NCBI GenBank assembly: GCA_016182605.1
Contig: JACPGE010000075.1
Location: 1 to 49,166, forward strand
Direction: 5' to 3'
Length of the DNA: 49,166 bases
Source of the DNA: Candidatus Hydrogenedentota bacterium
GTDB lineage: Bacteria; Hydrogenedentota; Hydrogenedentia; Hydrogenedentales; JAEUWI01
In this document: in pieces, positions 1 through 49,166 of the stretch
Position numbering within the stretch: position 1 is the stretch's first letter
How the letters are laid out: the number at the start of each line of letters is the position of its first letter
Notes under the pieces: generated by a model
The model's database searches: none
Seen by the model: only the letters and a program-made list of their open reading frames with translations
What the model was told of the DNA's origin: nothing
Program-made: the position numbers and the translations under genes

Positions 1-2
1 AA

Positions 3-1952
3 GGTGAAGGTGAGGGCGAGGGCGAGGGTGAGGGCGAAGGCGAGGGTGAGGGTGAGGGCGAAGGCGAGGGTGAGGGTGAGGGCGAAGGCGAGGGTGAGGG
101 CGAAGGCGAGGGTGAAGGCGAGGGTGAGGGTGAAGGCGAGGGCGAGGGCGAAGGCGAAGGCGAGGGTGAAGGCGAAGGCGAGGGTGAAGGCGAGGGCGAA
201 GGTGAAGGCGAGGGTGAAGGCGAGGGCGAAGGTGAAGGCGAGGGTGAAGGTGAAGGCGAGGGTGAAGGCGAAGGCGAGGGTGAAGGCGAGGGTGAAGGCG
301 AAGGCGAATGCAGTGAAATCTGTGTGGATCCGGACGCAGACGAAGATGGCGACGGTCTGTCCTGCTGCGAGGAGTTTGAACTCGGCACCAGCGATCGGAA
401 GTCCGACAGTGATGGCGACGGCATGCCGGATCCCTATGAAGTGGAACATGGATTGGATCCCCGGCTGGACGATTCCGCAGAGGATGCGGACGGCGACAAT
501 CTGACGAATTTTGAGGAGTTCCTCGGCAACTCGGCGCCCGATTTTGCGTCGAGTCCCGCGAATGCGTTCTTCGTGTCGCCTTTTGGGGTAGATGCGCCGG
601 AGCGTGGCAGCCGCGCCAATCCGTGGCAGACGATCGGCTATGCCCTTTCACGGGTTCAGGCCAAGCAAGACGCATCCACGCAGATTGTGCTTCTTGCGGG
701 CGAGTACGCAGAGAACGTGGAGCTGCTTCCGGGAATCCGGCTTGCGGGCGAGCTGGGCGCGGAAGCGCGCATTGTGGGCACCGTGACGGGCGCGCAGGAC
801 AGTGCGCTGGTCAACCTCACCCTGCTGGCGCCACCCGGAGCGGCGTATATTCTGGATATGAACGGCGTGGTGATGCGGGTGGAGCGGGTGGGTTTTCATG
901 ACGGGAATCTGGACAATGACGGCAACCTGCTCCGTGCGGCAACGGGCGCGCTGGTGGACGGGGAGGCGGTGTGGGAGTCGGTGTTTGACACGTGCGTGTT
1001 TGAGAGCCTTTCGGTGGGTATCGACATTGGGAATGCGATCCCGCGCATCCGGCGTTGCGCCTTCTCCAACCTGTCGACGGCGGGCATTATTCTGCGTGCC
1101 ATCGAGGGAGAGACGCCTTCCGATCAGTCCCTGGGCGACGTGACGAGCCCGGAGAGCGGGTGGAACCGCTTCCTCGACGACATCGATGGTCCGGCGGCGA
1201 TCAACGAGCGTGACGAGCAGGTTCGGATGCAGAACAATTACTGGGGCACGAGCGATGAGACGGAAGCGGGCGCACGGATCGACGGCGCGTCCGAATACCT
1301 TCCGATTCTGTTCTCGATCGAGTCCTCGATTCTCGCGCCGTCCCTTTTCTGCACCTGCTGGGAAGCGGGCACACTGAAGCGCGTCACGAGTGGAAGTGTG
1401 ACGCTGACGGTTTCGGCCTTCTTGCCGGTGACGCGAAACGTGGACGGGATCTATGCGTACCCTGCCCTGCCCGATGGGACGTACATGATTTCCGCCACTG
1501 CGGATGGGTTCGCGCAGAGCATGTCCCAGGTCACGGTCAATCCCGGCGAGCTGAAGTCCGTGGTGCTGACGATGATCCCCGATGGTGTCGCGGGCGAGGG
1601 TGAAGGCGAAGGGGAGGAAGCGCCCGATCTGAACGATGTTCGCAGTCTCGCAACCAACTTTGCGCTGATCGATCTGAACGCCGATGGCCGGCTGAGTTTT
1701 GGGGAAGTCTCCGCTGCGCTGGCCCATTTCACGCAATCGCAGTTCCGCTTTCTGGACAGCAACGGCGATAGCTTCCTGACCTTGGCGGAGTTGCAGTCCT
1801 TTATCGATGAGAACACGCTGCCGCCCGGCTGCTGCGCGCAGGCGAAATCCTACGCGCGCTTCAGCCTGGAGCAGGTGCTCGGCGATTTCCTGGTGCTGCT
1901 GCTGGCGGTGGGGGCGTTGTTCGCGGTGTCTTCCGTGCGCCGTGCGCCGTGA
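3..1952 (+). CDS. Gly-Glu-repeat surface protein with beta-helix, EF-hands and C-terminal anchor (5' end outside window)
   Basis: The reading frame is open at the window edge, so the start is missing; 649 codons are visible. Codons 1-102 are 51 uninterrupted Gly-Glu dipeptides that mix ggt/ggc and gaa/gag. Next comes an Asp-rich DxDxDGD region of thrombospondin-type-3 style (about residues 108-165). A Gly- and Val-rich stretch (about 180-430) resembles a right-handed beta-helix of DUF1565 type. A small carboxypeptidase-regulatory-like beta-sandwich follows (about 455-525), then a second short GE run. Two EF-hand-like loops have cores DLNADGRLSF and DSNGDSFLTL. The C-terminus has a Cys pair (GCC), then LGD, about 15 hydrophobic residues and an RR end, the layout of a PEP-CTERM-like sorting signal. 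I infer an exported, calcium-binding, cell-surface protein; its ligand is unknown. The arginine-rich frame over the repeat is a shadow. Confidence 0.85.
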   Translation, partial: GEGEGEGEGEGEGEGEGEGEGEGEGEGEGEGEGEGEGEGEGEGEGEGEGEGEGEGEGEGEGEGEGEGEGEGEGEGEGEGEGEGEGEGEGEGEGEGEGEGEGECSEICVDPDADEDGDGLSCCEEFELGTSDRKSDSDGDGMPDPYEVEHGLDPRLDDSAEDADGDNLTNFEEFLGNSAPDFASSPANAFFVSPFGVDAPERGSRANPWQTIGYALSRVQAKQDASTQIVLLAGEYAENVELLPGIRLAGELGAEARIVGTVTGAQDSALVNLTLLAPPGAAYILDMNGVVMRVERVGFHDGNLDNDGNLLRAATGALVDGEAVWESVFDTCVFESLSVGIDIGNAIPRIRRCAFSNLSTAGIILRAIEGETPSDQSLGDVTSPESGWNRFLDDIDGPAAINERDEQVRMQNNYWGTSDETEAGARIDGASEYLPILFSIESSILAPSLFCTCWEAGTLKRVTSGSVTLTVSAFLPVTRNVDGIYAYPALPDGTYMISATADGFAQSMSQVTVNPGELKSVVLTMIPDGVAGEGEGEGEEAPDLNDVRSLATNFALIDLNADGRLSFGEVSAALAHFTQSQFRFLDSNGDSFLTLAELQSFIDENTLPPGCCAQAKSYARFSLEQVLGDFLVLLLAVGALFAVSSVRRAP

Positions 1953-2119
1953 CAGTTTCGCGACACATTCGGTACAAGGTTACATCCTGAGACAGTCTGA
2001 GGCATGTTGTGCTGGGCCACCCAAGGGCTTCTGGCATCGGCACTTACGCGCGCAAGCCCTTAGTGGCATTGGATTTGCGAAGTAATGCCTTTGCAGCCGG
2101 GGATGTTACAGTACGCAGC

Positions 2120-5100
2120 ATGACACGTGGCCAGACAAGACAGGCGATTTTGCGGGGCGCTTCGGGCGTGGTTCTGACCATGGCGGTGGCTGCGCTGCTG
2201 CACAGTTGCAGCCGGGACCGCGCACAGACGCCGCTGGAAGGGGACATGATCGTCCCGCTCGCCTCGACGCTGCCATCGCCTGAAGTGCAGGTGGCGAATC
2301 CGCCGGACAAGGTGTTCATTGCCACGAGCGAAGCGCTGACGCCGGAAGAAGAACGCGCGTCGTTCACGGCGCCGCCGGGTTTTGAGGTGCAATTGGTGGC
2401 GGCGGAACCGGCGATTCAGAAGCCGATGCAGTTGGCCTTCGATGAGAAGGGCCGCTTGCTGGTGAGCGGGTCGCGCGATTATCCACTGGGTCCGGGCGAG
2501 GGCGAAGCGCCGGGTGACAGCCTGCTGCTGCTGGAGATCGACGGCGAGAGCGGCGCGGCCACGAAAATCAGTACCTTCTCCACGGGCTACACCATCTGTT
2601 CGGGGGTTGCGGCGCTTCCGGGCGGGCGGGTGATCCTGGGTCATGCGCCGGACATTTTGTTGTTGACGGATGCGGACGGCGACGGCGTTGCGGACGGTCA
2701 GGAGGTCCTGTACACCGGGTTTGCGCGCACGGACACGCATGAATTGCCCAACTCCTTTACGTGGGGCGCGGACGGGTGGCTCTATGGTTTGCAGGGGCAT
2801 GTGAATGTCTCCGACGTGCGGGATCGCAACGGCACGGTGACGGCGATTCACCATGGGAACGTCTACCGCATGCGGCCCGACGGATCGGCGATGGAAGTAT
2901 TCGCGCCGGGCATGAGCAATCCCTGGGGCTTGGTCTTCGACAACGCGTACAATCTCTTTGCGGCGGACTGCGAATCGCGGCCGTTGTGGGAGATCGTGCA
3001 GGGCCTGCCCTACCAGGGCTTCTTGCAGCCGGAGGAGCCGCTGGGTTATGCGCCCTTCATCACGGAGGATCCCCACGGCGCGAGCGGCTTTGCGGGGCTG
3101 GTGAGTTATTCCGATCGGGCCTTTCCCGCGGCGTGGCAGGGCGCGCTCTTCCTGGGCAATCCCATCAACGGCATTATTCATGGGGATCGTCCCACGCCGA
3201 ACGGCGCGACGCACGCCATGACGCGTCTGCCGGATTTTCTCACCTCCACCGATCCCTGGTTCCGGCCCGTGGACGTGGAACTCGGCCCCGACGGCGCGCT
3301 CTATGTGGCCGATTGGTACAACCGCATCGTGGCGCATGTGGAGGTGCCGCTGAATCACCCCGGGCGCGACAAGGAGCGCGGGCGCATCTGGCGGGTGGTG
3401 TATCGCGGTGTGGGCGGGGAGAGCGAAGAAGAAGAGGCGCGGATGGCACGGCAGTTCCGGGGGCCGATGGCGACGGATTGGTCCGTGGCGCCGAAGAAGG
3501 TATTGTTGCACGCGCTGGGCGAATCGAACGCGTGGATCCGGAACATGGCGGCGGCACAATTGCGGCACCGTTTCGCGGGCGCCTTCGAGCGGCCCTGCCG
3601 GCGCCTGCTACGCGATGGGACGGTTCCGATGCTCGCCCGGTGCGAGGCGTTCTGGCTGCTGGAAGGCGCGGGCGCGATTACGGCCACGGATGTGGAGAAG
3701 CTGACACAGGATGGGGAGCCCCAGTTGCGGCGGCTGGCCGCGCGCTGGCTGGGCGAACACGCATCGCCGGAGGGCGCGGTGATGCTGGCCGGCATGCTGG
3801 GTGATACCGCGCCGATCGTGGCGCGGGAGGCTGCGCTGGGGTTGCGCGGCGCGCCGTCGGATGCGTCGTTGCAGGCCTTGCAGACAGTGTGGGAAGGGGA
3901 CGGGGCGGATCCACTCTTGCAGTATGCGCGGCTCTTTTCGATGCGCGAGCATTTGAAGGAGGATGCGATCCTGAACAACCTGATCGCGCAGACGCCGGAG
4001 CGCGCAACGCGGCTGCGTGCCGCGATCGCTGCAACGCCGACGGCGTCCGCGGTGCGCGTGCAGACGGCGTGGCTGGCGGAGGGCAGGATTCCGGCGGCAA
4101 TGCGCGGGCGTGTGCTGGAGAATGTGTTGTTGTATGGGGACGGCGATGCCATTCAGAAGACGTTTACGGCGGAGGCGGGTCCGGATCTTGCGGTTTACGT
4201 GCAGGCGCTGTTGAAGAACACGAAGCGCGCGGCGGCGGCGGGCATCGACACCACGGCGCTGATGCGCGCGTGGTTTGGAAGACTGAGCGAGAGTGCGGAT
4301 GCGGAATCGCGGCTGCTGGCCCTGGAAGTGGCGCTGCGCGACCCCTTCCCCGCCGCGTTGCCGCTGGCACGGCGCACGGCTCCCGATCGCGGCGCAGCGG
4401 AGCGCATGCGCCAGGCGGCGGCGAACCTGTGGCTCACGCTTGACGGGCAAGGAGCCGCCTCCGAAGTGGCGCAGCTTGCCATGGCCCCGGAAGAGGGCAC
4501 GGCGATGCGCAAGCTCTTCGCGTTGGAGCTGGGCAAGCGCGCGGTGGACGCGGCGCGTTTCGATGCGCTGATTGCGGCGTTGAAGACGGCTCCGGCGGAG
4601 GTGCGGGCGGGCATGGTAAACGGGCTGGTGTCGCAGCGTCCCGGCATCGACCTGCTGTTTGAATCGGTCGCTGCGGGCGCGACGCATCCGGGCCTGATCA
4701 ACACGGTGGAGGTGACGGTGCACATCGAATATATTCACAAGGATGCGGCGCTACGCGCGTGGCATGCGCGGCTGACGGAGGGTGTGGAGGCGGAGACAAA
4801 CCAGGCTGCGGAATTGGTGGCGCAGTTTGGGGCGCGCTTCGCGGCGCGGACGGAACACGACCTTCGCCGGGGCCAGGAGCTGGTGGAGGAGAATTGCCTG
4901 GTGTGCCACCGCATCGGCGGGATCGGCGGCCTGCGCGCGCCGAATCTGGACGGCGTGGGCGCGCGTGGCATCGAGCGGGTGCTGCAGGATATTCTGCTTC
5001 CCGGCAAGGACATCGATCCGGCGTTTCGCAGCACGCGGATTGTGTTGAAGGATGGCCGGGTGGAGGAGGGCTTCGTGTTGAAGGAAGACGCGGAGCGCCT

Positions 5101-5308
5101 GGTGCTGATCGATGCGACGGAGTGGGAGAGCGAGATCGATTTGGCCGAGATCGCCGAGCGGAAGCCGGTGTGGGTCTCCCCCATGCCCGCGGATTTTGGC
5201 GCCACGCTGGCGGAGGACGATTTTATGAACGTGGTGGCCTTCCTGCTTCATCCGCCGCAGCGCATCGTGCCGCTGACGGAGAAGTGGAAGGGGCCGCATC
5301 CGGAATAG
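2120..5308 (+). CDS. PVC-type heme-binding protein: beta-propeller, HEAT repeats, CxxCH domain
   Basis: A predicted periplasmic protein of 1062 residues, probably electron-transferring or sugar-oxidising. The ATG at 2120 is chosen over upstream in-frame starts because it opens a clean lipoprotein-type signal, with a hydrophobic run ending in LLHSC. Residues about 75-430 look like the propeller of the 'membrane-bound dehydrogenase' family (TIGR02604), with PPGFEVQLVA, NPWGLVFD and GPDGALYVADWYNR. Residues about 470-820 are Ala/Leu/Arg-rich HEAT-like helices. The C-terminal part is the TIGR02603 putative heme-binding domain, with CLVCH at residues 926-930 and a later VSPMP. This order of domains is common in Planctomycetes and related phyla. 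The ThuA-like gene starts 56 bases downstream and probably shares the transcript. The exact substrate cannot be read from the sequence. Confidence 0.9.
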   Translation: MTRGQTRQAILRGASGVVLTMAVAALLHSCSRDRAQTPLEGDMIVPLASTLPSPEVQVANPPDKVFIATSEALTPEEERASFTAPPGFEVQLVAAEPAIQKPMQLAFDEKGRLLVSGSRDYPLGPGEGEAPGDSLLLLEIDGESGAATKISTFSTGYTICSGVAALPGGRVILGHAPDILLLTDADGDGVADGQEVLYTGFARTDTHELPNSFTWGADGWLYGLQGHVNVSDVRDRNGTVTAIHHGNVYRMRPDGSAMEVFAPGMSNPWGLVFDNAYNLFAADCESRPLWEIVQGLPYQGFLQPEEPLGYAPFITEDPHGASGFAGLVSYSDRAFPAAWQGALFLGNPINGIIHGDRPTPNGATHAMTRLPDFLTSTDPWFRPVDVELGPDGALYVADWYNRIVAHVEVPLNHPGRDKERGRIWRVVYRGVGGESEEEEARMARQFRGPMATDWSVAPKKVLLHALGESNAWIRNMAAAQLRHRFAGAFERPCRRLLRDGTVPMLARCEAFWLLEGAGAITATDVEKLTQDGEPQLRRLAARWLGEHASPEGAVMLAGMLGDTAPIVAREAALGLRGAPSDASLQALQTVWEGDGADPLLQYARLFSMREHLKEDAILNNLIAQTPERATRLRAAIAATPTASAVRVQTAWLAEGRIPAAMRGRVLENVLLYGDGDAIQKTFTAEAGPDLAVYVQALLKNTKRAAAAGIDTTALMRAWFGRLSESADAESRLLALEVALRDPFPAALPLARRTAPDRGAAERMRQAAANLWLTLDGQGAASEVAQLAMAPEEGTAMRKLFALELGKRAVDAARFDALIAALKTAPAEVRAGMVNGLVSQRPGIDLLFESVAAGATHPGLINTVEVTVHIEYIHKDAALRAWHARLTEGVEAETNQAAELVAQFGARFAARTEHDLRRGQELVEENCLVCHRIGGIGGLRAPNLDGVGARGIERVLQDILLPGKDIDPAFRSTRIVLKDGRVEEGFVLKEDAERLVLIDATEWESEIDLAEIAERKPVWVSPMPADFGATLAEDDFMNVVAFLLHPPQRIVPLTEKWKGPHPE

Positions 5309-5364
5309 CGCGGTGTGTCCCGTGCAGGATTGGGCGCGCGGGCGCCGATCGAAGGAGGCCAGGG

Positions 5365-6078
5365 ATGAGAAACGTGTTGTTGGCATTAGTACTTGTGTTG
5401 TGGAGCCCATTGCTTTGGGCGGAGGATGCTACTGTGAAATTGCTGGTGATTACCGGAAGCCACCCCTTTGATCCCCGTTTTTATGCGCTCTTCGAGGGCC
5501 AGCCGGGCATCGAGTGGGACAAGAAGACGCAGACGAGCCAGCCCTGTGCGGCGTTCAGTCCCGGCTTTGCCGAGGACTACGACGCGGTGCTGCTCTATGA
5601 CTTTGAGTTTGCGATAACGGAGGCGCAGCAGCAGGCCTTTGAAGGGGCCTTTGGAAAGGGGCGCGGGCTGGTGGTGATGCACCATGCGCTGTGCAGCCAC
5701 CCGGCGTGGCCGAAGTACCGCGAGATTGCGGGGGGTCAGTTTCTCTTCGAGCCGCAGGGCGCGATCCGGAAGAGCGAGTACACGGGCAACGTGTCTGTGA
5801 CGTATGAAGCGGCGGATCCGGCGCATCCGGCGACGGTGGGGGTGGCACCGTTCACGGTGGTGGAGGAGCCGTACAAGTTTGTGTATCAGGCCCCGGGCGT
5901 GAAGCCGCTGCTCAAGGCGAAGAATGAGCACAGCGACGAGGTGGTGGCCTGGAGCACGGCGTATGGCATGTCGCGCGTGGCGGCGGTGGCGCCGGGTCAT
6001 GGCGGCGATATCTTTGTGGACCCGAATTTCCACAAGTTCATCGGGCAGACGGTGAAGTGGGTGGCGGGGAAGGAATAG
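5365..6078 (+). CDS. Secreted ThuA-like domain protein
   Basis: This 237-residue protein has a Sec signal peptide (MRNVLLALVLVLWSPLLWA) followed by a ThuA/trehalose-utilisation fold. Typical features are KLLVITGSHPFD at the start, DAVLLYDF, RGLVVMHHALCSH and the late GMSRVAAVAPGHGGD. The start is supported by the Shine-Dalgarno sequence AAGGAGG at 5352-5358. ThuA-like proteins have a class-I glutamine-amidotransferase-like fold without a proven general reaction. In planctomycete-type genomes they are often paired with PVC heme proteins, as here, 56 bases upstream. A role in oxidised-sugar metabolism is inference from that pairing. Confidence 0.9.
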   Translation: MRNVLLALVLVLWSPLLWAEDATVKLLVITGSHPFDPRFYALFEGQPGIEWDKKTQTSQPCAAFSPGFAEDYDAVLLYDFEFAITEAQQQAFEGAFGKGRGLVVMHHALCSHPAWPKYREIAGGQFLFEPQGAIRKSEYTGNVSVTYEAADPAHPATVGVAPFTVVEEPYKFVYQAPGVKPLLKAKNEHSDEVVAWSTAYGMSRVAAVAPGHGGDIFVDPNFHKFIGQTVKWVAGKE

Positions 6079-6134
6079 GCGGGGGGAGGTGTGAGGTGTG
6101 AGGGTGTCCATGGGGGCGTGGGCTGGAGGGGGGG

Positions 6135-6240
6135 GTAACCCGGATATTTCACCACTTCAAGGCTTTCTGGCAACGAGTTCCTCTTGGAACGTGGTGAAAT
6201 GTGCTCAGCGTGACGGTGGTGCTGGCGTTCGCTGGGCACA
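6135..6240. repeat. Dispersed palindromic repeat, family 1, copy A
   Basis: This is one of three copies (the others at about 11113-11207 and 38774-38882). ATTTCACCAC at 6146-6155 faces a perfect reverse complement at 6191-6200. The 3' half (6203-6236, from GCTCAGCG to CTGGGC) is conserved in all copies and can form a second stem, CAGCG...CGCTG. It lies in the gap between the ThuA-like gene and the tRNA. Confidence 0.8.
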
Positions 6241-6335
6241 CAAATGCGCGTTTTGCGCAATCGTGGGGCAGGGGCACCAATAGACATCGCCCCAAGGGAA
6301 GGTCTGGGCTGCCGTTGGGGCGGTAAATACAATGA

Positions 6336-6412
6336 TGGTAGCGGCGCAGGGATTCGAACCCCGGACACTCGGATTATGATTCCGATGCTCTAACCAACTG
6401 AGCTACGCCGCC
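6336..6412 (-). tRNA. tRNA-Met (anticodon CAT)
   Basis: The minus strand folds into a full 77-nt cloverleaf: acceptor GGCGGCG/CGCCGCT with a G-U first pair, D stem GCTC/GAGC, anticodon stem TCGGA/TCCGA around loop ATCATAA, a five-base variable loop, T loop TTCGAAT and an encoded ACCA end. The anticodon is CAT. The D arm and the CATAA loop resemble elongator tRNA-Met rather than the initiator. A lysidine-modified tRNA-Ile2 also reads CAT and is not excluded. Confidence 0.95.
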
Positions 6413-6677
6413 TCTGTTTGGAGGAAAGAGAATAGCACAGGAAGGGGGCGGCTTTCCACTTGGCTGTCTGGCTGGCGGCGGGCTGGGCCCGGGCGCCGTC
6501 GGTGGGGTATGCGGCAGGGGGGAGTTTGCGGGGTTCCCGCCGAACATGATAGGGTGGGACCGCTTGGCACGTGTGGATTAGGGTAGCGCATGGGAAGCGG
6601 TTTCCGCCGGTATAGGGTCAGCCGCAGGGCGCCGGCAGGGCAGGGTGTATTCGGGCTTCGGGCGGGGCGCGCAGTTC

Positions 6678-9008
6678 ATGGCGGACAGACACAGCGAGAA
6701 GGATACGGTTCGAGAGAGCATCATTGCCGATGTCCTGATGGATGGGGGCGATCGGCCGGATGCGATGTCGGACGCGATGCTGGGCACCCAACTGGGCAAT
6801 TATGAGGTGCTCTTTGTTTTGGGGAAGGGGGCTTATGGGGCGGTGTACAAGGCGCGGGATGTGAAGCTGGGGCGGCCTGTCGCGATCAAGTTTCTGCATG
6901 AGTTTCTTACGGTGGAGCATCAGGAGACGTTTCTGCAGGAGGCGAAGGCGATTGCGGCGCTGGGCAAGCACCGCTCGATCGTGCAGATCTATGAGTGGAG
7001 CGAGTATCAGGGGCGCAATTATTTTGTGCTTGAGTTTGTGGGGTCGAACGCGGCGATGATGCTTCGGGTGCATCCGAAGGGTCTGCCGCTGGAGAAGGCG
7101 CTGCAGATTGGCCTGGAGAGCACGGAGGGGCTTGCCGCGGCGCACAAGAACGGGATTATCCACCGGGATATCAAGCCGGCGAATATTCTGCTTGAAGTGG
7201 AGGGGGGCAACGCGAAGCTTGCGGATTTTGGGGTGGCGCGCTATTTCGATCCGGGTGTCGAGGATTCTGGGGAGACGCCGGGGGGCACGCCGGCCTACAT
7301 GGCTCCGGAGGTCATCCGGGGCTATGCGGGGGACGCCCGGTCGGACATTTTTTCGCTTGGGGCGACGCTCTACGAGTTGCTTTGCGGCCAACTGCCGTTT
7401 GCGGGGCGGAGCGCGAAGGAGGTGATGGCGGAGATTGCGTTGCACCATCTGATTCCGCTGTCCGCGCGCAACGCGGATCTGCCGGATCCCCTCGTCACGA
7501 TCGTGCAGAAGTGCCTTGCGCCCGATCCTGCGCAGCGCTTTGCGACGGCGGACTTGCTGGCGCAGGCGTTGCGCCATTTCCAGCATCCGCTTCAGGTTTC
7601 TCCGCTTGATGCGGGGGAGCATGCGAACCGGGAATCCTGCGAGCGGATCAAGATGAAGGCGTTCAACAAGGCGGAGGATGCGAAGAAGGCCAGCGCGGAC
7701 AAGCTGGCGACGAACATACAGCAGAAGGGGGTGTCTGCGTTTCGCGATGGGGAGGCTTATGAGCGGCTGAATCAGTTTGGGCATGCGGTGATCAAGTATC
7801 AGGCGGCGCTGGAGGTTTTTCAGAAGGCGGAGACGGTGTCGCAGCTCATCATGGCGGAGATCCGCAAGCTCAAGACGGCGCAGCGCGACATGGCGGAGTC
7901 GCGCGCGCTTGCGGAGAAGTCGGACGCGCACCGGCTGGCCGAGCCGATCTATGCGCTGGCGCGGCAGGAGGAGGAGACGGGGCGCAACACGAAGAGTATT
8001 GGCGACGCGTCGGTGCGGTACCGCAACGCGCAGAAGCTCTATGAACGGGCTGCGGTGGAGGCGCGGAAGCATGGGGAGGTGGTGGTGGTGGAGCCCCGGC
8101 GGCGGGCCGCGGCGCTTCGCGGTCAACTGGAGCTGGAGGGGGCGAAAGAGATAGCGCCGGAATTGTTTTCCGCGGGAACCGCGTTGATCGCGCAGGCGGA
8201 GATCGCGCTGCCGGATTACGCGCTGGCGGTCACGCGTTATACGGAGGCGGCGCGTTGTTTTCAGGCGGCGTTTGAGGCGGTGCGGGCGGGCAAGGAATTC
8301 GAGGCGGATTGCAAGCCGCGGGAGCCGATGAGCGCCGCGGGCATCGATTTTGTGTGGATTCCCGCGGGGAGTTTTTCGATGGGCAGCAGCAACGAGCTGC
8401 CGGAAGAGACGCCGGTTCATGAGGTGCGGTTCCGCTATGGTTTCTGGCTGGGGAAGTACCTCGTTACGCAGGAGCAGTGGGAGGCGGTGCTGGGGTCGAA
8501 TCCTTCGGGGTTTCGGGGGAATGGGGCGTTGCCGGTGGAGAATGTTTCCTGGAACGATGCGCAGGTGTTTTTGGCGCGGCTGAGCGCCCTCGGCCAGGGG
8601 CATTTCCGCCTGCCGACCGAGGCCGAGTGGGAATACGCCTGCCGCGCGGGCACGAGCAGTCCGTGGAGCTTTGGATTTGCCATACGCGAGCTGGATGCGC
8701 ATGCCTGGCACGCTGACAATGGGGGCGGGCGTACGCACCCCGTGGGGGAGAAGTTGCCGAACCCCTGGGGGCTTTATGACATGCATGGGAACGTGTGCGA
8801 ATGGTGCGCCGACACCTACTACCCCAATTATGCGGGCAGCCCCACGGACGGTTCGGCGCGGGAGAGCGCGGATATTGCGGAGAAGACGCTGCGTGGCGGG
8901 AGCTGGTGCATCGTGACTCCGGAATGCCGTTCCGGTTACCGCGGCTATGCGGCGCCGGCCGAGATGCGGGGCGATTTTATCGGCTTGCGCGTTGTGCGTG
9001 AGAAGTAG
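6678..9008 (+). CDS. Ser/Thr protein kinase fused to a formylglycine-generating-enzyme-like domain
   Basis: A protein of 776 residues from the ATG at 6678; an in-frame GTG at 6645 would add 11 residues. Residues about 41-300 are a complete Hanks-type kinase: GKGAYGAVY loop, VAIK lysine (71), HRDIKPAN (catalytic Asp 164), DFG (183) and APE (209-211). It is therefore expected to be active. Residues about 300-545 are helical, Ala/Glu/Arg-rich and without membrane segments. Residues about 550-776 are an FGE-sulfatase domain (WIPAGSFSMGS, LPTEAEWEYACRAG, GNVCEWCAD, GGSW, GLRVV). Two cysteines follow GGSW six residues apart, close to but not the same as the copper-binding pair of true FGEs, so sulfatase activation is uncertain. 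Its stop codon abuts the stop of the convergent FapA-like gene with no base between them. Confidence 0.9.
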   Translation: MADRHSEKDTVRESIIADVLMDGGDRPDAMSDAMLGTQLGNYEVLFVLGKGAYGAVYKARDVKLGRPVAIKFLHEFLTVEHQETFLQEAKAIAALGKHRSIVQIYEWSEYQGRNYFVLEFVGSNAAMMLRVHPKGLPLEKALQIGLESTEGLAAAHKNGIIHRDIKPANILLEVEGGNAKLADFGVARYFDPGVEDSGETPGGTPAYMAPEVIRGYAGDARSDIFSLGATLYELLCGQLPFAGRSAKEVMAEIALHHLIPLSARNADLPDPLVTIVQKCLAPDPAQRFATADLLAQALRHFQHPLQVSPLDAGEHANRESCERIKMKAFNKAEDAKKASADKLATNIQQKGVSAFRDGEAYERLNQFGHAVIKYQAALEVFQKAETVSQLIMAEIRKLKTAQRDMAESRALAEKSDAHRLAEPIYALARQEEETGRNTKSIGDASVRYRNAQKLYERAAVEARKHGEVVVVEPRRRAAALRGQLELEGAKEIAPELFSAGTALIAQAEIALPDYALAVTRYTEAARCFQAAFEAVRAGKEFEADCKPREPMSAAGIDFVWIPAGSFSMGSSNELPEETPVHEVRFRYGFWLGKYLVTQEQWEAVLGSNPSGFRGNGALPVENVSWNDAQVFLARLSALGQGHFRLPTEAEWEYACRAGTSSPWSFGFAIRELDAHAWHADNGGGRTHPVGEKLPNPWGLYDMHGNVCEWCADTYYPNYAGSPTDGSARESADIAEKTLRGGSWCIVTPECRSGYRGYAAPAEMRGDFIGLRVVREK

Positions 9009-10988
9009 TTATTTCGCGAAGACCCGCATGCTTGTGTTGGTCCGGTAATAGGTGTGGGGCAGCTCGTCCCCCTCGGTGAGAAAGCAGCTTTCCTCCGGGG
9101 TGAGCGCGCCGCCGGGCGAGTCTACCACGGCAATGCGTATCCCTTTTTCGAAGATTCCGGTCACGCGGGCGGCGCCGGATTCTTCCGGGCGTTCGAGGAC
9201 CTGCACCTGAAAGTCTTTGCCAAGGCGATCGGCGAGTGCGCGGAAATCGTCGAGGCAGGATGCGCGGCGGGCTTCGTATTCTTTGATGTGCTTCAGTTTG
9301 CGCTCGATGATCCCCATGGTCATGGCGATGAAGGGGGAGCGGAGGCTCATGGCGAGGGGGCTGTTTTCGGGCTGCTTGCGGATGGCGGGCAGGATTTTCA
9401 GGAGGACCTTGATCTTGCTGTCGGTGCCGGCGGCGCTTGCGGCGAGCACTTTTTCATAGTTCTCCAGGGACTGGATGTTTTTTTCCTTCTGCTTGAGGAG
9501 TGCCTGGAGGGCGTCCCGTTCTTCGGTCAGTTTGCGGTGTTTGCCGCGGGCCTGGTCCAGCAGCAGCCCGGTCTGGCGGTAGTCCATTGCGGCGGAATCC
9601 ATGCTTTTGCGCAGGGCATCGACTTCTTCGTGTTCGCGGCGGAGGTCTTCATCCACTTGGTCTTCGTCGCTTAGGGTGTTCAGGGCTGGATCCTGTATGT
9701 CGTCTTTCTCGAAGTCGCCCTTGTGGCTCAGCGAGTCTTGGGCTCCTTCCATCGCGAGGGACATGTTGTCCAGTATCCGCGTGACGATGCCGAGGCGCCG
9801 CTGGGTCTGCAAGTAGTCTTCGAGTTTTTTGTGGGTATCGCTGCCGCCGAAGAGATACATGAGCACGGCCTGGGCGCCGTGCTCTACTTCGTTGCGCGTG
9901 GTCGAGGCCAGGAGCTGGTAGTTGTGGGCAATGCGCCGCAGGCGGAAGGCCTTTGAGAGGAGGCGCTTCAGTTCATTGCCGGTGATTTCGCCGTAGTCTT
10001 CACAGCAGAGTTCCCTGCGCAGGCTTACGGTGAGGGCGCTTTGGCCGAGGTGGCGGAAATGGCTTGCGGCGCATTGATCGGCCACTTGAAGGTGGCCGCC
10101 CTTCACCTCGCCGCCGACGGTGAGTACGCGTGTCACGAGCGTGCCGAGCATGGCGCCTTCTTGCACGTGGATCGATTTTCCGGCGAAGATCAATTTTGGG
10201 CCTTGGGCGCTCTGGCAGCGGACGCTGCCCATTTTCGAGATGACTTTCGCGTTGTTGATGATGCTGCGGACGCGGATGTCGCCCTGGAGGACGACGACGA
10301 CGCCTGAAATGTTGGCCATCACGTCGCAGTGGAGCTTGGAGAGCACGCGCCCCATGACGTAGCCGTCGACTGCGCAGTGGTGGAGGCCCTCGACCACCAG
10401 GGTGCAGTTTTCGGGGACGTCGTCCAGCACGCGCACATGGCTGGCCACCTTGATGAGCGGCCCGCGGCTTGGCAGTTCGATGCCGGCGAGCAAGCGGGTT
10501 TCCATGACGGGGGCGGCGCTGATTTCCCGGGAGGTGATGTAAAGCTGGCGCGATTCCAGATCGGTAAAGTCGAGCGGTGTCCGGTCTGTTTCGAGGCGTT
10601 TTCTCAGTATTTCCGCTTCGGGTTCCAGGAGTTCCGCGACTCGCGGCGATCTCTCGCGCACGCCGCCGTCTTGCAGCAGGATATGAACGGCATGGGCGAA
10701 GGCCACTTCGCCGATCGAGATGTTCTGGTGGGAGTCTTGCTTCAGGTCGTCGATCAGGGTCCGCAACATGAGCTGACTGCGCTGGCCGGCGGTGGCGGTT
10801 TCCCCAGTCACATAATTGGCCGTCCATTGGCTGACGGCGCTGTTCAGTTTTTCGACGAGGGGGTGTTTTCCGGGCAGGTCTGCATGGGCATTGGCCCACG
10901 CGCGGCACAGGGCGGCATCCTGCAGTGTGAGATTGGAGAGTTCATCCAGTTTTTTTCGTTCTACGAACGCGATCAGGTTTGCGATCAC
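9009..10988 (-). CDS. FapA/DUF342-like beta-solenoid protein, paralog 1
   Basis: This 659-residue protein shares its whole length with the next minus-strand gene (11226-13214). The start is a GTG, backed by GGAAGGGG nearby and by an identical GTGATCG start context in the paralog. The N-terminal 150 residues are helical. Residues about 180-330 are short beta repeats with Gly turns and conserved Cys/His positions (VVEGLHHCAVDGYVMG, VVLQGDIRVRSI, GPKLIFAGKSI). This resembles the polymerising solenoid of FapA/DUF342 or bactofilins. A CEDYGE motif follows, then a long Glu/Arg/Leu coiled coil (about 400-560) and a small C-terminal beta domain ending in RVTGIFEKG. No signal peptide or membrane segment is visible, so it is probably a cytoplasmic scaffold. 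The family assignment is by pattern and is tentative. Confidence 0.75.
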   Translation of the reverse strand: MIANLIAFVERKKLDELSNLTLQDAALCRAWANAHADLPGKHPLVEKLNSAVSQWTANYVTGETATAGQRSQLMLRTLIDDLKQDSHQNISIGEVAFAHAVHILLQDGGVRERSPRVAELLEPEAEILRKRLETDRTPLDFTDLESRQLYITSREISAAPVMETRLLAGIELPSRGPLIKVASHVRVLDDVPENCTLVVEGLHHCAVDGYVMGRVLSKLHCDVMANISGVVVVLQGDIRVRSIINNAKVISKMGSVRCQSAQGPKLIFAGKSIHVQEGAMLGTLVTRVLTVGGEVKGGHLQVADQCAASHFRHLGQSALTVSLRRELCCEDYGEITGNELKRLLSKAFRLRRIAHNYQLLASTTRNEVEHGAQAVLMYLFGGSDTHKKLEDYLQTQRRLGIVTRILDNMSLAMEGAQDSLSHKGDFEKDDIQDPALNTLSDEDQVDEDLRREHEEVDALRKSMDSAAMDYRQTGLLLDQARGKHRKLTEERDALQALLKQKEKNIQSLENYEKVLAASAAGTDSKIKVLLKILPAIRKQPENSPLAMSLRSPFIAMTMGIIERKLKHIKEYEARRASCLDDFRALADRLGKDFQVQVLERPEESGAARVTGIFEKGIRIAVVDSPGGALTPEESCFLTEGDELPHTYYRTNTSMRVFAK

Positions 10989-11112
10989 GCGTATCCCCTT
11001 CCGCCGGCAGCCTCACAACTCCGGAAATGTGCCTTCGTGCGTTCCGGCGCGCCGGATTTTCCGCAGTAGCTTAACACGTAAGTTCGTGGCGCTCAAAGCC
11101 AGTTGTTGAGGC

Positions 11113-11207
11113 GCATATTTCACCACTTCAAGGCTTTCTTACAACACGCTCCCTTGAGAGGTGGCGAACTATGCTCAGCGTGACGATGGTGCTGGCGTTC
11201 ACTGGGC
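11113..11207. repeat. Dispersed palindromic repeat, family 1, copy B
   Basis: This copy sits exactly between the two FapA-like paralogs. GCATATTTCACCAC (11113-11126) faces GTGGCGAACTATGC, a reverse complement with two changes. Inside it, TCAAGG and CCTTGA extend the stem. The conserved tail CTCAGCGTGACGATGG...CACTGGGC follows. Confidence 0.8.
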
Positions 11208-11225
11208 GTTCCGGGCGATTGGCGC

Positions 11226-13214
11226 TCAGAGGCGGCGCGCGTAGAACTTTGCGCCGGTGTTTGCGCGGATGTAGGTGCGCACCGCGGGCTCGCCGCTGGT
11301 GGTGACGATGCTCCCTTCGGGCGGGGGCGCGCCGTCTTCGGGGGGATCGTCCATGATGATTCGGACCCCTTTTTCGAAGATTCCGGTGACACGGGCGGCT
11401 CCAGACTCGTCCTGTTGAGCCAGCACCCGGACTTGGAAGTCTTTTCCCAGCCGTTCGGAGACGGCGCGGAAATTTTCCAGGCTTTCTGTCCGTCGTTGCG
11501 CGTATTCGGCGATGTGTTTTTGTTTCCGTTCGATGGCGCCCAGCGTCATCGTGGCGAATCCGGTGCGCAGCCGTATTGCCAGGGGGCTGTCGTCGGGCTG
11601 TTTCCGTATTGCGGGGAGAATGCGCTGGAGCACCTGAATTTTGTTTTCGGCGCTTGAGGCCCCCGCGGTCAGGACTTTTTCATATTTTTCCAGCGTCTGA
11701 ATGCCTTTTCCTTTTTGTTGGAGCGTCTGTTGCAGCGCGTCCCGTTCCGCCATGAGGCGCAGTATCTTTTCGCGCGCCTGATCGAGGAGCAGGCGGGTTT
11801 GCCGGTGGTCGAGCGCGGCGGAGTTCAGGCGGCTGCGCAGGGCGTTGACTTCTTCATTCTCTTGTTGGAGATCGGGGTCTACGGGTCCTTCTTGCAAGAA
11901 CTCGCCGAAATCGGGATCTGGGAGGGCCGCTTCCTTTCGTGCCCCGCGCTGGGTCAAGTCGTCTTGTGCGCGCTCCAGCACCAGCGCCATGTTGTCGACG
12001 ATGCGGGTCACGATTTCGAGCCTGCGCTCGGTCTGGAGGTAGTCTTCGAGTTTTTTGTGCGATTCTCCGCCGCCAAAGAGGTACATCAGCACGCCTTGGG
12101 CGGCGTGTTCGACTTCGTTGGTTGCGGCCTCCTCCAGGAGGGCATAGTTCCGGGCGATGCGGCGCAGGCGGTAGGCCTCGGAGAGGAGGCGCCGGAGATC
12201 GACGCCGGTCACTTCGCCGTAGTCTTCGCAGGAGAGGTCGCGGCGCAGCACGATTTCGAGATTGCTCATGCCGAAATGGCGGAAGTGGGCGGCGGTCCCG
12301 TTGTCCGCGATGTGCACGGATCCGCCGCGCAAATCGTTTGCCACGTTGAGGACGCGTGTGATGTAGGCGCCCATGAGGGCTCCGTCGGCGACATCGATCG
12401 ATTTTCCGGCGAATACCAGCTTGGGGCCTTGTGCGCTCCAACAGTAGACGCTTCCGAGTTTTGAAATGGCCTGTGCGTTGTTGACGATACTCCGGGCGCG
12501 GATGTCGCCCTGCAATACCACGATGATTCCGGCGACATTGCCGCGCACTTCACAATGCAATTTCGAGAGGACCCTGCCGAGGACATAGCCATCCACGGCG
12601 CAACAGTGCAGCCCTTCGACGACCACGGTGCAGTTGTCTGGGACGTCGCCGAGGACGCGCACGTTATTTTTCGCGCTGAAAACCGGCCCGCGCCCGGGCA
12701 AATCGATGCCGGCCAGGAGGCGCGTCTCCTTGACGGGCGCCGCCATCAGTTCCACAGCAGTGACGTAGGATTGACGGGACCGCAGGTGTTTGAAATCAAC
12801 ACGGACTCTCCCACTGCCCTGGCGGGCGCGCAAAGCGCTGAGGTGCGGCTCCAACAGCGCCACAACGCGGCTTGGGCTCAGCAGGATGATTCCCGGGAGG
12901 AGGAAATCGTGGACGGCACAGAGAAAGGCCGTGTCTTCGGTGTGCATCCCGGTCAGCCGCCCGTCGCGCAGTTCATCTAGCAAGCCGCGGAGGATCCATT
13001 GATGGCGGCGTCCCGCGGTGGCGGTTTCCGGGGTGGCTGCCTGGGATTGCCATGCGGCGATCGCTTCGCGCAGGCGTGTCACGCGGTTTGTTTCCGCGGG
13101 CGTTCCCATGTGTTCATCGGCCCAGAGCCTGCAGAGTGCGATGTCCTGAAGGGTGAGCCGGGACCAGTCTTCCGGTCCGGTGCGATCCACATAGGCGATC
13201 AGGTGTTCGATCAC
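11226..13214 (-). CDS. FapA/DUF342-like beta-solenoid protein, paralog 2
   Basis: A paralog of the gene at 9009-10988, here 662 residues. Upstream in-frame ATG codons exist, but the GTG at 13214 aligns with the paralog's start (VIEHLIAYV against VIANLIAFV) and has GGAAGGA at the same distance, so I take it as the start. The same order is seen: helical N-terminus, Gly-turn beta repeats (GLHCCAVDGYVLGRVLSKL, VVLQGDIRARSIVNNAQ), CEDYGEVTG, the segment FGGGESHKKLEDYLQT, a coiled coil and the RVTGIFEKG end. The most conserved part is the solenoid plus the segment just after it; the C-terminal tail and the N-terminal helices differ more. Both genes point the same way but are split by repeat copy B. 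Heteromeric assembly of the two products is inference. Confidence 0.75.
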   Translation of the reverse strand: MIEHLIAYVDRTGPEDWSRLTLQDIALCRLWADEHMGTPAETNRVTRLREAIAAWQSQAATPETATAGRRHQWILRGLLDELRDGRLTGMHTEDTAFLCAVHDFLLPGIILLSPSRVVALLEPHLSALRARQGSGRVRVDFKHLRSRQSYVTAVELMAAPVKETRLLAGIDLPGRGPVFSAKNNVRVLGDVPDNCTVVVEGLHCCAVDGYVLGRVLSKLHCEVRGNVAGIIVVLQGDIRARSIVNNAQAISKLGSVYCWSAQGPKLVFAGKSIDVADGALMGAYITRVLNVANDLRGGSVHIADNGTAAHFRHFGMSNLEIVLRRDLSCEDYGEVTGVDLRRLLSEAYRLRRIARNYALLEEAATNEVEHAAQGVLMYLFGGGESHKKLEDYLQTERRLEIVTRIVDNMALVLERAQDDLTQRGARKEAALPDPDFGEFLQEGPVDPDLQQENEEVNALRSRLNSAALDHRQTRLLLDQAREKILRLMAERDALQQTLQQKGKGIQTLEKYEKVLTAGASSAENKIQVLQRILPAIRKQPDDSPLAIRLRTGFATMTLGAIERKQKHIAEYAQRRTESLENFRAVSERLGKDFQVRVLAQQDESGAARVTGIFEKGVRIIMDDPPEDGAPPPEGSIVTTSGEPAVRTYIRANTGAKFYARRL

Positions 13215-13427
13215 GCCCGTATCCTTCCACGGGCCCGCATCCGTTTGCGATGGTGGATCTTCGATCCAATCAAGAGATCCGACCCTTTCCAGCCGCCGCG
13301 CGCCCGTACGGCGCCGCTTTCCTTGACCCGGTTCGCGCAAGGGCATGGTATCACGTATTTTCGGGAGCGCTCAAGCAGGCTTGTGGCGGCGGGCGGCCCG
13401 TCCCTCCGATTTGGGCGATGTTCTGCT

Positions 13428-13456
13428 TTTACCGTGGCAAAGCGAAATGCTAGACT
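13428..13456 (+). promoter_or_regulatory. Possible sigma-70-type promoter for the Gfo/Idh gene
   Basis: TTTACC at 13428-13433 and TAGACT at 13451-13456 are separated by 17 bases, each matching four of six consensus positions. They lie about 55 bases before the ATG at 13512. Confidence 0.35.
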
Positions 13457-13511
13457 TCTTCAGGCATTTTTACTGGCACGAATGGGCCCAACTGATCAAG
13501 GGAGACGTAAG

Positions 13512-14900
13512 ATGAAGGACTCTGGTTTGACGCGGCGGGCTTTTCTCGCGGCGACCACGACCACGGCGGTGGTTTCGCTGTCTGCTGCTGCCGCGCCGAA
13601 TACGGCGCAGGTGGTGCCCGGGAAGAAATCCCCCAACGAGAAATTGAATGTGGCGGCTATTGGATCCGGTGGCAAGGGTCTGGGCGACATCATGGCCTGC
13701 AAGGAAGAAAATGTCATTGCCCTGTGCGACGTGGATTGGGATCGCGCGGCGGAAGCGGCCCACCGCCTGCCCAATGCCAAGCGGTACAATGATTACCGCA
13801 ACCTGCTTGAGGCGCACCCGGAGCTGGATGCGGTGACGATTTCCACGCCGGACCATACGCATGCGCCGGCGGCGTATATGGCCATGAAGCTTGGCAAGCA
13901 CGTGTATGTGCAGAAGCCGCTCACGCATACGGTGGCCGAAGCGCGGCTGCTGAAGAACGTGGCGGCAGAAATGAACGTGGTTACGCAGATGGGCAATCAG
14001 GGGCACTCGGGCAATGGGGTGCGTGAGCTGTGCGAGATGCTCTGGTCCGGCGCGATTGGCCAGATCCGCGAGGCGCACGTGTGGACCCACCGGCCGGTGT
14101 GGGCGAATCAGGGCGTGGAGAATGCGCTGGAGCCGCAGGTACAGCCGGAGAACCTGGACTGGGATCGCTGGATCGGCACGGCGCCTTGGCGCCCCTTCAA
14201 CAAGGGCTATGCTCCGCACGACTGGCGCGCCTGGCGCGATTTTGGCGGCGGCTCTCTGGGCGACATGGCCTGCCACATCATGGACCCGGTCTACATGAGC
14301 CTCAAGCTTGTGGAAGCCACCGACTACACGGTGGAAGTGGTGAAGCAGGTGGGCCGCAACTTGCAGACCTTCCCGCTCACCACGACGATCAAGTATTCCT
14401 TCCCCGCCCGCGGGGACATGGGCCCGGTGGATGTGTATTGGTATGACGGCCACTGGGAAGAGAATGGGGAGAAGGTGTACAACCGCCCCGCGCGTCCCGA
14501 GGGCGTGCCAGCGGACCAGGTGCTGGGCGACGAGAACATGAATGGCTCGTATCTGATTGGGGAGAAGGGCATCATCACGCAGGGCGAATACGGCGGGAAT
14601 CCGCGCCTGTTGCCCGACGAAAAGATGAAAGACTACAAGAAGCCCGAGCCCACGCTGGAGCGCGTGCCGGGGGAAGACCATGCGAAGGATTGGCTGAATG
14701 CGATCAAGCAGGGCAAGAAGTCCTGCTCCGATTTCAGTTATGCGGGCCCCTTCACGGAAATGGTGAACTTCGGCAATCTTGTTGTGACGAGTGGCACGAA
14801 GTTGCACTGGGACAACGTGAAGGGCGAAGTGATGGGCGTGCCGAATCCGGGCGCAGTGGTCAGCAAGGAATACCGCAAAGGCTGGGAACTTCCTATTTGA
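13512..14900 (+). CDS. Tat-exported Gfo/Idh/MocA family oxidoreductase
   Basis: A 462-residue NAD(P)-dependent oxidoreductase of the glucose-fructose oxidoreductase family. The start at 13512 gives a twin-arginine signal (TRRAFLAAT, then an Ala-rich stretch) and has AAGGGAGA upstream, whereas a longer in-frame extension lacks both. The Rossmann part has AAIGSGGKG and ALCDVDW. The usual EKP motif reads QKPLTHTVAEA, a variant common in planctomycete-type members. The C-terminal part has the bacterial-type GGGSLGDMACHIMD segment. Export suggests a tightly bound cofactor loaded in the cytoplasm, acting on a sugar or glycoside in the periplasm. It stands alone, followed by its own terminator. Confidence 0.93.
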   Translation: MKDSGLTRRAFLAATTTTAVVSLSAAAAPNTAQVVPGKKSPNEKLNVAAIGSGGKGLGDIMACKEENVIALCDVDWDRAAEAAHRLPNAKRYNDYRNLLEAHPELDAVTISTPDHTHAPAAYMAMKLGKHVYVQKPLTHTVAEARLLKNVAAEMNVVTQMGNQGHSGNGVRELCEMLWSGAIGQIREAHVWTHRPVWANQGVENALEPQVQPENLDWDRWIGTAPWRPFNKGYAPHDWRAWRDFGGGSLGDMACHIMDPVYMSLKLVEATDYTVEVVKQVGRNLQTFPLTTTIKYSFPARGDMGPVDVYWYDGHWEENGEKVYNRPARPEGVPADQVLGDENMNGSYLIGEKGIITQGEYGGNPRLLPDEKMKDYKKPEPTLERVPGEDHAKDWLNAIKQGKKSCSDFSYAGPFTEMVNFGNLVVTSGTKLHWDNVKGEVMGVPNPGAVVSKEYRKGWELPI

Positions 14901-14930
14901 CGCGATAACGAATGGACGAAATGCAGAAGG

Positions 14931-14962
14931 CCGGCGGGTCGAAGAATCCGCCGGTCTTTTTT
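14931..14962 (+). terminator. Rho-independent terminator after the Gfo/Idh gene
   Basis: CCGGCGG (14931-14937) pairs with CCGCCGG (14948-14954) and is followed by six T residues at 14957-14962. Confidence 0.85.
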
Positions 14963-15057
14963 GGGCTGTGCTACGGTTCAATCCCGCGTGCACGGCAGCG
15001 GCGCGCGTTGATTCGATGCGCACAGCGAAGCCCTTGTCCGCGGCCCAACGGCATGCT

Positions 15058-15092
15058 TTAAAAAGAGCCGCGGCCGGCAGAGCCGGCCGCGG
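15058..15092 (-). terminator. Rho-independent terminator after the pilin-like gene
   Basis: On the minus strand a perfect 11-bp stem (15082-15092 with 15068-15078, three-base loop) is followed by CTCTTTTT. It begins about 28 bases past the pilin stop codon. Confidence 0.9.
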
Positions 15093-15120
15093 AGCATCTT
15101 CAGACTATCGGGTCAGGAGG

Positions 15121-15552
15121 TTACTGGCCTATCGGGGTGTCGGTGGCCGCGGCATCGGCGCCGGCAGCGTAGCGAATCACGCCGGAGGAGTCGGTGAAGA
15201 AGCCCTTGCTGCCCGTGGTACCGTAGGTCACGGCGTTCGCGTTGGCGGTGAAGTTTTCGGTGTCGCCGCCGAGCACGAAGTTGTAGCCGCTCTTGGCCAC
15301 GCCCCAGTCCCCATCGAGGAAGGGCGGGGTGGCGCCGGTCATGTCGGCGAAGTCGGCCGTGTAGGCGTAGTTGGCGGCATGGTAGGCGGTTTCGGAACCG
15401 ACGATGGTGCGCAGGTTACCGACGGCAGCGGATTCATTGGACTGCATGCGCGAGCGCAGCAAGTTCGGAATGGCGATGGCGGCGATAATCGCGATAATGG
15501 CAACCACGATCATCAGTTCAATCAACGTAAAGCCTTGGGTGTTCTTTTTCAT
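15121..15552 (-). CDS. Type IV pilin-like / pseudopilin protein
   Basis: A 143-residue prepilin. The ATG at 15552 is chosen because it starts a canonical class-III signal, KKNTQG cut before FTLIELMIVVAII, with Glu at mature position 5, and because GGAGG lies just upstream. An in-frame upstream ATG lacks this. The hydrophobic alpha-1 helix is followed by a short globular part rich in Gly, Thr and Ala, ending in DTPIGQ. It is a single-copy gene here with its own sigma-54-type promoter and strong terminator, which suits an abundant major pilin or a GspG-like pseudopilin. No assembly genes are nearby, so these two roles cannot be told apart. Confidence 0.93.
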   Translation of the reverse strand: MKKNTQGFTLIELMIVVAIIAIIAAIAIPNLLRSRMQSNESAAVGNLRTIVGSETAYHAANYAYTADFADMTGATPPFLDGDWGVAKSGYNFVLGGDTENFTANANAVTYGTTGSKGFFTDSSGVIRYAAGADAAATDTPIGQ

Positions 15553-15995
15553 GGGCGCGTCCTCCGTTTTTTCTTCGTTTGTTCTCGGGCGCTGGGCGCC
15601 CGGTCGTTTGTTCAACTGTTGAAAGCGCTAAGGCAAGGTGCATGCCAAGTAATGCAGGTGATCGTGTAAGCTCTTGAACAATAGGGTGTTGGGAGCATAT
15701 TGGCGCGCTACTTCTCCTCCCGGGGCGCCCTTTTACGGCCCATTTCGTTGCCGAACATGGGCAGTCGGTTACAAAATTTGTCAGCCGGTCAAGAAACTAT
15801 GTAAAAAAGAGATTACATGCCGTGAGGGAGGTGGCGTTCAGGGATCGCGATCCCAATGGGGAGATTGGGGCTCACAGCGTTGTGGCCCAAGACGGTGCGG
15901 CCTGCGGGGAAATCGGCGCGCGCCTCAACTCCCGCTTGCACGGCTCCATTCGCTATACTGCCGCCTCACCTGCACCCCAACCCTGGAGGGTTACG
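15553..15995. other. Intergenic region between divergent pilin and HAD genes
   Basis: This region holds the pilin leader hairpin and the sigma-54 promoter on the minus strand. I see no convincing gene in it and no clear sigma-70 promoter for the HAD gene. From about 15770 to 15830 it is AT-rich compared with its surroundings. Confidence 0.5.
15632..15647 (-). promoter_or_regulatory. Sigma-54 promoter for the pilin-like gene
   Basis: The minus strand reads TGGCATG-CACC-TTGCC. The GG and GC cores are 10 bases apart, as in the -24/-12 consensus. It would start transcription near 15621, giving a leader of about 70 bases that contains a GC-rich hairpin (CGGGCGC-TGG-GCGCCCG, 15586-15602). Confidence 0.7.
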
Positions 15996-16796
15996 ATGGA
16001 TCGCCTCGGCGCGTTGCGTTATTTTCTGTTGGATATGGATGGCACCGTCTACCTTGGGCCCCACGCGATTGACGGCGCGCCGGAATTCCTGGCCTATCTG
16101 AAGGCGACGGGCCGCAAGCCGCTCTACTTCACGAACAACCCCACGAAGGACGCCGCCGCCTATGCGGAGAAGCTGCGAGGCCTGGGGATGGACGCGGCTC
16201 CGGAGGAGATCCTCACGTCGGGCGAGGCCACCGCGCGCTACATCGCCGGGGAAACGCCCTGGCGGCGGCTCTACGTACTCGGGAATCCGAGCTTCGAGGC
16301 GGAACTGGCGCGCCACGGCCTGAGCGTGGTGCAGGACGCGCCCGATGCGGTGGTGCTCGCCTTCGACACGACGCTCACCTATGAGAAGTTGCGGCGGGCG
16401 GGCCTCTATCTGAACGCGGGGCTGCCCTATGTGGCGACGAATCCGGACGCGGTCTGCCCGACGGAGTACGGCTCGATCCCGGATTGCGGATCGATGGCGG
16501 CCCTGCTGGAAAAGGCTACGGGGCGCACCCCGATCTTCGTGGGCAAGCCGAATCCGATTATGGCGGCGATGGGCCTGAAGAAACTCGGCGCAGCCGCGGC
16601 GGAGACCGCCATGGTGGGCGACCGGCTCTACACGGACATGGAGATGGCGCGTCAGGCGGGGCTCTGCGGCATTCTCGTGCTGAGCGGGGAGGCAACGCGC
16701 GAACAGGCCGCCGCCGCCGCGCATCCGCCGGAGATCGTCGTGGAATCGGTGAAGGAATTGCACGCGCGCCTGCGCGCGGCCGATGGCGCGGCGTGA
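15996..16796 (+). CDS. HAD-IIA family phosphatase (NagD / phosphoglycolate phosphatase-like)
   Basis: A 266-residue cytoplasmic phosphatase. The start at 15996 follows GGAGGG at 15985-15990 and opens straight into motif I, LLDMDGTVYL (Asp 13 nucleophile, Asp 15). Motif II is in YFTNNPTK, the conserved Lys lies in GKPNP, and motif III is MVGDRLYTDME. A cap of the C2 type (about 85-185) contains VLAFDTTLTYEKL. These features fit the NagD/4-nitrophenylphosphatase group, which act on small phosphorylated metabolites such as 2-phosphoglycolate or nucleotides. The substrate cannot be assigned. A longer in-frame start at 15822 has no supporting signal. Confidence 0.93.
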   Translation: MDRLGALRYFLLDMDGTVYLGPHAIDGAPEFLAYLKATGRKPLYFTNNPTKDAAAYAEKLRGLGMDAAPEEILTSGEATARYIAGETPWRRLYVLGNPSFEAELARHGLSVVQDAPDAVVLAFDTTLTYEKLRRAGLYLNAGLPYVATNPDAVCPTEYGSIPDCGSMAALLEKATGRTPIFVGKPNPIMAAMGLKKLGAAAAETAMVGDRLYTDMEMARQAGLCGILVLSGEATREQAAAAAHPPEIVVESVKELHARLRAADGAA

Positions 16797-16832
16797 TTCC
16801 CGGCGCGGGCAGGATCATGGGCACGCGCTGCG

Positions 16833-17297
16833 TCAGCCTCCGAGGGTGCGGGTGATCTGGCCCCACACTTCCACGCCGAAGGCAAACTGGCCGAACGCGA
16901 AGTAGCCGGTTACAAACTGCCCCACACCCAGCGCGAGGCCAATGGCGGCCTGACCCAGGGCCACGGCGCCGAAGGTGAGCTGGCCGATGCCGGCAAGCAA
17001 CCCCACGCTGGCCTGGCCTATGGCAATGGCGCCCGCGGCCACGTGCCCCACGGCGATGCCGCCCACAGCGACGCGGCCCACGGCAAACCAGCCGCGCGCG
17101 ACGATGTGGCGGCCCGTCTCTGGGCAGATCCCCCGGGTGATGTGGATAAGCGGCCAGCCGAGCAGCGTGGCCGAGGACTGGTATTCGGTGAACAGCCGAC
17201 CGTTGGGGTAGAGGAAACTCCGCCGCAGGCCAAAGGCCGATTCTTCAAACCGGTAGTCCACTTTCTGGTTCAACAGATTGGGTACATAGGCGTCCAT
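16833..17297 (-). CDS. Gly-Ala-Val repeat protein of unknown function
   Basis: A 154-residue protein; the start at 17297 is preceded by GGAGGG eight bases away. Residues about 1-65 form a compact N-terminal part (DYRFEESAFGLRRSFLYPNG). Residues about 70-150 are an unbroken series of six-residue steps with a Gly and small hydrophobic residues, such as AVGRVAVGGIAVGHVAAG. The period and the lack of charge suggest a beta-solenoid or a membrane-embedded hydrophobic ladder. I do not recognise a named family. It ends 36 bases from the stop of the convergent HAD gene. Confidence 0.7.
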   Translation of the reverse strand: MDAYVPNLLNQKVDYRFEESAFGLRRSFLYPNGRLFTEYQSSATLLGWPLIHITRGICPETGRHIVARGWFAVGRVAVGGIAVGHVAAGAIAIGQASVGLLAGIGQLTFGAVALGQAAIGLALGVGQFVTGYFAFGQFAFGVEVWGQITRTLGG

Positions 17298-17519
17298 GAC
17301 ACCACCCTCCACAATGCGATCGTGTTGAACTTCAGTCTACACCTTCGGGAATGCCTTGCCAATGGCACGTGGCGCAATTGATCGGCATTTCGAGGGCGTC
17401 GCTTCGGTGTGACCGGCACCCGTTCAAGCGACTACGAGGCGTTCGGCACCCACACGAGCGGATTTCTTGGCACTTCGCCCGTGTGGGGCCATGTTCGACC
17501 GCGAGCGCCTGTGCGAAGC

Positions 17520-18494
17520 TCAGAGCGGGTGCATATCTTGACCGGCGAGGGAGGGCTGGGCTTCGGACGGCGGCGCAAGAAAGCGGTTGTAAAGGAGCCA
17601 CCCTGGAATGGCGGATGCGCCCATGATAATCATGATGGCGGCAATCGGCAAGACGTAGGCCTGCGGATTGGCCGAAACAACGATGCCCCAGTCTTGCACC
17701 CGAAAGAGCACGGTACCGTTAAAATCCTCTGCCAGTGGGCCTCGTTGCAGCGCAGCAGGCACCAGACCGGAAAACGCCATCAGCAGGGTGAATCCCGCGA
17801 TGGCGTTGAGGGCGCCCCGGAAATCGTTCCGGGGAACGGCGCACCACCACAAGACCATGATACACGTGAGTATAAGATGCGCCCCAATGGCGGCGATCAG
17901 AGCCCTGCCTGCCCATACGGATCCGATGGTAACGCTGTTCGGGAAGCCGACGCCATACCCGTTCAAAAGCGCGAACCGTAAGACATCGGCGAGGATGGGG
18001 ATGAGCAGGAGCAAAAAGAGGAGCGCCAACTGAGCCGTCACGGGCCAGGAGGCAAAGCGCAGGCTGTGCCCCGCAAGCTCCCGGGCGCGCCAACGCTGGA
18101 GAGTCCGGAAGACCACGTAAAACATGGCCAAATTCAGTGGCACCGGCATCCAGTAGGCGAAGGGGAGCGCCAAGAGGGACGAGGCTGCACTGCCCGCCAG
18201 ATAAGCGAAGAAACAGGGAATGATCTTCTTAATCAAGCTAGGTCGCGGCAAGGGGCCGTGAATCTCTGCCAGTTCCGCGAGTATCTTTTCCCGATTGCCG
18301 AAGTGTTTGCGCGCCAGGTAGAGGGCATCGGCCTCGGTCACCCGCTCCAGTCCATCGAGATAGGCGAGAATCTTGTCTTCGATGTGGTCCTGCAACTCGC
18401 GGCCCACGGGGCCATCGGCCGCGCGAGAACCCACAATCTCCGCGGCCAGTTCCCGGATTTGACGCTGTGTATCGCCGGAAAAGTTTTCCGTCAT
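17520..18494 (-). CDS. Membrane protein with permease-prefix-type (HAAS-like) N-terminal domain, paralog 2
   Basis: The last gene of the PadR operon, 324 residues. Residues 1-75 form the small helical domain found in front of many PadR-linked permease-like proteins (ELQDHIEDKILAYLDG, ARKHFGNREKI). Residues about 85-310 contain roughly six to seven hydrophobic segments without recognisable transport or enzyme motifs. Its ATG overlaps the stop of the preceding gene as ATGA, so the two are probably translationally coupled. The first 40 residues nearly match the preceding gene, while the membrane part has diverged. The function is unknown; a sensor or signalling role is inference. Confidence 0.85.
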   Translation of the reverse strand: MTENFSGDTQRQIRELAAEIVGSRAADGPVGRELQDHIEDKILAYLDGLERVTEADALYLARKHFGNREKILAELAEIHGPLPRPSLIKKIIPCFFAYLAGSAASSLLALPFAYWMPVPLNLAMFYVVFRTLQRWRARELAGHSLRFASWPVTAQLALLFLLLLIPILADVLRFALLNGYGVGFPNSVTIGSVWAGRALIAAIGAHLILTCIMVLWWCAVPRNDFRGALNAIAGFTLLMAFSGLVPAALQRGPLAEDFNGTVLFRVQDWGIVVSANPQAYVLPIAAIMIIMGASAIPGWLLYNRFLAPPSEAQPSLAGQDMHPL

Positions 18495-19483
18495 CGTGCG
18501 TTCCTTGCGAAGCGCATGCGCGCGGTACGGACTCGGTCGAAGCCGTGGTAGAGAAGAAGCCCCACCGCCGCAACGGCAAGTTCAGAAAGAAACAGCCACG
18601 CAGTGGAGATGAGGACCGTCTCCCATGCAATCCGTACTTCAAGATAAGATAATTTAAGAAGCGTCCAACCATCGATAAATTGGGAGCCAGCAGCACCTAT
18701 TTGAATTGCGTTGACGGGGAGAAAGGCGAGGTTGCTTAGTACGAAATAGAGAAGCACGACGCGCCAGCCGGATGCGGCATTCCGGGGTTTTATTTCACAC
18801 CACCATAGCATCAGTATCGTGACGGCCAGCGGGATGGCAAACGCCATACCATAGGCATAGCCCATTTGGATCCAGGCCGGTGAGGGGACGTAGTCCTTGG
18901 GAAAGGCTGGGTTCGCAAAGATCCACAACAGGTCTGTGGCCTTGTTGAGCAGGGGCAATACGAAGTAGAGCGCGCAGAGCCCGGGGACGGACCAGGATTC
19001 AAACCAGAGCCGTCTTCCCGACTGGGCTTGCTTGCGCCATCGGGCGAGGACAGCATATATCAATACATAGGCAAGGACCGTTTTGGCCAGAGCACCAAGT
19101 TGCCACCAGGTCACCCACTGAAACCACTCGGACGACGACTGCAATTGCATCAGCGCAAACAAGACTCTCAAGGTGAAGCCTGCAGCGAATTGGAGCAGCA
19201 GAAAGGCAAGCAATCTGTGGCTATAGGCGGGCGCCGTTTCAATTGGATGTACTGCGCTCAACTCCGCTTTGATTCTTTTTGGATTTCCAAAGTGCTTGCG
19301 CGCAAGGATCAACGCGTCGGCCTCGGATACCCGTTCCTCGCCATCGAGATAGGCACGGATCTTGTCTTCGACGTGGTCCTGCATCTCGCGGCCGGTGGCA
19401 TCGTCCGCAGCACGAGAACCCACGATATCCGCGGCCAGTTCCCGGATTTGACGCTGTGTTTCGTCTGAAAAGTGTTCAGCCAT
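18491..19483 (-). CDS. Membrane protein with permease-prefix-type (HAAS-like) N-terminal domain, paralog 1
   Basis: A 330-residue protein starting at 19483, eight bases inside the end of padR, a sign of translational coupling. Upstream in-frame codons are the padR gene read out of frame and are discarded. The N-terminus (ETQRQIRELAADIVGSRAAD, HVEDKIRAYLDGEERV, ARKHFGNPKRI) is the same domain as in the next gene. About seven hydrophobic segments follow, with Trp-rich loops (ILMLWWCEIKPRN). The WWC...PRN segment recurs in paralog 2, supporting common descent of the membrane part too. No catalytic motif is visible. Confidence 0.85.
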   Translation of the reverse strand: MAEHFSDETQRQIRELAADIVGSRAADDATGREMQDHVEDKIRAYLDGEERVSEADALILARKHFGNPKRIKAELSAVHPIETAPAYSHRLLAFLLLQFAAGFTLRVLFALMQLQSSSEWFQWVTWWQLGALAKTVLAYVLIYAVLARWRKQAQSGRRLWFESWSVPGLCALYFVLPLLNKATDLLWIFANPAFPKDYVPSPAWIQMGYAYGMAFAIPLAVTILMLWWCEIKPRNAASGWRVVLLYFVLSNLAFLPVNAIQIGAAGSQFIDGWTLLKLSYLEVRIAWETVLISTAWLFLSELAVAAVGLLLYHGFDRVRTARMRFARNAR

Positions 19484-19811
19484 GGGGTGTCTCCACGAGT
19501 TGAGCGACGATGCCGTTGAAGGCTTTCCAGCGCTCGGCCTGGGTGGACAAGGCGTCGCGGCCGGCCGCGGTGATGTAGTAGTACTTGCGCTGGCGGCCCG
19601 TGTCGGCTTCCTGCCACTGTGCGCGCACGAGCTTGTCCTTCTCCAGCTTGTGCAGCACCGGGTAGACCGTGCCTTCCTGCCATTCCCACACGCCATCGGC
19701 GGCCTCGTTCACGCGCTTGACGATCTGATAGCCGTAGCTGGGTTCCCGCGCGAGCACGCCGAGGATGATCACGGCGGTGGAGGCGCCGACCAGTTCTTTG
19801 TCCGATTTCAT
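19476..19811 (-). CDS. PadR-family transcriptional regulator
   Basis: A 111-residue winged-helix repressor of the short PadR-s2 type. The start at 19811 has AGGA upstream; a longer in-frame extension runs through the promoter and is not used. Typical segments are ILGVLAREPSYGYQIVKRV (recognition region), GTVYPVLHKLEKDKLV (wing) and RQRKYYYITAAGRDAL. It leads a three-gene operon with two membrane proteins. A near-perfect inverted repeat covers its own promoter, so autoregulation is likely. The inducer is unknown. Confidence 0.93.
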   Translation of the reverse strand: MKSDKELVGASTAVIILGVLAREPSYGYQIVKRVNEAADGVWEWQEGTVYPVLHKLEKDKLVRAQWQEADTGRQRKYYYITAAGRDALSTQAERWKAFNGIVAQLVETPHG

Positions 19812-19849
19812 GGCGGATTCCTGTTTTGGCGGGTTGGAGGCGTTACTCT

Positions 19850-19892
19850 GAACTTCTAGGCAAATGATACCTCGAAGTTCTTGGGTTGTCAA
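19850..19892 (-). promoter_or_regulatory. padR operon promoter with overlapping inverted-repeat operator
   Basis: On the minus strand a perfect -35 TTGACA (19887-19892) and a -10 TATCAT (19864-19869) are 17 bases apart. GAACTTCTAGG (19850-19860) and CCTCGAAGTTC (19870-19880) are 11-base inverted arms with one mismatch and nine bases between them. The arms straddle the -10 box, the position expected for a repressor site. Confidence 0.75.
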
Positions 19893-20030
19893 GGCCTTCC
19901 CGGAAAATAATGCGTCCGCAGTGCGCACCGTCCGTAATTTATCCGTGTCCATTGCGCGCCGCGCGAATGAAAGGGTAGTGTAGCTTCTCCAATGTGAACG
20001 CGGCCCCGCACAAGGAAGTTTGGAGCGATC

Positions 20031-23660
<3,630 letters not shown>

Positions 23661-24061
23661 TGGGTTTCAGGGCGTGTCGTGTCGTGGAGTCTTGCATGTA
23701 TGCATTCCCACGGGGGACCGTGGGAACGAGAGGCAAAGCGGTTGCGCCAGAGTAGGTTAGCCTTAAATTCGCGCTGGAACTTCGGTATAAGCCTGAAGAA
23801 GTTTTCGCTCATCTTCCAGAAGTCCTACTGAGCGGCGCTGGATCGCGCCGACTGGCGGGGCGCCCTGCCCGAGGCGGAGTAGCGCCACAGGCAGTGGCCG
23901 CTTTGCACAGTTCATCCCTCTTTTTTCGAGCCGCCCCCGCGTGTATTCCGATTTCCCATTGCGTCATCTTCCGGTAATGGAGGCCGCGCTATCCTTCCAT
24001 CTCAGGGCGCCCGCACCGGGCCCCCGCCCGAATGGGCGCAACCCAATGGAGGATTGCAGCA
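23661..24061. other. Intergenic region after the oxoprolinase gene
   Basis: Apart from the hairpin repeat at 23697-23730 and GGAGGA at 24047-24052, which serves the next gene, I see nothing assignable: no long frame with coding character, no RNA gene and no clear promoter. Confidence 0.4.
23697..23730. repeat. Dispersed hairpin repeat, family 2, copy 1
   Basis: This is a 34-base sequence identical to 27781-27814. Its core is TTCCCACGG-GGGA-CCGTGGGAA, a strong hairpin. It lies 36 bases after the oxoprolinase stop, where it could act as a terminator or mRNA end-stabiliser. Confidence 0.8.
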
Positions 24062-24787
24062 ATGGTACGAAAAGTCTCGCGCCCACTCGCCTGGGCTGCC
24101 TACGCCGCCGCGGTTCTGGGCGCTACACTGCTCACCGGTATGGACGGGTGTGAACCGTGCGCGAAGTATACGGCGGGGGTCACGCCGGCGGACTTCAGCA
24201 GCGGTCTGGCCAACCCCTATTATCCGCTGATTCCCGGCACGGTGTACCGGTATCGGAAAGACACGGACGAAGGCATCGAAGAGGCCACAATCACCATCAC
24301 AGACCAGGTTCGTGTGGTCGCGGGGGTCACGTGTGTAGTCGTTCGGGACACCTCCACAGTGAACGGGGAACTGGCAGAGGACACCTTCGACTGGTTTGCA
24401 CAGGACAATCTGGGCAATGTGTGGTATTTTGGGGAAGACACCAAAGAATACGAGGACGGCGCGGTGGCGAGCACGGCGGGATCGTGGGAGGCGGGCGTGA
24501 ACGGCGCGGAGCCGGGCATTATCATGCTGGCGGAACCCGCCGTGGGAAACGCCTACCGGCAGGAATTTCTCTGCGGTGAAGCGGAGGATGAAGCCGAGGT
24601 GATCGCCATAGATTCCGAGGCGAGCGTTGGTGAGACCACCTATACCGATTGCGTGAAGACCCGGGATTTCTCGCGCCTCGATCCGGATGTGGTGGAGTCG
24701 AAGTATTATGCGCCGGGCATCGGGTTCGTACTTGCAGAAGAGACGGATGGCGGCCTGGAATTGATAAGCGTAACCAATCCGCTTTGA
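24062..24787 (+). CDS. Secreted hypothetical protein
   Basis: A 241-residue protein with an N-terminal hydrophobic export signal (about residues 8-30, ending near GMDGCEPC). The start at 24062 follows GGAGGA at a suitable distance. The mature part is acidic and predicted to be beta-rich. It has YYPLIPGTVYRYR, a repeated Val/Thr pattern, DTFDWFAQDNLGNVWYFGED and a late PGIGFVLAEE. This layout is seen in many secreted proteins of unknown function in environmental bacteria; I know no activity for it. It starts a run of four plus-strand genes leading into the two-component pair, with 26 bases to the next gene. Confidence 0.75.
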   Translation: MVRKVSRPLAWAAYAAAVLGATLLTGMDGCEPCAKYTAGVTPADFSSGLANPYYPLIPGTVYRYRKDTDEGIEEATITITDQVRVVAGVTCVVVRDTSTVNGELAEDTFDWFAQDNLGNVWYFGEDTKEYEDGAVASTAGSWEAGVNGAEPGIIMLAEPAVGNAYRQEFLCGEAEDEAEVIAIDSEASVGETTYTDCVKTRDFSRLDPDVVESKYYAPGIGFVLAEETDGGLELISVTNPL

Positions 24788-24813
24788 GCGGCATAATGTG
24801 AAAGGGTTTTGTC

Positions 24814-25515
24814 ATGAAGCGCTCTATGTTAATGTTGGGTCTCGTGCTCCCCGTGGCCATCGCCATAGCCTTTGCGGCAGAGGAGAAGGTGGAAATGAAA
24901 GACCTGCCTGCCGCCGTGCAGAAGACGCTCGCGGCCGAAGCCGGGTCTGCCCCGGTGCTGGAGATTGAGCAAGAGACGGAAGACGGCAAGATCGTGTATG
25001 AGGCGGAAGTGAAGAAGGAGGAGGGGATTGTCGAAGTGGAGATTGCGGAGGATGGCACGCTCCTCAAGGCGGAAGCCGGGGAAGATGAAGACGAGGAGGG
25101 CGAACAGAACGAAGAGGGAGAGGATGAGGACGGGGAGGAAGGCGAAAAGGGCGCCGCCGCAAGCGATCTGCCGGAAGCCGTGCAGAACCGGATCAAATCG
25201 GACTATGCGGACAAAACCTGCACCTTCTCCATCGAGAAAGAAGATGGAAACGTGTATTACGAAGCGGAATATGAAGAAAATGACACCGCCCATTCGATCA
25301 AGATGACCGAGGGAGGCGATGTGATCGAATCGGAAGTGGAAGCGAAGACGCTGCCGGAGGCGGTTGCGGCGCATATCAAGAAGGCGCACCCGAAGGCGGA
25401 AATCGTGGAATCCGAATCGGTGCAGTTGAACTTTTACGAAGTGGAGCTGAAGACGGGCGGCAAGACCCGCGAAATCAAGGTGCTGGCGAACGGGCAGGAA
25501 CTGGACGAGGACTGA
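24814..25515 (+). CDS. Secreted acidic PepSY-like repeat protein
   Basis: A 233-residue exported protein with a signal peptide (MKRSMLMLGLVLPVAIAIAFA). Three related blocks follow the pattern LP.AV...I...(x)n...YE.E...(x)n...DG: about residues 29-80, 120-175 and 178-230. This is the PepSY-like/DUF2874 fold. Blocks one and two are split by a strongly acidic Glu/Asp linker (about 82-112). PepSY proteins are often encoded beside two-component systems and may modulate or inhibit the sensor in the periplasm. The response regulator starts about 78 bases downstream, which fits that idea. Binding of a metal or cation by the acidic linker is speculation. Confidence 0.85.
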   Translation: MKRSMLMLGLVLPVAIAIAFAAEEKVEMKDLPAAVQKTLAAEAGSAPVLEIEQETEDGKIVYEAEVKKEEGIVEVEIAEDGTLLKAEAGEDEDEEGEQNEEGEDEDGEEGEKGAAASDLPEAVQNRIKSDYADKTCTFSIEKEDGNVYYEAEYEENDTAHSIKMTEGGDVIESEVEAKTLPEAVAAHIKKAHPKAEIVESESVQLNFYEVELKTGGKTREIKVLANGQELDED

Positions 25516-25593
25516 GTGCTCACGTTGGACACGCTGCCGCGGAGGAAGGGCTCGATCCCCCCTCCACGGCCGGCGATAGAGAGGATGCACCGG

Positions 25594-26271
25594 GTGCGGC
25601 TACTCTACATAGAAGATTCGGCGCGCCTTCAGACCCATGTGGGGAAGGGGCTGCGGCAGGCGGGATTCGCGGTGGACAGCGCTACCGACGGCGAAGCTGG
25701 ACTGTGGATGGCCACGGAAAACGGCTACGACGTCATCATTCTCGATCGGATGCTCCCCAGGATGGACGGCATCGAAGTGCTGCGCCGGCTTCGTGAATCG
25801 GGGTGTACCACGCATGTGCTGCTGCTGACGGCGAAGGATCGGGTCGAGGATCGGGTTGAGGGATTGCAGGAGGGCGCGGACGACTACCTGGTAAAGCCCT
25901 TTGCGTTTGAAGAGCTTCTTGCGCGCGTCCAGGCGCTGGTGCGGCGCGCGCATGGGGTAAAGCACAAGATCATCGAGGTGGGCGCGCTTCGGCTGGATCT
26001 GGTCGCGCGCTCGGCGCATGTTGCGGGTGAGGCGATCGCACTCCGGCCGCGGGAGTATGCGCTGCTGGAACTGCTGGCGTTTCACCCCGGCGAGACGGTG
26101 AGCCGGACAGAGATCGAGCGGCATATCTACGACGAACGCGCCGATCCCATGAGCAACGTGGTCGATTCCGCGATCTGTCAATTGCGGAAGAAGGTCGATG
26201 TCCCCGGGCAGGCTTCTCATATACGTACCCGCCGCGGGCTGGGTTATGCGCTGCAGGATCCTCGCACATGA
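25594..26271 (+). CDS. OmpR/PhoB-type response regulator
   Basis: A 225-residue DNA-binding response regulator. I favour GTG 25594 (MRLLYIEDS) because GAGAGG ends nine bases before it; ATG 25585 is also in frame but touches that ribosome site. The receiver has the acidic pair in YIEDS, the phospho-acceptor Asp 51 in ILDRMLPRMDG, a Thr in LLTAKD and Lys in VKPF. The C-terminal winged helix (about 125-222) has LRPREYALLELLAFHPGE and TRRGLGYAL. The last codons overlap the histidine kinase start as ATGA, so the pair is co-translated. Target genes are unknown; the upstream PepSY and hypothetical genes are candidates. Confidence 0.95.
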   Translation: MRLLYIEDSARLQTHVGKGLRQAGFAVDSATDGEAGLWMATENGYDVIILDRMLPRMDGIEVLRRLRESGCTTHVLLLTAKDRVEDRVEGLQEGADDYLVKPFAFEELLARVQALVRRAHGVKHKIIEVGALRLDLVARSAHVAGEAIALRPREYALLELLAFHPGETVSRTEIERHIYDERADPMSNVVDSAICQLRKKVDVPGQASHIRTRRGLGYALQDPRT

Positions 26272-27776
26272 AATCGATCCGTTCGCGCATCAACCGCACG
26301 TTGTTTGCCGGATTGCTGGGCCTGATCCTCGCGAGCGATGCGGTGCTGTTTCAGTTTGTGCGGCATTCACTGACCGAGCAGTTCGATGGCCCCTTGCTCG
26401 CAAAGGCGCAGGCCTTTGTGGCGACTTCGGAGCGGGGCGATCTTGACGAAGACGCGGGAATCGCGGCGCGAAACGCCGGCGTGGATCCGGACTCCGGAGA
26501 TGGATGGGATAAGCTGTCCGGGGACTATGAGTTTGAGTTCGTGGAAAAACCGCTGGCCGAGTTCGCGCCGGGGCCCGAAGCCGAGTACTTTCAGGTGTGG
26601 GATGATGCGGGAAACGCGATCGCACAGTCGTTATCCCTTGTGGAAAGCGGAACGGCGCTCTCTGTGCCCGAGGGCGTTGGAACGGCGGCCTGGAATCTCC
26701 GGCTTCCGGATGGCCGCACGGGCCGCGCGGTGTCGCTGCGCTTTGCTCCGGTAGCCGAACACGCCGCGCCTGCCGCCCTGAACCAGGGCGATCCACAGCC
26801 CGAAATGCTCGTGCTCGTGATGGCGCGTTCGCGGGAAGCATTGGATCAGACGCTGGCCGTGCTGCTTGCGGGGCTGGCGATGGCCGGCCTGATGTTGCTT
26901 GGCGGCGCAAGTATCCTCGTGCGTTGGTCCGCCACGACGGGTCTGAAACCGGTGCGTCTCCTCTCTGAGGCCGTGGCCGGGATGGAAGCAGGCACGATGT
27001 CGCGCCGTTTCGTGCCGGAGCAATCGCCTCTGGAACTGCGTCCGATCGCCGTGGGGCTGAACACGCTTCTGGGACGGCTTGAAACGGCGTTTCTACGCGA
27101 GCGGACGTTCACCTCCAATGTGGCGCACGAGCTGCGCACGCCCGTGGCGGAGTTGCGCGCAATACTGGAGGTGGGGTTGCGCGCGGATCCTGGCGCGGCG
27201 CGGGAGGAGGAACTGGCCGCGGGAGTCCGGGATGCGCTGGAGGTGACTTTGCAGCTCGGACGCCTGGTGTCGACGCTGTTGGCCTTGTCGCGGGGCGAGG
27301 CGGGAGCGCTGGCCGCGGCGCGGGAGGCGATCGACGTGCCGGGGCTGATCGCGCGCCAGTGGGCACTGCATGAGAAGGCGGCACAGGCGAAGTCGCTTGC
27401 CTGTTCCCAAGCGATAGCGGAGAACGTCACGGTGTATTCCGATCGCGCATTGCTGAGCGCGATCATTGGCAATTTGACGCACAACATGGTGGCCCATGCG
27501 CCGGATGGAGGCAAGGCGGCGGTGACGCTTGATTGCCTGGCGGGCTACGCCGTAATGGCCTTTCAGAACACGAATTCCTCCCTGGTGGCGGAGGATCTCC
27601 CCCATCTGTTTGAGCCCTTCTGGCGCAAGGATACGGCGCGATCGGGCGGGGTGCACAGTGGAATCGGCCTGAGTGTGGTGAAGGTCTTCGCGGATCTGCT
27701 GGGGGGGGCTGTGGAGGCCGAACTGCCGGCGGAAAACGTGTTTCGCGTTACCCTGAAAATACCGCTCCCGGCCTGA
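26268..27776 (+). CDS. Sensor histidine kinase paired with the OmpR-type regulator
   Basis: A 502-residue inner-membrane sensor kinase. TM1 is about 11-31 and TM2 about 197-218, enclosing a periplasmic sensor domain of about 165 residues. A HAMP-like linker follows, then the H-box FTSNVAHELRTPV with His 287. The ATPase part has an N-box (IIGNLTHNMVAHAPDGG) and a G2-like HSGIGLSVVKVFADLLGG. The G1 box, usually DxGxG, reads QNTNSS, so the adenine-contacting Asp is missing; some QseC-like kinases share this type of change. It is encoded four bases into the response regulator gene. The signal is unknown, but the secreted PepSY-like protein upstream is a plausible periplasmic partner. Confidence 0.93.
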   Translation: MKSIRSRINRTLFAGLLGLILASDAVLFQFVRHSLTEQFDGPLLAKAQAFVATSERGDLDEDAGIAARNAGVDPDSGDGWDKLSGDYEFEFVEKPLAEFAPGPEAEYFQVWDDAGNAIAQSLSLVESGTALSVPEGVGTAAWNLRLPDGRTGRAVSLRFAPVAEHAAPAALNQGDPQPEMLVLVMARSREALDQTLAVLLAGLAMAGLMLLGGASILVRWSATTGLKPVRLLSEAVAGMEAGTMSRRFVPEQSPLELRPIAVGLNTLLGRLETAFLRERTFTSNVAHELRTPVAELRAILEVGLRADPGAAREEELAAGVRDALEVTLQLGRLVSTLLALSRGEAGALAAAREAIDVPGLIARQWALHEKAAQAKSLACSQAIAENVTVYSDRALLSAIIGNLTHNMVAHAPDGGKAAVTLDCLAGYAVMAFQNTNSSLVAEDLPHLFEPFWRKDTARSGGVHSGIGLSVVKVFADLLGGAVEAELPAENVFRVTLKIPLPA

Positions 27777-27780
27777 ATAA

Positions 27781-27814
27781 TGTATGCATTCCCACGGGGG
27801 ACCGTGGGAACGAG
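27781..27814. repeat. Dispersed hairpin repeat, family 2, copy 2
   Basis: Identical over 34 bases to 23697-23730, with the same TTCCCACGG/CCGTGGGAA stem. It fills the 50-base gap between the convergent histidine kinase and cytochrome-WD40 genes, where a bidirectional terminator would be useful. Confidence 0.8.
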
Positions 27815-27826
27815 GGGGAATTGCGC

Positions 27827-29545
27827 TTACTTCGCCGGGGTGGCGACGGGGTCGGTGGCGAGGGAGGCGAGCTTTTCTCCGGACTCCAGATTCCACACGT
27901 AGACTTCGCCGGTCCAGCTTCCTGCGAGGACGGTTTTTGCGGCGCTGTCGAAGCAGGCCTGGTAGCCCCAGTCGGGCATTTCGCCGAAGTCCTTGATCTC
28001 GGTACCATCGATGGCGAAGAGTTTGGTGTGGCGATCGGAACTGGTGGTGACGATCTTGCTGTCGGCGCTCACATCCAGGTTGAGTACGGGGGCGTTGTGC
28101 GCCTTGAAGGTGCGGATGCGGTTGTACTTCCAGGTGTCCCAGACCTGCACGGTGCCGTCCGCGCCGGCGGAAGCGAGCATCGAGGAGTCGGGGGTGTAGG
28201 CGAGCGCATTGATGGCGCCCGTGTGCCCGCTGAGCTGTTCGACCTTGCGGCCGTTGGCGGCCTGCCATAGGAAGAGGTTGCCGCCGCGATCGGCGGTGGC
28301 GAGGACTTCGCCATCGGGTGTGAACTTGACGGCGTAGATCCAGTCGGCGTGGGCGTCGAGGGTGTACATTTCGGCGCCGGTGGCGGCGTCGTAGGTGCGC
28401 ACTTTGCGGTTGGGTCCGCCAAGGGCGATGGTGCGGTGGTCGGGGCTGATATCGGCGGCGAGCACGGTATCGTAGGCTTCGCCGAAGACGCCCAAGCGTT
28501 CGCCGGTGCGGATGTTCCAGGCGACCGCGAGGCCGGAGTGGCCCTCCTCTCCCCCACCCGCGAGCAGTACTTCGCCATTGACGCTGAAGGAGAGGGTGTA
28601 GATGTCGCCTTCGGGGAAGGGCAGTGCGCCGAGGAGGGTATTCGATTCGATGTTGTAGAGCATGATCTGGCGGTTGCCGCCGACGGCGAGCAGCGGGGCG
28701 CGCGGGCTGGTGTCGATGGCGCGCGCGACGACGCCGCGGGTGGGCAGGGGCAGGGGCGCGGCGAGGGCGGCTTCGGGCATGGGGGGCGTGCCGGCGAAGG
28801 TGGCGGCGACGAAGACCTGGCCCGCACCGGCCTCTTCCATCTTGGCGGTCTTCACGGGTTTCGTGGAGGCATTGGCGGGCGCGCCATCGGCGAGCCACTT
28901 GCGGATGACTTCGATCTGTTCCGGCGTGAGCGGATCGCCGGAGGGCGGCATGAAGGGTTCTTCGGCCTTGGTGACGAGGCGGATCAGGCGGCTGCCGTCG
29001 GCGTCTCCGGGGGTGATGACCGGTCCCGAACTGCCGCCTTCCGTAAGCAGGGCGTAGGAGGTGAGGGCGAGGCCGCTCTTGCGCTTGTCCGGGTTGTGGC
29101 AGCTTGCGCAGCGGGCTTCGAAGATGGGCTTTACGTGATCTTCGTAGTTGGTGAGGGGAGCGCCCATTTCCGCTTCCGCGGGGGCGCTGGCTTCCATGAC
29201 GGGGGCCGCTTCCGCGGAGGGTGCGGGGGGCGCGGCCATGAAGGTCTTGGCGAGGGCCTCCACGCTCTTCATGAGGCTGTCCACCTGCTGCTCCATGGTG
29301 GCAGCCTTGGCGGCGAGGGCGTCGGCCTGCGCGCGCAAGGCGGCGGCTTCCTGATCCTGTGCGGCGGAAGCGCCTTTCAGTTCGGCGAGGCGGGTGACGA
29401 GCGCCGCGGGATCGACCTTTATAAGTTCGTCCAAGGCGGCATCGATTGCGGTCGCGTCCTGACTGAATGCAGACGGCGCGGGCACTGCCGCGAAAACCAG
29501 GGAAAGCACCAGGGTGCCGCGAAGCGCATTCTCAAACCAACGCAT
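27827..29545 (-). CDS. Secreted cytochrome-c-domain / WD40 propeller protein
   Basis: The last gene of the five-gene operon, 572 residues. It has a signal peptide (about 1-29), a coiled-coil module (about 35-105, related to that of the next gene upstream) and an Ala/Pro linker. A Planctomycete-type cytochrome c domain follows, with CASCH at 146-150 and a distal Met in EPFMPPSGDPLT. Residues about 260-565 are six to seven WD40 blades (GHTGAINALAYTPDSSMLAS, DGTVQVWD, GEVYVWN). This PSCyt1-WD40 layout is known from Planctomycetes and relatives. It is probably periplasmic and bound to other products of the operon; a redox partner is inferred but not identified. The start has GGAG upstream. Confidence 0.92.
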   Translation of the reverse strand: MRWFENALRGTLVLSLVFAAVPAPSAFSQDATAIDAALDELIKVDPAALVTRLAELKGASAAQDQEAAALRAQADALAAKAATMEQQVDSLMKSVEALAKTFMAAPPAPSAEAAPVMEASAPAEAEMGAPLTNYEDHVKPIFEARCASCHNPDKRKSGLALTSYALLTEGGSSGPVITPGDADGSRLIRLVTKAEEPFMPPSGDPLTPEQIEVIRKWLADGAPANASTKPVKTAKMEEAGAGQVFVAATFAGTPPMPEAALAAPLPLPTRGVVARAIDTSPRAPLLAVGGNRQIMLYNIESNTLLGALPFPEGDIYTLSFSVNGEVLLAGGGEEGHSGLAVAWNIRTGERLGVFGEAYDTVLAADISPDHRTIALGGPNRKVRTYDAATGAEMYTLDAHADWIYAVKFTPDGEVLATADRGGNLFLWQAANGRKVEQLSGHTGAINALAYTPDSSMLASAGADGTVQVWDTWKYNRIRTFKAHNAPVLNLDVSADSKIVTTSSDRHTKLFAIDGTEIKDFGEMPDWGYQACFDSAAKTVLAGSWTGEVYVWNLESGEKLASLATDPVATPAK

Positions 29546-29570
29546 GATCCGTACTCCGTTTCGTTCTATA

Positions 29571-30185
29571 TCAGGCTGCGGGCGCGGCCGGGGCGGCTTC
29601 GGGTGCGGGGGCGGTTTCCGGCGCCGGCGCAGGGGCTTCCGGGGCCGGTGGCGCTTCGGGCGCAGGGGCGGCTTCCGCCATCACTTCCGGCGCGGGCGCC
29701 GCCTCGGGCGCAGGGGCCGCTTCCGGGGCCGGGGCGGGTTCCGGCGCAGGGGCCGCTTCGGTCATGGCTTCGGGTGCGGGCGCTGCCTCGGGCGCGGGCG
29801 CCGCTTCGGGTGCAGGGGGCGCTTCCGGTGCGGGTGCCGCGGGCTGCATGGCCATGTTCACCGAGGTCATGAAGGCTTCGATGGTGGCGATGCGCTGCTT
29901 AACCGCGGCGGACTGCGCTTCGAGTTCTTCGGCGCGCTTGCGCGCGGCATCGGCATCGGCCTTGAGGGTGTCGATTTCCTTTTTGAGTGCGTCGACGCGG
30001 GCGACGAGTGTTTCCGGGCCGAACTTTGCGAGGTCTTCGAGGACCTTGTCGAGCGAGACTTCCGGTGCGGGCGCGGCTTCGGGCGCCGGGGCCTCTTCTG
30101 CGTGTGCCGGGCAGAGCGCCACGGCGCACGCGAGTGCGGCGGCGATGGCCGATGGCGCGATCCATTTTGTCAACATCTTGCGCAT
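29571..30185 (-). CDS. Secreted coiled-coil protein with Ala-Pro-Glu repeats
   Basis: A 204-residue exported protein. Residues 1-29 are a signal peptide ending in AHA. A short APAPE stretch is followed by a coiled coil (about 43-110) that begins LEDLAKFGPETLVARVDALK. The C-terminal 90 residues are APAPEAAP-type repeats with occasional Met. The coiled coil has the same start pattern as the N-terminus of the downstream cytochrome-WD40 protein. Long Ala/Pro/Glu tails usually act as stiff spacers or cell-wall-spanning linkers. I know no named family. Gaps are 25 bases to the next gene and 58 bases to the previous one, with AGGGAGAG before its start. Confidence 0.8.
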   Translation of the reverse strand: MRKMLTKWIAPSAIAAALACAVALCPAHAEEAPAPEAAPAPEVSLDKVLEDLAKFGPETLVARVDALKKEIDTLKADADAARKRAEELEAQSAAVKQRIATIEAFMTSVNMAMQPAAPAPEAPPAPEAAPAPEAAPAPEAMTEAAPAPEPAPAPEAAPAPEAAPAPEVMAEAAPAPEAPPAPEAPAPAPETAPAPEAAPAAPAA

Positions 30186-30243
30186 GAAACTGCTCTCCCT
30201 GCTGGGGCGGCCGCGCGATCGCGCCTGCCCGGGCTACGGCAAA

Positions 30244-32667
30244 TTAATGGTTAAAGACAAACTCTTTCGAATTGAGGATACTCCAGAAGGTGTCTTCCAG
30301 GGCGAGCCTCCGATCCGGTTGCGAGGCCACGTAGGCTTCCAGGTGTTGCGCCTCTTCCGGCGTGGGCGGGCGGCTCATGGCGGCGAGATACAACTCTTCG
30401 ATCACCTGCGGCGTCGGCGTTTCCGCGGCCAACAAGGTGTTGAGGCGGCCCTCGCCGCTCTTGATGGCGGTGTCCAAGGTATTGCCATTGATGAGATGGA
30501 GCGACTGCGCGAGGGTCGGCTCCGCGCGCCGTTCGCAGGTGCACACCGTATCCCGCGGCGGGCGGCCAAAAACTTCGAGGAAGTAGACGCCGCTCTTGCC
30601 GTCGGCGACCTGGGTGGCGCGCGCGCCCAGCGGGAGATTGGCGAACTTCACCTGGCTGTCGGTGACCTGGCAGATGGCGTCGAGCATTTGTTCCGCGGAG
30701 AGGCGGCGCACCTGCGCGTAGGCAAAATTGCGCGTGTCGCGCACGGTCTCATCGCGCGGCTGGGTGGACATCTGGTAGGCGTAGGAATTGCAAATGTCGC
30801 TCACGAGTTTGCGCAGGTCGTAGTTGTACGAGACCAGGCGCTTGCCGAGTTCGTCGAGCAGTTGGGGATTGCTTGGCGGATTGGTGACGCGGACGTCGTC
30901 CGGCGGATCGATGATGCCCGCGCCGAAGAAATGCTGCCACACCCGGTTGGCGATGTTCTTGGAGAACCACGGATTGTCCGGCGAGGTGAGCCATTCCGCC
31001 ACAGCGGCGCGGCGGTCGCGTCCGTTGAGTTCGGGGCGGGGTCCGCCGAGGAATTTGGGTTGCATGACCTGGCCGTCGCGGATGTTGGTGACTTCGCCGC
31101 TGCCGCGGTTGAAGATGATGTTTTCGCGGGGGTCGCTGGAGGGCTTGCGGCCGACCTGGGCGAAGAAGGCCGCGAAGGAATAGTAGTCGTCCATGGTCCA
31201 GCGTTCGAAGGGATGGTTGTGGCACTGGGCGCATTTGATCTGCACGCCCATGAAGACCTGGGCGACGTTTTCCGCCATGACGAGCGGGTCGCTGTCGACG
31301 ACGAAGAAGTTGGTGGCGGGGTTGGTGAAGTTGCCGCCTTCCGCGGTGAGCAGTTCACGGACGAGCTGGTCCATGGGGGTGTTCGAGGTGATGGAATGGC
31401 GCAGCCAGTCGTTGTAACGCAGCATGCCCTTGCGGTCGAAGCCGATGTTGTCGTCCGCGGTGACACGGAGTACTTCGGCCCATTTCATGGCCCAGAGTTC
31501 GGAGAATTCGGGGCGCTCGAGCAGTTGCGCGATAAGTTTGCTCCGCTTCTCCGGATCGGGATCGGCCAGGAAGGCGCGGGTCTCTTCGACCGTGGGCAGC
31601 TTGCTGAGGATGTCGATGTAGAGGCGGCGGATGAAGACCGGGTCAGAGCAGAGTTCGGCCGGGGGCACGCGCAGCTTTTTCAGCTTGGCGAAGACGAACT
31701 CATCCACGAAATTGTGCGGCGCGGGATCGGGATACTGGTTGGTGGCGTTGGCCGGAACGACGATGACCTTCGACACGACGGCGAAGGTGCCGAAGCGCGC
31801 CATGATATACACTTCGCCGGACTGCGCGGAGGTGGTAAGACCCTGCGCGTCGACCTTGAGGGATTGCTCGTCGCTGGTGCTGAGCACGCTCAGGTCCGTG
31901 ACGTCGCGGGTCGATCCGTCGGAATACGCCGCCGTGACCACAAACTGCTGGGTGGCATTTTCGCCTTCCAGAACGGCTTCGCGAGGAAGGATCTCGATGG
32001 ATGCGAGCGATTTCACATCCGCGGGATCGTCCTTCGCGCCTTCGGCAATCCAGCGGCGGACCGTTTCGTAGAGGTGGGATTTTTTCTGAAGGACGGTGCC
32101 GCCTTCATGATCGACGGCGCCAATCGGCTTGAGGAGCATGAGGCTCTCTTCGGGCAGGGCGATGTTGATGCGGCGCGAGCGGATGTCGCGTGTGAGGCTG
32201 GTGTAGTCATAGCCGGGGTCGAAGCCAAAGAGCGACAGGCGAAAGCCGTTCTTGCCGGAGGCGCTCCCGTGACAGCCGCCAGTGTTGCAACCGGAGCGCA
32301 TGATGACGGGGATCATGTCGTTGCGGAAACTCATGGGGTTGACAACCGCGGCGTTGGAAACCTTGACCGGCACGGTCAACTGCTGATCGCCAAGCGTGAT
32401 GACCGCTTCGGTCTCACCATCGGCCACGGGGCGCAATTGGAGATCGGTCCACGATGCGATGCCTTCCTGTTTGAACACGATCTGGGCCTGGGCGGTGACG
32501 TCGATCGTGACGCCGTCGGCCCGGGTTTGCTGGACGACAAGGCGCTGGCAGGCCTCGGCATTGCCCAACTGGGCTGCCGGCGGATAGACGGCGATAGTCT
32601 GTGCCTGGGCTGCAAATGCACCGGAAACGAGGGCAATTATGCCGCACACAATGCCTGATCTTTTCAT
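30244..32667 (-). CDS. DUF1549/DUF1553 Planctomycete-cytochrome-type protein
   Basis: A secreted protein of 807 residues with a signal peptide (about 1-23). An Ig-like BIG2-type segment comes first. Next is a heme-like site CNTGGCH (C127, C132, H133) in the family-typical GKNGFRLSLFGFDP context. Another Ig-like segment leads to DUF1549 (about 330-540), with IKCAQCHNHPFERW (CxxCH 479-483), and DUF1553 (about 560-800), with NRVWQHFFGAGII and LNSKEFVFNH at the end. These proteins are abundant in Planctomycetes, Verrucomicrobia and Hydrogenedentes. They are almost always next to a DUF1501 protein, as here, and are linked by context to sulfated or complex polysaccharide use. The biochemical role is not proven. 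Confidence 0.95.
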   Translation of the reverse strand: MKRSGIVCGIIALVSGAFAAQAQTIAVYPPAAQLGNAEACQRLVVQQTRADGVTIDVTAQAQIVFKQEGIASWTDLQLRPVADGETEAVITLGDQQLTVPVKVSNAAVVNPMSFRNDMIPVIMRSGCNTGGCHGSASGKNGFRLSLFGFDPGYDYTSLTRDIRSRRINIALPEESLMLLKPIGAVDHEGGTVLQKKSHLYETVRRWIAEGAKDDPADVKSLASIEILPREAVLEGENATQQFVVTAAYSDGSTRDVTDLSVLSTSDEQSLKVDAQGLTTSAQSGEVYIMARFGTFAVVSKVIVVPANATNQYPDPAPHNFVDEFVFAKLKKLRVPPAELCSDPVFIRRLYIDILSKLPTVEETRAFLADPDPEKRSKLIAQLLERPEFSELWAMKWAEVLRVTADDNIGFDRKGMLRYNDWLRHSITSNTPMDQLVRELLTAEGGNFTNPATNFFVVDSDPLVMAENVAQVFMGVQIKCAQCHNHPFERWTMDDYYSFAAFFAQVGRKPSSDPRENIIFNRGSGEVTNIRDGQVMQPKFLGGPRPELNGRDRRAAVAEWLTSPDNPWFSKNIANRVWQHFFGAGIIDPPDDVRVTNPPSNPQLLDELGKRLVSYNYDLRKLVSDICNSYAYQMSTQPRDETVRDTRNFAYAQVRRLSAEQMLDAICQVTDSQVKFANLPLGARATQVADGKSGVYFLEVFGRPPRDTVCTCERRAEPTLAQSLHLINGNTLDTAIKSGEGRLNTLLAAETPTPQVIEELYLAAMSRPPTPEEAQHLEAYVASQPDRRLALEDTFWSILNSKEFVFNH

Positions 32668-32715
32668 CCTGGCTTGGACTCCCTGTAAAATGCTTCTGGA
32701 CGCACGCTGTGCGTA

Positions 32716-35067
32716 TCAGGTGGTTGGGAACCGGGTCTTTCGTTCTTCTTCGGCCTTGGGCTGTTCTTCCGTGGGCGCGGGCGCGGGCGCGGCGGCCTGC
32801 AATTCGGCGGGCAGGGGCGCGTAGACCCGCACCTGGCCACTGCCGCCGTTGTGCAACACCGTGCCGCCGCTTGCGCCTATCTGCGACGTGGCATAAATGC
32901 CGCCAAACTTGCCCTCGGGCGAGTCGGCCGCGATGGTGAGTTTGAAGCGGATTTCGGTCGATTCTTTGGTGAAAGGCTGGGGCTCCGCCGTGACGCCCTT
33001 GGGCAGACCCAGCAGTTCGAGCTGAGACGTGCCCTCGAAGGGGGTACGCTGCGCGAGGGTCACGGGCAGTTCGATCACTTGGCCCTGTTCGCCTTCGGCT
33101 TCCGCGACGGTGAAGTTTACCCAGGGCTCCTGTACTTCCAGGGGCATGAGGGGGGTACAGAGTTCGTAACCAGAGGAGGAGGCTGCGGCAAAGAGGGTGT
33201 AACTGCCCGGGGCGGTTTCGCCGCGCACTTCGAGGCGCACGGTGGCTTCGGTCTGATCGCCCGCGATGGTGGTGGTGCCGCCGCCCATGCCCGGGGGGAG
33301 CCAGGGGAATCGAATGGCGATGGGTTGCGCGAAGCCTTCCGCGCGGGTGACCTTGAGTTGAAGTTCGCGCGAAGAGCTTTGCACCATGGGCAGGCTCTGC
33401 GGGAGCAGTTCCACCTTGTAGGGGGCGGGATCGGCAACGGCGAACGCAATTTTGTCGACATTGCGGCCGTAGAAGGTGGTGTCGTTGCGGCCGTCAACGA
33501 GGCGCACTTCCTGGAGGAGCCCGCCGTTCAGCGTGCGGCCTTCTTCCTGGAGGGCGGCGGTCAGCGGCAGCAACTGGCCGCCCACGGCCGCATCGGGAGC
33601 GGCAGTGAGTATCACGGGGACCAGTGTCTGGCCCGCGGGCAGAGGCGTGGCCTGGAGGCTGACGCCCGCGGGGAGTCCATCGATGCCCACTTGCAACGGG
33701 CCGTCGAAATCGCGGCGGGACGCATTGACGAGCAGGTAGGTCTGGTTGTTCTGGGGGACGGTGGTGCTGACGGGCCGGTTTTCCAGGAGGGAGAGCGAGA
33801 GTTCGGGAAGCACTTCCGTGACTTCGACCCGGTAGCTGAAAGTTTGTCCGCCGCGGTTGAGGTGGTCCCGCACCTGGATGTAGTAGCGACCGTCTTCGGG
33901 CAGGCTGATGCGCATGGTGCTGTCGATGCCGGCCGCGTCGTCGTCGCCTGCGATGCCCGCGCCATCGGGCTTGAGTACCTGCACGACGCTGTCGAGCGGC
34001 GATCCGAGTGCGCGGCCCCAGAGGCGCACGTCGAAAGCCTGACCGGCCTTGCCCTCAAAGGCATAGTAGTCGATGTCGCCCTTCTCGCCGACAATGCCGT
34101 CGAAGGCGCCGGCTGCGGTGCCCACGGTGGCTGTGGCGGTGTCGTTGTTTGGCTCGGTTTCCAGGGTCTGTTGCAGGGTGCTGAAGCGGAAGGGCATGGG
34201 CGAAGGCGCTTCCATGCCGGTGGACTGCACGGGAAGCATGCCGGTGCCGAGGGGCAGATTGGGGACGGCGATCTCCTGCGTGCTCAGGCCGGAATCGCCC
34301 AGCCAGGTCACGTTAAGGGTGCTGCCCGGCGCGCCGCCCATGGGCGACACGGCGAGGGGCCGGGGGAAATTGCCGACATGGAGGCGGTAGTGGTAGTTGC
34401 CCGCGCCGCCGTAGCTGGCCTCGCTGACGGCGATCTGGTGCGGCCCGGCGTCCTTCGCGGTGAAAATGAACCCCGCGTCCTGGCGGAAGAGCTGGGTATC
34501 GTCTTCGGCAATCAATTCGTGGTTCGTGGGATCGAAGAGACGCAGCTTGGGATCGAAAAGCGGTCCGCCGAGACGAAGCGCTTCCACCTCGACCGCTAGG
34601 CGATCGCCCGCGTTGAGGGTTACGGTGTAATAGTCGACGTCTTCGCTGTCCACGGTGCCATTGACGGTGTTGTTCATAGCGACAGCATTCGCGGCCTCCG
34701 GCAGGCTGTTCGGCTCGGTTTCCGCGAGTTCCACCTGGTCGCCTATGCTCAACAGCGCGAGGTTGCTCACGCCGGATCGGGTAACAACCCGCACCGCGTG
34801 GAGGCCGGCGGGGCAGTCGGCTGCGATTGTCAGCCGGACCTTGACGACGGTGTCGCTCTCGGCGGTAATCGCGGCGAGGCTGATGCCCGGGTCGTGGAAG
34901 AGCACGCCCGTGGCGTCGGCGAGATTGGCGCCGGGAAAGGTGAACTCCACCTCCGCGCCGCGCTGCGCCCCACGGGGCATGATCTGGCCGAGTTGCGGGG
35001 CGACGGCAAAAGCAGCCTGGGAGCAGACCACAACGAGGGTGAACAGGAGCGCAATCGCTGGCTTCAT
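32716..35067 (-). CDS. Secreted PPC-domain protein of the DUF1501 operon
   Basis: A 783-residue protein with a signal peptide (about 1-22). It begins with an IPT/TIG-like domain (GQIMPRGAQRGAEVEFTFPG). Two pre-peptidase C-terminal (PPC) beta domains follow, each with ETEPN, DVDYY or DIDYYAFEGKAGQ and a later Tyr-rich strand (about 115-235 and 305-420). The rest is a row of Ig-like beta sandwiches ending in a low-complexity Ala/Pro/Glu tail (about 765-783). There is no catalytic motif. It is probably a carbohydrate- or protein-binding adaptor of the complex formed by the neighbouring operon products. Spacing is 48 bases to the DUF1549 gene and 66 bases from the DUF1501 gene. Confidence 0.9.
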   Translation of the reverse strand: MKPAIALLFTLVVVCSQAAFAVAPQLGQIMPRGAQRGAEVEFTFPGANLADATGVLFHDPGISLAAITAESDTVVKVRLTIAADCPAGLHAVRVVTRSGVSNLALLSIGDQVELAETEPNSLPEAANAVAMNNTVNGTVDSEDVDYYTVTLNAGDRLAVEVEALRLGGPLFDPKLRLFDPTNHELIAEDDTQLFRQDAGFIFTAKDAGPHQIAVSEASYGGAGNYHYRLHVGNFPRPLAVSPMGGAPGSTLNVTWLGDSGLSTQEIAVPNLPLGTGMLPVQSTGMEAPSPMPFRFSTLQQTLETEPNNDTATATVGTAAGAFDGIVGEKGDIDYYAFEGKAGQAFDVRLWGRALGSPLDSVVQVLKPDGAGIAGDDDAAGIDSTMRISLPEDGRYYIQVRDHLNRGGQTFSYRVEVTEVLPELSLSLLENRPVSTTVPQNNQTYLLVNASRRDFDGPLQVGIDGLPAGVSLQATPLPAGQTLVPVILTAAPDAAVGGQLLPLTAALQEEGRTLNGGLLQEVRLVDGRNDTTFYGRNVDKIAFAVADPAPYKVELLPQSLPMVQSSSRELQLKVTRAEGFAQPIAIRFPWLPPGMGGGTTTIAGDQTEATVRLEVRGETAPGSYTLFAAASSSGYELCTPLMPLEVQEPWVNFTVAEAEGEQGQVIELPVTLAQRTPFEGTSQLELLGLPKGVTAEPQPFTKESTEIRFKLTIAADSPEGKFGGIYATSQIGASGGTVLHNGGSGQVRVYAPLPAELQAAAPAPAPTEEQPKAEEERKTRFPTT

Positions 35068-35133
35068 GGAGGCCTCTTCGGGTTCAGTGGGAATGCTGCC
35101 GGGGCCGGACGGCCGGCCCCGGACAGGTTCGTT

Positions 35134-36483
35134 TTATACGAGCTGGGTGATGATCTTGCCATCGCGCACGAGATCGATGGGACGGTTGCCCGCGCTCATG
35201 AGGCGTTTTCCAGGCGCAATGCCCAATTGGGTGTAAATCGTTGCCGCGAGATCGGCGGGGCCGACGGGATCCTTGACGGGCTCTGCGCCGCGCGGATCGG
35301 TTTCACCATGGATGACGCCGCCCTTGATGCCGCCACCGGCGATCATGACGCTGAACGCCTTGGGCCAATGGTCGCGCCCGCCGTCGGGATTGAGCTTGGC
35401 CGTGCGCCCGAATTCGGTGGCGACCACGACCATGGTGGAGGCGAGGAGACCGCGGCTCTCCAGATCCTGGATGAGCGCGGTAATGCCCTGGTCCACCTGG
35501 GGGAAGCGGTTCTCGAAATCGGCCTTGATGTTCTTGTGCATGTCCCAGCCGCCATCGGAGACGGTGATAAAGCGCGCACCGCCTTCGACGAGACGGCGGG
35601 CCAGAAGCAGACGCTGACCAAAGGCATGGCGGCCGTAGGTGTCGCGCATGGCGTCGGGCTCGGCGGCGATCTGGAAGGCTTCGCGGGCCTGCTGCGAACT
35701 GATCAGCGAATACGCGCGCTGATAGTAACTGTTCATCGCTTCGAGGGCGTCGCTCTTTTCGAGGGAGGAGAAGTGGGCGTCGACGGAAGCCAGGAGCGAT
35801 TTGCGGGCTTCCATGCGTTCCGGGGAGACGCCATCGGCGAGGTTGAGGTCGCGCACCTGGAAACCGTCGTTGACGGGCTCGCCGCCGACGGAGAAGGCGG
35901 CGTAGGCGGAACTGAGGTAGCCCGTGCCCATGTAGGGCGTGCCCACATTGGGTATGGCGACATAGGGGGGAATGTTGTTTCTGGAGCCGAGTTCGTGGCT
36001 GACGACGGAGCCGAAGCTCGGGTATTGGATGGCCGGGCTCGGGCGGTAGCCGGTAAACATGTTGTGGGTGCCGCGCTCGTGGGCCGCTTCGCCGTGTGTC
36101 ATCGAGCGGATCACGGAGATCTTGTCCGCGATGCCGGCGATGCGCTGCAACTGTCCGCCGAAGACGTCGCCGGTGACGGTCTTGACGGAACCCAATTCGC
36201 CGCGGTACTCGATGGGCGCGTAGGGCTTGGGGTCGAAGGTGTCGATGTGGCTCATGCCGCCGCCCATGAAGATATAGATGACGGATTGAGCTTTCGCGGC
36301 CGCCGCTTCTCCGTCCGCCTGGGCGTTCTGCAACAGGAAATAATCGCCCAGGGTCATTCCCAGGCCACCGATGAAGCCTACTTTAAGAAAATCCCGCCGG
36401 CTGGGCCCCGGACAGGGGCAGGACTTCCCGGAGGCGGCATGACCTTGCTCCGGATGGAATTGCGCGTCGGATTGACGACCCAT
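35134..36483 (-). CDS. Tat-exported DUF1501 protein
   Basis: The first gene of the five-gene operon, 449 residues. The ATG at 36483 has AGGGAGA upstream and opens a long N-region ending in the twin-arginine motif PSRRDFLKVGF (Arg 29-30). Upstream in-frame codons have no support. The body is DUF1501: IYIFMGGGMSHIDTFDPKP, SVIRSMTHGEAAHERG, NMFTGYRPSP, DGGWDMHKN, VVVATEFGRT, GGRDHWPKAFSVMIAGGG. The fold is related to alkaline phosphatases and sulfatases, with likely metal ligands in these motifs. Pairing with DUF1549/DUF1553 is the rule in PVC-type genomes. Tat export suggests a cofactor or metal loaded before transport. Confidence 0.95.
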   Translation of the reverse strand: MGRQSDAQFHPEQGHAASGKSCPCPGPSRRDFLKVGFIGGLGMTLGDYFLLQNAQADGEAAAAKAQSVIYIFMGGGMSHIDTFDPKPYAPIEYRGELGSVKTVTGDVFGGQLQRIAGIADKISVIRSMTHGEAAHERGTHNMFTGYRPSPAIQYPSFGSVVSHELGSRNNIPPYVAIPNVGTPYMGTGYLSSAYAAFSVGGEPVNDGFQVRDLNLADGVSPERMEARKSLLASVDAHFSSLEKSDALEAMNSYYQRAYSLISSQQAREAFQIAAEPDAMRDTYGRHAFGQRLLLARRLVEGGARFITVSDGGWDMHKNIKADFENRFPQVDQGITALIQDLESRGLLASTMVVVATEFGRTAKLNPDGGRDHWPKAFSVMIAGGGIKGGVIHGETDPRGAEPVKDPVGPADLAATIYTQLGIAPGKRLMSAGNRPIDLVRDGKIITQLV

Positions 36484-36519
36484 AACGTGACTCTCCCTGC
36501 GTTGTGTAACACGCCGTAC

Positions 36520-36550
36520 AGTATACGCTGAAATGCACAATTTGTGGCAG
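36520..36550 (-). promoter_or_regulatory. Possible promoter of the DUF1501 operon
   Basis: The minus strand has TATACT at 36520-36525, about 37 bases before the operon's first ATG. The best -35 candidate is CTGCCA at 36545-36550, with a long 19-base spacer, so support is weak. Confidence 0.3.
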
Positions 36551-36662
36551 GTCTGCGAAGCGGCTTGAGGACGGTTGGCAGTTGCCTGATCTGCCGGCGA
36601 AGATACAACTCTCCCCGGCGCACGTGTCTGATCAATCCCCGGGGTTCCCGAAAGGTTCCCGT

Positions 36663-36694
36663 GCAATTTTGCGGCCACAGGATGCGAAAATTGC
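36663..36694 (-). terminator. Possible stem-loop terminator after the CheY-like gene
   Basis: GCAATTTT (36663-36670) and AAAATTGC (36687-36694) form an 8-bp stem 13 bases past the stop codon. There is no T tract, so the call is weak. Confidence 0.3.
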
Positions 36695-36707
36695 GAAAAG
36701 CGGATAC

Positions 36708-37073
36708 TCAGGGCAGCAATTCACGAAGCACGTTCAGTAAATCGTCTCGATCAAAGGGTTTCTTGAGGGTCCGTGCGGCGCCAAGTTTGGCCGCTGCGGG
36801 CAGAAAATCCATACCGACGCTGTTGCCGCCCCCGGAAATTGCGATGACTTTCAGGTCGGAGAGGGTCTGGCGAAGCGTCATAAGTGTTTCCAGTCCTTCG
36901 ACTTCCGGCATGATAAGGTCGAGGATCATGAGGTCGAATTTGGCAGAACGGAGGGCTCTGAGGGCGACCCCGCCGTTTTCAGCTTCTGTAATCGTATGCC
37001 CCTCCCGCTCCAGCATCATCCGAAGCATGGAGCGGACCTGCTCTTCGTCGTCTACGATTAGAATATTTGCCAT
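36708..37073 (-). CDS. Single-domain (CheY-like) response regulator
   Basis: A 121-residue stand-alone receiver domain. It has the acidic pair in LIVDDEE, phospho-acceptor Asp 52 in LMILDLIMPEVEG, Ser 80 in IAISGGG and Lys 105 in LKKPFD. GAGGT precedes the ATG. No histidine kinase or output gene is adjacent, and the neighbours are a phosphopantetheinyl transferase upstream and the DUF1501 operon downstream. It may relay phosphate to a partner elsewhere. The PilZ protein and the pseudo-kinase within 10 kb are candidates only by location. Confidence 0.95.
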   Translation of the reverse strand: MANILIVDDEEQVRSMLRMMLEREGHTITEAENGGVALRALRSAKFDLMILDLIMPEVEGLETLMTLRQTLSDLKVIAISGGGNSVGMDFLPAAAKLGAARTLKKPFDRDDLLNVLRELLP

Positions 37074-37162
37074 GACCTATCTACCTCAGCGTTCCCAGCG
37101 AACTTGAATTGTTAAGCATATCACATAATTCCCAAAGTTCGCACAACCTGTTTCATGGGGCT

Positions 37163-37927
37163 TCATGGGGCCTGCGGCCCATTCCTTCCGGGCTGCCAAT
37201 CCAGGCAGTTTGGGGGCGCGTTCAGCGGGTAGGAACAGGCCAATGTGGCGGCATAGTCCGCTGGCGCCGGCAGGGGGTGAAGCGCCCATAGGGCGGGGTG
37301 TTCCGGGTGGCGCCGATCTTCCACGAGTCCGGCGTGGTGGGTCTCCACGGCGACGGAGAAGCAGTCGAGGGGATAGCTCAGTCCGAGTCCGAGGCCTTTG
37401 ATATAGGCTTCCTTGCTGGTCCAGCAGCGGTAGAAGGCCGCTTCGAAGCCTCCCGGCGGCAGTTTGGCGAGGGCGGCCTGTTCGTGCGCGCTGAAGAAGC
37501 GCGCAGCGAGTTTTTCCAGGTCGCGGGCGGGGGCGTTCCATTCGACATCGACGCCGAGTGGGCCCGTTCCGACGGCGATGAGGGCGAGATCGTGGCTGTG
37601 CGAGACATTGAAGTGAATCGCGTTGAAGGGTGGGGCAAGTTCCGGTTTTCCATTCCCGCCGCTTATGAGTTCGAGGCGATCGGGGGAGGTGTCGAGATAG
37701 TGGGCCAGGATTATGCGCAGTGCGCCGCGCGCGATGGTGAACTGGTTTTGGGATGGGGCATGGACGAATCGGGCGGCCCGCTGCTGTTCTCCGGTCGAGA
37801 GCAAGGCGGCGCATTCGGCGGCGTGGTGGGCCATCGTGGAGAAGCGAAGCCGCCAGACATGGACATGGCCCCGCGCCAGGACGGGCAGGGCTGGATTATG
37901 ATGTAGGGTAGCGGGCGCCTGAATCAT
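37163..37927 (-). CDS. 4'-phosphopantetheinyl transferase (Sfp type)
   Basis: A 254-residue Sfp-type enzyme that moves phosphopantetheine from coenzyme A to a serine of acyl, peptidyl or aryl carrier proteins. Key motifs are GNGKPELAPP, FNVSHSHDLALIAVG, GVDVEW (Mg-binding Asp 127 and Glu 129) and FYRCWTSKEAYIKGLGLGL. The full length, with N- and C-lobes, fits Sfp rather than the short AcpS. ATG 37927 is preferred; longer in-frame starts overlap a TATACT that looks like a -10 box (37970-37975). No carrier-protein or synthase gene is in the window. Confidence 0.93.
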   Translation of the reverse strand: MIQAPATLHHNPALPVLARGHVHVWRLRFSTMAHHAAECAALLSTGEQQRAARFVHAPSQNQFTIARGALRIILAHYLDTSPDRLELISGGNGKPELAPPFNAIHFNVSHSHDLALIAVGTGPLGVDVEWNAPARDLEKLAARFFSAHEQAALAKLPPGGFEAAFYRCWTSKEAYIKGLGLGLSYPLDCFSVAVETHHAGLVEDRRHPEHPALWALHPLPAPADYAATLACSYPLNAPPNCLDWQPGRNGPQAP

Positions 37928-38019
37928 TGTACCCCGGGCAGGAATCCGTAAGTGGTCCGCGACGCCCATAGTATAACGCAATCGCGCATGAAAACCATGG
38001 GAGCGATGCACTGTGGCGG

Positions 38020-38508
38020 TCAGGACAGGTCTTGCGGCAGACTGGGCCCGGGGGCGGTATTCCGAGGGTGCTCCGGGCCTGCCGCGGCCAGGGCGGCGCC
38101 CTGTTCGAGAAACTGTGCAAAGGCCGTGCGCTCCTGGAACCCCACGTTTGCCAGCAGCACCTTGCCAGCGCTGTCCAAGATGACGAGGGTGGGCACCATG
38201 CCGGCGCCGAAGCGCTCCGCGAGCGCGAGCGATTCATCGACGTCGACGCGCAGCAAGACGAAGTCATTCAGGAGCGCGCGTGTGGCGGGATGCGCGAGGG
38301 TCTCCTTCTCCAGGCGCCGGCAGGATGGACACCAAGCCGCGCCGGCCAGCACGAGAATGGGACGGGAGGCGGATTGCGCAGCCGAGATGGCGGCGGGCAG
38401 GGTGGCCTTCCAGTCCAGGGGCGGCGCCTTGTCTCCGATCACGGCGCAGCCCGGGCTGAATGCGAGCGCAACGAATGCGATCAGAACCTGGCGTGCGCGC
38501 AAGGGCAT
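38020..38508 (-). CDS. Exported thioredoxin-like protein
   Basis: A 162-residue protein with an N-terminal signal that ends in FSPGC, possibly a lipoprotein although the site has Pro at -2. The thioredoxin fold carries GAAWCPSCRRLEKET, so the active site is CPSC (Cys 60 and 63). The family cis-Pro is in GMVPTLVILDSAGK. It is likely a periplasmic or membrane-anchored thiol reductase of the DUF255/thioredoxin_7 type, perhaps for cytochrome maturation, given the many CxxCH proteins. The start at 38508 has AAAGGA upstream. The phosphopantetheinyl transferase begins 92 bases downstream. Confidence 0.9.
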   Translation of the reverse strand: MPLRARQVLIAFVALAFSPGCAVIGDKAPPLDWKATLPAAISAAQSASRPILVLAGAAWCPSCRRLEKETLAHPATRALLNDFVLLRVDVDESLALAERFGAGMVPTLVILDSAGKVLLANVGFQERTAFAQFLEQGAALAAAGPEHPRNTAPGPSLPQDLS

Positions 38509-38606
38509 CGTAATCCTTTCATGGAAGCAGCCACCCTGCATCTATTCTGACACGGTGCGGAATGGGGTCAGGCGCACCATAGCACGAACTCTTGCCGTCT
38601 CATTCT

Positions 38607-38690
38607 AATCACGCCGCTCGGCGAGCAGCGTGCTACTATTTCGGCACGTACGCCACCCAAGTAGGCCTTCGCTCGCCGAGCGTAGGCATT
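38607..38690 (+). repeat. Dispersed repeat, family 3, copy 1
   Basis: Its sequence matches the reverse complement of 49046-49125 almost base for base, apart from a small indel near 38638-38650. CGCTCGGCGAGC (38616-38627 region) and GCTCGCCGAGCG (38671-38682) are perfect inverted arms, and each is itself nearly palindromic. Confidence 0.8.
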
Positions 38691-38773
38691 CCGCGTCGAA
38701 GTACCCGTATGACCCCTATCAAACAGGCAGAAAGTCTTGAAAGGCGCATCCGAACCCCATACCGAACGATACG

Positions 38774-38882
38774 TTAGCCCGCATATTTCACCACTTTGCG
38801 ACCTCCGGATCGCATTCGGATTGGCAACGTGGTGAAATATGCTCAGCGTAACGTCGATGCTGGCGTTCACCGGGCAGGCTAA
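38774..38882. repeat. Dispersed palindromic repeat, family 1, copy C
   Basis: This is the best preserved copy. GCATATTTCACCAC (38781-38794) has a perfect 14-base reverse complement at 38829-38842. The loop differs completely from copies A and B, but the tail after the stem is conserved. TTAGCC at the left edge faces GGCTAA at the right edge. Confidence 0.85.
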
Positions 38883-38975
38883 ATCACGGGCTGTCTGGCG
38901 GTAGCGCCCTGCATGATGTGGCCAATGTGGGCCGAAGAAGGAGTTACGAAACAAACGCATGGAGCCCGTGATTTA
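38880..38975. repeat. 96-base element with 13-base terminal inverted repeats
   Basis: TAAATCACGGGCT (38880-38892) and AGCCCGTGATTTA (38963-38975) are perfect reverse complements. The element overlaps the right edge of family 1 copy C by three bases. No open frame of note lies inside. Confidence 0.7.
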
Positions 38976-39039
38976 TCCGGGTTAGCGCCATTCAGGTCAC
39001 CCGCACCATGGCGCTGTTCCACGGGCAACCCGCGTACGG

Positions 39040-39516
39040 CTACCCGGCGTGGTTCAGCACGATGGAAGCGGCGCGCGGCGCCGGCGTGAGCCTGCCGAAC
39101 TGACCGCGCCAATCGGCAAGGCCCTTCCGCTGCCGGTCGGGATGGACGGTTTCAAGCGCTCCCATCGGGAGAGCATCGGCCTCGACCGGCTCTTGCAAGG
39201 CCTGGAAGAGCAACTGCGAGACGATATCAATGCGCCCGTAGGTGGAGAGGCCGAAATCGAGTCCGATATGGGTTTGCCCGGCTCCGATGGGACGCATCCA
39301 GCGCACAACCGCGACGATGCCGCTGGCGCGGCCGTTGACGGCGCAGAGGAGCCTGCACGGACCACGGAAGGGAGCCTCCGAATCGAGCACGCACGAGGCC
39401 CCGCCAAAACCGAGCGAAGTAATGACGCCAGGCAGGGTTGCGAGGGGCGTATCCCAACTGATTTCGCAGGGGATCGCGCTAAGTATGCGGGAGAATTTTC
39501 TTCGATTCGGTTTCAT
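39040..39516 (-). CDS. PilZ-domain protein
   Basis: A 158-residue protein whose first 100 residues form a PilZ domain: RRKFSRILSAIPCEI (RxxxR c-di-GMP motif), VITSLGFGGASCVLD (in place of the DxSxxG loop) and the late THIGLDFG. The second motif lacks its usual leading Asp (TSLGFGG), so c-di-GMP affinity may be reduced. The C-terminal 55 residues are not assigned. PilZ proteins tune motility, pili or exopolysaccharide; the only pilin gene in the window is 24 kb away. Confidence 0.88.
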   Translation of the reverse strand: MKPNRRKFSRILSAIPCEISWDTPLATLPGVITSLGFGGASCVLDSEAPFRGPCRLLCAVNGRASGIVAVVRWMRPIGAGQTHIGLDFGLSTYGRIDIVSQLLFQALQEPVEADALPMGALETVHPDRQRKGLADWRGQFGRLTPAPRAASIVLNHAG

Positions 39517-39676
39517 GGGGTCTACCTTCAGGCGCTTGGCCGTCCTTTCTGCATCTATCCCGCGTTATGCATATTGGTTTCCTCCCGCGCAAAACTTGAC
39601 ATGGGCAGGCACGTTGAAGTCCGCGATGGTTTCGGGTACCTTCCAGAGGCCCCCAAGGCCACGAGGAGATCCTGCC

Positions 39677-40934
39677 ATGCCGAGCCTGTCCCTGTTGACC
39701 GCGACCCTGCTGGCCGCGGCGCTGGCTGCGCCCCCGCCGCCCAACTACGACGAGGCCAAGGCGCCCGCGTATACCCTGCCGGACCCGCTGGTGTGCAGCG
39801 ATGGCACGAAAGTGAGCACACCGGAACAGTGGCGGGAAAAGCGGCGGCCGGAACTGCTGGACCTCTTCTCCACGCAGGTCTACGGCGTGACGCCGGGCAA
39901 GCCCGCCTTCTTTCAGGTGGTGGAGAAGGAGCGGGAGGATAACGCCCTGGGCGGCACGGCTATCCGGAAACAGATCTCGATTCGGCTCTCGCCATCCGCG
40001 GATCGATGTGCTGATTTACCTGCCAAAGAATGCGGCGGGTAAGGCGCCGGTCTTCGCGGGGCTCAACTTCATGGGCAACCACAGCGTGCAGCCGGATCCT
40101 GCTATTTTCATTACGGACGCGTGGATGCGGGCGAACCAGGAATTTGGAATCACGGAGCACCGCGCCACGGAGGCTTCTCGCGGCGCGCAGGAGAGCCGCT
40201 GGCCGGTGGCAGCGCTGATTGCGCGCGGCTACGGCCTGGCGACGGCATACTATGGCGACATCGACCCCGACTACGACGATGGATTTCAGAACGGGGTGCA
40301 CCCGTTGTTTTATGAGGATGGGCAGACCGCGCCTGCGCAGGATCAATGGGGTTCCATCGGCGCGTGGGCCTGGGGGCTCAGCCGCATCCTCGATTACCTG
40401 GAGGCCGATCCGCAGGCCGATGCAACGCGGGTGGCGGTGATGGGGCATTCGCGGCTGGGCAAGACGGCGCTGTGGGCTGGAGCCATCGACGAGCGCTTCG
40501 CCCTCGCGATTTCGAACGACTCGGGTTGCGGCGGCGCCGCGCTTTCCCGCCGCTGTATCGGCGAGACCGTGGAAAAGATCAACACGGCCTTCCCGCATTG
40601 GTTCTGCGACAACTTCTTGCAGTACAACGCGAAGGAAGCGGAACTGCCGGTGGACCAGCACGAGTTGATCGCCCTGATTGCGCCCAGGCCCGTCTACGTG
40701 GCAAGCGCGGAGGAAGATCGCTGGGCGGATCCGAAGGGGGAATTTCTTGCGGCGCGCGGCGCCTCACCGGTCTACCGCTTGCTCGGCGCCGGCGGCATGG
40801 CCGCGGAGGAAATACCGCCGTTGAACTCGCCCGTCATGAGCACGATCGGCTATCACATCCGCCCGGGAAAGCACGATGTGACGCTCTATGATTGGGAACG
40901 CTACATGGATTTCGCGGACAAGCACATGAAGTGA
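39677..40934 (+). pseudogene. CE15-type glucuronoyl-esterase-like gene with a frameshift
   Basis: Two frames join into one protein of about 418 residues. The first (39677-40042, with GAGGAGA upstream) has a signal peptide and PAYTLPDPLVCSDG...WREKRRPELLDLFSTQVYG, the usual N-terminus of CE15-like esterases. The second continues in the next frame from about 39995, with [20 protein letters not shown]. It holds the catalytic [14 protein letters not shown], the acid region ([13 protein letters not shown]) and the His region [12 protein letters not shown] single inserted base, or two lost, between about 39985 and 40005 explains the break. Intact homologs cleave ester links between glucuronic acid in xylan and lignin. 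It may be a true recent pseudogene or an assembly error; no second lesion is seen. Confidence 0.85.
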
Positions 40935-41006
40935 GGGGCTATGCGCCGTCTGGGCCGCCGGTTATGAAAACCTGACGGGGGCGGTGCGCCGGGGATGTTT
41001 TTGGGG

Positions 41007-41669
41007 TCAGGTCGCGTTGAGGTAATCGAGGGCGGTCTGGGGATCGGGCGCGTAGGCGGTGGCGCTGATCTTTTGTGCGAAGCCGCCGTTTACGGGTGCG
41101 CCGCCGACGAGGACGATCGTGGCGGGGCAAACTTCGCGGATGGCCTTGATGATGCCTTCCATGTTGACCATGGTGGTGGTGAGGAGCGCGCTGAGGCCGA
41201 CGGCGCAACCGGGATATTCCTGCACGGCCTGCACGAATTTTCCGGCGGGGACGTCGACGCCGAGATCGATCACTTTGAAGCCGCCGCCTTCGAGCATCAT
41301 GGCGACGAGGTTCTTGCCGATATCGTGGAGGTCGCCCTGGACGGTGCCAATGACGACGGTGCCGCGATGGTGGGTTTCTCCGGAGTCGAAGTAGGGCTTG
41401 AGGTGGACCATGGCGGCTTTCATGGCTTTGGCGGCCATGAGGAGATCGGGCACGAAGGCCTTGCCTTCGCTGTATTTTCTGCCGACGCGGGACATGCCTG
41501 CGATGAGGCCGCCGGCGAGCACGGTGCCGGGGGGAATGCCGTCTTCGAGGGCGCGGCGCGTGAGTTCGCCGGCGCCGTCCTGATCTTTGAGATCCGGTGG
41601 GTAGGGCGCATCGCGCTTGACCTTGCCCCGTTCGATGCATATGGCGATTTGTTCGACGATTGCGCTCAT
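41007..41669 (-). CDS. Corrinoid (B12-binding) methyl-carrier protein
   Basis: A 220-residue cobalamin-binding protein of the MtaC/MtbC/MetH-like group. An N-terminal helical cap (about 1-95) is followed by a Rossmann-like B12 domain with the cobalt-ligand motif D113-L-H115-D-I-G118 in QGDLHDIGKN. Later come VGLSALLTTTM and IVLVGGAPVN, which hold the lower axial tail. AAGGTGGG precedes the ATG. It carries a methyl group between a substrate methyltransferase and an acceptor. It is divergent from a URO-D-type methyltransferase 174 bases away, the expected partner. Confidence 0.95.
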   Translation of the reverse strand: MSAIVEQIAICIERGKVKRDAPYPPDLKDQDGAGELTRRALEDGIPPGTVLAGGLIAGMSRVGRKYSEGKAFVPDLLMAAKAMKAAMVHLKPYFDSGETHHRGTVVIGTVQGDLHDIGKNLVAMMLEGGGFKVIDLGVDVPAGKFVQAVQEYPGCAVGLSALLTTTMVNMEGIIKAIREVCPATIVLVGGAPVNGGFAQKISATAYAPDPQTALDYLNAT

Positions 41670-41843
41670 GTTCCCACCTTTGCGGCGCGTATCCTTGTTT
41701 CCCCTCGGATCGGCGCCGGCCGAAATGCGTTTTCGCACCGGTGAAATCATACCCGATTCTGGCGTAGTATTCCCATTGTGTTGCGGCGCGTACGGGGGGC
41801 GGCCGCAGCGGGCCGGTTGACGGCGCCAGGAAGGCGGGGATAG

Positions 41844-42863
41844 ATGATGACACCACGCGCGCGCGTGATTCGCGCATTGACGTTTGCGGGGCCCGACCGG
41901 GCTCCGCGCGATCTGTGGCGCCTGCCCGGGGTGGGGCTGTTCCGGCAGGGGGAACTGGACGCGATGCTGGCGCGGTACCCGATTGATTTTGCGCAGGCGG
42001 AATACCGGTATGGCGCGGCGCTTCGCGTGTCGGGAACGCCGGAGCGCGCGGGTTCGTACACGGATGAATGGGGCTGTGTCTGGAATGTGATGGAGGATGG
42101 TGTGGTGGGGGAGGTGAAGGCGCATCCGCTGGCGGACTGGGAGGCGCTGGGGCGCTACGCGGCTCCTTGGGAGGTGCTGGAGGGGGCGGATTTTTCGCGG
42201 ACGGATGCGTGTTGCGCGGCGACGGATCGGTTTGTTCGCGGGAGCACGTGTGTGCGGTTGTTTGAGCGGATGCAGTTTTTGCGCGGGGTGGAGAACCTGT
42301 TTGTGGATTTTGCGTGTGAACCCGAGGCGGTGCTTGCGTTGCGGGATCTGGTGCACGCGTATTATCTGCGGGAGATTGAGCTGTGGACGCAGACGGCGGT
42401 GGACGCGATTTTTTTCATGGACGACTGGGGATCGCAGCACAACCTGCTGATTTCGCCGGCGCAGTGGCGTGCGATCTTCAAGCCGTGCTATGCGGAGTAC
42501 TGTGCGCGGATCAAGGCGTCGGGCAAGTTTGTGTTTTTTCATTCGGACGGTTACATCGAGCCGATCCTGGAGGATCTGATCGAGATTGGCGTGGACGCGA
42601 TCAACTTGCAGTTGTTCTGTATGGACATTGAGGGGATCGCGGCGCGCTACCGGGGGCGGATCACGTTCTGGGGAGAGATCTGCCGGCAGCATGTGTTGCC
42701 GTTTGGTTCGGTGGGCGCGGTGCGGCAGGCGGTGCGGCGTGTGCGGCGTGCGCTGGACGATGGGCGGGGCGGGGTGATCGCGCAGTGTGAATGGGGGAAC
42801 GCGGATCCGGCGGAGAACATTGCGGCGGTGTTTGAGACGTGGCTGGAACCTCGGGGGCGGTGA
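41844..42863 (+). CDS. URO-D family methyltransferase-like protein
   Basis: A 339-residue protein of the uroporphyrinogen-decarboxylase-like superfamily. Features are TPRARVIRALTFAGPDRAPRD at the N-terminus, FFMDDWGSQHNLLISPAQW, FFHSDGYIEPILEDLIEIG and INLQLF. Heme-biosynthetic HemE residues (N-terminal RQAGR) are absent, whereas MtaA/MtbA-like and related members use this fold for Zn-dependent methyl transfer. With the divergent corrinoid protein it forms a likely methyl-transfer module. The methylated substrate, such as a methoxy aromatic, methylamine or glycine betaine, cannot be read from sequence. Two ATG codons sit side by side at 41844 and 41847. Confidence 0.9.
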   Translation: MMTPRARVIRALTFAGPDRAPRDLWRLPGVGLFRQGELDAMLARYPIDFAQAEYRYGAALRVSGTPERAGSYTDEWGCVWNVMEDGVVGEVKAHPLADWEALGRYAAPWEVLEGADFSRTDACCAATDRFVRGSTCVRLFERMQFLRGVENLFVDFACEPEAVLALRDLVHAYYLREIELWTQTAVDAIFFMDDWGSQHNLLISPAQWRAIFKPCYAEYCARIKASGKFVFFHSDGYIEPILEDLIEIGVDAINLQLFCMDIEGIAARYRGRITFWGEICRQHVLPFGSVGAVRQAVRRVRRALDDGRGGVIAQCEWGNADPAENIAAVFETWLEPRGR

Positions 42864-43012
42864 GGGGGGACGGCGGGAAGGCTTTGGGAGCCGAAATGTT
42901 TTGTATGGGTTACATTTTGAAAATCCCGCACGATAGTTTTGCCTTTTTTTGAGGGGTGGCATCGCGTATCTGTAATTTGAGCGATGAATCAGGTATCTTA
43001 GTAAGCCGAGGC

Positions 43013-43096
43013 GGGGAGCCGGGAATGAGGCTGTACGGCACAGGACCCGAAGTCCTGTATTTTGGGCCGTGCAGCGACGGCATTCCCCCTCAGGGG
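43013..43096 (+). ncRNA. Candidate structured leader RNA before RNase D
   Basis: Three nested stems can form: GGGAATG (43021-43027) with CATTCCC (43081-43087), GTACGGC (43033-43039) with GCCGTGC (43066-43072, one G-U), and ACAGGAC (43040-43046) with GTCCTGT (43052-43058). A short CCCC-TCA-GGGG hairpin follows, about 25 bases before the GTG start. I do not recognise it as a known riboswitch or RNA family. Confidence 0.5.
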
Positions 43097-43120
43097 ACGT
43101 AACGAGCAGCAAGGCGGCCT

Positions 43121-44257
43121 GTGACAGACAATCATTTTCATTTCATTACCACGGCCAAAGAATGGCAGACCTGTCTTTCTCACCTGAAACGCTGGCCGCG
43201 GGTGGCGGTGGATCTTGAGGCGAACAGTCTGTACGTGTATCAGGAGTACATATGCCTGCTTCAGTTTTCGACGGAGGAGCAGGATTTTATCGTGGATCCT
43301 CTGGCGGGCTTTCCGCTGCTGGGCTTGGGGGATCTGTTGCAGAACCCGAAGATCGAGAAGATATTTCACGCGTCGGAGTACGATTTGATCTTGTTGAAGG
43401 AGGCGTATGGGGTGGAGGCGGTGAACCTTTTCGATACGATGTGGGCGGGGCGGATCCTGGGGTACAAGAACATGGGTTTGGCTGCGTTTCTGGAGAGTTT
43501 TCTTCAGATTACGGTGTCGAAGAAGCATCAGAAGGCGAACTGGTCCAAGCGTCCGCTTTCGGCGGAGCAACTGGCGTATGCGCAGAACGACACGCGGTAT
43601 TTGATCCAGCTTCGGGATTTGATGTCGGCGGAGCTGGAGAAGCGGGGTCAGATGGAGGAGGCGCTGGAGATCTTCCGCAATGAGACGCGGGTGAAGTCGC
43701 CGGATCGGTCATTTGACGCCGCGGATTTTTATGGATTGCGCGGGGCGCGGCGGATGCCGCCGCAGATGCAGGCGGTGTTGCGGGAGTTGTTCATATTGCG
43801 CGATCGGGAGGCGAAGGCGCGCAACGTGCCTCCTTTCAAGGTGCTGAACAACGATGTGCTGCTGCATCTGGCGAAGCTGCAGCCGGCGAACGAGGAGGAA
43901 CTCCTGAAGGTGCGGGGCATCTCGGAACGGGTGTTGCAGCGGATGGGGACAAGTCTGCTGCGCGCGGTGGCGCGCGGCCGCAAGGCTCCGCCGCCGGAGC
44001 CGCCGGTGCGCAACAACCGCAAGAGCAACCGCACGATGGAGCGTTTCGAGTGTTTGTCGGACTGGCGCAAGCAGCGGGCGCAGGAGCGGGACGTGGAGTC
44101 GGACGTGATCCTGAAGCGGGACACGATGTGGGAGATCGCGGCGCTGGATGAGCTTTCGATGGACACGCTGAAGACGATCACGACGCTGGGTCCGCACCGT
44201 TTTTCGTTGTATGGCGAGGATTTGTTGCGGCTGCTTCAGGGGGTGGACGGTTCCTGA
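43121..44257 (+). CDS. rnd: Ribonuclease D
   Basis: A 378-residue DEDDy 3'-5' exoribonuclease. The catalytic set is visible: D31 and E33 in AVDLEANSL, D88 in FHASEYDLILL, and Y153/D157 in YAQNDTRYL. An HRDC domain follows (about 210-285; VLRELFILRDREAKARNVPPF, LLKVRGISERVL). A second, weaker HRDC-like helical region is near 320-375. The enzyme trims tRNA and other structured RNA 3' ends. The start is a GTG with only a weak AAGGCGG site, which suits control by the structured leader. Its 3' end overlaps the convergent membrane protein gene by 22 bases. Confidence 0.95.
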   Translation: MTDNHFHFITTAKEWQTCLSHLKRWPRVAVDLEANSLYVYQEYICLLQFSTEEQDFIVDPLAGFPLLGLGDLLQNPKIEKIFHASEYDLILLKEAYGVEAVNLFDTMWAGRILGYKNMGLAAFLESFLQITVSKKHQKANWSKRPLSAEQLAYAQNDTRYLIQLRDLMSAELEKRGQMEEALEIFRNETRVKSPDRSFDAADFYGLRGARRMPPQMQAVLRELFILRDREAKARNVPPFKVLNNDVLLHLAKLQPANEEELLKVRGISERVLQRMGTSLLRAVARGRKAPPPEPPVRNNRKSNRTMERFECLSDWRKQRAQERDVESDVILKRDTMWEIAALDELSMDTLKTITTLGPHRFSLYGEDLLRLLQGVDGS

Positions 44258-44808
44258 GCGCGGGGGCGGTAGGCGCAGGGGACGAAGACGAGGATGTAGA
44301 GGAAGCCTGCGCCTACGAGTGCGAACTTCAGCGCGGCACAGAACCAGGAAACCTGCGGCCAGGGCGCGTGTGCGGCGCTTCCCAGGCTGATGAGGAGGCC
44401 GGCGTTTTCCACGGCGTCGAGCGCGGCAGCGGCCCACTGTCCCCAGGCGAGTGCGGCTCCGGTGCGCGCCCAGAAGCTTCCGTGGGGCATCTGGCTTGCG
44501 AGTGCGAGCACGCCGCCGGCGATGAGGGTGGAGTAGAGCAGGAGATAGACGTAGTCGAGCAGGGTCTGTGTGCGCGCGGCCGCGATGCCTTCTTCCCCCC
44601 AGACGGTCTTCATGATTTCGACGCGTTCGGGTGTGCCTGCGAATTCGAAGGCGATGACATCGTAGGCCTGGCCGCTGGCGTCCGTTTTTTGGGCGTAGAG
44701 GCCGCCGAAATGCTGGAGGACGGCGGAGGCCAGAATGGTTGCGGCGAAGAGCGCCCAGTAGACCCTGCGGAAGCGCGGCGCATCCAGTGCGAGCAGCGGA
44801 TGTTTCAT
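44236..44808 (-). CDS. Small integral membrane protein of unknown function
   Basis: A 190-residue membrane protein with four predicted membrane segments: about 16-34, 86-104, 117-143 and 156-178. The loop from residue 38 to 84 contains YAQKTDASGQAYDVIAFEFAGTPE. This layout resembles uncharacterised proteins annotated only as hypothetical in many bacteria; I know no function. The last 22 bases overlap the end of the RNase D gene on the other strand. An in-frame upstream extension to 45012 has no signal and is discarded. Confidence 0.8.
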   Translation of the reverse strand: MKHPLLALDAPRFRRVYWALFAATILASAVLQHFGGLYAQKTDASGQAYDVIAFEFAGTPERVEIMKTVWGEEGIAAARTQTLLDYVYLLLYSTLIAGGVLALASQMPHGSFWARTGAALAWGQWAAAALDAVENAGLLISLGSAAHAPWPQVSWFCAALKFALVGAGFLYILVFVPCAYRPRAQEPSTP

Positions 44809-45001
44809 GCGATCAATCCCTCTGTTGTGCCGGCGGTGTGTTGCGGCCGTGTCCTCGAGGCGGCATTGCCCGGAGGCGCACCATATTACAGCATGAACGG
44901 CCCCTTGGCGGTATGGTATTCTTTTGGGGCTGTGCCGGCCGGAACCGGCGCACGGGCGCGGCGCGTCCGCGGTCGATCTGAAGCACGATTTCGAGGGGCC
45001 C

Positions 45002-46285
45002 ATGCCCGGCATTCCCTACAACAACCCATTGATACGCCTTGCGCCCCGGATCCAGATGGTGGTGCGCATCGAGCGGTTTTTGCTGGCGCTGCGCTATCTG
45101 TTGGCGGGGATACTTGGCGCGGTACTGGTGCAGGATCCGGATCGGGCGAACAACATGCTGTTGCTGCTGGGGATCGCCTTTGTGGTGCAGCAGGTATTCG
45201 TGCACGGCATATTGTATCTCAAGCGCTACGATTTTTTTGTGCACCCGATCAATTTTTGCATTCATCTGCTGTCCATCGTGGCGCTGGACTTGCAGCCGGA
45301 GCTTTACAGCACGCCGTTTGCGTCGCTGTTTCCGCTGTTGATCATTGGATCCTGCATCTACACGCCGACGGTGCACAACACCCTGGTGGTGACGTTTGTA
45401 TCGGTGGTGGCGTACTGTTTTTTGTTTTTCTTTCAGTGGTCCCTCTCGCGGGAGGTGCCGTTGTATTACCCGGCGATGCTCGATATTGGGGCGATCGGAC
45501 TGACCGGCTGGATCATGCACACGATGGGGCGGCTCTTGCGGGACATGGAGCACGATGCGCAGGAGCGGGCGCAGTCGCTGGCTTCATCGGAGGCGACGCT
45601 CCGGACTATATTGAACACGACGGCTGCGGCGATCATTGTGTATGGGGAGGACGAATGCATCACGGAGCTGAACGACAGCGCGTGCCTGTTTCTCGGGGTG
45701 CAGCGGGATGAGTTGATAGGCCAGCGTTTCCGCGCGTTTTTCTTTGACGATGGGACGCTGCCGAGCAAGCTTGCGAGCCTGCGCGCGAAGGGGACGTACA
45801 CGGGGGAGGCGATCGTGATTTCGCGCGAGGGGGAAGAGCACACGGTGAATCTCATTGCGCAGTCGTTTCTGCGTCATGGCAGCCGTTTTTTTGTGTGCAT
45901 CCTGCAGGACATTTCGGCGCAGAAGCGGCTTCAGGAGAACACGCGGCTGTCGACGGCGCGGCTGGAGCAGTTGAACCGCGAGTTGAAACAGGTGAACGAG
46001 CTGCGCACGGAGTTTTTCATCACGGTGTCGCAGCGCGTGCGATCGCCGCTGTCGTCGATCCTGGGGTTTCTGGGGCTGCTGCTCCGGGAAGAGCTTGGGG
46101 ATCTGACGGAGGAGCAGCGGAAGGGATTGCAGAGCTGCCGGCGGAGCATCCAGCGCATCTTCGAGTTGATCGACGATGCGCTCCGGATCGATCGGTTTGA
46201 AGTGCGGCAGACGCCGCGCGCCGAGACGGCTCCGGAGACGGGTAACGAGGTGGCCGAAGAGGCCGCTGGGCCGCCCCGGGTTTGA
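45002..46285 (+). CDS. Membrane PAS protein with degenerate histidine-kinase dimerisation domain
   Basis: A 427-residue protein. The start at 45002 follows GAGGGG. Residues about 25-175 hold about five to six membrane segments, a PAS domain covers about 196-310 (LRTILNTTAAAIIVYGEDEC, LQDISAQKRL), and a HisKA-like helix pair covers about 325-400. The H-box, normally SHELRTPL, reads SQRVRSPL, so the phospho-acceptor His is replaced by Gln 344. No ATPase domain follows, and the protein ends in a charged tail. It cannot autophosphorylate in the usual way. A role as a dimerising adaptor or inhibitor of another kinase is inference. A 4-base-loop C/G hairpin (46288-46302) sits just past the stop. 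Confidence 0.88.
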   Translation: MPGIPYNNPLIRLAPRIQMVVRIERFLLALRYLLAGILGAVLVQDPDRANNMLLLLGIAFVVQQVFVHGILYLKRYDFFVHPINFCIHLLSIVALDLQPELYSTPFASLFPLLIIGSCIYTPTVHNTLVVTFVSVVAYCFLFFFQWSLSREVPLYYPAMLDIGAIGLTGWIMHTMGRLLRDMEHDAQERAQSLASSEATLRTILNTTAAAIIVYGEDECITELNDSACLFLGVQRDELIGQRFRAFFFDDGTLPSKLASLRAKGTYTGEAIVISREGEEHTVNLIAQSFLRHGSRFFVCILQDISAQKRLQENTRLSTARLEQLNRELKQVNELRTEFFITVSQRVRSPLSSILGFLGLLLREELGDLTEEQRKGLQSCRRSIQRIFELIDDALRIDRFEVRQTPRAETAPETGNEVAEEAAGPPRV

Positions 46286-46382
46286 CTCCCCCTCCTGGGG
46301 GGTGCGAAAATAGGGGCGATCCCTTCATCAGGAAGCGTCCAACCCAGAAGCCCCCACTGTTCGAAATAAAGGAACGAGAGTC

Positions 46383-47597
46383 ATGTCCAAACTGCAGGGT
46401 AAGGTATTGGTCGCCCAGGGCGGCGGCCCGACGGCGGTGATAAACCAGAGTGTGATAGGCGCGGTGCTTGAGGCGCGCAAGTATCCCCAGGTGACGCACG
46501 TATACGGCGCGGTGCACGGGGTTCGCGGCATCGTGAACGAAGACTTTTACGATTTGACCGAAGCGACGACGCACAACCTGGAAGCGGTTGCACGGACGCC
46601 CTCTTCGGGGCTGCTCTCGACGCGTGACAAGCCGACGGAAGAGTACTGCCAGAAGATATTCGAAGTGTGCAAGCGCTACGACATCCGCTATTTCTTTTAT
46701 TGCGGCGGAAACGACAGCGCGGACACTTGCCGGATCGTGAACCAGGATGCGCGCAAGGCGGGCTATGAGATGCGCGTGATCCATATTCCGAAGACGATCG
46801 ACAACGATCTGAAGGTGACCGATCACTGCCCGGGCTATGGTTCCGCGGGCAAGTATGTGGCGCAGGCGTTTGCGGGCGTGAATCTTGACAACCGCGCGCT
46901 GCCGGGCGTGTACATTGGTGTGGTGATGGGGCGGAACGCGGGCTTCCTTACGGCGGCGTCGATTCTGGCGAAGAAGTATCCAGACGACGGCCCGCACCTG
47001 ATCTATCTTCCCGAGCGCACGTTTACGAAGAAGCAGTTTGTGAGTGACGTGAAGGCGGTGATGACGAAGCATGGACGCTGCATCGTGGCGGTGTCCGAGG
47101 GGATAGTGGACGCGAAGGGGCGGCCGATTGCGGAGCAGTTCACGGGCGGCGAGAAGGACTCGCACGGGAACGCGCAGCTTTCGGGCACGGGCGCGCTGGG
47201 CGATCTGCTGAGCCAGTGGATCAAGGAAGGGACGGACTTCAAGCGGGTGCGTTCGGACACGCTCGGGTACATTCAGCGTAGCTTCCTGGGCTGCGTGAGC
47301 GAGAGCGATCAGCAGGAGGCGCGCGAAGTGGGCGAGAAGGCCGCGCAGTACGCCATCTGGCACAACCGGGACGGATCGGTGGCGATGCGGCGCGTGGGCG
47401 ACTACGCGATCGAGTATTTCCTGACGCCGCTGGAGACGGTGGCGCGCCATGCGACCAGCATGCCGGACAAGTACATTAACAAAGACGGCAACGGCGTGAC
47501 GGAGGCGTTCAAGAGCTACGTGCGCCCGCTGGTGGGCACGCTGCCGACCTGTGAGCGGATCCACGCGCCCAAGGTGGCCAAGCTGAAGAAGAAGTAG
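46383..47597 (+). CDS. pfp: Pyrophosphate-type 6-phosphofructokinase
   Basis: A 404-residue PFK of the group that uses pyrophosphate to make fructose 1,6-bisphosphate. The phosphoryl-donor loop is GGNDS (108-112): Asp at the second position of the usual GGDG/GGDD pair blocks ATP and points to PPi. The substrate loop is PKTIDNDL (136-143), with the Lys that is typical of PPi enzymes. MGRNAGFL and PLETVARHATSMPDKY are further family segments. It is cytosolic and glycolytic, and reversible if PPi-linked. AAAGGA precedes the ATG and a very strong terminator follows, so it is likely a monocistronic housekeeping gene. Confidence 0.92.
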   Translation: MSKLQGKVLVAQGGGPTAVINQSVIGAVLEARKYPQVTHVYGAVHGVRGIVNEDFYDLTEATTHNLEAVARTPSSGLLSTRDKPTEEYCQKIFEVCKRYDIRYFFYCGGNDSADTCRIVNQDARKAGYEMRVIHIPKTIDNDLKVTDHCPGYGSAGKYVAQAFAGVNLDNRALPGVYIGVVMGRNAGFLTAASILAKKYPDDGPHLIYLPERTFTKKQFVSDVKAVMTKHGRCIVAVSEGIVDAKGRPIAEQFTGGEKDSHGNAQLSGTGALGDLLSQWIKEGTDFKRVRSDTLGYIQRSFLGCVSESDQQEAREVGEKAAQYAIWHNRDGSVAMRRVGDYAIEYFLTPLETVARHATSMPDKYINKDGNGVTEAFKSYVRPLVGTLPTCERIHAPKVAKLKKK

Positions 47598-47640
47598 TAG
47601 CGTCTGCGCAGCGGCAATGCCGCCTGGGATGCCAATACGA

Positions 47641-47684
47641 CGCGCCCCGCCACCGGGAAATGGTGGCGGGGCGCGGTTTTTTTT
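47641..47684 (+). terminator. Strong Rho-independent terminator after the phosphofructokinase gene
   Basis: A perfect 14-bp stem (47641-47654 with 47662-47675, seven-base loop) is followed by GT and eight T residues at 47677-47684. Confidence 0.95.
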
Positions 47685-47764
47685 GAGGGGGGGGCTGGCG
47701 GGTGCTATAGTTGCGGGCGCGGCATGGCGATCTGGGGCGCTTCCCAGACGTGAAGGGGCGGATC

Positions 47765-48706
47765 ATGAGCGTTCGAGTCTGTGTTGTGTTGGTCCTGGTG
47801 ACCTTTTTCCAGAATCGGGTTCATGGCCTGGAATTCCGGGTCTCTCTGGAGCCCGAGGAGATCCACGCAAGCTCGCCTGTGGAACTGAAGATAGAAGTTC
47901 AGCGGGAAGCCACCGAGAACGATGTGCGCGACGTTAGTTTGCAGGTGGAATGGATTCAGATTGCCCTTGAAGATGAGGGTGGCGGGGTCGTTGCGGTTTC
48001 GGTGCCAGCCACGTGGCATTGCCCTAGCGAGTTCAACGATATTCTGTCGTTCCCACTAAGTGAAACCGGTGTGGCCACGCAGTTCGTTCCCCTGAGCAGG
48101 TGGTGTTCCACGGCAATTCCACCCGGCAGCTACGTTCTCCGGGTCATGATTCAAAAATATTCCGTCTTCAATACGGATTCCATCATTGGGCGTGCGCGCG
48201 ATTCGGACCAGCCCGTGGAGCGGCGGTTGCCCTTGCGCGTGCTTGAGACGAAAGACGCTGCCGTGCGCGGCGTGTATGACGGCTGCTTACGAAAGGCGAT
48301 CAACTCTGCCGTTCCGGGAGTTCAGACTTCCGATGTGGTTGATCAGGGCATACGCGCCGTGAATTGCATCATGTACGCACGGGAGGCGATTGCGTTGCCT
48401 TATCAATTGCGGCTCTTCAACCAGGAAATTCCGTATCAGCGGCCCCTGTTGAATGTGTGCCACTTCATCGACCTGATGTTGCGCTTCGTTGCTTCAGATC
48501 GGGTGGAGGTGGCCAAGGGGCTGGTCGATTTGCTCGATAGCAAAGCGATTCGGGAAGAGCCGGGTGGCGCCTATTTGCCGGACTACATTGTGTGGACGCT
48601 TCATGAGATGCATGCGCGCGGCAATCCGGAGGTAATGCGCGTGACGGAGGACGTGGTGGCGCGTTATCCCAAGCCCCGGGATCCGCGGCCCGGTCCGGAT
48701 GGGTGA
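47765..48706 (+). CDS. Secreted hypothetical protein
   Basis: A 313-residue protein. The start at 47765 opens a short signal peptide (VRVCVVLVLVTFFQNRVHG) and has AAGGGG upstream. Residues about 22-165 look like one beta-sandwich domain (LEFRVSLEPEEIHASSPVELK). The remainder (about 170-313) is helical, with scattered Cys (CLRKAINSAVPG, NCIMYAREAIALPY, CHFIDLMLRFVASD). I recognise no family. The helical part has the look of a repeat-type helical fold seen in secreted adaptor proteins, but that is only an impression. It has no clear operon partner. Confidence 0.75.
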   Translation: MSVRVCVVLVLVTFFQNRVHGLEFRVSLEPEEIHASSPVELKIEVQREATENDVRDVSLQVEWIQIALEDEGGGVVAVSVPATWHCPSEFNDILSFPLSETGVATQFVPLSRWCSTAIPPGSYVLRVMIQKYSVFNTDSIIGRARDSDQPVERRLPLRVLETKDAAVRGVYDGCLRKAINSAVPGVQTSDVVDQGIRAVNCIMYAREAIALPYQLRLFNQEIPYQRPLLNVCHFIDLMLRFVASDRVEVAKGLVDLLDSKAIREEPGGAYLPDYIVWTLHEMHARGNPEVMRVTEDVVARYPKPRDPRPGPDG

Positions 48707-48850
48707 ACTTTGTGGTGGGGTGAAGGAGAGGAGGGGCGGCAGCACGATGACGAGTGCCCCTGTTTCTTTTCGAAATGCGCGTGCGGCAGGAGTCTGTGAA
48801 GGATGAATGGTGCAATGGATTTTAACGCGGGCAGTCCAACGGTGAGTTCC

Positions 48851-48922
48851 CGGGTACAGTCCCCGACGGTGCGGGTCGACGCTGCGGCAATGTGGTTTTG
48901 CGGGCCGTCGGGTACAGTCCCC
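48851..48922. repeat. Short direct repeat pair
   Basis: CGGGTACAGTCCCC occurs at 48851-48864 and again at 48909-48922, 58 bases apart, inside non-coding DNA. Confidence 0.6.
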
Positions 48923-49045
48923 TTGGGAAGTCTCTTTGGTGCTCGAAATTGTTGCTGCGATACTTTTGCCGGTTCTATCTTCGAAGGGGGGCGCTTCGAC
49001 GTTGGGCGCGTGATTGTTGGTGTGTAGTGCGTTTGCTTCGCGCGC

Positions 49046-49125
49046 AATGCCTACGCTCGGCGAGCGAAGGCCTACTTGGGTGGCGTGCCCAAAAAGTAGC
49101 ACGCTGCTCGCCGAGCGGCGTGATT
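49046..49125 (-). repeat. Dispersed repeat, family 3, copy 2
   Basis: An 80-base inverted counterpart of 38607-38690. The GCTCGGCGAGC and GCTCGCCGAGC arms are conserved in both copies; the centre between them differs by a few bases. Confidence 0.8.
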
Positions 49126-49166
49126 GGGGCGCGACTTAAGGGGTTTGCGCCATTCGGGGCAGTCCA

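What the first reader, a model, noticed from the sequence alone, without database searches (positions are those of the whole stretch)
6678..13214. Kinase-FGE fusion facing two tandem FapA/DUF342-like scaffold proteins
An active-looking Ser/Thr kinase carrying an FGE-type domain ends with its stop codon abutting the stop of the first scaffold gene. Two full-length paralogs with solenoid and coiled-coil parts follow. This arrangement could form a signalling plus self-assembling scaffold unit. I am not aware of a described system with this set.
Basis: inference. Interest (0 to 1): 0.55.

Follow-up and report, generated by a model that had tools for sequence, protein, structure and literature searches.

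The report
Kinase gene facing FapA-like scaffold genes
In uncultured bacteria of the phylum Hydrogenedentota, an apparently active protein kinase with a lectin-like tail sits tail-to-tail with genes for large rod-shaped proteins distantly related to a flagellar assembly protein; the two are inherited together in several species, which suggests, without proof, that the kinase regulates the rods.

Summary
An active-looking Ser/Thr kinase with an FGE-fold domain (6678-9008 +) meets scaffold A (9009-10988 -) stop to stop; a 57% identical paralog B (11226-13214 -) follows. The model of A (pLDDT 85) shows a helical N-domain, a beta-solenoid and a coiled coil. No Pfam family passes its cut-off on A or B; the solenoid is weakly related to FapA/DUF342 and the FapA N-domain is absent, so they are FapA-like, not FapA. 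Of 68 held genomes of the phylum, 8 have the full kinase and 7 this scaffold clade, all 7 among those 8. They are adjacent tail-to-tail in 4 (one family, two genera) and unlinked in 3; one genome keeps the kinase alone. The A/B doublet is seen only here. The wider family lacks this kinase in 24 of 32 genomes. It nearly always co-occurs with flagellar FlhA (31 of 32), but one mostly non-flagellated family drives most of that signal. Best reading: the kinase phosphorylates a FapA-like scaffold and controls its assembly or position; phosphorylation, polymers and a flagellar role are inferred. Kinase-FGE fusions are already known (Chlamydia Pkn1).

The parts
6678..9008 (+). Ser/Thr kinase - helical repeat - FGE-fold protein, 776 aa
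6801..7565 (+). protein kinase domain (PF00069); catalytic motifs intact and invariant in 8 of 8 orthologs
7629..8312 (+). helical middle region, about three long helical hairpins; strong matches only in the 8 kinase genomes of 68 (a ninth, G038, at E 3.9e-4)
8346..8999 (+). FGE-sulfatase fold (PF03781) domain; Cys744 and Cys750 invariant in 8 of 8 orthologs
9006..9011 (.). abutting convergent stop codons; in relatives the spacing is 0 nt (G005), a 4-nt overlap (G004) or 6 nt (G006)
9009..10988 (-). scaffold A, 659 aa, FapA-like
10548..10988 (-). scaffold A N-terminal helical module (residues 1-147); a related module occurs in ~250-aa proteins of the phylum
10020..10508 (-). scaffold A beta-solenoid (residues 161-323), pLDDT mostly 92-96
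9210..9977 (-). scaffold A long helices, predicted coiled coil (residues 338-593)
9981..9983 (-). Thr336, the only column that is Ser/Thr in 8 of 8 clade-A rows and in 0 of 24 other rows, at the solenoid/coil hinge (candidate phosphosite, prediction only)
11226..13214 (-). scaffold B, 662 aa, tandem paralog of A (ORF open to 13346)

Best explanation
A Hanks-type kinase, with a helical-repeat linker and an FGE-fold (C-type-lectin-like) tail as a likely sensing or regulatory domain, acts on its neighbour, a FapA-related scaffold. The scaffold has a helical N-module for partner binding, a beta-solenoid rod and a coiled coil for oligomerisation. Phosphorylation, perhaps at the solenoid/coil hinge, would switch assembly or placement of the scaffold, possibly in cell-pole or flagellum organisation. 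Shown: domain architecture, intact catalytic motifs, predicted scaffold fold, weak FapA relation, linkage and co-occurrence. Inferred: phosphorylation, polymerisation, cytosolic location, polar or flagellar role.
For: Co-occurrence: kinase in 8 of 68 genomes, clade-A scaffold in 7, both in 7, neither in 60. Convergent adjacency with spacing from a 4-nt overlap to 6 nt in G000, G004, G005 and G006. Window ORFs of 100 aa or more that start below 26 kb have no relative in four related kinase loci (each about 14-20 kb) other than kinase, scaffold, ORFs overlapping these two genes, and one 28% identical Gfo/Idh-type match, so the pair stays together while flanks differ. Clade A is monophyletic, 100/100. 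Kinase catalytic residues invariant. Scaffold model pLDDT 85, pTM 0.81; beta-helix matches HMW1 Z 12.6 (rmsd 4.4, 208 aligned) and GlmU Z 10.9-11.7 (rmsd 10.6-11.2, 166-178 aligned). FapA link: 10 of 32 members match at E <= 0.1, best 2.3e-5; hhalign E 4.7e-4 over 189 columns; divergent paralogs in G002, G014 and G028 pass the FapA cut-off, and one in G035 with its neighbouring matches added. Main scaffold family: 31 of 32 genomes have FlhA.
Against: G001 has the kinase with no scaffold at that locus (best tblastn E 0.099), though it has two other, non-clade-A family members. Unlinked in G013, G021 and G026. Convergent, so not co-transcribed. All linked cases lie in one family and may reflect a single ancestral event; within families f1, f8 and f10 co-occurrence gives only p 0.024 over 11 genomes. 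The FlhA association is p 0.058 without family f11 and p 0.60 within f5. None of the scaffold neighbours that were Pfam-scanned is a flagellar gene. The FapA comparison has only 32.6% probability, a single-FapA comparison failed, the G035 paralog scored 25.7 bits, under the cut-off of 31, when scanned whole, and Foldseek gave no hit at E <= 0.001. Scaffold B has a hydrophobic peak (19-residue mean 1.77 near residue 95), so a cytosolic location is not assured.
Confidence: 0.4

Rival explanations
1. The scaffolds are FapA-like structural proteins doing a housekeeping or flagellum-linked job without this kinase; the neighbouring kinase is an inherited neighbour with other substrates.
For: 24 of 32 genomes with the main family lack this kinase. 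In 8 of 10 non-clade-A loci read at 18-19 kb, the scaffold gene sits with relatives of an IF-2B-family gene and of RecJ. G001 keeps the kinase alone. Kinase and scaffold trees agree where supported, as simple vertical inheritance would give.
Against: Clade A is a distinct monophyletic group found only in kinase-bearing genomes (7 of 7), and in one family the pair stays linked while flanks differ.
Confidence: 0.35
2. The FGE-fold domain is catalytic (formylglycine-generating or other metal-dependent chemistry) and the kinase-FGE protein is mainly a modifying enzyme; the scaffold is a substrate or docking platform.
For: Cys744 and Cys750 are invariant in 8 of 8 orthologs. The best NCBIfam hit of the domain is PvdO (134 bits), below its cut-off of 500.
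Against: None of the NCBIfam equivalogs listed for this domain passes its cut-off (best 25 rows). The Cys spacing is C-x5-C, while true FGE has C-x4-C (recalled, no call).
Confidence: 0.1
3. A conflict or immunity module: the FGE/C-type-lectin fold senses an invader and the kinase is effector or switch, as proposed for FGS-containing systems of multicellular bacteria.
For: FGS/CLec domains in such systems (PMC7159879, PMC8195603, PMC10907252; passages only). The kinase hits PADLOC kinase models (mad6 E 3.1e-75, PD-T4-6).
Against: The PADLOC hits lie mostly over the generic kinase domain (25 of 34 shown). No diversity-generating template was found for the last 249 nt of the gene: the best off-target match in the genome is 36 nt at 86%. 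No defence gene among the neighbours Pfam-scanned. Scaffold A has one weak PADLOC hit over its coiled coil (LmuB E 3.7e-4) and B none.
Confidence: 0.05

Closest known systems
FapA / DUF342 (PF03961 with PF20250)
   Same: beta-solenoid followed by helices; weak sequence relation of the solenoid
   Different: A and B do not pass the FapA cut-off, have a different helical N-domain instead of FapA_N, and are longer (659-662 against 494 aa); the genome also has a true FapA with both domains
Chlamydia trachomatis Pkn1 and other kinase-FGE fusions
   Same: N-terminal Ser/Thr kinase and C-terminal PF03781 domain (PMC3581485, passage); kinase-to-FGE matches also in Planctomycetota, Cyanobacteria and others
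   Different: the middle helical repeat was found strongly only in 8 of 68 Hydrogenedentota genomes (not sought outside the phylum on its own); no FapA-like neighbour is mentioned in the passage read
Vibrio FapA with EIIA-Glc
   Same: a FapA protein whose partner interaction depends on phosphorylation (PMC6877527, passages)
   Different: there it is the phosphorylation of the PTS partner EIIA-Glc that matters, not a Hanks kinase acting on FapA
MinC C-terminal domain
   Same: beta-helix fold (recalled); 1 of 32 family members hits PF03775 at E 1.3e-6
   Different: no MinC_C match listed for A or B up to E 1

Membership tests
FapA (DUF342) | PF03961 solenoid match over the curated cut-off | tested here: not met
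   A: 11.6 bits against a cut-off of 31; B: no FapA match listed. Best of 32 family members E 2.3e-5
FapA (DUF342) | FapA_N N-terminal region (PF20250) | tested here: not met
   present in the genome's true FapA; not listed for A or B, nor among the 25 of 31 families shown for the 32 members
FapA (DUF342) | distant homology of the solenoid | tested here: inconclusive
   leans to yes: hhalign E 4.7e-4 (one comparison, probability 32.6%); divergent paralogs in G002, G014, G028 (and G035 with neighbouring matches) over the FapA cut-off, but G035 below it when scanned whole
Hanks-type Ser/Thr kinase | PF00069 with intact VAIK, HRD, DFG and APE | tested here: met
Formylglycine-generating enzyme (true FGE) | catalytic Cys pair with C-x4-C spacing (spacing recalled) | tested here: not met
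   invariant pair Cys744/Cys750, spacing C-x5-C
Diversity-generating retroelement target | template repeat matching the variable C-terminal end | tested here: not met
   last 249 nt of the gene searched in the own genome (97.86% complete): best off-target match 36 nt at 86%; reverse transcriptase genes were not searched
Self-assembling cytoskeletal scaffold | polymer formation | not testable with these tools
   needs microscopy or light scattering

The most novel reading that the evidence does not exclude
A Hydrogenedentota cytoskeleton-like organiser: a FapA-derived solenoid/coiled-coil scaffold with its own N-terminal helical module (shared with a second small protein family whose hits all fall in FlhA-positive genomes), brought under control of a dedicated lectin-fold-bearing Ser/Thr kinase that sets the position or number of flagella or cell-pole structures.
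Probability: 0.2. Interest if true: 0.65.

Novelty: new variant of a known kind. Interest (0 to 1): 0.42.

Why it matters
If true, it would tie Hanks-kinase signalling to FapA-like solenoid scaffolds; in the few passages seen here FapA appears only in Vibrio polar-flagellum work. Independently, the data define an uncurated FapA-like family in 32 of 68 Hydrogenedentota genomes, and show that in this phylum every genome with a strong FapA match also has FlhA (35 of 35), although 13 of 48 FlhA genomes lack such a match.

Tried and rejected
FapA membership: rejected (cut-off and FapA_N not met). A single true FapA against the family profile gave nothing; only profile against profile did. Diversity-generating retroelement: no template found. 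Defence system: mostly generic kinase hits and one weak coiled-coil hit. Mobile element: no plasmid or phage relative of scaffold A at E 1e-5. Intrinsic terminator at the junction: none listed between 8950 and 9400; the nearest + strand ones are at 9435 and 9463, inside scaffold A; the region has 6 terminator-like sites against a mean of 10.0 in shuffles. Solved structures by sequence: coiled-coil or designed-bundle hits only, best E 0.017. Foldseek: no hit at E <= 0.001. Solenoid families not listed are not excluded, and that call warns that Z under about 13 can reflect a common arrangement in helical or repeat proteins. The kinase model is poor in its known domains because the alignment has 8 rows (mean pLDDT 61), so it was used only for the helical middle region. 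Range outside the phylum: the scaffold scan of genome contigs found nothing but is insensitive, so phylum specificity is not claimed for the scaffold. Neighbours of the small N-module proteins that were scanned (20 proteins) included no flagellar gene. Literature: ten searches, of which I saw listings, plus passages of five papers; I saw no description of a kinase paired with FapA-like proteins, but several searches were noisy and most subscription papers are missing. Presence/absence sets for one search were typed by hand. In them the two genomes with only N-module hits (G017, G060) and the three with only the divergent paralog type (G003, G028, G035) were dropped from 'main family', and FapA means a match over 100 bits.

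Full report
What is there. The kinase ORF runs 6645-9008 on the + strand, with an ATG at 6678. It has a Pkinase domain (E 1.7e-51) and a C-terminal FGE-sulfatase fold (E 3.8e-49). The Lys of VAIK and the HRD, DFG and APE residues are invariant in 8 of 8 orthologs, as are Cys744 and Cys750 of the FGE-fold domain. Between the domains is a helical region of about three long hairpins (the confident part of an otherwise poor model). The kinase has no strong hydrophobic stretch (best 19-residue mean 1.21); scaffold A peaks at 1.44 and B at 1.77 near residue 95. The kinase stop TAG (9006-9008) abuts the reverse-strand stop of scaffold A (9009-10988). Scaffold B ends at 11226 and starts at 13214 or upstream. 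A and B are 57% identical; the N-terminal module is the most diverged part between them (42%) and the solenoid the least (64%).

What the scaffolds are. An AlphaFold model of A on 32 aligned relatives has mean pLDDT 85 and pTM 0.81: helical residues 1-147, beta-solenoid 161-323 (ten-residue means mostly 92-96), long helices 338-593, and a small beta tail. Structural comparison finds beta-helices: HMW1 secretion domain Z 12.6 (rmsd 4.4, 208 aligned) and GlmU Z 10.9-11.7 (rmsd 10.6-11.2, 166-178 aligned), plus helical bundles; Foldseek itself had nothing at E <= 0.001. Pfam gives no family over its cut-off for A or B. Of 32 family members, 10 match FapA at E <= 0.1, best 2.3e-5. Profile against profile, the family meets 15 true FapA proteins of the phylum at E 4.7e-4 over 189 columns, at only 32.6% probability; a single true FapA gave nothing. 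A more divergent paralog type passes the FapA cut-off in G002, G014 and G028, and in G035 with its neighbouring matches added (scanned whole, the G035 protein scored 25.7 bits against 31), and the same four are found by the scaffold A query at E 1e-10 to 3e-17. The FapA_N domain, present in the genome's own true FapA, is not found. So the scaffolds are probable distant relatives of FapA with another N-terminal module, not FapA.

Where they occur. Contigs of five relatives match named Candidatus Hydrogenedentota records by length and coordinates, so the phylum is inferred to be Hydrogenedentota. All 68 held genomes of the order, which are all held genomes of the phylum, were searched. The main scaffold family is in 32 of 68. 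Of 10 non-clade-A family loci read at 18-19 kb, 8 carry relatives of an IF-2B-family gene and of RecJ and 5 of cytidylate kinase; the Pfam names come from one locus, L079. The window's scaffolds belong to a monophyletic clade A (100/100) with one row each from G004, G005, G006, G013, G021 and G026; A and B form a duplication found only in the window's genome (100/100; tree of 46 rows). Full-length kinase orthologs, defined by the helical middle region, are in 8 of 68; a ninth weak hit is G038 at E 3.9e-4. Clade A occurs in 7 genomes, all among those 8; the eighth, G001, has the kinase only. The 2x2 table is 7/1/0/60, p 8e-9 ignoring kinship, and p 0.024 within the three families concerned, 11 genomes.

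Linkage. Kinase and clade-A scaffold are adjacent and tail-to-tail in G000, G004, G005 and G006 (two genera of one family): no gap, 4-nt overlap, no gap and 6-nt gap respectively. In G004 and G006 the next gene is a 3-hydroxyacyl-CoA dehydrogenase fusion; in G001 that gene follows the kinase directly and no scaffold remnant is seen. In G013, G021 and G026 the two genes lie on different contigs, each about 3 kb or more from the contig ends. Of window ORFs of 100 aa or more starting below 26 kb, only the kinase and scaffolds, ORFs overlapping them, and one 28% identical Gfo/Idh-type match have relatives in the four related loci. Kinase and scaffold trees agree where supported; the deep forks of the kinase tree are weak. 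A genome-wide background of gene-order conservation could not be measured.

Flagellar hint. FlhA is in 48 of 68 genomes. True FapA (over 100 bits) is in 35, all FlhA-positive, including the only two FlhA-positive members of family f11; 13 FlhA genomes lack it. The main scaffold family is in 32, of which 31 are FlhA-positive; the exception, G062, is 72% complete. For the scaffold the association is p 3e-6 overall but p 0.058 without family f11 and p 0.60 within f5, so it is a hint only. The N-terminal module of the scaffolds is also found in nine ~250-aa proteins with their own coiled coil. A query with one of these hits 27 of 68 genomes, all FlhA-positive. Three of those (G027, G034, G063) match only the coiled-coil half and two (G007, G028) are the divergent scaffold paralogs, which leaves 22 genomes; the small p-value for family f11 printed rests on G027 and G034 and is not used. 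No flagellar gene was found among 20 neighbours scanned.

Mechanism. I favour kinase control of scaffold assembly or placement. The hinge residue Thr336 is Ser/Thr in 8 of 8 clade-A rows and in 0 of 24 other rows; it is the only such column, but 19 columns of other residues are clade-specific by the script's rule too, so it is a lead and not evidence. Regulation of FapA through a phosphorylation-dependent partner is known in Vibrio (PMC6877527, passages).

Known and new. Kinase plus FGE fusion is known: Chlamydia Pkn1 (PMC3581485, passage). In the genome scan the best 80 of 313 related loci were kept; besides 5 Hydrogenedentota orthologs, 16 of the other 75 matched from kinase to FGE, in Planctomycetota, Cyanobacteria and others; I did not check that each is one reading frame. 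What I have not seen described, in ten literature searches of open-access papers, is the pairing with a FapA-like scaffold. I rate it a new variant of a known kind.

Noticed in passing
window 6141-6237 and 11112-11207: A roughly 100-nt interspersed repeat in direct orientation brackets kinase plus scaffold A. Its 20-nt core has 62 hits (up to 2 mismatches, these two included) in the genome and 0 for the reversed control. It might have taken part in rearranging the locus.
   Followed up: partly
L246-L254 (for example L247:4168-4932): Uncurated ~250-aa coiled-coil proteins carry the scaffold's N-terminal helical module (9 read). A query with one hits 27 of 68 genomes, all with FlhA; 3 of these match only the coiled-coil half and 2 are divergent scaffold paralogs.
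   Followed up: partly
L075, L077, L079-L084: Scaffold gene in a conserved cluster with relatives of an IF-2B-family gene and RecJ (8 of 8 of these loci), and of cytidylate kinase (5 of 8).
   Followed up: partly
L001:838-2322 and FapA loci: True FapA (over 100 bits) occurs in 35 of 68 genomes, all 35 with FlhA; in the mostly non-flagellated family f11 only the two FlhA-positive genomes have it.
   Followed up: partly
window 6336-6412: tRNA-Met (CAT) on the - strand upstream of the kinase.
   Followed up: no
window 3-1952 and 29764-32658: ORFs that begin with low-complexity repeats (Gly-Glu run at the window start; Gly/Ala/Ser-rich start of a 964-aa ORF).
   Followed up: no
L229:647-8173: In G035 a divergent scaffold paralog lies in a block with a DUF1499 protein, an inositol monophosphatase, an FtsA-like actin-fold protein and a 722-aa protein without Pfam match; relatives of the same four flank it in G028.
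   Followed up: no
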